From a virus, in IMG/VR virus record IMGVR_UViG_3300008113_000234, positions 1-35,266 of that record: DNA of 35,266 nucleotides, one strand, 5' to 3'. The first letter of the stretch is position 1. Each line of letters opens with the position of its first letter. Shown here in pieces: positions 1-35,266 of this stretch. Below the pieces are notes generated by a model, which saw only the letters and a list, made by a program, of their open reading frames with translations, was not told the origin of the DNA and did no database searches. The position numbers were made by a program, and so were the translations under genes.

Positions 1-105
1 ACACCTGTTTGGAAATTATATAAAACTAAACTCAAAGAATACGATAAAGTAGACCATGAAATTAAAGCAACTAGATATTGGATCAATAAGGAACGAAATG
101 TTTAA
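1..105 (+). CDS. C-terminal end of an unidentified gene (partial)
   Basis: An open frame runs in from the left edge and stops with TAA at 103-105, giving 34 basic, charged residues that end in TRYWINKERNV. The start lies outside the window. It overlaps the next gene whichever start that gene uses, as is usual in tightly packed T4-type operons. In T4 the genes before 33 are rnh and dsbA, but the fragment is too short for me to match it to either. Function unknown. Confidence 0.5.
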   Translation, partial: TPVWKLYKTKLKEYDKVDHEIKATRYWINKERNV

Positions 106-313
106 GACTGCAAATGAATTTTCTCTACATATAGAGCAAATGGTTCGTGATACTAAACTGACTTACATGGATGCTGTTCTTGAGTATTGTAAAGAAAACT
201 ATCTTGAACCAGAAGATGTGGCAAAGTTAATTAACAAGTCACTCAAAGATAAAATTGAAATGAATTTTCGTGATTTAAACTACTTACCAAAGCAAGCACA
301 ACTGGATGTGTAA
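98..313 (+). CDS. 33: late-transcription coactivator, gp33-like
   Basis: Small charged protein (71 residues from ATG 98, 85 from ATG 56) that I read as the T4 gp33 family. In T4 this protein bridges RNA polymerase, the gp55 late sigma factor and the gp45 sliding clamp to activate late promoters. The supporting features are the small size, the internal YMDAVLEYC and VAKLINKSLKDKIE segments, a short hydrophobic C-terminal tail (clamp contact in the family), and its place directly before gp59 and gp32 as in T4. I prefer ATG 98 because AAGGA (88-92) sits five bases upstream and the start then overlaps the stop of the preceding gene; ATG 56 has only a weak ribosome site. T4 gp33 is 112 residues, so this is a short member. 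Its presence fits the T4-like late promoter elements found downstream. Confidence 0.7.
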   Translation: MFKTANEFSLHIEQMVRDTKLTYMDAVLEYCKENYLEPEDVAKLINKSLKDKIEMNFRDLNYLPKQAQLDV

Positions 314-924
314 TGGATGGATTTAAGGCATATCGTTATTACCTAGCTATTAAACTACACTTCACCACAGACAGATTCAATGTTTTTGAGAACAGAGGTA
401 GTGTTCGTGGTACTCGTGAAGCATTTAATGCTCGTAATGATAGATACATATTCGAAAAGTTAGCAGCAAAGCGACCAGATGATAAAGAAATCATCCAGTT
501 CTTTGTATCAAACTTTGCATATGGTAACGACCAAGCAATCTATGCTGGTCAAGAAGCAGAAGATAATTATTTACAATGGCAAAAACGAAAACAGTCCATG
601 ACTAAGATTTTCGTTGATGATTTGGCAACACTGATAACACATATTGAATTAAACAAACTGAAACCCACTGCAATATTTCAATTTACAGAAAACGAATATC
701 CTGTAGCACTAAAATTATTCGTTGGAGGTAAAATTGCGATAGAAACATTAAATATAATAGATGATATGACTGGAATGCTAGATGACTGGGTAATTCATCC
801 TTCTGTAAGATACATTTGGGAAGATGAGATGCGTAGAATCAAAAAGTTGACTGGATTCGTAAAATACGATAAAATAAAGATAGGTAAAATCTTCAGTCAC
901 TTTAAGGAAGAACTTGCAGAGTAA
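313..924 (+). CDS. 59: replicative helicase loader, gp59
   Basis: 203 residues, against 217 in T4. gp59 loads the gp41 helicase onto gp32-coated single-stranded DNA at forks and recombination intermediates. The N-terminal pattern of T4 gp59 is recognisable: an aromatic YRYYLAIKLHF segment, then a basic stretch with RNDRYIFEKLA, then IIQFFVSNFAYGND, matching T4 segments of the same order (YKLYLMIKQH, RRDKYFFQKLS, ALIFISNLVANQD). The ATG overlaps the gp33 stop as TAATG, which suggests translational coupling. The gene order gp33-gp59-gp32 is the T4 order. Identification is by remembered similarity plus synteny. Confidence 0.85.
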   Translation: MDGFKAYRYYLAIKLHFTTDRFNVFENRGSVRGTREAFNARNDRYIFEKLAAKRPDDKEIIQFFVSNFAYGNDQAIYAGQEAEDNYLQWQKRKQSMTKIFVDDLATLITHIELNKLKPTAIFQFTENEYPVALKLFVGGKIAIETLNIIDDMTGMLDDWVIHPSVRYIWEDEMRRIKKLTGFVKYDKIKIGKIFSHFKEELAE

Positions 925-928
925 TAAT

Positions 929-1138
929 ATGGGTCGTACATATCATAAAGCATCAAGAAGTTTTGATGACACAGAATTTGGTAATCGTTTAGGGAAACCT
1001 GCCAAACATTCAAACGGTAAAAAAACTGGTGGAATGAAAACGCTAAATAGTTATGTTGAAGAAGATTATGAAGATTTAACATTCGATCAGGATGATGAAT
1101 TTGAACTAGATGAAACAACAGATACTAAAAATACTTAA
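929..1138 (+). CDS. small acidic protein of unknown function between gp59 and gp32
   Basis: 69 residues from ATG 929; an upstream in-frame TTG at 914 would extend it into gp59 and is unlikely. The N-terminal half is basic and glycine-rich (MGRTYHKASRSF onward) and the C-terminal half is strongly acidic (YVEEDYEDLTFDQDDEFELDE). I do not recognise the family. The closest ribosome-binding sequence is AAGGAAG at 904-910, rather far upstream, so translation may depend on coupling to gp59. A charge-split protein next to gp32 could interact with the replication machinery, but nothing in the sequence proves a role. Confidence 0.65.
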   Translation: MGRTYHKASRSFDDTEFGNRLGKPAKHSNGKKTGGMKTLNSYVEEDYEDLTFDQDDEFELDETTDTKNT

Positions 1139-1144
1139 CATACA

Positions 1145-1160
1145 TTTAAATACAAAGGAA
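1145..1160 (+). promoter_or_regulatory. possible late -10 element and ribosome-binding site for gp32
   Basis: TTTAAATA at 1145-1152 differs at one position from the T4 late consensus TATAAATA. AAAGGAA (1154-1160) lies five bases before the gp32 ATG and is a good Shine-Dalgarno. If the -10 element is used, transcription would start around 1158, which would leave almost no leader, so the assignment is weak. T4 gene 32 is autoregulated through its leader; I see no clear pseudoknot here. Confidence 0.3.
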
Positions 1161-1165
1161 ATACG

Positions 1166-2071
1166 ATGGATATTCAATCATTACGCAAAATGCGCAACTC
1201 AGACTTTGGTGCTATCTCTTCAGCATTCGAAAAAGTCGCAAATCCCCAATCAGAACAGAAATCTTTTACCGATGATCGCTTTTGGCGACTCGAAGGTGAC
1301 AAAGCAGGTAATGGCACAGCCACTATCCGTTTCTTGCCACGTGTAGAAGGTGATGAACTACCATGGGTTCGTATCTTTTCTCATGGCTTCCAAGGACCAA
1401 CTGGTAAGTGGTACATCGAGAACTCACTAACAACTCTTGGTGAGAATGATCCTGTTGGCGAATTAAATACCCAACTATGGAACTCTGGTTCTGAAGCAAA
1501 CAAAGAGATTGCTCGTAAACAAAAGCGTCGTCTTTCATTCACTGCTAACATTCTGATTGTATCAGATCCTAAGCATCCTGAGAATGAAGGTAAAGTGTTC
1601 TTGTGGAAGTTTGGTAAGAAAATCTTTGATAAGATTATGGACAAGGCTCGTCCAACCTTTGAAGATGAGAAGCCAGTCAATGTCTTCGACTTCTGGGAAG
1701 GTGCAAACTTCAAACTCCGTATGCGTAAGAAAGATGGTTACGCAAACTATGATGAGTCTGCATTCATGGAGCCAGCAGCAATTGGTTCTGATGACGAGAT
1801 CGTTAAGATCGCTTCTGCTCAGGTTAAATTGTCTGAGTTTACAGATCGTAAAAACTTCAAGTCTTATGATGAGTTGAAGAAGAAACTCAATGAGGTTTTA
1901 TCTGGTGATTCTTTTGCTAGCAAGTCTGCTGCACAGATCGCTGAAGATGAAGATCGTCCAGTAGCATCTGCACCAAAGATTGCTTCTAAACCTGCGCCAG
2001 CACCTAAGAGTGTTGACGAAGATGATGACGATGTAATGTCTTACTTTGAGAAGATTGCTAAAGAAGATTAA
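1166..2071 (+). CDS. 32: single-stranded DNA-binding protein, gp32
   Basis: 301 residues, the same length as T4 gp32. It coats single-stranded DNA in replication, recombination and repair and recruits gp59, the polymerase and UvsY. The domains are in T4 order: a short basic N-terminal cooperativity segment (RKMR at 7-10), a central OB-type core with HGF..P.GKWYIEN (73-86), ENEGKVFLWKFGKKI (139-153) and WEGANFKLRMR (177-187), and an acidic C-terminal tail (DEDDDD at 284-289) that in T4 binds partner proteins. The protein contains no cysteine: the T4 zinc-site cysteines (77, 87, 90) correspond to the segment NSLTTLGENDPVGEL (86-100), so the zinc-binding subdomain has lost its ligands apart from H73. 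It is the last gene of its operon and is followed by a strong terminator. Confidence 0.95.
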   Translation: MDIQSLRKMRNSDFGAISSAFEKVANPQSEQKSFTDDRFWRLEGDKAGNGTATIRFLPRVEGDELPWVRIFSHGFQGPTGKWYIENSLTTLGENDPVGELNTQLWNSGSEANKEIARKQKRRLSFTANILIVSDPKHPENEGKVFLWKFGKKIFDKIMDKARPTFEDEKPVNVFDFWEGANFKLRMRKKDGYANYDESAFMEPAAIGSDDEIVKIASAQVKLSEFTDRKNFKSYDELKKKLNEVLSGDSFASKSAAQIAEDEDRPVASAPKIASKPAPAPKSVDEDDDDVMSYFEKIAKED

Positions 2072-2091
2072 TTCTTTAGAGTAGAAATAAG

Positions 2092-2118
2092 AAAGGGATC
2101 TTTACGATCCCTTTTTTT
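2092..2118 (+). terminator. intrinsic terminator after gp32
   Basis: A nine-base perfect stem, AAAGGGATC (2092-2100) with GATCCCTTT (2106-2114), closes on a five-base loop and runs into a T tract (2112-2118). It ends the rightward gp32 operon. It also overlaps the stop codon of the convergent tape-measure gene, whose own strand has only an interrupted T tract after the hairpin, so termination in that direction should be weaker. Confidence 0.9.
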
Positions 2119-4111
2119 ATGTTCCGTACATGACAGAAAGATATCTTGACTGAGACGATTCTTGATTTCGAATCGGAGACTTTATAATTTGAGTAGTATT
2201 AGAATTGTTAGTGACTGGAGCATTGACCACATTGGTCTTATTACCACCACCTCCACCTGCAGTAGCACTTGCATCAGCATTTGCTCTAGATCCACCTTCA
2301 ACTGCATTTGCTGGTCGTAATGCCAATCCCATCGCTGCAATTTTCTCAATAGGTAATGCAGCAATTGCTTTCACTTTCTCAGTATCAATCTGAGAGAACA
2401 TACCCAAACCACGAGCGATATTTACAACTCCAGTACCTGCTTGGTTAATTAAGTCACCCTTTTCACCAAGCATAAGCAACTGCTCAACTGGAGTCTTTTG
2501 TCCAGTTACTGCATGTAAGAAACCAGAAACCAAATTAGTGACACCAGCAACTGCTGTTCCTACTCCAAGTGCAGCCATGCCAACACCAATTGATGCTAAA
2601 CCTGCACCGACTAGCAGAAGATTGGAACCATCAAGTTTACCAATTTTTTCAAGACCATCAGACATTTCGGCAAAACCTTTACCGACTGCTTGCATCGCTT
2701 CACCAATAATATAAAGAGCACCACCCATTGCACCTAAAGCAAGTGCTCCAACAAAGATCAATGGTGCAGCAGTGCCAGCGATAGCACCGATAACTCCAAG
2801 ACCAGCAATCGCAGCCATACCTTTACCGATCGTTTCCCAGTCTAGTTCAGCAAATGTTCCAAGTGCAGCACCAATACCGTATGTTGCCAAAGCAAGAATA
2901 CCCAGTGCTAAAGATCCAGCGATGATATTACCTTTAACTTTATCAAGAGCAAGTGCAGCAACTACCAATCCACCAAGAGCAACCATACCCTTACCGATAG
3001 ATTCCCATTCAATTTTACCAAAGTTTTCGAATGATTTAGAAGCAATATAAAGAGCACCAGCAATAGCAATCAAACCAATACCGAAATTCTTCATTCCTTG
3101 TAGTGCTTTACCAAAATTACCTCCACCACCAGAGTCACCACCTTTATCTTCTGCTGGTTTTACTTTTTGGTCTGGAGAAGCACCACGAGTATTCTGTTCA
3201 ATCTTAATAAAAAGATCTTCTTGCTTTTGAGCATGTTTTTCTGCTTCAAGTGCTCGTTCTTCAGAAATACCATCATCAGCGTGTGCTTGAGTAGGAGATT
3301 CACGTTTAACAAGTCCTGCTTTAAGGTCACTCTTGGCATATTCATTGGACAAGTCATCACGTTTACTTAGAAGTCGTTTACCTTCTTTAGTCTTTGCGAT
3401 ATCTGCCTCAGACATCCCAGTATCTTTCTTAAGTTGGGATAACTCTGATTCGTTTCGCTTAATTTCTTTTGCTGTTTTATTTGCAGATTCAAATTTACCT
3501 GCAAGAGTTTCACGATTATCTTCAGATCCAAGTTTACGTTGAGTCTGAATAAACTTCTCTTTAGCGATAGACTTATTGAAGATACCACCAACATTGAATG
3601 CTTTAAGAGCAGTAACTTTAAGAGCAGACATTGAACCAAAGTTGTCCTTTAGTTTCTTGCCCATATCACGTAATCTATCACCCATCGTCTGGAATGTTTC
3701 CATTCCTTTGGCCATGTTGGCAATTGCTTTGGCTTCTTCTTTACGAAGTTGTAGATTCTCTTTTAGAGCATCATTGGCTTCTTTAATTCTTATCTTTTCT
3801 TGCTCTTTTAGTTTAATGGCTTCTTGTTTCGCCTCAGTAAACTGTTTGTCTTGAAGTTGAGCAATCAATGCTTCTTTGATATCTTTCATCATAGCAGACT
3901 GAGCAATTTGTTCAGCCAACTGTTGCTGGTTTGCTCCAGCCTGAGCCATAGAGGATTCTAATGATTTGATGGCAGTTTCGTTAGCCTTTGCCTGTTCTGA
4001 TAGTAGTTTAGAAAAGGCTGTGCTGTCCCATGCATTCACTGATTGTGAGATTGTTTGATTAAGAATTACAGCTTGATCTTTACCTGCATTCCTACTTCGT
4101 CGTTTTGCCAT
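2117..4111 (-). CDS. probable tail tape-measure protein (gp29 role)
   Basis: 664 residues. Residues 1-300 are charged, Lys/Glu/Gln/Ala-rich and mostly helical, with coiled-coil character around 90-130 and 180-300. Residues 335-530 hold several long hydrophobic Gly/Ala segments, and the C-terminus ends in a Gly/Asn-rich stretch and SPIRNQESSQSRYLSVMYG. A coiled coil followed by hydrophobic segments is typical of tape measures, which span the tail tube and set its length; T4 gp29 has 590 residues. Within the hydrophobic part a repeat is visible: WESIGKGMVALGGL (369-382) and WETIGKGMAAIAGL (425-438). The gene starts four bases after the stop of the shifted gp26 frame and has GAGG eight to nine bases before its ATG. 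A tail-assembly chaperone pair just ahead of the tape measure is the usual order in tailed phages. The alternative is another large hub or tail protein. Confidence 0.62.
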   Translation of the reverse strand: MAKRRSRNAGKDQAVILNQTISQSVNAWDSTAFSKLLSEQAKANETAIKSLESSMAQAGANQQQLAEQIAQSAMMKDIKEALIAQLQDKQFTEAKQEAIKLKEQEKIRIKEANDALKENLQLRKEEAKAIANMAKGMETFQTMGDRLRDMGKKLKDNFGSMSALKVTALKAFNVGGIFNKSIAKEKFIQTQRKLGSEDNRETLAGKFESANKTAKEIKRNESELSQLKKDTGMSEADIAKTKEGKRLLSKRDDLSNEYAKSDLKAGLVKRESPTQAHADDGISEERALEAEKHAQKQEDLFIKIEQNTRGASPDQKVKPAEDKGGDSGGGGNFGKALQGMKNFGIGLIAIAGALYIASKSFENFGKIEWESIGKGMVALGGLVVAALALDKVKGNIIAGSLALGILALATYGIGAALGTFAELDWETIGKGMAAIAGLGVIGAIAGTAAPLIFVGALALGAMGGALYIIGEAMQAVGKGFAEMSDGLEKIGKLDGSNLLLVGAGLASIGVGMAALGVGTAVAGVTNLVSGFLHAVTGQKTPVEQLLMLGEKGDLINQAGTGVVNIARGLGMFSQIDTEKVKAIAALPIEKIAAMGLALRPANAVEGGSRANADASATAGGGGGNKTNVVNAPVTNNSNTTQIIKSPIRNQESSQSRYLSVMYGT

Positions 4112-4114
4112 CTG

Positions 4115-4219
4115 TTACATCCTCTTTTTGGATTCGATTCTTTTCTTTTCTTCTTCTAGGTACTGAATCAACATAAAGACATATACTTCTCTTTCGAAGG
4201 GTATCATCTCTTCCAGCTC
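4115..4219 (-). CDS. frameshifted C-terminal extension of gp26 (gp51-like or chaperone 'T' segment)
   Basis: Directly after the eight-T run at the end of gp26 another frame stays open for 34 codons, from GAG at 4219 to TAA at 4117-4115. It encodes a compact charged helix containing MIPFEREVYVFMLIQYLEEE. It has no good start of its own: the only useful internal ATG (4207) would give 30 residues and lacks proper ribosome spacing. Reading it from gp26 needs a -2 or +1 shift on the T run, or loss of one T in the RNA, and would yield a fusion of about 274-275 residues. Lambda G/GT, P2 E/E' and Mu use such shifts just before the tape measure, which is the position here. In T4 the gene after 26 is 51. 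A base-call error in the homopolymer would also explain it. Confidence 0.55.
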   Translation of the reverse strand, partial: ELEEMIPFEREVYVFMLIQYLEEEKKRIESKKRM

Positions 4220-4940
4220 AAAAAAAACTTTGGAGTCCCTCCAGCATCTTAACATGGTGTCTGTTACATACTGGACAATCATATTCAATCTTTTTGGTAA
4301 TCTTTGGCATTGTCTCGAAGAATTGTTGAATCTTTAAGAACTGGTCTGAAGTTAGATTTTCAATAAATGATAATAGCTCTTGTTTAGTGCTTTCTTTAGC
4401 GTGAAACAACTGCTCACCATCATAAATGTAATCAATAGATAAAGCCATGATATCAAAAACTGTATCTAAGTCATTGGTATCAAAACCTTCTAACTTTTTA
4501 ATAACATCAACTGTAGGATACTTCATCACTACACCAACATCATTAAACAGTTCAATCTTATTTGTATGACCCTCACCTTTTTCTACAGTTACTGTGGATA
4601 AATCAATACGAACTACAGATTTGGCTTTTTCATTTTCTTCACCATGATCTAAATCACAGGAAAATGTTAAATCAACAGTTTCACCAACAGATTTACCACG
4701 GATCTGAGTAAACATATACTCTAGATCAAATGTTGCTAGTTTCTCAACATCAAGTTTATCTTGTACACAAGTCTTGACAATTCCCTTTAGGGTTTCAATC
4801 ATTGTTACTACATCTTCAGATTGCTGAGCAATCAAAAGTGCTTTCTCCTCTTTAACGAGGAATGGACGATATCTTACTGTCGCTCCACTTGAAGGTACAA
4901 CCATTGTGTAGGTTGGCGTATTCATCATCGGCAAAGCCAT
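4218..4940 (-). CDS. 26: baseplate hub subunit gp26 / tail assembly protein
   Basis: 240 residues; T4 gp26 has 208. It matches the family of T4 baseplate hub proteins (PF12322 type): an N-terminal YTMVVPSSGATVRYRPFLVKEEK segment, split here as YTMVVPSSG (11-19) and RYRPFLVKEEKALL (23-36), a central beta-rich part, and a C-terminal cysteine knuckle CPVCNRHH (222-229). T4 gp26 is needed for hub assembly. The strong ribosome site GGAG (seven bases before the ATG) lies inside the end of gp16. The 3' end carries eight consecutive T (4227-4220) overlapping the stop codon, leading to the shifted ORF described separately. The neighbours gp16 and the tape-measure gene fit a late structural operon. Confidence 0.8.
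   Translation of the reverse strand: MALPMMNTPTYTMVVPSSGATVRYRPFLVKEEKALLIAQQSEDVVTMIETLKGIVKTCVQDKLDVEKLATFDLEYMFTQIRGKSVGETVDLTFSCDLDHGEENEKAKSVVRIDLSTVTVEKGEGHTNKIELFNDVGVVMKYPTVDVIKKLEGFDTNDLDTVFDIMALSIDYIYDGEQLFHAKESTKQELLSFIENLTSDQFLKIQQFFETMPKITKKIEYDCPVCNRHHVKMLEGLQSFF
4220..4227 (-). promoter_or_regulatory. T8 slippery run at the gp26 stop codon
   Basis: On the minus strand the end of gp26 reads CAA AGT TTT TTT TGA. The eight T let a Phe-tRNA on TTT re-pair after a shift of -2 or +1, or allow polymerase slippage. The -1 frame closes after a few codons, whereas the -2/+1 frame stays open for 34 codons. This makes it a candidate recoding site. Confidence 0.5.
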
Positions 4941-4942
4941 AA

Positions 4943-5356
4943 TTATTCTCCTTTAGACATATTCTTAATTAACTTATTCAACTCAGCAGTGCTACCTGTA
5001 AAGATAACATTGTTATTCGTCACTTCTTTTCTGGATCCCTCTTTCGGTGTATCCAGTTTTTGTTTCTGTTGATGTAGATCCAATAACTGTTGGTTTATAT
5101 CAGCCAACTGCTTCATTAGATTTCCAACAACTTCAAATGCTCTTGGATGTTCAGACTGCATAGCCACATCAAGTGACTTCTGTAGTGCTTCTTGTCCTTG
5201 TTGCAATAATATACGAAGATTACCTCGTGTAACATCGAAGTCGTCTTGAATCTTATTTGTAGAGTCGTTAATAACTTCTCCAGTCTTTGTAATCACTTCA
5301 GTTTTGCCCATTGGTTGTATACCAAACTCGGCAGATAATGTATCATCAATTTTCAT
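4943..5356 (-). CDS. 16: small terminase subunit, gp16
   Basis: 137 residues; T4 gp16 has 164. The small terminase subunit forms a ring that regulates the large terminase gp17 and recognises DNA for packaging. The T4 pattern is recognisable in order: DDFDVTRGNL (38-47), a helical segment with AMQSEHPRAFEVVGNLMKQL (65-84), then LADINQQLLDLHQQK and near the end NNNVIFTGSTAELNKL (114-129), which parallels the T4 segment NATVFMGSPTELMDE. The start has AGGA about seven bases upstream and a late-type AATAAATA element before that. gp17 itself is not in this window. Confidence 0.85.
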   Translation of the reverse strand: MKIDDTLSAEFGIQPMGKTEVITKTGEVINDSTNKIQDDFDVTRGNLRILLQQGQEALQKSLDVAMQSEHPRAFEVVGNLMKQLADINQQLLDLHQQKQKLDTPKEGSRKEVTNNNVIFTGSTAELNKLIKNMSKGE

Positions 5357-5372
5357 TATACAATCCTAACTG

Positions 5373-5380
5373 TATTTATT
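5373..5380 (-). promoter_or_regulatory. late-type promoter element before gp16
   Basis: AATAAATA on the minus strand matches the NATAAATA late -10 element of T4-like phages (T4 consensus TATAAATA). Transcription would start near 5367, about eleven bases before the gp16 ATG at 5356 and just ahead of its ribosome site. It would drive gp16, gp26 and the tape-measure gene. Confidence 0.5.
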
Positions 5381-5382
5381 TC

Positions 5383-6129
5383 TTAAAATTTCAATAGACT
5401 TGGTAATCTAGTCACACCATAACTCATTACAGCACCAGTAACAAAGTTGCCTGCACCACCCAAAGTCTTGTTTAAAGTCTCTTGGAATCCAGTAAAATTA
5501 CGTGTAAACTTATCAATCAAACTTGTTGATATAACTTGATCGTTTGGTAGTTGAGTTACTGGAGTTGCAGTCCAATTTTTGTACTGCATTTGAACTGTCA
5601 ACTTCATGATATCTTTGGATGCATAGTCTAACTGAATTGTTCCTATATTTTTAGGATAGCATTCAGATAAAGTTAATTGATATCTCTTTTTATCATTGAT
5701 ATCTTGAACTTCAATATCAATCTGTGTTGTATAATCGTTATAGTAACCATATGTTCTGGTGTTTGGATTGGAAATAGCATTCATCCAGTCGTCAAACATC
5801 TCTTTAACTTTCATATCTGTATCTACATAAAAAGAAAGAGTTAAACTATCATATAGTTTTTCATATGGAACTTCACGGAACTCGCCAAACACTCTATTCT
5901 GAACAGTCGAATAGTTAACACCTGGAAGTTGTGCTTGGTCACAAAACAATAAAATATTTTGCGCTGAAGTATTGCTCCATCCTGGAACTTTGGTAATGTT
6001 TACTGCATATCTGTTTGTTCTAGCGATACCACCAGTTTTAACCTGAGCAACGAAGTTTTGAATAGGTTTAGCGTTTGGGCTTTGTTCTCTAGTGAGGTCT
6101 TTAGTGCCAAATGGTAAATTTAATGCCAT
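5383..6129 (-). CDS. 54: baseplate tail-tube initiator, gp54-like
   Basis: 248 residues; T4 gp54 has 320. The protein carries the tail-tube fold signature shared by gp19, gp48 and gp54: NRYAVNITKVPG (39-50) followed by LLFCDQAQLPGVNY, a beta-rich core, and ECYPKNIGTIQLDYAS and a QMQYKNW segment that parallels T4 gp19 LWPTNVGELQLDW and its final LALDYW. It is longer than a tube protein (T4 gp19 has 163) and has an extra helical C-terminal part, and its neighbours are baseplate genes, so I favour the initiator gp54 over the tube gp19. AAAGG lies six bases before the ATG. It begins one base after the stop of the preceding gene on this strand. Confidence 0.65.
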   Translation of the reverse strand: MALNLPFGTKDLTREQSPNAKPIQNFVAQVKTGGIARTNRYAVNITKVPGWSNTSAQNILLFCDQAQLPGVNYSTVQNRVFGEFREVPYEKLYDSLTLSFYVDTDMKVKEMFDDWMNAISNPNTRTYGYYNDYTTQIDIEVQDINDKKRYQLTLSECYPKNIGTIQLDYASKDIMKLTVQMQYKNWTATPVTQLPNDQVISTSLIDKFTRNFTGFQETLNKTLGGAGNFVTGAVMSYGVTRLPSLLKF

Positions 6130-6130
6130 T

Positions 6131-6733
6131 TTATGCCTTTCTAATTATTTTGATCGAGTCAGACCAAATTTCTTGTTTGCTTCCACCAACAAATCTTTCA
6201 ACTGGAAGTAACATTGCAGTTGCCCAGTCGGCTGAAGGAACTTGCCTAAATTGAGATCTAACATGCCCCATTAGGTATTGTTTAACACATGGTTGTGCTG
6301 CAGCAAATTTAGCTACTCCATCTATAACTTGCCACGAGTATTTTAATCTGGTGGTTTCATCTAGCCTATTGTTACTCTTGAAAGTCATTAGTCTATCAAG
6401 TAGTACAATTCTTAGTTGATACGGTAGATAATGCATATTCAAACCAATAAAACCATTTTGCGTGGCAGAGAATGGGAATACCAAAGGAAACCTATCATAA
6501 TAAGGTAATTCCTTCTTCATTTTTGGATCATACGCATACATGTATAAACGACCAGGCATCACTTTAGTCACTAATTGATCAGCATTACCACTCAGAACTT
6601 TTCCTGGAGTAAGTTGTTGCTTAGTCAGTTTGGTGACTTCTTTTTCGAACCAGCCTTTAGACTTATTAGCCACTGTGACTAAGTCGTATTTGTTGCGCTC
6701 GAAGACGTCTTTGAATGTTGGTTTTGTAGCCAT
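6131..6733 (-). CDS. conserved T4-like phage protein of uncertain role
   Basis: 200 residues. The core reads GRLYMYAYDPKMKKELPYYD (61-80), RFPLVFPF and GFIGLNMHYLPYQLRIVLLDRL, a pattern I associate with a conserved protein of aquatic T4-like phages. I cannot name its function with certainty. In T4 the gene next to 4 is 2 (DNA-end protector), so a gp2-like role is one possibility from position alone; a tail or neck structural role is equally possible. It is basic at the N-terminus and has no signal peptide or membrane segment. The start has no clear ribosome site: a CTAAATA late element lies six bases before the ATG, so the mRNA may be leaderless or translation coupled to gp4, whose stop is only fifteen bases upstream. 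Confidence 0.7.
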   Translation of the reverse strand: MATKPTFKDVFERNKYDLVTVANKSKGWFEKEVTKLTKQQLTPGKVLSGNADQLVTKVMPGRLYMYAYDPKMKKELPYYDRFPLVFPFSATQNGFIGLNMHYLPYQLRIVLLDRLMTFKSNNRLDETTRLKYSWQVIDGVAKFAAAQPCVKQYLMGHVRSQFRQVPSADWATAMLLPVERFVGGSKQEIWSDSIKIIRKA

Positions 6734-6739
6734 AATTAC

Positions 6740-6746
6740 TATTTAG
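6740..6746 (-). promoter_or_regulatory. late-type element CTAAATA immediately before the 200-residue protein
   Basis: CTAAATA on the minus strand followed by six bases and ATG. With T4 late-promoter geometry, transcription would begin at or one base before the start codon. The same CTAAATA-N6-ATG arrangement occurs before gp25 on the other strand (14001-14007). Confidence 0.4.
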
Positions 6747-6747
6747 G

Positions 6748-7170
6748 TCACAAACCTAACTCGTGCTCGGTTATAATTTTAAACTCCCAATTCCTGTCTT
6801 TTGCGTACTCAATTGCTGCAGACCATTTAGCTTGATTCTTCATAAATGTTAGGGACTCCAATAAATATCTCTGAGTTCGTTTTCCTGGAAATACAGGTGG
6901 TTGACATTGTGATGCAGGTTTAACTTCTACCAAATAAGTCTTCCCTGTAGTTACCGTTATTTTAAAGTCTACGAAGTAACGATGAATACGATTATCCGTG
7001 GGACACTTATAAGGTATAACTGTCTCCTCTGAACTCCACTTTAATACACTAGGATTTTTATCACACCAACCAGCAAAACGAGTCTCCCAGCTGGATCTCA
7101 TTATGATATTTGTTGGATCACCTGTGTATTTTTCAGGAAATATTGGAACGAATCTTCTTTTATGGAACAT
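6748..7170 (-). CDS. 4: head completion protein gp4 (PD-(D/E)XK nuclease-like)
   Basis: 140 residues; T4 gp4 has 150. In T4 it is needed to complete the packaged head before tail joining. The alignment with T4 is clear by eye: FPEKYTGDP (11-19) with T4 ISKYRGDP, RSSWETRFAGWCDKNP (25-40) with RSNWEKFFFEWLDKNP, then RYFVDFKI and YLVEVKP with RRYFMDIW and FFIEIKP, and QPPVFPGKRT with QPPVKPAHLT. The residues E29, D68, E82 and K84 form a PD-(D/E)XK-type nuclease pattern like that of TnsA, so it may trim or cut DNA at the portal. It is the first gene of the leftward block, divergent from gp48. Confidence 0.9.
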   Translation of the reverse strand: MFHKRRFVPIFPEKYTGDPTNIIMRSSWETRFAGWCDKNPSVLKWSSEETVIPYKCPTDNRIHRYFVDFKITVTTGKTYLVEVKPASQCQPPVFPGKRTQRYLLESLTFMKNQAKWSAAIEYAKDRNWEFKIITEHELGL

Positions 7171-7183
7171 AAATAAGTAATAG

Positions 7184-7191
7184 GATAAATA
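7184..7191 (+). promoter_or_regulatory. late-type promoter element before gp48
   Basis: GATAAATA on the plus strand fits NATAAATA. The start would fall near 7197, giving a leader of about 25 bases that contains AAAGG (7211-7215), six bases before the gp48 ATG at 7222. It lies in the 51-base divergent gap between gp4 and gp48. Confidence 0.55.
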
Positions 7192-7200
7192 ACCACCATT

Positions 7201-7207
7201 TATTTAG
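7201..7207 (-). promoter_or_regulatory. late-type promoter element before gp4
   Basis: CTAAATA on the minus strand lies 30 bases before the gp4 ATG (7170). Together with GATAAATA at 7184-7191 on the other strand it makes overlapping, divergent late promoters in the gap between gp4 and gp48. Confidence 0.4.
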
Positions 7208-7221
7208 GTTAAAGGTACAAA

Positions 7222-8388
7222 ATGGCGATAGAATACGACCAACTTGGTAATACAATTAGCGGAGAATTCGGAGGAGTATCAGCTGCTCCTGCAGTTTCTC
7301 CTGCTCCATCTGCTGCAAAACCATCAATTCCAAGACAACCACCAGAGCCATATACTCCGAACGTCTTTGGTAGGAATGCCACGTATGAAGTAAACAACTA
7401 TATGTATCCATCTGATCTAATGGCTCCCGATGGTCGTTATGGTGGAAACTATGCAATTTTTTATATTAACGTAGTTGAAGATTCTAAGTTGTTTGACGAT
7501 AAGAGTGTACAAACTGTCAACGATTTAACACCAAGAGATTCTGGTGATTTAGATGCGATGAAACTAACTAACAATCAACTAATTGGTGCCAATGCTGCAG
7601 TAAATACACTTGCTGGTCTAGTTGGTGGTAGTATTGCTTTTGGTAAAGGTCTTTCTGGTGCTGCAAAGGGTGCAGCACTTGCCAACGTGGGAACTGTTGG
7701 TGTTGGAGTAGCTGCAACGCTCGCCCCAGATACAAAACGAGCAAAGAAAAGATTAAAGACTGCTATCGCACTTCATATTCCTAATCAATTGTCTATTCGA
7801 TATGGCATGCAGTGGAGTGAAGATGATACAGCTGCATTAGCAATGGCTGCAGCTGGCGGAAGTGAGATTATGAAAGCATTGGATGAAGGTGGTAATACAA
7901 AAGATGTTACCGATGTTGGTGCAGCAATTATTGCTAACATCGCACTATCCAAAGGACCACAGGCTGCAGCAAATTCTAAAGCACTTGGTCTAGCAGCAAA
8001 TCCAAAGAAAGAACAAATATTTAAGGGTGTTGATTTTAGAACATTCGCATTTGACTATCAATTTTATCCAAGAAGTCCTGAAGAAGCCCAGAATGTGTTA
8101 AACATCATTGAGCAGTTTAAGTATCATATGCATCCAGAATTTAAGGATACCAACAATTTTATTTACGTATATCCTTCTGAGTTTGATGTTTTCTATTATC
8201 AAGGTGGTAATGAAAACTTAAATTTACATCGTCATACGTCATGCGTACTAACTGAGATGAATATTAATTATACACCGAATGGTTCATTTACTGCATTTGC
8301 CAATGGTATGCCAACTCAGATTAACGTAACATTATCATTTAGAGAACTTGCACTTCTATCCAAAGAGAAGATTAAGGATGGTCTATAA
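7222..8388 (+). CDS. 48: baseplate tail tube cap, gp48
   Basis: 388 residues; T4 gp48 has 364. gp48 sits on top of the hub and with gp54 forms the platform on which the tail tube grows. The visible family features are a Pro/Ala-rich N-terminus, YMYPSDLMAPDGRYGGNYAIFYINV (62-86; T4 has a similar YPPDLL...VVFYIYV segment), a Gly/Ala-rich hydrophobic middle (about 130-175), a segment with ALHIPNQLSIRYGMQWS, and a C-terminal domain with FDYQFYPRSPEEAQNVLNII and a final TLSFRELALLSKE, which is a common end of tube-like folds. AAAGG lies six bases upstream of the ATG. Its stop overlaps the gp53 start (TAATG). Confidence 0.85.
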   Translation: MAIEYDQLGNTISGEFGGVSAAPAVSPAPSAAKPSIPRQPPEPYTPNVFGRNATYEVNNYMYPSDLMAPDGRYGGNYAIFYINVVEDSKLFDDKSVQTVNDLTPRDSGDLDAMKLTNNQLIGANAAVNTLAGLVGGSIAFGKGLSGAAKGAALANVGTVGVGVAATLAPDTKRAKKRLKTAIALHIPNQLSIRYGMQWSEDDTAALAMAAAGGSEIMKALDEGGNTKDVTDVGAAIIANIALSKGPQAAANSKALGLAANPKKEQIFKGVDFRTFAFDYQFYPRSPEEAQNVLNIIEQFKYHMHPEFKDTNNFIYVYPSEFDVFYYQGGNENLNLHRHTSCVLTEMNINYTPNGSFTAFANGMPTQINVTLSFRELALLSKEKIKDGL

Positions 8389-8879
8389 TGTACTTCAAAG
8401 ATTTTCCAAGTTTTATTTACCAATTTAAAGTTGGAAATACGACCAAAACATCATTAGTAAAAGACATAACAAGGAACATTCGTTTCCGTAGAGATGTTCT
8501 TGCCAATATAACAGTATTTGATGAGTATGATATTGTTGATGGTGAAACACCAGAGATTATTGCTGAAAAAATATATGGAAATCCAGAATATCACTGGATC
8601 ATTATGTTAGCCAACGATCGTTACGATTACATCGAAGATTTTCCTCTTGCTGAATATCAATTAGTAAAAGTTATTGCTTCAAAATATCCAGGAACAGAAA
8701 ACAGCATTCATCACTATGTTAACGCAAATGGTTTTATTGTCAACTCGAATGCGCCTGGAGCTGTATCAGTTTCAAATGCACAAGATGAGAGAAATAAAAA
8801 TGAAGCGAAACGAAGAATAAAGATTATTTCATCAAACATTATTAATACAATATTAAAAGATTATAAAGATCTCATATAA
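8388..8879 (+). CDS. 53: baseplate wedge subunit gp53
   Basis: 163 residues; T4 gp53 has 196. gp53 staples neighbouring wedges together in the T4 baseplate. It opens with MYFKDFPSFIYQF, continues with a DITRNIRFRRDVLANITVFD segment of the family (split as DITRNIRFRRD at 26-36 and FDEYDIVDGETPEIIAEKIYG at 44-64) and has the LysM-like part YGNPEYHWIIMLANDRYD (63-80). It is translationally coupled on both sides by TAATG overlaps with gp48 and the hub gene. The C-terminal part is basic and helical. Confidence 0.88.
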   Translation: MYFKDFPSFIYQFKVGNTTKTSLVKDITRNIRFRRDVLANITVFDEYDIVDGETPEIIAEKIYGNPEYHWIIMLANDRYDYIEDFPLAEYQLVKVIASKYPGTENSIHHYVNANGFIVNSNAPGAVSVSNAQDERNKNEAKRRIKIISSNIINTILKDYKDLI

Positions 8880-10156
8880 TGCAACCTAACAACCCAATTA
8901 GATTTGCTGGCGATGTCAGCATTGATAAAGTTAGGATAATCACCAGCAAAGGTGTTTATCAAGATATCACTGCGCAAGTAATTACTGTTCAGATTTATGA
9001 AGACTTGTTCTCACCATTTATCACTGGAAGTTTAATTATTAAAGATTCGTTGGACTTAGTCAACTTATTCCCATTTGCAGGTGAAGAACAAGTTGAATTA
9101 GAGATTTCAACTCCATCACTTCAGCGTGGAAATATTAAAGGTAGATATTACATTTACAAATTAACCGATCGTGAATTGCTCGGTGATAGATCTGTAGTTT
9201 ATCAGTTGCATTTTATTTCAACTGAGGCTATTGTTGATTTAAACAAAAAAGTGAGTAAAGTATTCAGTGGTAAAATATCTGATATTGTCAATACCTTTAT
9301 TAAAGATAAAACCTACGGATTAGAATCTACTAAAAAGTTGTTCACCGAACCTACCTCAAATAACATAAAGTATATTTCTAATTATTGGACTCCAGTTCAA
9401 AATATTATGCACTGTGCCGAAGCATCTGCCAATCAAAATAAAGTGCCAAACTATGTATTCTTTGAGAACAGAGATGGGTTTTATTACATTAGTCTAGATA
9501 GTTTGTACAGCGCAGATGTTTATCAAAATTTTGTGTATGACAAATATACTCGTGACGATCGAAAGAACAGTGGAAGTATTCGTAATATTGAAGAAGATTA
9601 CAGAAGAATAACTTCTATTAGTATTCCAGTTGGTTTTGATTACATTGATAGAATTCGTGGTGGTATGTTATCATCTAAAATTATCTCATATGATCTAACA
9701 AAGAAAACATACACTGCCAAAAACTATAATATGTTTCAGAACTTTAACAAACAAAAACATCTTAACGAAAATCCTATTAGTTCTGACAGTTCTATTTTTA
9801 GAGCTAACTCATTAATCATAAACACTCCAAGAAATTTTGGTAATTTTAATGGATACGGAGATGTCACTAACTTTAAGACTAGACAACAACGTGTTTCATT
9901 AATGAAGTTGGCAGAAGCAAATAAATTAGAGATAACTGTTCCTGGAAGAGCAGATTATACAGTTGGTCAAAAGGTTAATGTTACCTTAAACAAAATTGAA
10001 CCTATCACTAAAAAAGAACAAGATATTACAGATAAGATGTTTTCTGGTAACTATCTAATCTCAGCTATTAATCATTATGTTGATAGAAATAAACATGAGT
10101 GCCATATTGAACTGGTAAAAGAAACATTACAATATAATTTGGATGGAAAGAAATAA
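8879..10156 (+). CDS. 27: baseplate hub protein, gp27-like
   Basis: 425 residues; T4 gp27 has 391. A gp27-type hub forms a trimeric ring between the tail tube and the gp5 spike and shares its fold with the N-terminus of VgrG. It starts with a beta-rich domain (DVSIDKVRIITSKGVYQDIT onward), followed by FITGSLIIKDSLDLVNLFPF (41-60), a part with NYWTPVQNIMHCAEAS typical of gp27/gpD folds, and a second barrel with LEITVPGRADYTVGQKVNVT near 345-365. The gene lies between gp53 and the gp5-like spike, with TAATG overlaps on both sides. The assignment rests on the fold-like motifs and position. Confidence 0.75.
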   Translation: MQPNNPIRFAGDVSIDKVRIITSKGVYQDITAQVITVQIYEDLFSPFITGSLIIKDSLDLVNLFPFAGEEQVELEISTPSLQRGNIKGRYYIYKLTDRELLGDRSVVYQLHFISTEAIVDLNKKVSKVFSGKISDIVNTFIKDKTYGLESTKKLFTEPTSNNIKYISNYWTPVQNIMHCAEASANQNKVPNYVFFENRDGFYYISLDSLYSADVYQNFVYDKYTRDDRKNSGSIRNIEEDYRRITSISIPVGFDYIDRIRGGMLSSKIISYDLTKKTYTAKNYNMFQNFNKQKHLNENPISSDSSIFRANSLIINTPRNFGNFNGYGDVTNFKTRQQRVSLMKLAEANKLEITVPGRADYTVGQKVNVTLNKIEPITKKEQDITDKMFSGNYLISAINHYVDRNKHECHIELVKETLQYNLDGKK

Positions 10157-13100
10157 TGAATTTGCACTATGGTATTGTAGAAAATAGACAGGATCCATTA
10201 TCGCTTGGTCGATGCCAAGTTCGTATAGTTGGATTACATACACATGATAAGTCGTTACTTCCAACGGCAGATCTTCCATGGGCAACTCCAGTCCAACCTG
10301 TAACTTCTGCAGCAATGAATGGTATTGGTCATACTCCAATTGGACCAGTTGAAGGTACTTCTGTAATTGTTCTATTTGCAGACCACGATAAACAACAACC
10401 AATTATTCTTGGAACACTTGGTGGAATTCCTTCCACACCACTACCAATTGATGCTGAAGATGGTGGTTCAATTGTTAATGAAAAAGTAGAGAGCATTACT
10501 CTACGAACAATCCCTGGACCAGTCACTGGTAAGGTACTTACCTTTATCGATAATGAAGAAGGTAGAGTAGACTTAACTCGTTCATTAAAAGCCAATATGA
10601 AAGTTGTTGGTTTTGGTATTCCAAACGGAACGACCATTGTTAGTATTAATAATGGCACACAAATTACTATTAGTAGTGCTGTTGTTAATTATGCAGAAAA
10701 CATTATTACATTTGAACCAGTACCCACTAACTTAGACGCAGTTAATAGAAGTAGAAATGCTAATGTACTCACAGATAGTTCTGGTAATCCAGTAACTACG
10801 GGATTTGGTGGAGTAGTTACCACAACTCCTAATGCATCACCAACTATTGGTGCGACTCCAACATCTAATGTAACTAATAATGCAATTCCAACTATACCAC
10901 CAGCAAAGTCTGTAACAAATACATCAAAAGCCACCCAAGGTATTAAAGCACTTATTGCTGCATGTGACAAAGTTGGACTTACTACCAAAGAACAAAAGTG
11001 TGCTTTGCTGGGTATTGCTGGTGGAGAGTCAGGATGGATTCCTCAGTTAGAATCATATAATTATTCACCTTCTCGTATGAAAGCAATCTATTCATTTGCC
11101 ACAGAAGATGATATCTCACAATATGCAAATGCTTCAAAGCGTGGTCTATCAAGATCAGAGTTTTTCTCATGGGCATATGGACCAACAAAGCGTGGTAAAG
11201 GTTTCCTTGGAAATCAAACTGATGCAGATGGTGGAAAGTATTTTGGTCGTGGATTTATTCAGCTGACTGGTAAGGGTAACTATCAAAAATATCAAACCCT
11301 TGCCAATAACATGGGTTTAAGTCTTGATATTGTAAACAATCCAGATTCTCTTGATGATGATATTAACGTATCAGCATTGGTTGCTGCACTTTACATTAAA
11401 GATAGAGTATCATCTAAAGTTAATGCCAATGCGCATCCTGGATATTTTCAAGCTGCAAAAGCTGCAGTTGGTGTAAACTCTCCAGACATCGCTGCACGCA
11501 AATTAGCCTACTACGAATATTTTTATGGTGCAGTTGGTAATAGTGGTTCAGACAAAGACGCTGCACCACCAATTGCAGAACCACCACCAGATGGTTCTAG
11601 TCCAACTCCTGGACCATCTGAAGAAAGTAAAGCATCTGGTTCTGACGCAATTGGGTTTAGAGATCCAAACAACAAGTATCCACTAAAAGAATATCTCAAC
11701 GAACCAGACACTAATCGTTTGGCACGAGGAATTATTCAAGGAACAGTTGTTAAGAAAAAAGATGCTGTTCGAAGATTAGATGTTCCAAAAGCCATTGCCA
11801 ATGGTTCATGGGATCAACCAGAACCACCATATGGCGCAAAGTATCCATACAATAAAGTATTTGAAACTGAATCTGGTCATATTCAAGAATTTGACGACAC
11901 ACCTGGACAAGAACGTATTCATACATACCATCGTTCAGGTACATTCAGTGAAATTGATGCAAATGGTACACAGGTAAATTACATTGTTGGTGATAACTTC
12001 ACCATCATGGAAAGAAATGGATGTATCCGTGTTGCTGGCGAATGCAACATTACCGTTGATGGTAATACAAACATCTATGCACGATCAGATGCAAATATTC
12101 AAGTTGAGCAAAACGCTACTATTCAAGTTGGTAATAACTTAGACATCGGTGTTGCCAATGACACAACTATGGCTATTGGTGGTGACTTCAAAGTAAATGT
12201 AGTCGGTGATTATTCAGTTAAGGCTGCAAACATTTACGCAAAATCAGATGGAAACATTAATACTCAATCTGCAGTTGCTATCAATCAAAAATCTGAGGCA
12301 GTGAATATTGAATCTAGCGGTGAAACTAATATTCTTGCTGGCGGAAAATTATCTGCAGATTACGCTGAAGGTCAATTTGGTAATGGTGCAGGAAGCGCAG
12401 CTGATGTAGAAGATTTTACTCTGACTCCACCTGTTGCTGGCAAACCAATCAATCCTATTGTTCCTTACTTTATTCCACCAGAGCGTGCATTTGAAGAAAG
12501 AACTGCTGCTGAAACTCCTGATGATTGGGATACACCAGAGGGTCGTGCGATCTCAAATAAAGAATCACGTGAAAATGGTGTCGCTGTTCCAGTAGTTCCA
12601 GTCACAGAAGAATCTGCCCCACCAAGTGGTGGAGCTGCAGCTGTAGCACCAGTTGACTGTAAAGTTATTTACAACACAACTAACTTTAACAATGACTATA
12701 GACTATCAACTAACTTCACATTGGGTATGTTAATCGCTAACTCAGACCATAAATTAGTTGATCAAATGCTTCAAGATACTAAGGGAGGACCACTAAGACA
12801 ATATACAGTTCAAGAAATTGTATGTAATCTTGCCATGGTTGCTCAAAACATTCTTGAACCATTATTAGAAATTCTTCCAGGAGGAATTGGTGGTTATAAA
12901 AAGACATGGAAGATTAACTCTGGTTATCGCCTAAAAGGTGTTGTCAAACAAGAATCTCCTACTTCGGATCACTGCAAAGGTCAGGCTATTGATATTGGTT
13001 TGGTAAACAGTACATACGATAAACTTTATAATTTTGTAGTAGCTGCAGAGAAAATTCTCCCATACGATCAAATTATTCTAGAGTATCGTTATCCATCAAC

Positions 13101-13230
13101 TCATTGGGTACATCTAAGTTACAGGTTAGATGCTAGAAGAAAGATGGCATTTACCATGGTAAACGATAGGACTTATGCAAAAGGATTTTCTCTTTTAGAT
13201 CAAATCCCCCAACCAAGTAGGACTGCATAA
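10156..13230 (+). CDS. 5: gp5-like baseplate hub spike with two cell-wall hydrolase domains
   Basis: 1024 residues, much longer than T4 gp5 (575). An N-terminal OB fold (about 1-95, HYGIVENRQDPLSLGRCQVR) resembles gp5 and VgrG. After a Ser/Thr-rich linker comes a GH19 chitinase/lysozyme-type domain (about 260-460) with GIAGGESGW (286-294, probable acid E291) and FGRGFIQLTGKGNYQKY (363-379); T4 has a GH24 lysozyme instead. Residues about 605-755 are short alternating valine/isoleucine/asparagine repeats, as in the gp5 triple-stranded beta-helix needle. After a Pro-rich linker, about 855-1010 looks like an M15_3 peptidase: SGYR, TSDHCKGQAIDIG (936-948), YDQIILEY and HWVHLSY (983-989), with predicted zinc ligands H939, D946 and H986. 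The product would cut glycan and peptide bonds of the wall during infection. Its ATG overlaps the hub stop (TAATG). Confidence 0.9.
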   Translation: MNLHYGIVENRQDPLSLGRCQVRIVGLHTHDKSLLPTADLPWATPVQPVTSAAMNGIGHTPIGPVEGTSVIVLFADHDKQQPIILGTLGGIPSTPLPIDAEDGGSIVNEKVESITLRTIPGPVTGKVLTFIDNEEGRVDLTRSLKANMKVVGFGIPNGTTIVSINNGTQITISSAVVNYAENIITFEPVPTNLDAVNRSRNANVLTDSSGNPVTTGFGGVVTTTPNASPTIGATPTSNVTNNAIPTIPPAKSVTNTSKATQGIKALIAACDKVGLTTKEQKCALLGIAGGESGWIPQLESYNYSPSRMKAIYSFATEDDISQYANASKRGLSRSEFFSWAYGPTKRGKGFLGNQTDADGGKYFGRGFIQLTGKGNYQKYQTLANNMGLSLDIVNNPDSLDDDINVSALVAALYIKDRVSSKVNANAHPGYFQAAKAAVGVNSPDIAARKLAYYEYFYGAVGNSGSDKDAAPPIAEPPPDGSSPTPGPSEESKASGSDAIGFRDPNNKYPLKEYLNEPDTNRLARGIIQGTVVKKKDAVRRLDVPKAIANGSWDQPEPPYGAKYPYNKVFETESGHIQEFDDTPGQERIHTYHRSGTFSEIDANGTQVNYIVGDNFTIMERNGCIRVAGECNITVDGNTNIYARSDANIQVEQNATIQVGNNLDIGVANDTTMAIGGDFKVNVVGDYSVKAANIYAKSDGNINTQSAVAINQKSEAVNIESSGETNILAGGKLSADYAEGQFGNGAGSAADVEDFTLTPPVAGKPINPIVPYFIPPERAFEERTAAETPDDWDTPEGRAISNKESRENGVAVPVVPVTEESAPPSGGAAAVAPVDCKVIYNTTNFNNDYRLSTNFTLGMLIANSDHKLVDQMLQDTKGGPLRQYTVQEIVCNLAMVAQNILEPLLEILPGGIGGYKKTWKINSGYRLKGVVKQESPTSDHCKGQAIDIGLVNSTYDKLYNFVVAAEKILPYDQIILEYRYPSTHWVHLSYRLDARRKMAFTMVNDRTYAKGFSLLDQIPQPSRTA

Positions 13231-13697
13231 TGCCTTGGACTCCTTCCGCTACTGCTTTGAAAGTTGTAGATGAGTTGCCTGTTTATACCAGCTATACTCA
13301 GTCATTTTCTTATGTTGATCCAGATCCATTAACAGATTATGCAGTAACAGGAATAGTTGCAGATAAAACTAATGCCCTAATGACTGTGGGGACTAATAGT
13401 ATTTCTGGGCAATATGATGCAGAACCTCATGGTGGAAGCGTTATTACATATTTGAAAAAAGATAAAACATACAGTACTGTTACTAATTTTAATGATATAA
13501 CAAACTCTTATGAAATCTGTTCTTTTACTGCACCGACTGTACAGACTGTGACTTATAGTTATACCGTAACTGCTAAGGATGCGAATAGTATTGGTCCAGA
13601 TGTTCAGCAGACTTATACAGTTATGTCTACTTTTAACTGGGACATAGGTAAAACTGCTTTAATAAACGCTATCGCCCAAACTAGGATAGGAAGATAA
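13230..13697 (+). CDS. unknown protein between the gp5 spike and the PAAR tip
   Basis: 155 residues, threonine/tyrosine/valine-rich and predicted all-beta, with an Ig-like stretch near 100-130 (TVTYSYTVTAKD). The last 25 residues (FNWDIGKTALINAIAQTRIG) look helical. There is no signal peptide and I recognise no family. TAATG overlaps with the spike gene before it and the PAAR gene after it show that it belongs to the hub operon. By position it could be a spike accessory or adaptor, but this is inference. Confidence 0.72.
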   Translation: MPWTPSATALKVVDELPVYTSYTQSFSYVDPDPLTDYAVTGIVADKTNALMTVGTNSISGQYDAEPHGGSVITYLKKDKTYSTVTNFNDITNSYEICSFTAPTVQTVTYSYTVTAKDANSIGPDVQQTYTVMSTFNWDIGKTALINAIAQTRIGR

Positions 13698-13999
13698 TGC
13701 CAGCTGTAGCAAGAATTGCTGATAAAAGTACTGGGCATGGATGTTTTGCACCTACTGCACTGATAACTACCCCAGTGGCCAAAACCTATTTTAATGGAAA
13801 ACTAGCTGCAGTTGTAGATCCTAATTGTAAATTTGCAGCCCATACATGCGGAAGAACTACACATAATTCCGATATTCGTATTCCCAGCACTGGAGCAAGT
13901 AAGACTTATATTGAGGGTAAAAAAGCAGCTAGAATTGGAGATAGTATCCAATGTGGTGATGCAATAGCACAAGGTTCTAACAACTCTTTTATAGAATAA
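13697..13999 (+). CDS. PAAR-repeat spike tip protein (gp5.4-like)
   Basis: 100 residues, close to T4 gp5.4 (97). PAAR proteins form a small sharp cone with a metal ion near the apex that caps the gp5/VgrG needle and helps pierce the outer membrane. The visible pattern is MPAVARIADKSTGHGC (1-16), repeated GKLAAVVDPNC and GKKAARIGDSIQCG, and SDIRIPSTGASKTYIEG between them. Candidate metal ligands are H14, C16, H49, C51, H56 and C86; which ones are used cannot be decided from sequence. The ATG overlaps the stop of the preceding gene. Confidence 0.88.
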   Translation: MPAVARIADKSTGHGCFAPTALITTPVAKTYFNGKLAAVVDPNCKFAAHTCGRTTHNSDIRIPSTGASKTYIEGKKAARIGDSIQCGDAIAQGSNNSFIE

Positions 14000-14000
14000 C

Positions 14001-14007
14001 CTAAATA
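14001..14007 (+). promoter_or_regulatory. late-type element CTAAATA before gp25
   Basis: CTAAATA followed by AAGAAT and the gp25 ATG at 14014. With T4 late geometry, transcription would start at about 14013, giving a nearly leaderless gp25 message. No Shine-Dalgarno is present in this gap. Confidence 0.45.
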
Positions 14008-14013
14008 AAGAAT

Positions 14014-14406
14014 ATGGCACGAAGCACAAGACTTTTCTCCGATTTAGATTTAAATTTCACTGCTCACCCAGTGACTAAGGACATTGCACGTAGATACGAT
14101 GAAAATGCAATTAAAACTTCCCTTAAAAATCTAATTCTAACTAGAAACTTTGAGCGACCATTTCATAGTGAAATCGGCTCGCCAATTAACGCATTATTAT
14201 TCGAACCAGCATCACCGATGTTAAACATCACTCTACAGAGAGCGATTGTTGATGTGGTCAATAACTTTGAACCAAGAGTAGACTTATTGGATGTTAATGT
14301 TCTTAGCAGTCCAGATGAAAATTCATTGTATGTTACTATCACGTTTAAGATAGTTAACACACAACAACCTCTAACTCTAGATTTAACCTTAGAGAGAACT
14401 CGATAA
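14014..14406 (+). CDS. 25: baseplate wedge subunit gp25
   Basis: 130 residues, against 132 in T4. gp25 is the wedge core component at the base of the sheath and is homologous to type VI secretion TssE. The family pattern is clear: DLDLNFTAHPVTKDIARRYD (10-29), SLKNLILTRNFERPFHSEIG (36-55) and the EPR motif (86-88) that the family uses to bind gp6. It ends six bases before the gp6 ATG by reading, in effect immediately adjacent (stop at 14404-14406, gp6 at 14407). Confidence 0.95.
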   Translation: MARSTRLFSDLDLNFTAHPVTKDIARRYDENAIKTSLKNLILTRNFERPFHSEIGSPINALLFEPASPMLNITLQRAIVDVVNNFEPRVDLLDVNVLSSPDENSLYVTITFKIVNTQQPLTLDLTLERTR

Positions 14407-16236
14407 ATGGAAAATAAAAAAATAAGCGTCTCTGAATTAGATTTCGACCAGATCAAATCTAATCTAAAGACATTCTTACAGGGACAGAATGAGTTTTCGG
14501 ACTACGATTTTGAAGGTTCAGGTATGTCTGTATTGTTGGATGTTTTGGCATACAATACTCACTATCATTCTCTTTACACAAACCTTGCCGTAAATGAAAT
14601 GTTCTTGGACTCTGCTCGTAAGAGATCCAGCGTAGTTTCTTTAGCCAAGATGTTGGGTTATCTTCCAAGATCTTCTCGTGCTCCGACTGCCACAGTAAAC
14701 ATTACAGTATCTGCTCCAACTGGTAACCCATCTTCTTTAACTTTACCAGCCAACAGCGCATTTTCTTCTGTTGTTGATACAGTTACATATACATTTTACA
14801 CCACTCAAGCAACTACAATTATTCCAAATGCTTCTGGTGCTTATATTTTCCCGAATGTTACTTTAACACAGGGCACTCCACTAACATATACTTACACAGT
14901 TGCTAATGGAACTCGTTTTATTATTCCAAATTCAGATATTGATATTTCTACACTATCTGTTCGTGTTCAAGAGATCGCAGGATCATCTTCATACACATCT
15001 TATACATTTGCAAATAATATAACTGAAGTTGGTCCAACAACTCGTGCTTTCTTTTTGAAAGAAATCGATGACGAATTATTTGAAGTATATTTTGGTGATG
15101 GTATCGTAGGTTATAAACCTTCCGCTGGTAATGTTGTATTGTTTAACTACTTTGTTACAGATAAAACTGCAGCCAATGGTGCACGTGTGTTTACTTTTGA
15201 CGGAACAGGTATCGGTGGTGGTACTGTTTCAGTTAATACAGTTACTGCTGCACAAGGTGGACAAGATATTGAAGATATCGATTCTATTCGTTTTAATGCT
15301 CCAAGAAATTACTCTGCACAAAATCGTGCAGTTACCGCAGAAGATTACAAAGTTATTCTTCCACAATTATTTTCAAACATCGACTCAATCAATGTTTGGG
15401 GTGGCGAAGATAATAATCCTCCAGTTTATGGTAAAGCATTCATTGCTATCAAACCACTGTCAGGTGAAACATTATCTAATGCCACTAAAGAACTAATTAA
15501 AACTACAATTCTTAAAGGCAAGAATGTGGTATCAATTATTCCAGAAGTTGTTGATGCTCAGTATCTTTACATTGTTCCAAATGTAACAATTTACTATAAT
15601 CCTCAGCAAACCAATAGATCTGAAGAATTGCTAAAGACTTTAGTTCGTGACACTATTATAAATTATAATGATACAGATCTTAATCGTTTTGATGGAATGT
15701 TTAGATTCTCAAAACTGTCTCGTCTAATTGATGCATCAGAAGAATCTATTTTAAGCAACATTACTACGATTGTTCTAAAAAGATCATTTACTCCAACTTT
15801 TAATACTAGAACTTCTTATGTTATTAGTATTGATAATCCAATTTACACAGAAGGTGTTCCTGAAGGTTCAGTGATTTCAGATGCCTTTACTATTGACGGA
15901 TCCAGCGAAACATTCTTTTTTGAAGATGATGGTGTTGGAAATATTCGTTTGTATTACTTCGTTGGTGCTGGTACCAAGAGATACATAAATTCTACTTTAG
16001 GCACAGTCAATTACGTGACTGGTCGAATCACACTAAATGATATTAATATTACATCTGCAACAAATAATGAAATTACTATCACTATTAAACCATCATCAAA
16101 CGATGTAGTTTCAGTTAGAAGTCAGTTGGCTTTAATTGCTGAAGAACAAATCGTTGTAAATGCTGTTGTCGACAAAGTTGCCTCTGGCGAGACCTCTGGC
16201 GGATCTAATTATATCTTCACTTCAAGTCGTAGCTAA
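14407..16236 (+). CDS. 6: baseplate wedge subunit gp6 (baseplate J-like)
   Basis: 609 residues; T4 gp6 has 660. gp6 forms the dimeric ring of the inner baseplate. The N-terminal part has the helix-rich family segment FSDYDFEGSGMSVLLDVLAY (36-55) followed by NTHYHSLYTNLAVNEMFLDSARKR, read here as NTHYHSLYTNLA and VNEMFLDSARKRSSVVSLAK, and KMLGYLPRSSRAP. The middle contains RNYSAQNRAVTAEDYKVILPQLF, of the baseplate J type. The C-terminal third is beta-rich. It follows gp25 without a gap, as in the conserved gp25-gp6 core of contractile systems. Confidence 0.92.
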   Translation: MENKKISVSELDFDQIKSNLKTFLQGQNEFSDYDFEGSGMSVLLDVLAYNTHYHSLYTNLAVNEMFLDSARKRSSVVSLAKMLGYLPRSSRAPTATVNITVSAPTGNPSSLTLPANSAFSSVVDTVTYTFYTTQATTIIPNASGAYIFPNVTLTQGTPLTYTYTVANGTRFIIPNSDIDISTLSVRVQEIAGSSSYTSYTFANNITEVGPTTRAFFLKEIDDELFEVYFGDGIVGYKPSAGNVVLFNYFVTDKTAANGARVFTFDGTGIGGGTVSVNTVTAAQGGQDIEDIDSIRFNAPRNYSAQNRAVTAEDYKVILPQLFSNIDSINVWGGEDNNPPVYGKAFIAIKPLSGETLSNATKELIKTTILKGKNVVSIIPEVVDAQYLYIVPNVTIYYNPQQTNRSEELLKTLVRDTIINYNDTDLNRFDGMFRFSKLSRLIDASEESILSNITTIVLKRSFTPTFNTRTSYVISIDNPIYTEGVPEGSVISDAFTIDGSSETFFFEDDGVGNIRLYYFVGAGTKRYINSTLGTVNYVTGRITLNDINITSATNNEITITIKPSSNDVVSVRSQLALIAEEQIVVNAVVDKVASGETSGGSNYIFTSSRS

Positions 16237-16238
16237 TA

Positions 16239-18788
16239 ATGGCACTCGTAAAAGCAAAAGTATCATCAGTTGTATCTAGACAAGTTCCCGAATTTATTCG
16301 TGAGGACAATACTCAGTTCATTGCATTTTTAGAAGCATACTATGAGTTTCTAGAACAAACTGAAAAAAGAAATCTCGAAAGTACACGAGATATTGATGAT
16401 ACTATTGACAGTTTTATTCAGTACTTTAGAAATGAAGTATTGTTGCACGTTCCACTTTCTACGTTATCGGATAAACGCTACCTTGCAAAACAGATACACG
16501 AATTGTATCGTTCAAAGGGTACAACAAAGTCTTACGAATTCTTATTCAGAATTCTGTTTAATGAAACTCCACAATTATATTTCCCTAAAGTCGACATGCT
16601 TCGTTTGTCAGATGGTAAGTGGGATCAGGCAGTTATTATTCGTTGTATTGAAACCAGTGGAAATTCTTTTAATTTAATCGGTCAAACAATTAGTCAAGGT
16701 ATAAGTCGTGCCAGCGTAGAATCAGTCATTAAATTTCAAATTGGTGCTGATACAATTGCAGAATTGACATTGAATGAAAAAAGTATTGTTGGAACATTTA
16801 ATACAACAGATGCTATAACAGGATTAGACAATACTAATAATACTGCAATAACACTTGATATTTTATCAGTTATTACCGACTTTGAAATTAACAATAATGG
16901 TTCATACTACAGAGTAGGTGATCCAATTGATTTAATTTCTGGTACTGGCACAGATGCTCAAATTGAAGTAACCAATATTGGTTACGGATCTATTGATCAG
17001 ATTATTATTGATACACCTGGATCTGGATATAGCATTGGCACAGAATTAACATTTGATAATACTGATGCTGGAGATCAAGGAAATTCTTTAATTACAGCCA
17101 AAGCTGTTATTACTGATATTGATGTTGATTCTATTCTTATGGAAGATGGTTCTAAATTACTCAGTGAAGATAGAGATCATTTTGACTTAGAAAATGCTAC
17201 CACAGGTGGTATTAAAGCAGTTTCTCTTTTAACTGGTGGATACTATTATAAGAAACTTCCTATTGTTTCCTCCACTGGTGGCACTGGAGCAAAACTTATT
17301 GCAGTTGGTAATGGTATCGGTAGAGTTACCAGAGTTGGTATTACAAATCCAGGTGTAAGATATGAGACTGCTCCAATTGCAGTATTCCCATACAATATTG
17401 TTGTTAAAGATATAACTGGAGCATTTACAGTTGGTGATGCGATAACAGTACTAACACAGACAATGTCTTTAGAAACAGATGTTGATAGTGAATTGCTACT
17501 TGAGTCTGGCGATAAGATGGTTCTTGAGAGTCAACAAGTACCAAATGGAACTATTTACTCTTACGATACCAGCAGAAATTTAATTACATTATATCCAACT
17601 TCAGATAGAATTATCATTCAGTTAGAAAATTCAACTGGATATCTATTATCAGAAGATGGAAACCCATTTGTAAATGAAAATTCTGGAGAGTTTCAGACAA
17701 ATCAGACTATAACAAATAGTTCTGGTGCTATCGCTAAAATTGTTTCTGGATCTGGCAATCATGCTGAAGCCACAGGTGTTATTGGTGCAGTTAGTCGAAC
17801 TCTTGGTAAGTTTATTAATGCTGATGGTAAAGTTTCTGAATCTTCAAAGAAAATTCAAGACTCTTTATTCTATCAAGAGTATTCTTACGTTATTAAAGTT
17901 GGTCAGTCTATTGATAAATATCGTGATGCTGTCAAGAAACTACTACACCCAATCGGTCTAGCACTATTCGGTGAAGTTACAGTTCAGTCATTGGTTGAAG
18001 CACCTTCTAGCATAACATTAGAAGTTTCTGAGTTATTGGCAACTATTCGTTTATTCTTAGATATGAAGATGCGTGCAGTTGGTAACTACAGAAGATCTGG
18101 ATATGAGAATAATTCTGCTTTAGATAAAGAACAAGTTACCATAATTATTACTGATTTCCTTTCTTCACATCTAGCAGTATTAACTTCACCATCAGAATTC
18201 TTACCAGTTCTTCATTTACCAGAGTTAACTCCAACAGAAGTCCATTTATTGGATCTTCGTGCAGAAGTTGGTGAAACTTATAAATCTATCATGTGGGCGA
18301 CTCTTTCTGATAGTCCTACAACTTTAGCTGAATTTTTCGCCAGATTAGAGATAAAATCTAGCCCATCGGTTGGATCTGCTCAACTTGGACCAACTTTATC
18401 GTGGTTGGAAAGATGGAAATTTACCATACCACCGTATACAGCTGGAACAAAAGAGACTATTGGAGTCTATAGAAACGCTTGGTCTCAAGACTATGATGCT
18501 CCAAACGAAGGTTACTGGAATACCTTTGCAAACACACAAATTAAGGATTTTGGAAGTATTATCATTTCAGATGTTATAAATAATCCTAATAGAAGAACAA
18601 ATTTTGCGCAAGAAGCGTACATTGATATTATTAAGTTAGACTTTTCTTATAGCATGGATTCTAGTACAATTAAACTAGATTCAGGAATTCTAACTATGGA
18701 CAATGGAGATAATGGTGGATCTACATTCGACAATGTAAGTTCAACAACACTAGACAAAACTACATCGTTGACATTTGATACGGTGTAA
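16239..18788 (+). CDS. large baseplate wedge-region protein at the gp7 position
   Basis: 849 residues; T4 gp7 has 1032. The first 130 residues are helical (FIREDNTQFIAFLEAYYEFL, then HELYRSKGTTKSYEFLFRIL), a pattern I associate with a conserved virion protein of aquatic T4-like phages. The middle (about 160-560) is built of beta repeats of the kind GSGYSIGTELTF and GTGAKLIAVGNGIGRVTRV, also found in the gp8 homologue. The C-terminal part resembles neither, and the last 50 residues are short Asp/Ser/Thr-rich repeats (MDSSTIKLDSG, LTMDNGDNGG). The position between gp6 and gp8 matches T4 gp7, but I see no direct sequence signature of gp7. It starts two bases after the gp6 stop. Confidence 0.6.
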   Translation: MALVKAKVSSVVSRQVPEFIREDNTQFIAFLEAYYEFLEQTEKRNLESTRDIDDTIDSFIQYFRNEVLLHVPLSTLSDKRYLAKQIHELYRSKGTTKSYEFLFRILFNETPQLYFPKVDMLRLSDGKWDQAVIIRCIETSGNSFNLIGQTISQGISRASVESVIKFQIGADTIAELTLNEKSIVGTFNTTDAITGLDNTNNTAITLDILSVITDFEINNNGSYYRVGDPIDLISGTGTDAQIEVTNIGYGSIDQIIIDTPGSGYSIGTELTFDNTDAGDQGNSLITAKAVITDIDVDSILMEDGSKLLSEDRDHFDLENATTGGIKAVSLLTGGYYYKKLPIVSSTGGTGAKLIAVGNGIGRVTRVGITNPGVRYETAPIAVFPYNIVVKDITGAFTVGDAITVLTQTMSLETDVDSELLLESGDKMVLESQQVPNGTIYSYDTSRNLITLYPTSDRIIIQLENSTGYLLSEDGNPFVNENSGEFQTNQTITNSSGAIAKIVSGSGNHAEATGVIGAVSRTLGKFINADGKVSESSKKIQDSLFYQEYSYVIKVGQSIDKYRDAVKKLLHPIGLALFGEVTVQSLVEAPSSITLEVSELLATIRLFLDMKMRAVGNYRRSGYENNSALDKEQVTIIITDFLSSHLAVLTSPSEFLPVLHLPELTPTEVHLLDLRAEVGETYKSIMWATLSDSPTTLAEFFARLEIKSSPSVGSAQLGPTLSWLERWKFTIPPYTAGTKETIGVYRNAWSQDYDAPNEGYWNTFANTQIKDFGSIIISDVINNPNRRTNFAQEAYIDIIKLDFSYSMDSSTIKLDSGILTMDNGDNGGSTFDNVSSTTLDKTTSLTFDTV

Positions 18789-18802
18789 TACAGGAGAAAT
18801 AA

Positions 18803-19690
18803 ATGGCAAAATCAATTATTGGAGTAGGATCAGTAGCGAACGATGGTACAGGTGATACCCTTCGTGCAGCTGGTGTTAAAATTAATGACAATTTCAGCGA
18901 GATCTATAATGCTATCGGTAACGGCACTACCCTTGGTATTGCTGTAAGCGGAGCAACTAGTGGACAGATTCTTAAGTTTAACGGAACTAACTTTGCTCCA
19001 GCTGCTGATAGCACTGGTACAGTTACTAGTGCAAGTGTTGTCAGTGCAAACGGATTTACAGGAACTGTAGCATCAAGTACTACAACACCAGCTATTACAA
19101 TCACAACCAGCATTACTGGTGTATTAAAAGGTAATGGTACTGCAATATCAGCTGCTACAGCTGGAACTGATTATCAAACACCCATTACATTAACAACTAC
19201 TGGATCAAGTGGCGCAGCTACTTTTAGTAGCAACACTTTAAATATACCACAGTATACTAGCGGAGTGACTACATTTTCAGCATTAACAGATGCTACTAGC
19301 ACGGCACTAACTGTAGATGAAATTTATCTACCTGCAATTACTCGATTAAATGTTACCAATAACGGAGCAAGTGCATACAGATTTGATCAGTATGACACCA
19401 CTGATAATCCAACTATATACGCTATTAGCGGTACTACCATTGCTTTTAATCTTAATATAACAGGGCATCCATTTTTAATCAGAACCAGCGGTGGCACAAA
19501 TTACGACACTGGTCTAGTTCATGTGAGTACCACAGGTACAGTGCTTACAGGATCCTCTGCTCAAGGACAGGTTGCAGGTACATTGTACTGGAAGATACCT
19601 GCAGGTACAACTGGTAACTATCAATACATTTGTAGTGTACATGGTGTTATGGTTGGTGTAATTACTATCAAAGACATCAGTGCTATTTAA
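18803..19690 (+). CDS. short fibre protein with a C-terminal cupredoxin-like domain
   Basis: 295 residues. The N-terminus (GSVANDGTGDTLRAAGVKIN, then DNFSEIYNAIG) is a common attachment segment of phage fibre proteins. The middle has stalk-type text (GVLKGNGTAISAATAGTDYQ, 106-125). The last 110 residues look like a cupredoxin: GHPFLIRTSGG (221-231), then LYWKIPAGTTGNYQYICSVH (261-280) and GVMVGVITI. H222, C277, H280 and M283 would correspond to the His-Cys-His-Met ligands of a type-1 copper site, although the C-x2-H-x2-M spacing is tighter than in plastocyanin. Such domains recur in marine phage fibres, and whether they bind copper is not known to me. AGGAG lies six bases before the ATG. It interrupts the wedge genes between the gp7-position protein and gp8. 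Confidence 0.72.
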   Translation: MAKSIIGVGSVANDGTGDTLRAAGVKINDNFSEIYNAIGNGTTLGIAVSGATSGQILKFNGTNFAPAADSTGTVTSASVVSANGFTGTVASSTTTPAITITTSITGVLKGNGTAISAATAGTDYQTPITLTTTGSSGAATFSSNTLNIPQYTSGVTTFSALTDATSTALTVDEIYLPAITRLNVTNNGASAYRFDQYDTTDNPTIYAISGTTIAFNLNITGHPFLIRTSGGTNYDTGLVHVSTTGTVLTGSSAQGQVAGTLYWKIPAGTTGNYQYICSVHGVMVGVITIKDISAI

Positions 19691-19697
19691 AAATAAA

Positions 19698-19793
19698 ATG
19701 TCAACACTGTTGAATTTAATTCAAAAAAGAAATAACGCTGGTGTATCATACCCAGTATTCTATAACGGCAGTTTATGGACTGCCCTGTATTAA
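19698..19793 (+). CDS. possible 31-residue protein in the gap before gp8
   Basis: A small open frame, MSTLLNLIQKRNNAGV followed by SYPVFYNGSLWTALY, fills the 121-base gap between the cupredoxin-like fibre gene and gp8. It has no strong ribosome site (only AAAATAAA before the ATG). It ends in an aromatic-rich segment. The codon choice looks normal for the phage, and the position suits a tiny virion accessory, but the frame could also be chance. Confidence 0.35.
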   Translation: MSTLLNLIQKRNNAGVSYPVFYNGSLWTALY

Positions 19794-19811
19794 TCATAAA
19801 AGGAAATTAAA

Positions 19812-21203
19812 ATGGCTGCAATTATAACTTCAAAATTTCGCATTCACAATGCGCAATCTTTCAAAGAAGGTTTCTCAGAGGCTGCTGTAACTAACATGTA
19901 TCTTGGTATTGGTCGTCCACAAAGTTGGACAAGCGATAACTCTCCAGATACTCCAGTTGACACAGTGTCTGAAGAACTATACTATTGGCAAGATATGCTC
20001 GCTGTTAAGCGTATTCAATCATCAGACGTAGCACACGCTATCCCACGTCGTGACTGGACTTCTGGTCAATATTACGACATCTATCGTCATGACTACAACG
20101 GCACTACTGCTGGTGTAAATATTTCTTCTGGTGGTGGTACAACTCCAGCAAATCTATACGCTGCAAACTTCTTCGTTGTTACTGATGAATACAATGTATA
20201 CAAATGTTTAGATAACAGAAACGCAGCGAACTCAGTTATTGCTTCAACAACTAAACCAACAGGCACTTCTACTTCAGCTATTACTACTGCTGACGGATAT
20301 GTTTGGAAGTATATGTATACAATTTCTCCAGCTGATGTTATCAAGTTTGTTTCTACAGACTTTATTCCAGTTAAGACTTTGGCAAGCAACCCTGGATCTA
20401 CTGATGCTTACTACGATCAGTGGTTAGTTCAAGACGCTGCAATTGATGGTTCTATTAATAATATTTTAGTAACTGCAGCAGGTACTGGTTACTCATCAAC
20501 TCCAACTGTTACTATTACTGGTGATGGTACTGGCGCAACTGCCACAGCAGTTAGAGATGCAGGTAGCAATACTATTACTGCAATTAACATTACTGCTGCT
20601 GGTACTGGTTATACATACGCAACTGTTGCCATCTCTGGTGGTGGTGGTTCTTCAGCAACTGCAACTGCAATGATTACACCAAAAGGTGGTCATGGTGCAG
20701 ACCCAGTTGAAGAACTCGGTGGTTACTATGTAATGATGAATGTGCGTTTAGAGTATGATGACGGATCTGGTGACTTCCCAGTCGATAACGATTATCGTCG
20801 TATTATGTTAGTTCGTGATCCGTACAACTTTGGAACAACAACTGTTTCTACAGCTACTACATTAAAGGCAACTAAAGAGTTGACTTTCTCTAGCGGTACT
20901 GGTACATTCCAGCAAGACGAAACTATCACTGGTGGAACATCTGGTGCTGTTGGTCGTATTGTTTCTGTAAGTGGGACAACAATTCGTTACATTCAACTAC
21001 GCACTCAAAATGCTACTGGTGCAGTATTTGCAACTAGTGAGACTATTACTGGTGGAACATCTTCAGCAACAGGTACTGTTGCAACTAAGACTAATCCTGA
21101 AGTTCAACCATACAGTGGTGATGTGATCTACGTTGAAAATCGTCGCCCAATTAATCGTGCCAGCGACCAGATTGAAGATATTAAAATCATCGTAGAGATG
21201 TAA
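19812..21203 (+). CDS. 8: baseplate wedge subunit gp8
   Basis: 463 residues; T4 gp8 has 334. The T4 landmarks occur in order: IITSKFRIHNAQSF (4-17; T4 AIVTSKFRTEKM), YLGIGRPQSW (T4 TFGRSEPWS), AIPRRDW (T4 VIPRRDW), VYKCLDN, TTADGYVWKYMYTISPADV (T4 DGYVWEYLFEIPPDV) and, at the end, VIYVENRRPINRASDQIEDI (T4 MIYMENRPPIIMAMDQTEEI). The extra length is an insertion of Gly/Thr-rich beta repeats: two GTGY..P.V.I.G units near 225-290 and two F..E.ITGGTS units near 362-425. AGGAAA precedes the ATG at a usual distance. Confidence 0.92.
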   Translation: MAAIITSKFRIHNAQSFKEGFSEAAVTNMYLGIGRPQSWTSDNSPDTPVDTVSEELYYWQDMLAVKRIQSSDVAHAIPRRDWTSGQYYDIYRHDYNGTTAGVNISSGGGTTPANLYAANFFVVTDEYNVYKCLDNRNAANSVIASTTKPTGTSTSAITTADGYVWKYMYTISPADVIKFVSTDFIPVKTLASNPGSTDAYYDQWLVQDAAIDGSINNILVTAAGTGYSSTPTVTITGDGTGATATAVRDAGSNTITAINITAAGTGYTYATVAISGGGGSSATATAMITPKGGHGADPVEELGGYYVMMNVRLEYDDGSGDFPVDNDYRRIMLVRDPYNFGTTTVSTATTLKATKELTFSSGTGTFQQDETITGGTSGAVGRIVSVSGTTIRYIQLRTQNATGAVFATSETITGGTSSATGTVATKTNPEVQPYSGDVIYVENRRPINRASDQIEDIKIIVEM

Positions 21204-21210
21204 ATAAATA
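21203..21210 (+). promoter_or_regulatory. late-type promoter element before the DUF4815 protein
   Basis: AATAAATA overlaps the end of gp8 and lies 28 bases before the ATG at 21239. The predicted start near 21216 leaves a leader of about 23 bases with AATAGAG as a modest ribosome site. Confidence 0.5.
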
Positions 21211-21238
21211 ATAAGTAAAGTTTAATAGAGAAACTATA

Positions 21239-24200
21239 ATGACCATTAATTTTAATGTATCGCCATATTATGACGACTACTCTGAGGATGACAAATACCT
21301 CAAAGTATTGTTTCGTCCAGGATATCCAATACAGGCAAGAGAACTAACACAACTGCAGACAATTCTGCAGAATCAAACCTCACGCTTTGGTGACCATGTC
21401 TTTAAACAAGGCTCAATGGTTCTTCCAGGACAAATTTCATATGATGATACTTTTAATTATGTTAAAGTTCAACCAACTTTTAATGGTGTTTCTGTTGACA
21501 ATTATATTAATGAGATTGTCGGTTATATTCTAGTTGGTAATACAACTGGTGTTAAAGGTAAAGTTGTTTTTGCTGCACCTTCAACAACAACCGACTCTCC
21601 TACACTTTACATTAAATACATTGAGTCTGGTACAAATAACGTAACTAGAACTTTTGCTGAAAATGAAATCTTAACTACTGAAAATGCCCCTACTGCTCGT
21701 GCATTCACGAGCGTTTTATCTGAGGCAACTGGTATTGGTTCTGGTGCTTCCATTGAACGTGGTGTTTACTACATCAATGGTTTCTTTATGTTGGTTACTC
21801 CACAAACTATTTTACTAGACAAATACACTAATACTCCTTCATATCGTGTTGGTTTAGAAATAACTGAATCTATTGTTACACCTGAAGAAGAACCAGCATT
21901 ACAAGATAATGCACAAGGTAGTTCTAACTTTGCTGCTCCAGGTGCGCATCGTTATCAAACAACTTTAACACTAGCAACACGTACAATCGAAACTGTTGAA
22001 GATAAAGACTTTATTGAATTACTTCGTGTTGTTAATGGTGGTATTCAATATAAAGTTCGTACAACTGACTATTCTATTTTAGAACAAACTCTTGCTCGTC
22101 GTACTTTTGATGAGTCTGGTAATTATGTTGTTCGTAACTTTACCATGGATGTCCGTGAGCATAGAAATAATAATCGTGGTTTATGGAAAGAAAATACTTC
22201 TTTCTTGATCGGTGATGTTGTGTATTACACAATTGGTGGAACCACCAACTATTATGTTGCAACCACTGATGGTTCTTCTGGTTCTCAACCACCTATCCAT
22301 TCTTCTGGCACAGCAACCGATGGTGTCGGTGGTGTAACATGGCAATATACTGCTCTAACAGATTTATATTATAATCGTGGTATTTTTGATCCTGCCACAC
22401 AAGGTGGTGATAGTGCTAAATTGGCACTTGGTATGGAGCCAGGAAAAGCATATGTTCAAGGATATGAGATCGAGAAAATTGGTACTCAATATCTAAACAT
22501 CGATAAAGCACGTGATTTTGCTCGTGTTGCTGATACTCAAGTTCAAACTACTGTTGGTAACTATATTCTGGTCACTAACATTAACAGCGTTCCACGTTTT
22601 GATGTTTTTCAAGAAGTTGATTTATACAGTCAAGTAACAGCCAGTGCTGGTACTGCTGCTGGTTCTAAAATTGGAACTGCTCGTATTCGTGGTATTGAAA
22701 TTCACAGTCTTGGGGCATCACGTGCAGCAGACGTATACAAATTACAACTATCCAGTGTATCATTGAATAGTGGTGTAAACTTTAATCGCCAAGTTAAACA
22801 AATTTTTTATAATGCTGGTTCATCTACCACTAACTTTACTGCGGACATTTCTCCGATTCAAACAGTACTAACTGGTTCTGTGACTGCATCTTCTTCAGCT
22901 ACATTGACTGGTGCAGGTACTAGATTTACCACAGAACTACAAGTTGGTGATTACATCTATATTGGTTCTTCAGCAACTGTTCGTCGCATTAATGCTATTG
23001 CAAGCGATCTATCATTAACGCTAAGTGCCAGCGTAACAGTTGCTGCTGCAGCGATCTATCGTTTATCAACGGTATTATTTGAACCACAAAATTCTTCTTT
23101 AATTTACCAATTACCATTTTATGCTGTTCGTAAATTAAGAAGCGTGGATGATAGTACTATTGGTACTTCTTACACTGTAACTCAGCGTTTTGTTCAAACA
23201 TCTTCTTCATCATCTGGTGGAACTTGTACCCTTACAATTAACGCTGTTGGTTCTGCCGATACATTTGGTTCTGCAGCTGAAAATACTAATTACTTGTTAG
23301 TAAATAATGCCACTGGTGGTGTTGTTATTCCTAACTCAATTAACGTAGTTTCCCCTTCCCTTCGTCAAGTTATTTTCACACTTGACGCATCTGTTGCGTC
23401 TACTCAGTTTATTGTGCATGCTGCAGTTCGTAAAACTTCTATTGATGCTAAAGAGAAAGCAAAAACTTTAACATCAGCTGTAAAAACTATTACAGTAAAA
23501 ACAACTGGTACTACACCAATTATTAAATTGGGTAAAGCAGATGGTTATCGTGTAACCAGCGTTAAAATGGACACTGGAACATGGGCATCCCCGACTGGTA
23601 TTTACTCAATTGAAATCGGTAATCAATATAACTTTGATGACGGACAACGTGATGACTACTATGATGTGGCATCTATTAGTTTGCAGCAAGGTTTTCCATT
23701 ACCAACTGCTCCAATTCAAATCACTTTTCAATATTTTGAACATGGTACTGGTGATTACTTCTCAGTAGATTCATATATTGGTTCTGGTATTCGTTACGAA
23801 AATATTCCAATTTATTCTGGTGTTTCTTTAAGAGATGCATTAGATTTCCGCCCACGTATTGATGATACTGGTGTAGATTTTAGTTCAGCTGGTTCTTCAC
23901 CAACACAACTACCAAAACGTGGTGTAAACGTAGAAACAGATATGTCATATTATCTTTCACGTAAAGATAAAGTAGCGATTGATTTTAATGGTAACTTTTT
24001 CCAAGTTAAAGGTGTACCAGCTATCAATCCAGCAGAGCCAGAAGATCCAGTTAATGGAATGGTTCTATACAAACTTTCTCTTGAGCCATACACATTTGGA
24101 ACATCAACTTCCAACGTAAGCGTAAGATCTATTGATAATAAACGCTACACAATGCGTGACATCGGTTCACTTGAGAAGCGTATTGATACACTTGAATACT

Positions 24201-27200
24201 ATACATCACTATCTTTATTAGAGCAAGAAACTGTAAGTTTAACTATTCCAGACGAACAAGGATTAGATCGTTTCAAGAATGGTTTTATTGTTGACTCATT
24301 CTCTGGCTCTGGTGTTGGTGATGCTTTTAATTCAGACTTTAACTGTGCAATTGATATGGAGAATAGAGAACTCCGTCCATTCTATCGTATGGACAATGTC
24401 AATTTAATAGAAAAGAATTCTGCATCTGCTCAACGTACTGCAAGTAACTATACATTAACTGGCGATGTCATTACATTACCATATAACAATATTCCGTTCA
24501 TTAGACAGAATGTTGCATCTCGTGTTGAAAATATTAACCCATTTGCAATCTTTACATTTATCGGTAACATCAATCTAAACCCATCTTCTGATGAATGGTT
24601 TGAAGTTGATCGTCGCCCAGATATCGTAAATAACGTAGAAGGTAACTTCAATGCTGTTTTCAGTGCACTTGAAAGATCTGGTGCGCTTGGTACAGTTTGG
24701 AATGCATGGCAGACTCAATGGACTGGTGCTGAAAGAGTCACAGGTACAACCACATTCAGCGCAGATCGTAGAGGTGGAGATGGTGGTGCTTGGTTAGATG
24801 CGACATTTGGTTTAGGACCAGCTAATAGTGGATGGGCAGTTCGTCAAGTAACTACTCAGACTACTGCTCGTGAAGTTGGTCTTGCAAGAACTGGTCTAAG
24901 ATCTACAGTTGTTGCTCAAATCGATAGACAATTTGTTGAAGACAAAGTTCTTTCAACTGCAGTTATTCCATACATCCGTTCACGTGGTGTTTTAATTCAA
25001 GCCAAAGGTTTCAAACCAAAGACTAAACTATTTTCTTTCTTTGATAGTATTAATGTTAATTCTTACATTCAACCAGCCACTAGAATTCCATTCGATGCAA
25101 TTTCTAATTTTGGTTCAGAATTTGATAGAACAACAAATGTGGGTTCTAACTCAACTGAAACTGCTCGTCGTATCGCTGGCGATCCAACTACAGATACTCA
25201 ACCAGCGTTAAATCGTGGTGATGTTATTACTGGTTTAACTTCAGGCGCAACTGCAGTTTGCGTTGGATATGAGATCACTTCTACTGGAACTAAAGCGATT
25301 TATGTTTTAAACATTAAAGGTACATTCCAGTCTGGTGAAATTATGACTGGTTCTATCTCTGGTGCTCGTGGAACAATCAATTCTTCTGTGACTGTTAAGG
25401 TGCAAGGTGACGAGTTAATCTCTAACTTCAATGGCGACATATATGGATTATTAACTATTCCAAATACAGATGCTCTAAGATTCCGTACAGGTATTAAAGA
25501 ACTTCGTATTACTGATAGTTCTGCCAACGCTGGTGACTTTACTTCGGCTGGTAGTGTTCAGTATCGTGCACAAGGTATCCTTGAAACTAAGCAATCAACA
25601 TTTAACGCTGTTCGTAATGCAACTATTGCGCAAGAAGTTGTTAATGCTACCAATACTATTACTGAAACATCAGAGCGTGTTGTTGGTGATACTGGATGGT
25701 ATGACCCACTGGCACAAACATTCTTGGTTCAACAAAAGGGTGGAGCATTCTTAACAGGTGTTGATATTTTCTTTGCTACTAAAGATGACAATATTCCTGT
25801 TAATATCGAAATCCGTGAAGTTGTCAATGGTTATCCAGGTAAGAAAGTTCTTCCATTCTCTAAGATGGCATTGAACCCAGATAAAGTTAACCTATCAACT
25901 AATAGCGTGACTGTTAATGGTGCAACGTATCGTTCTCCAGATACACCAACTCGTTTCACATTCCCATCTCCAGTGTTTGTGAATGATGCAACTGAGTATT
26001 GTATTGTATTGTCTTCTGACTCTAACAATTATCGTTGCTGGATTTCTCAGCTGGGTGATAAACAAGCAGGTACAGATAGATTTATTTCTGAACAGCCATA
26101 TGCTGGTGTGTTCTTTAAGTCACAAAACGCTTCCACTTGGACTGCGGATCAAACACAAGACTTGATGTTTACAATCTATCGTGCACAGTTTAATACTTCT
26201 GTTATTGGTCAAGTAGACTTTGTTAATGATAGTTTACCAAACAATATATTGCAGAGCGATCCATTCCAAGTAACTTCTGGTTCAAACAAAGTTCGTGTCT
26301 TCCATCCTGACCATGATATGTTCCCTGGATCTAAGGTTCGTATTCAAAATGTTGCGTCTGGAACATACAATAATATTCCACATACACAACTAAATGGCAC
26401 ACAAACTATTTCTGATGTGGACTTAGATTCTTACACATTTACTGTTACCAATAATGCAAACGCAACTGGTTTTGTTGGTGGTACTGGAGTTCAAGCAACT
26501 GATAACGTACAGTTTGATGTCGTTCAACCAATCGTTCAAGTTCAGACATTCTCAGAGACTAATGTTGATTATGATATTAAGTCTACAACTGGTCGTTCTG
26601 TTGATGGTATTGAAGTTCCATATATCAAACAGACTTCTGGTGACGCAGTAATGATTAACCAAGCTAATATATACGCTTCACCAAGAGTTATTGGTTCTGA
26701 TGTAAACGAATCAAACTTCTTAAGTGGTGATAAGTCTATAACATTCTCTGCTCAGATTTCAAGTACGGTTGATTCATTATCTCCTGTAATTGATACTCAT
26801 AGAACTTCATTAATCTGTATCCACAATAAGATTAATAATGCTACTCAAACAAATACTAATATCTCTCCAATAGATAATAGAACTGCTACTTCTGCTAAGA
26901 CTACTATTGCCTTTACAACAACTGGTATTTCTACAGCAGATGCAACTACTAAATTAGACTTACTCACTATCGGTGTTGGTCGTTATGTGACAATCTCAGG
27001 TGCTGCAGACGCTGGTAATAATGGAACATTCCTTGTAACTAATGTGGCACTTGATGGCTCGTCTATTACTTTGAATAGTACATTTACTGCTCGTGCAGCT
27101 GGTTCTGGATCTGCAGGTACAATTACAGTGGTTTCTTTGGATAAATTCTTTGATGAAATTGCACCTGTGAATGGTTCACAACATAGTAAGTATGTAACTC

Positions 27201-27520
27201 GTAGAATTAACCTTGCAAATCCTTCTTCTTATATGAAGATTCGTTTTGCCATTAACCTACCTACAAATGCTTCTGTGGATGTTTACTACAAGCTAAATAA
27301 TGTTGGTTCTAATATTGACTTCAATACAGTTCCATATACATTGATTAATCCAGACGCTGTTATTCCTAAGACTACATTCCCAGAAACATTCTTTGATGTA
27401 GAATACTCTGCAGCGAATTTAACGCAGTTTGATGCTATTACTGTTAAGATTGTATTCAGATCCACAGTTTCTGCAGAAGTACCTAGAATTAAAGATCTAC
27501 GTATTATAGCGTGTGCATAA
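21239..27520 (+). CDS. giant virion structural protein, DUF4815 type (gp10-position)
   Basis: 2093 residues, the largest gene in the window. The N-terminus carries the typical text of DUF4815 proteins of aquatic T4-like phages: FNVSPYYDDYSEDDKYLKV (4-22), then FRPGYPIQARELTQLQTILQ (25-44), SRFGDHVFKQGSMVLPG (48-64) and IERGVYYINGFFMLVTPQTI. The remainder is beta-rich, with embedded repeat units such as GEIMTGSISGARGTINSS around 1364-1382. Its site after gp8, where T4 has gp9 and gp10, suggests a baseplate-periphery or fibre-connector role, which is inference. The length is far above T4 gp10 (602). The stop overlaps the next start (TAATG). Confidence 0.8.
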   Translation: MTINFNVSPYYDDYSEDDKYLKVLFRPGYPIQARELTQLQTILQNQTSRFGDHVFKQGSMVLPGQISYDDTFNYVKVQPTFNGVSVDNYINEIVGYILVGNTTGVKGKVVFAAPSTTTDSPTLYIKYIESGTNNVTRTFAENEILTTENAPTARAFTSVLSEATGIGSGASIERGVYYINGFFMLVTPQTILLDKYTNTPSYRVGLEITESIVTPEEEPALQDNAQGSSNFAAPGAHRYQTTLTLATRTIETVEDKDFIELLRVVNGGIQYKVRTTDYSILEQTLARRTFDESGNYVVRNFTMDVREHRNNNRGLWKENTSFLIGDVVYYTIGGTTNYYVATTDGSSGSQPPIHSSGTATDGVGGVTWQYTALTDLYYNRGIFDPATQGGDSAKLALGMEPGKAYVQGYEIEKIGTQYLNIDKARDFARVADTQVQTTVGNYILVTNINSVPRFDVFQEVDLYSQVTASAGTAAGSKIGTARIRGIEIHSLGASRAADVYKLQLSSVSLNSGVNFNRQVKQIFYNAGSSTTNFTADISPIQTVLTGSVTASSSATLTGAGTRFTTELQVGDYIYIGSSATVRRINAIASDLSLTLSASVTVAAAAIYRLSTVLFEPQNSSLIYQLPFYAVRKLRSVDDSTIGTSYTVTQRFVQTSSSSSGGTCTLTINAVGSADTFGSAAENTNYLLVNNATGGVVIPNSINVVSPSLRQVIFTLDASVASTQFIVHAAVRKTSIDAKEKAKTLTSAVKTITVKTTGTTPIIKLGKADGYRVTSVKMDTGTWASPTGIYSIEIGNQYNFDDGQRDDYYDVASISLQQGFPLPTAPIQITFQYFEHGTGDYFSVDSYIGSGIRYENIPIYSGVSLRDALDFRPRIDDTGVDFSSAGSSPTQLPKRGVNVETDMSYYLSRKDKVAIDFNGNFFQVKGVPAINPAEPEDPVNGMVLYKLSLEPYTFGTSTSNVSVRSIDNKRYTMRDIGSLEKRIDTLEYYTSLSLLEQETVSLTIPDEQGLDRFKNGFIVDSFSGSGVGDAFNSDFNCAIDMENRELRPFYRMDNVNLIEKNSASAQRTASNYTLTGDVITLPYNNIPFIRQNVASRVENINPFAIFTFIGNINLNPSSDEWFEVDRRPDIVNNVEGNFNAVFSALERSGALGTVWNAWQTQWTGAERVTGTTTFSADRRGGDGGAWLDATFGLGPANSGWAVRQVTTQTTAREVGLARTGLRSTVVAQIDRQFVEDKVLSTAVIPYIRSRGVLIQAKGFKPKTKLFSFFDSINVNSYIQPATRIPFDAISNFGSEFDRTTNVGSNSTETARRIAGDPTTDTQPALNRGDVITGLTSGATAVCVGYEITSTGTKAIYVLNIKGTFQSGEIMTGSISGARGTINSSVTVKVQGDELISNFNGDIYGLLTIPNTDALRFRTGIKELRITDSSANAGDFTSAGSVQYRAQGILETKQSTFNAVRNATIAQEVVNATNTITETSERVVGDTGWYDPLAQTFLVQQKGGAFLTGVDIFFATKDDNIPVNIEIREVVNGYPGKKVLPFSKMALNPDKVNLSTNSVTVNGATYRSPDTPTRFTFPSPVFVNDATEYCIVLSSDSNNYRCWISQLGDKQAGTDRFISEQPYAGVFFKSQNASTWTADQTQDLMFTIYRAQFNTSVIGQVDFVNDSLPNNILQSDPFQVTSGSNKVRVFHPDHDMFPGSKVRIQNVASGTYNNIPHTQLNGTQTISDVDLDSYTFTVTNNANATGFVGGTGVQATDNVQFDVVQPIVQVQTFSETNVDYDIKSTTGRSVDGIEVPYIKQTSGDAVMINQANIYASPRVIGSDVNESNFLSGDKSITFSAQISSTVDSLSPVIDTHRTSLICIHNKINNATQTNTNISPIDNRTATSAKTTIAFTTTGISTADATTKLDLLTIGVGRYVTISGAADAGNNGTFLVTNVALDGSSITLNSTFTARAAGSGSAGTITVVSLDKFFDEIAPVNGSQHSKYVTRRINLANPSSYMKIRFAINLPTNASVDVYYKLNNVGSNIDFNTVPYTLINPDAVIPKTTFPETFFDVEYSAANLTQFDAITVKIVFRSTVSAEVPRIKDLRIIACA

Positions 27521-27744
27521 TGGAATACTTAAAAGTACAGGGTGAAGATGGGTTAGTTCGAGATGTATCGAGTCAAGCCATCCTAAATACTAATAATAAA
27601 GAATATGATTCTTATATTGCTCGTAGAGATGCAGTTAAGGCTCAAAAATTAGAACTCGAGAGGCAAGGAAGAGAACTAACTCAGGTTAAATCGGATATAT
27701 CCGAGATTAAACAGATGATTTCAATTCTTATAAATAAACAATAA
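27520..27744 (+). CDS. small coiled-coil protein of unknown function
   Basis: 74 residues from ATG 27520, which overlaps the previous stop as TAATG; an in-frame TGT extension upstream is not a start. The N-terminus reads MEYLKVQGEDGLVRDVSSQA and the last 45 residues are charged and helical with heptad character (RQGRELTQVKSDISEIKQMI). Similar small proteins occur beside fibre genes of aquatic T4-like phages as far as I recall. An oligomerising linker or fibre-attachment role is possible but unproven. The stop overlaps the next ATG. Confidence 0.75.
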   Translation: MEYLKVQGEDGLVRDVSSQAILNTNNKEYDSYIARRDAVKAQKLELERQGRELTQVKSDISEIKQMISILINKQ

Positions 27745-27953
27745 TGGCACTCCCAACTCCAGTCACTACCGTACCGCAAACTGATTCATTTGATCAGTGG
27801 CGAGTAAAGACCAATTCGGTTATTTCACAATCCAATCAAACTGTGGTGGATGTTGGCGATTTAGCCACTCTGGCTGGTGGAGAAACAACCATCGTTTCCG
27901 CTGTAAATGGTGGACGAAACTTTTCAATTGCAATTTCAATCGCATTAGGATAA
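27744..27953 (+). CDS. small fibre-associated protein
   Basis: 69 residues. The segment TDSFDQWRVKTNSVI (13-27) is a recurring N-terminal motif of phage fibre proteins. The rest (VDVGDLATLAGGETTIVSAV) is a short beta-type tail ending in SIAISIALG. It looks like a fibre head without a stalk or tip, and may serve as an adaptor or be a truncated fibre. It is coupled to the preceding gene by TAATG. Confidence 0.65.
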   Translation: MALPTPVTTVPQTDSFDQWRVKTNSVISQSNQTVVDVGDLATLAGGETTIVSAVNGGRNFSIAISIALG

Positions 27954-27959
27954 ACAAAC

Positions 27960-28283
27960 ATGGCGAATACTTTTAAGAATGCATTATCACGAAACGTCGG
28001 AACTTCCGCTGTTACTGTGTATACTGCACCATCAACTAAAAACTCAATCTGCATCGAACTAGACGTTTGTAATACTACCAATGGTGGTGTTACTGTTGAT
28101 GCTTATATCACTTCTGGCGGTAATAACTTTTACATTGTTAAAAATGCACCAGTTCCTGTTGGCGGTTCGCTACAGGTTATCGCTGGACAGAAAATTGTTC
28201 TGACAAACCTAGATGCTCTTAAAGTTGTTTCATCAACTGCTTCGTCATTGGATATTATTGCTTCTATTCTTGAGGACGTTTAA
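27960..28283 (+). CDS. small beta protein of the fibre region (copy 1)
   Basis: 107 residues starting [20 protein letters not shown], all-beta by composition, ending [13 protein letters not shown] second gene at 33615-33941 (108 residues) has the same layout: M(A)(N/S)TFKNA at the start, a VYTAPS or LYTTPS segment, (A/L)PVP.GGS in the second half, then a segment of the [10 protein letters not shown] or GDKISLTASA type. In both cases a fibre gene follows immediately. Function unknown; I infer a fibre-associated virion component. Confidence 0.7.
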
Positions 28284-28285
28284 AA

Positions 28286-29512
28286 ATGCCGATTCAAAAA
28301 GGTCCAGCTAATCTAGGTACAGGTACTATTGATGCTGCTGAGTTAGCATCAGGTTCTGTCACAACCGCTAAACTTGCAGATGCTGCAATTACTACTGCAA
28401 AAATTGCCGATGGTGCTGTGGTAACAGCAGATATTGATGCTGGTGCAGTAACTACACCTAAACTCGCAGACGCTGCAATCACTCATACAAAGATGGCAAA
28501 TGCTGGTGCAGAGTTGGGTGTGCGTAATAGATTGATTAATGGTAATTTTAATTTCTGGCAACGTGGTACAGCTAGAACAGTTTTAAGTTCTGGTACACCA
28601 TATTTGGCAGATAGATGGTGCGGAGCAGTTGGTTATCAAAATGGTTCACACCAAAGAAGTGCAATTTCTTCTCCACCAACTGGTTTAAGTAGTCAATATG
28701 CAATGCGAGTTAGTAGTAATACAACTGCTGAATCTGCAGGTGGCACACGTCTTGATTGTGGACAAAAAATTGAATACATTAACTGCTATGATTTGTCTGG
28801 AAAAACAATCACTGTTAGTTTTTGGATGAGAGCATCAGCTGCTACTTTGACTAGTGTAACGAATACAACAGAAAGTGCTTTTAATAATTTTGGTTGTAGA
28901 GTTCAGTATAATACTGGTTCAACAGATAGTGCAGCACCGACTGATACTGGAGATGGTTCTACAACTGTTACAGCTGTATCTGGAACAAATGCAACAAATG
29001 GTACAACTCAACTCACTATTGCAAATGGTAGTTTACCAACAACTTTCACAAAATATACCTTTACTTCTACTGTCCCTGCCAATACCAAAAATTTAACAGT
29101 AAGATTTGCTTCTAGTAGTTTAGGTAGTACAGCTGCTGCTGGTACTGTTTGGTATGAAGTCGCTGAAGTTCAATTAGAAGAAGGTTCTACTGCAACACCA
29201 TTTGAATTACGTCAGTATGGAACTGAGTTAGCATTATGTCAGAGATATTATCAAAATCATGGCGCAATGTTCCAATGCGGTCAAGCATATAGTACAGGTA
29301 CTGATGGTTTCACTGTAAATTATCCATTTCCTGTTACAATGCGTGCAGCACCAACATCAACTGTTGTAGGAGGTAGTGATGGTGGTTCTGCAGCACAACT
29401 TGTAGTTTCTAACATTAACACATATAAATGCACATTTGAAGTTAGAAACAATGGTGGTGGTGGTACTTCAAAATGGTATACTTGGTATCAAGCGTTTAGT
29501 TCGGAGATATAA
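28286..29512 (+). CDS. tail fibre protein with repeat stalk and sugar-binding-like tip (copy 1)
   Basis: 408 residues. The N-terminal 75 residues are repeats of the type [20 protein letters not shown], a common trimeric fibre stalk. The C-terminal part begins with [16 protein letters not shown], includes DRWCGAVGY and [16 protein letters not shown], and ends with [20 protein letters not shown] and [10 protein letters not shown]. This is a widespread tip domain of phage fibres with a jelly-roll look, similar to carbohydrate-binding modules, and likely recognises a surface sugar. The related gene at 33951-35039 shares the whole C-terminal plan. GAGG lies before the ATG. Confidence 0.8.
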
Positions 29513-29513
29513 A

Positions 29514-29684
29514 ATGTATAAATTAGTCAAACAAAATTCAATGGGTGTACTGATGGGTTACCCAGATAATATTTTACGTGTTGAAGATAATTCTTTTATT
29601 CCTTATGACGAAGCCAACACAGATTACCAAAAATACCTTGCATGGCTTGAAGAAGGCAATACACCAACTCCTGCAGACGAATAA
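29514..29684 (+). CDS. small protein following the fibre gene (copy 1)
   Basis: 56 residues starting at ATG 29514, one base after the fibre stop; longer in-frame starts upstream fall inside the fibre gene. The C-terminal half FIPYDEANTDYQKYLAWLEE (25-44) plus GNTPTPADE is a motif found at the ends of many phage tail-fibre proteins and in small genes after them. Copy 2 at 35040-35201 keeps the same motif. It may be a separately encoded fibre tail or assembly factor; the role is not established here. Confidence 0.72.
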   Translation: MYKLVKQNSMGVLMGYPDNILRVEDNSFIPYDEANTDYQKYLAWLEEGNTPTPADE

Positions 29685-29687
29685 ATA
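29680..29687 (+). promoter_or_regulatory. late-type promoter element before glycine-rich fibre 1
   Basis: AATAAATA overlaps the stop of the 56-residue gene and precedes the ATG at 29711 by 23 bases, leaving room for a short leader. Confidence 0.5.
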
Positions 29688-29710
29688 AAGAATAACAAAA
29701 GAGTAAATCA

Positions 29711-31447
29711 ATGGCATATATCGGATCTTACCCAGCAGATAAAACATCTGGCTCAAAACCTCGTAATGAGTTTACAGGTGACGGTACAACTGTAAACTTT
29801 ACCTTATCCCAAGAAGTTCCAGGTGGATTCGAATCTAATGTTCTTGTTATCGTAGACAACGTGATTCAACAACCAGTTGAATCTTACACTATCGGTGGTA
29901 ATAACATTACATTAACCTTTTCTGAAGCACCAGCAAGCGGTGCAGTAATCTATGTGTTGCATCAAGGCACGGCAACCTACAACATGATTCCAGTAGTTGG
30001 TTCTGTTACACCAGACAAACTATCAGAGAATCTAAGAAACTTTACTGTTGATACATTTACTGGTAATGGTTCAACTACTGCATATACTCTAACTGCTGAA
30101 CCAGCAAGTGCAAACTCAATTCTTGTTATTGTTGATGGTATCGTCCAAACAAGAACTTCAAACTATACGCTTGCTGGAACTACGCTAACATTTACAGATG
30201 CTCCAGATAATACTGCAGCAATTACAGTTATTCATCTTGGTTTTAGCACAGTATCTCGTACTGCTGTTCCAGATGGTTCAATCACAACTTCAAAGATTGC
30301 TGATGGTGCAATTACCAGTGACAAGATTGCCACTGGCGGTATCGCTACTGAAGATATCGCTGACTCTGCTATAACTTCTGCAAAAATTGCAAATGGTACA
30401 ATTGCTCTTGCAGATTTATCTGCTACTGGTACAAAAGATGCAACTACATTCTTACGTGGTGATAATACATTCGCAGTAGTTGCAGTTACTCCAACAGCAG
30501 TTAGTGATCAAAACAATACATCCACTGGCTATTTGGACCTACCATCAGGAACTACTGCACAAAGACCTGGATCGCCAGTTGCGGGAATGGTTCGATATAA
30601 TACAACCAATAATGAATATGAAGTTTATCAAAACAGTTCTTGGTTAGCATTATCAACACAAACTGTTGGACTTTATTCAGCTAATTATCTTGTTGTTGCT
30701 GGCGGTGGAGGTTCTGGTGCTGGAGCTGGTGGCGGAGGTGGTGCTGGTGGTTTACTTACAGGATCGCAAACATTACTCACTGGTACTGTTTATACAGTAA
30801 CAGTCGGTGCTGGTGGAGTTGCTGGAAATAATGTCAATGGTGGTAATGGCGAAAACTCAGTATTTGGTTCGATAACAGCCATTGGTGGCGGTGGTGGTGC
30901 GATGGGGTCTGGCTCTGCTGGGGCGAATGGTGGTTCGGGTGGCGGTGCTGGTGCTAATAGTGGACAAGCAGGTGGTTCTGGTACTACTGGACAAGGTAAT
31001 CCAGGTGGTTCTGCACCAAATGGAAGTGCTCCATACCCTTCAGCTGGTGGAGGTGGTGCTGGTGCGGCAGGTGATAATGGTTCTGGTTCTCAATCTGGTG
31101 CTGGTGGGGTTGGTCTTGCATCATCTATTACAGGTACATCTGTTTTTTATGCTGGCGGTGGAGGTGGCGCAGGTACTGTTCAAGGTGCTGCTAATGGTGC
31201 TGGTGGTAACGGTGGCGGTGGTGCTGGTGGAAATCCCGCAATTGCAGGTACTGCTAATACAGGTGGTGGAGCTGGTGGTCAAGTAAACAATGGGTACACG
31301 TTGGGCACTTCTGGTGGCTCTGGGGTTGTAATTCTTTCTGTGCCTACGACAAAGTACTCAGGCATTACAACAGGCTCGCCAACAATAACTACATCAGGGT
31401 CCAATACCGTCATCAAATTTACACAATCAGGGAGTTACACAGCATGA
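29711..31447 (+). CDS. glycine-rich tail fibre/adhesin 1
   Basis: 578 residues. Two related beta units open the protein (NEFTGDGTTVNFTL near 18-31 and DTFTGNGSTTAYTL near 109-122, each followed by a VIVD..(V/I)Q segment). Next are stalk repeats (GSITTSKIADGAITSDKIAT), a linker with TFLRGDNTFA, and from about residue 328 a tip that is mostly glycine (AGGGGSGAGAGGGGGAGG and many GGAGG runs) with islands such as TVYTVTVGAGG and SVFYAGGGGGAG. Glycine-rich tips of this sort form polyglycine II sandwiches in the gp38 adhesin of phage S16, so I infer receptor binding. It ends in ATGA overlap with the next gene. Part of the stalk and linker is nearly identical in DNA to adhesin 2. Confidence 0.8.
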   Translation: MAYIGSYPADKTSGSKPRNEFTGDGTTVNFTLSQEVPGGFESNVLVIVDNVIQQPVESYTIGGNNITLTFSEAPASGAVIYVLHQGTATYNMIPVVGSVTPDKLSENLRNFTVDTFTGNGSTTAYTLTAEPASANSILVIVDGIVQTRTSNYTLAGTTLTFTDAPDNTAAITVIHLGFSTVSRTAVPDGSITTSKIADGAITSDKIATGGIATEDIADSAITSAKIANGTIALADLSATGTKDATTFLRGDNTFAVVAVTPTAVSDQNNTSTGYLDLPSGTTAQRPGSPVAGMVRYNTTNNEYEVYQNSSWLALSTQTVGLYSANYLVVAGGGGSGAGAGGGGGAGGLLTGSQTLLTGTVYTVTVGAGGVAGNNVNGGNGENSVFGSITAIGGGGGAMGSGSAGANGGSGGGAGANSGQAGGSGTTGQGNPGGSAPNGSAPYPSAGGGGAGAAGDNGSGSQSGAGGVGLASSITGTSVFYAGGGGGAGTVQGAANGAGGNGGGGAGGNPAIAGTANTGGGAGGQVNNGYTLGTSGGSGVVILSVPTTKYSGITTGSPTITTSGSNTVIKFTQSGSYTA

Positions 31448-31797
31448 GCCATTTTGCAAAAGTAGTAGACGGTAAGGTTGTACAAGTGATCGTTGCAGAA
31501 GCAGAGTTTTTTGAAACATTTGTAGACTCATCTCCTGGACAATGGATTCAGACTTCATACAATACAATCGGTGGAGTTCATCAACTAGGTGGAACTCCAC
31601 TACGTGGTAACTACGCTGGTTCAGGTTATACATATGATTCTACCAACGATGTATTCTATGCACCAAAACCTTATCCATCTTGGGTTCTTAATCAAACTAC
31701 ATGGTTGTGGGAAGCACCTGTTGCTCGTCCAACAGACGGTAAACAATATTCTTGGAATGAAGAAACTCAAGCATGGGTTGAAGTAGTAACAGCCTAA
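31444..31797 (+). CDS. conserved fibre-region protein (copy 1)
   Basis: 117 residues beginning MSHFAKVVDGKVVQVIVAEA. Central text FVDSSPGQWIQTSYNT and GTPLRGNYAGSGYTYD and the Trp-rich end PYPSWVLNQTTWLWEAPVAR are typical of a very widespread family found with phage fibre genes. The gene overlaps the adhesin stop by four bases. Copy 2 at 33060-33407 is roughly two-thirds identical by eye. The structure and job of the family are not known to me. A virion tip or assembly role is inferred only from linkage. Confidence 0.78.
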   Translation: MSHFAKVVDGKVVQVIVAEAEFFETFVDSSPGQWIQTSYNTIGGVHQLGGTPLRGNYAGSGYTYDSTNDVFYAPKPYPSWVLNQTTWLWEAPVARPTDGKQYSWNEETQAWVEVVTA

Positions 31798-31804
31798 ATA
31801 AATA
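31794..31804 (+). promoter_or_regulatory. late-type promoter elements before glycine-rich fibre 2
   Basis: CTAAATA (31794-31800) overlaps AATAAATA (31797-31804) at the stop of the preceding gene, 18-22 bases before the ATG at 31823. GAGATTAAAG just before the ATG may serve ribosome binding. Confidence 0.45.
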
Positions 31805-31822
31805 AAACAACAGAGATTAAAG

Positions 31823-33049
31823 ATGGCACTATCAAAGATAACTACAAATAGTATTGCAAATGATGCAGTAACATCTGCTAAACTTGCAACTGGTGGAATT
31901 GCCACAGTTGATATGGCAGATGGTTCTGTCACGTCACTAAAGATTCTTGATGGTGCAATTGCCACTGCAGACATTGCAGATGCAGCAGTTACACTAGCCA
32001 AACTATCTGCTACTGGTACAAAAAATGCCACTACATTCTTACGTGGTGATAATACATTTGCTACAGTTGCAGTTACTCCAACAGCAGTTTCTGATCAAGC
32101 AAATACAGCGACTGGTTATTTTTCACTACCTTCTGGTACTACTGCGCAACGTCCAGGATCTCCAGCTAATGGAATGATAAGGTTTAATACAACACTTTCG
32201 CAAAATGAAATTTATCAAAATTCACAATGGATACCTTTTGCAACTCCTAGTACATCAGAAGTCACTTATCTTGTTGTTGCTGGCGGTGGCGGTGGTGGTT
32301 TAGATAATTATGGTGCTGGACGTGGTGGTGGCGGTGGTGGTGCTGGTGGATTTAGGGCATCAACTTTGGCTGTTTCTCCTTCAACTACCTATACGGTAAC
32401 CGTAGGTGCTGGTGGCGCACCTGGAAATTCTGGTAATGCAATTGGCACAAATGGGGCTGATTCAGTTTTTAGTTCTATTACATCTACAGGTGGTGGCGGA
32501 GGTGGTGGACATACCGCAGCTGCAAATTATCCTGGAAATGCTGGTGGTTCTGGTGGCGGTGGAGCAAATGGTCGAGAAGGTGGTGCTGGAACTACTGGAC
32601 AAGGTAATGCTGGTGGTCAAGGTGGACCTGATTCTCCATTTATGGGTGGTGGTGGTGGTGGTGCTAGTGCAGTAGGTGCTTCTGTCGGTTCTGGTCAATC
32701 TACTGGTGGTGCTGGTGGTGCAGGAACATCATCTTCTATCACAGGTTCTTCTGTAACATATGCTGGCGGAGGTGGTGGTGGCGGTGGAGCAGGTAGTGCT
32801 GGTGGCGCAGGTGGTGCAGGTGGCGGTGGAGCAGGTGCTACTACAGGTAATGCAACTTCTGGCACGGCTAACACAGGTGGTGGCGGTGGTGGTGCTAGAG
32901 GTATACCAGGTACTGGTGGCTCTGGAATTGTTGTTGTTTCTTACTCTAACATTTATAAACTTGCAACGGCTAGTGGAACTTACGTTTATTCAAATTCTGG
33001 CGGAAATAACATCTACACCTTCACAGGTTCTGGAACAATCATATTCTAA
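31823..33049 (+). CDS. glycine-rich tail fibre/adhesin 2
   Basis: 408 residues. It lacks the two N-terminal beta units of adhesin 1 and starts directly with stalk repeats (MALSKITTNSIANDAVTSAK), then the same TFLRGDNTFA linker, a LPSGTTAQRPGSPANGMIRF segment, and a tip of about 250 residues dominated by glycine with TYTVTVGAGGAPG and VTYAGGGGGGGG. It ends in a short beta region (TYVYSNSGGNNIYTFTGSGT). Its place and composition suggest an alternative receptor-binding adhesin made by duplication of adhesin 1 or recombination with it. It is followed by copy 2 of the 117-residue family. Confidence 0.8.
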   Translation: MALSKITTNSIANDAVTSAKLATGGIATVDMADGSVTSLKILDGAIATADIADAAVTLAKLSATGTKNATTFLRGDNTFATVAVTPTAVSDQANTATGYFSLPSGTTAQRPGSPANGMIRFNTTLSQNEIYQNSQWIPFATPSTSEVTYLVVAGGGGGGLDNYGAGRGGGGGGAGGFRASTLAVSPSTTYTVTVGAGGAPGNSGNAIGTNGADSVFSSITSTGGGGGGGHTAAANYPGNAGGSGGGGANGREGGAGTTGQGNAGGQGGPDSPFMGGGGGGASAVGASVGSGQSTGGAGGAGTSSSITGSSVTYAGGGGGGGGAGSAGGAGGAGGGGAGATTGNATSGTANTGGGGGGARGIPGTGGSGIVVVSYSNIYKLATASGTYVYSNSGGNNIYTFTGSGTIIF

Positions 33050-33059
33050 GGTATAATAA

Positions 33060-33407
33060 ATGAGTCACTACGCAAAAGTAAACAACGGAATTGTCGAACA
33101 AGTAATTGTAGCAGAAGCCGAGTTTTTCGAAACATTTGTAGATACAAGTCCAGGTACTTGGATCCAGACTAGCTACAATACACATGGTGGAGTTCATTTA
33201 TTAGGTGAAACTCCGCTACGCAAAAATTACGCAGGTGTTGGTTACACTTATGATAGCGCATTGGACGCATTTTATGCTCCAAAACCATACGCTTCATGGT
33301 CACTTGATACAGAAACTTGTTTGTGGAATGCACCGATTGCTTATCCAACAGATGGAAAATTATATAAGTGGAACGAATCTACCCAGTCTTGGGATTCAGC
33401 AGAGTAA
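33060..33407 (+). CDS. conserved fibre-region protein (copy 2)
   Basis: 115 residues, a paralogue of the gene at 31444-31797. MSHYAKVNNGIVEQVIVAEA, FVDTSPGTWIQTSYNT, TPLRKNYAGVGYTYD and the Trp-containing end are kept, while the middle and C-terminus have drifted (for example TETCLWNAPIAYPTDG). Like copy 1 it directly follows a glycine-rich adhesin, so the pair appears to be an inherited unit. AGG about nine bases upstream is a modest ribosome site. Confidence 0.78.
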   Translation: MSHYAKVNNGIVEQVIVAEAEFFETFVDTSPGTWIQTSYNTHGGVHLLGETPLRKNYAGVGYTYDSALDAFYAPKPYASWSLDTETCLWNAPIAYPTDGKLYKWNESTQSWDSAE

Positions 33408-33427
33408 CCTAATAAAAGAGAACAAAC

Positions 33428-33601
33428 ATGGCACTCACAAAATTACAAACTGAAGCGATTGAAAACAACGCTATCACAACAGAAAAAATTGCAACTGGCG
33501 CAGTTACCAGTGCAGACATTCTAGACGGAACAGTTGCACCTGTAGATGTCAGTACAGATGTACTAGAATCTGGTATTAGTTATGCAATTGTATTCGGATA
33601 A
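33428..33601 (+). CDS. 57-residue fibre stub with stalk repeats only
   Basis: An open frame from ATG 33428 to TAA 33599-33601 gives MALTKLQTEAIENNAITTEK followed by IATGAVTSADILDGTVA and a short end SGISYAIVFG. The first 35 residues are the same kind of stalk repeat as the start of adhesin 2 (which begins MALSKITTNSIAN), but there is no tip domain. It may be the remnant of an adhesin whose tip was lost, or a short adaptor. The stop lies 13 bases before the next gene. Confidence 0.6.
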   Translation: MALTKLQTEAIENNAITTEKIATGAVTSADILDGTVAPVDVSTDVLESGISYAIVFG

Positions 33602-33614
33602 TTAAGGAAAATAA

Positions 33615-33941
33615 ATGGCATCAACTTTTAAAAATGCAGCAGTAAATCTAACTACCACAAGTAGAACAGATCTTTACACTACACCAAGTTCAACAACTGC
33701 GGTAGTTCATAATCTAACTATTGCTAATACTGATGGTGTTGCTAGTGCAAATATCACTATTGAATTCTACGATAGTTCTACAACTACATACTACAAACTA
33801 GCACATCTAGTTCCAGTTCCAGGTGGTTCAACTCTAATTTTTGATAAGCCAATCAATCTAGAAACTGGCGATAAGATTAGTCTAACTGCTTCAGCAGGTG
33901 GCGATCTATCTGGTTATGCTTCAGTAATGCAAATCACTTAA
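33615..33941 (+). CDS. small beta protein of the fibre region (copy 2)
   Basis: 108 residues, related in layout to the gene at 27960-28283: MASTFKNAAVNLTTTSRTDL, LYTTPSSTTAVVHNLTIANT, LVPVPGGSTLIFDKP, GDKISLTASAGG. Sequence identity is modest, so the duplication is old or the gene was imported. As with copy 1, a tip-bearing fibre gene follows within about ten bases. AAGGAAA precedes the ATG. Confidence 0.72.
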   Translation: MASTFKNAAVNLTTTSRTDLYTTPSSTTAVVHNLTIANTDGVASANITIEFYDSSTTTYYKLAHLVPVPGGSTLIFDKPINLETGDKISLTASAGGDLSGYASVMQIT

Positions 33942-33950
33942 GGATAAGAC

Positions 33951-35039
33951 ATGGCTCTTACTCAAGTAACTGCAGGATTATTAGACAATAGTACCCAAAC
34001 ATACGGTATGAAAAACCGTATTATCAATGGTGACATGCGTATTGATCAGCGTAATGCTGGAGCAAGTGTTAATTCTGCTAGTGGTGGTACTTTTGCTGTT
34101 GACCGATTTGCAAGTTTTGCATCTGGTGGTGGTGTTTACACAACTCAACGATCTACTGATGTTCCTACAGGACAAGGTTTTACAAATTCTATTGCTAGCA
34201 CAGTAACAACTATTGACTCTCCCACTGGCACTGATTATTACGTTATTCAGCACAGTATTGAAGGTTTTAATACTTCTGATTTTGGATGGGGCACAGCCAG
34301 CGCAAAATCTGTGACAGTCTCATTTTGGGTAAAGTCGAGTCTCACTGGAACTTACACAGTTGCATTTCGTAATAGTGCTCTTAATCGTTCATATCGAGCA
34401 ACATACACTATAACTTTAGCTAATACATGGGAGAAAAAGTCAATTACGATTCCTGGTGATACAAGTGGAACTTGGTTGACAGATAATAGTTCTGGTATTC
34501 GCCTTGGGTTTACACTTGGTGCTGGAGCTGATTATATTGACACTGGTAATACTTGGTCTGGTCTTGAAGATTTTGCAGCTACTGGACAGACACAATGGAT
34601 TGCAACATTAGGTGCTACATTCTATGTTACTGGTGTACAGTTAGAAGCTGGTACTACTGCAACAGCTTTTGATTATCGTCCATACGGTACTGAGTTACAA
34701 TTATGTCAGAGGTATTGTGAAAATATTATTGCTAGTGGAACTAATCCAGCTCTTTGGTCTATTCAAGCTGGTGCTAATAATAATTCTAGAGGTGGTTATT
34801 TTTATAAAGTACAAAAACGAGCATCGCCATCATTTACAAATTTAAATGGAACAGCTTACCTTTGTCAATATACATCAGGAAACTTTGTCCCTTCTGCGAT
34901 TAATTTAGCAGCATCAAATCCAAATGGTATGTTAATTGATTCAGTTTGTAGTGGTTTAACAGCTGGACAAGCAGGATTTCAGTTAGAAGGAACTATTTCT
35001 GCTGGTACGATTATTTGTTTTTTTAGTGCGGAGTTATAA
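33951..35039 (+). CDS. tail fibre protein with sugar-binding-like tip (copy 2)
   Basis: 362 residues. It has almost no stalk repeats: after MALTQVTAGLLDNSTQTYG it enters the tip domain (MKNRIINGDMRIDQRNAGAS). The tip keeps the plan of copy 1: AVDRFASFA, SVTVSFWVKSSLTGTYTVAF, a GVQLEAGTTATAFDYRPYGT segment and LQLCQRYCEN, but with a different C-terminal 100 residues. A jelly-roll carbohydrate-binding role is inferred for this widespread phage tip domain. The loss of the stalk relative to copy 1 means the two fibres would differ in length. The next gene starts at the adjacent base (TAAATG). Confidence 0.8.
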   Translation: MALTQVTAGLLDNSTQTYGMKNRIINGDMRIDQRNAGASVNSASGGTFAVDRFASFASGGGVYTTQRSTDVPTGQGFTNSIASTVTTIDSPTGTDYYVIQHSIEGFNTSDFGWGTASAKSVTVSFWVKSSLTGTYTVAFRNSALNRSYRATYTITLANTWEKKSITIPGDTSGTWLTDNSSGIRLGFTLGAGADYIDTGNTWSGLEDFAATGQTQWIATLGATFYVTGVQLEAGTTATAFDYRPYGTELQLCQRYCENIIASGTNPALWSIQAGANNNSRGGYFYKVQKRASPSFTNLNGTAYLCQYTSGNFVPSAINLAASNPNGMLIDSVCSGLTAGQAGFQLEGTISAGTIICFFSAEL

Positions 35040-35201
35040 ATGTATAAATTAGGAAAACCTATTATTGAAGGACAAGAATCAAAAGTTGTCCAAAGATTAT
35101 CTGACGGCACTTGGATTCCATTTGACCCAGACAACACCGACTACCAAGAATATCTAAAGTGGCTTGCTGAAGGTAATACACCACTCCCAGCAGAGGAATA
35201 A
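35040..35201 (+). CDS. small protein following the fibre gene (copy 2)
   Basis: 53 residues, MYKLGKPIIEGQESKVVQRL followed by SDGTWIPFDPDNTDYQEYLK and WLAEGNTPLPAEE. It is a paralogue of the 56-residue gene at 29514-29684, sharing the W/F-IP(F/Y)D..NTDYQ.YL.WL.EGNTP core, and has the same position immediately after a fibre gene with the same type of tip. This supports a conserved three-gene unit (small beta protein, fibre, small tail protein). Confidence 0.72.
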   Translation: MYKLGKPIIEGQESKVVQRLSDGTWIPFDPDNTDYQEYLKWLAEGNTPLPAEE

Positions 35202-35204
35202 ATA
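35197..35204 (+). promoter_or_regulatory. late-type promoter element before the last fibre gene
   Basis: AATAAATA overlaps the stop of the 53-residue gene, in the same relative place as the element at 29680-29687 after copy 1. It is very close to the ATG at 35210, so the leader would be almost absent. Confidence 0.4.
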
Positions 35205-35209
35205 AGAGT

Positions 35210-35266
35210 ATGGCATATTTCGGTAATCAACCTCTCTCAGCGTCTTACTTAACTGATTACTTCAGC
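35210..35266 (+). CDS. start of a further fibre gene (partial)
   Basis: ATG 35210 opens a frame that runs off the right edge: MAYFGNQPLSASYLTDYFS. The opening resembles adhesin 1 (MAYIGSYPADKTSG) and it follows the same small gene and promoter-like element, so the fibre series probably continues beyond the window. Only 19 codons are visible. Confidence 0.6.
   Translation, partial: MAYFGNQPLSASYLTDYFS

What the first reader, a model, noticed from the sequence alone, without database searches (positions are those of the whole stretch)
4115..4240. T8 run at the gp26 stop may produce a gp26-fusion protein just before the tape-measure gene
On the minus strand gp26 ends CAA AGT TTT TTT TGA. The frame reached by -2 or +1 slippage stays open for 34 codons with a compact charged helix (MIPFEREVYVFMLIQYLEEE) and stops four bases before the tape-measure ATG. 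It lacks a plausible start of its own. In lambda (G/GT), P2 (E/E') and Mu a frameshifted tail chaperone sits just ahead of the tape measure, and in T4 gene 51 follows 26. The run would therefore make T4-type gp26/gp51 a hidden version of the same recoded chaperone pair. Loss of one T from the RNA or DNA would also fuse the two frames.
Basis: partly seen in the sequence, partly recalled or inferred. Interest (0 to 1): 0.82.

Follow-up and report, generated by a model that had tools for sequence, protein, structure and literature searches.

The report
Frameshifted tail chaperone, broken in window
This marine T4-like phage locus encodes a tail-assembly chaperone made in a short and a long form by a -1 ribosomal slip, as intact relatives show; the strategy is already published for T4-like phages, and the odd frame seen here comes from an 82-base deletion unique to this record.

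Summary
The T8 run and the open shifted frame are real. gp26 (PF12322) ends AGT TTT TTT TGA, and the frame beyond it matches the gp51 family (phrog_634, E 2e-10). But the window lacks exactly 82 nt directly after the T run. Two otherwise near-identical contigs from other samples have them, and the deletion junction occurs nowhere else in IMG/VR. In all 251 testable relatives the gp51 domain lies in the -1 frame, not -2/+1. Of 204 distinct junctions, 187 carry U UUU UUN in the correct phase; synonymous shuffles give 83 on average, 104 at most. A Shine-Dalgarno-like motif sits 10 nt upstream. Independent starts for gp51 are nearly absent. gp26's N-terminal domain resembles the HK97 tail assembly chaperone. 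T4 holds the two forms as separate genes, 26 (short) and 51 (long). Vladimirov et al. 2022 (not held; seen through citing papers) already identified the T4-like tail chaperones, the short/long gene pairs and poly-T shift signals, so this is a new member of a known kind.

The parts
4218..4940 (-). gp26-like short tail assembly chaperone (TAC-N), 240 aa
   Evidence: PF12322 E 2.7e-60; phrog_150 E 4e-65; AlphaFold model N-domain matches HK97 tail assembly chaperone 2ob9, Z 7.5, 84 residues
4237..4242 (-). Shine-Dalgarno-like GGAGGG; GGAGG ends exactly 10 nt upstream of the slippery heptamer
   Evidence: 5-nt SD match in 119/187 relatives against 59 mean, 79 max in synonymous shuffles; 103 of the 119 at a spacing of 10 nt
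4220..4227 (-). T8 run holding the -1 slippery heptamer U UUU UUU (4227..4221) directly before the 0-frame stop
   Evidence: 187/204 distinct relatives carry U UUU UUN in phase, 83 mean and 104 max in synonymous shuffles
4219..4220 (-). junction of the window-specific 82-nt deletion (removes 27 codons of the gp51 domain)
   Evidence: L366/L378 are 99.8-100% identical on both sides but hold the 82 nt; junction absent elsewhere in IMG/VR
4115..4219 (-). remaining C-terminal part of the gp51-like TAC-C domain, ELEEMIPFEREVYVFMLIQYLEEEKKRIESKKRM
   Evidence: phrog_634 E 2e-10; identical to the end of the -1 frame product of L001/L002
2117..4111 (-). tape measure protein, 664 aa, immediately downstream
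   Evidence: phrog_4372 tail length tape measure protein, E 8.3e-14

Best explanation
The locus is the tail assembly chaperone (TAC) locus of an uncultivated marine T4-like phage related to cyanophage-type myoviruses. Most ribosomes stop after ...QSFF and make the short form (gp26, TAC-N). A minority slip back one base on U UUU UUU, helped by a Shine-Dalgarno-like GGAGG 10 nt upstream and, in the window's clade, perhaps by a stem starting about 7 nt after the heptamer, and read on through about 60 codons to make the long form (gp26-gp51, TAC-NC). Short and long forms would coat the tape measure and recruit tail-tube subunits as in lambda. Shown here: conserved heptamer, conserved frame, SD-like motif, lack of starts, fold match, and the short/long gene pair in T4. 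Inferred: that slippage occurs in cells, its efficiency, and the chaperone function. The window's own copy has an 82-nt deletion that breaks the -1 frame; it is most likely an assembly or amplification artefact, or else a defective variant.
For: gp51 domain in the -1 frame in 251/251 loci with room, no other frame. U UUU UUN in 187/204 distinct junctions (synonymous shuffles mean 83, max 104); the other 17 are N NUU UUN. In 184/184 FF junctions the codon before ends in T, through five codons (AGT, TCT, GAT, AAT, GCT), and the first Phe is TTT, though the rest of the genes use TTT for only 67% of Phe. The 0-frame stop lies 0-2 codons after the heptamer. Substitutions downstream follow the -1 frame: 2796/718/156 at codon positions 3/1/2. 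51/204 have no ATG/GTG/TTG before the conserved core and only 1/204 has any with an SD. SD-like motif enriched at 10 nt. gp26 N-domain resembles HK97 TAC 2ob9, Z 7.5, next 4.6. T4 gp26 = PF12322 only; T4 gp51 = PF12322 plus the extension (phrog_634 E 1.2e-23). P2's E+E' record shows the same layout, -1 on TTTTTTG before the tape measure. Deletion.
Against: No protein or frameshift assay. Related sequences are not independent, so shuffle comparisons overstate significance. The downstream stem has one compensatory pair and seven invariant pairs and is absent in sister clades. 97/204 junctions have some ATG near the 0-frame stop, so low-level reinitiation is not excluded there. Z 7.5 is middling. 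No sequence-level match of the C-terminal domain to P2 E'.
Confidence: 0.9

Rival explanations
1. gp51 is a separate small protein made by reinitiation or translational coupling at the overlapping stop, as most cyanophage records annotate it.
For: S-PM2, P-SSM4, nt-1, phiM7 and others are annotated with a separate gp51 start; 97/204 junctions have an ATG near the stop.
Against: 51/204 have no start codon at all, 1/204 has a start with an SD; the frame is always -1; the heptamer is held at nucleotide level; T4 gp51 is a fusion of both parts.
Confidence: 0.05
2. Transcriptional slippage on the T8 run supplies the frame change instead of the ribosome.
For: T8 is long enough for some RNA polymerase slippage (general knowledge); one inserted U gives the same product.
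Against: 129/204 junctions have a short run broken by C (U UUU UUC), yet keep the -1 frame; the SD-like motif at 10 nt acts on ribosomes.
Confidence: 0.03
3. The window's deletion is a real natural allele that switched to a -2 or +1 shift (as Mu uses -2) and still makes a shorter long form.
For: T8 allows -2 and +1 re-pairing; the downstream frame is open to its stop.
Against: The deletion removes 27 codons with three of the seven invariant residues of the domain, is absent from all other contigs including two near-identical ones, and -1 slippage on it ends after a few codons (sequence).
Confidence: 0.03
4. T-run miscount: seven T and a simple in-frame gene.
For: Homopolymers are error prone.
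Against: T8 or T6C at the same place in relatives from 54 to 100% identity and 31 contigs with the exact T8 sequence; with the 82 nt in place, seven T does not join the frames.
Confidence: 0.01

Closest known systems
[quoted passage not shown] seen only through PMC10885494 and PMC12846349)
   Same: Short and long chaperone forms; poly-T -1 shift signals in some T4-like phages; separate short and long genes in others.
   Different: The marine clade, the T8 site, the SD-like motif at 10 nt, the stem and the window's deletion are details I could not compare, as the paper is not held.
P2 E/E+E' tail chaperone (-1 frameshift)
   Same: -1 shift on TTTTTTG near the end of the short gene, long form, tape measure directly after.
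   Different: No significant sequence similarity of the C-terminal domain; E is 91 aa against 240 aa here.
Lambda G/GT and HK97 gp13
   Same: Short/long chaperone layout before the tape measure; fold of gp26 N-domain like HK97 gp13.
   Different: Different slippery sequence (lambda G GGA AAG, general knowledge); gp26 has an extra C-terminal half with a CPVC...HH zinc-ribbon-like motif.
T4 genes 26 and 51
   Same: Same two products: PF12322 alone and PF12322 plus extension.
   Different: Made by duplication as two oppositely oriented genes, no frameshift; 26/51 of Straboviridae group together at support 100 apart from frameshift lineages.

Membership tests
Frameshifted tail assembly chaperone (lambda G/GT type) | Short gene with slippery heptamer near its 3' end and an extension in the shifted frame | tested here: met
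   187/204 U UUU UUN, 251/251 in -1; in the window itself the frame is broken by the deletion
Frameshifted tail assembly chaperone (lambda G/GT type) | Lies between tail tube and tape measure genes | tested here: met
   Tape measure directly downstream; tail tube protein upstream with small terminase between
Frameshifted tail assembly chaperone (lambda G/GT type) | TAC-N fold | tested here: met
   2ob9 HK97 TAC, Z 7.5 over 84 residues, next 4.6; middling score
Frameshifted tail assembly chaperone (lambda G/GT type) | Both products made, long form at low ratio, binding tape measure and tube | not testable with these tools
   Needs expression and mass spectrometry
T4 gp26/gp51 family | PF12322 domain and phrog_634 extension | tested here: met
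-2 frameshift as in Mu | Extension in the -2 frame in intact relatives | tested here: not met
   always -1

The most novel reading that the evidence does not exclude
The deletion is a real allele in nature and the phage still makes a shortened long chaperone by -2 or +1 slippage on T8, showing how the recoding mode can switch within one clade.
Probability: 0.03. Interest if true: 0.65.

Novelty: new member of a known kind. Interest (0 to 1): 0.3.

Why it matters
It extends to a large uncultivated marine clade the rule that T4-like phages also use the frameshifted tail chaperone, and gives a quantified set of 204 distinct junctions. It implies that 'gp51' in cyanophage records is usually a frameshift extension and not a separate gene. 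It also shows how a single deletion in one assembled record can look like an exotic recoding event.

Tried and rejected
Own genome search: only the 35,266-base record itself is held. Deletion junction in IMG/VR: none. Scan with alignment A2: no stretch conserved enough. P2 E' relatives: all identical, no profile possible; hhalign of the extension with P2 E' not significant. Pfam on the extension: nothing above cut-off; a lone DUF6760 hit at E 0.11. Solved structures by sequence: none credible. BFVD search of the extension: no match with E below 0.1. A downstream RNA stem as a family-wide signal: only in the window's clade. Literature searches before the PRFect reference list showed no prior report. 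An early count of 12 'A AAU UUU' sites was a first-match artefact: all of them also hold U UUU UUN.

Full report
Observation. gp26 (4940..4218, minus) ends CAA AGT TTT TTT TGA; T8 lies at 4227..4220, and the frame that starts at GAG 4219 is open to 4115, just before the tape-measure ATG at 4111. gp26 is PF12322 (E 2.7e-60). The shifted peptide matches the C-terminus of phrog_634, gp51 'baseplate hub assembly catalyst' (E 2e-10), and the next gene matches a tape measure family.

The window carries a deletion. In 78 IMG/VR relatives with a readable junction (54-100% gp26 identity) the T run is followed by TAG, TAA or TGA and then about 80 nt that the window lacks. Against L001 and L002 the gap is exactly 82 nt with identical flanks. 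Over longer stretches L366 is 99.98% identical over 4,115 nt and L378 99.8-100% over 4,232 nt, with the 82 nt as the only indel, and the two come from different samples. The junction sequence was found in no other contig, while the intact T8-TAG sequence is in 31 contigs. The breakpoints share one T; the right one falls in the 3' arm of a predicted stem. 82 is 1 modulo 3, so a -1 relation becomes +1/-2. With the deletion, a -1 slip would give only a few codons, and 27 codons of the conserved domain, with three of its seven invariant residues, are gone. I read it as an artefact or a defective allele; reads would decide.

Frame in relatives. With named phage records and three IMG/VR sets, a profile of the extension was found in the -1 frame in 251 of 251 loci with room, never in another frame. 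The frame is open through the domain in 250; in the remaining one, L260, the stop counted is the gene's own end. Of 204 distinct junctions, 187 hold U UUU UUN in the correct phase: C 129, U 55, A 2, G 1. Random synonymous recoding of the same peptides gives 83 on average and 104 at most. In all 184 junctions encoding FF, the previous codon ends in T through five different codons and the first Phe is TTT. The remaining 17, mostly Ackermannviridae, have N NUU UUN. The stop follows the heptamer by 0-2 codons. Downstream substitutions fall at -1-frame codon positions 3/1/2 as 2796/718/156. The sequences are related, so the shuffle comparisons describe an excess and are not probabilities.

Stimulators. 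A 5-nt SD-like match upstream is present in 119/187 against 59 expected (max 79), 103 of them ending exactly 10 nt before the heptamer, the spacing known to stimulate -1 shifting in E. coli dnaX (general knowledge). In the window's clade a 9-bp stem begins about 7 nt after the heptamer, paired in all 13 distinct sequences with one compensatory change; sister clades lack it, so I give it little weight. Reinitiation is unlikely as the general mechanism: 51/204 have no start, 1/204 a start with an SD.

Function and origin. The AlphaFold model of gp26 (pLDDT 85.9) has as best solved match the HK97 tail assembly chaperone, Z 7.5 over 84 residues of a 107-residue chain, the next at 4.6. The extension is predicted all-helical. 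T4 gp26 is the short form alone and T4 gp51 the short form plus extension; the genes are oppositely oriented, and in Klebsiella phage KP15 they are in tandem. A tree puts the 26/51 genes of T4, RB49, KP15, Konradin and VP8 in one group (support 100) apart from frameshift lineages that include the Straboviridae nt-1, AsFcp4 and VmeM32. The simplest reading is that a duplication replaced recoding in the T4 group; this is inferred.

Known or new. A 2016 review said G-T frameshifting is conserved 'except T4' (PMC5009743). Vladimirov, Gautam and Davidson 2022 then identified the T4-like chaperone genes; the paper is not held, but PRFect states that some T4-like phages carry a short and a long gene (PMC10885494), and the Adele paper cites poly-T shift signals in T4-like TAC-N genes (PMC12846349). 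The core is thus published; what is added is a larger sampling, the nucleotide-level statistics, and the demonstration that the window's unusual frame is a record-specific defect.

Noticed in passing
L263:1501-2795: In Klebsiella phage KP15 gene 51 (long form) lies directly before gene 26 (short form) on the same strand, unlike T4's divergent order; it may keep the tandem state left by the duplication.
   Followed up: partly
window:4943-5356: A small terminase gene (phrog_445) sits between the tail tube gene and the tail chaperone gene.
   Followed up: no
L268:985-1155: P2 E' (FHWPPSELYPMS) and the gp51 extension (YHKYSLAELEEMIP) share a motif by eye; hhalign gave no support. One extension also hit DUF6760 at E 0.11.
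   Followed up: partly
L264:1289-2756: Acinetobacter phage Konradin's record already names gp26, gp51 and gp28 'tape measure protein assembly chaperone'.
   Followed up: no
L082-L101, cyanophage, vibriophage and aeromonad phage records: gp51 is annotated with inconsistent starts or not at all (VmeM32, AsFcp4); it is likely an extension reached only by -1 shift.
   Followed up: yes
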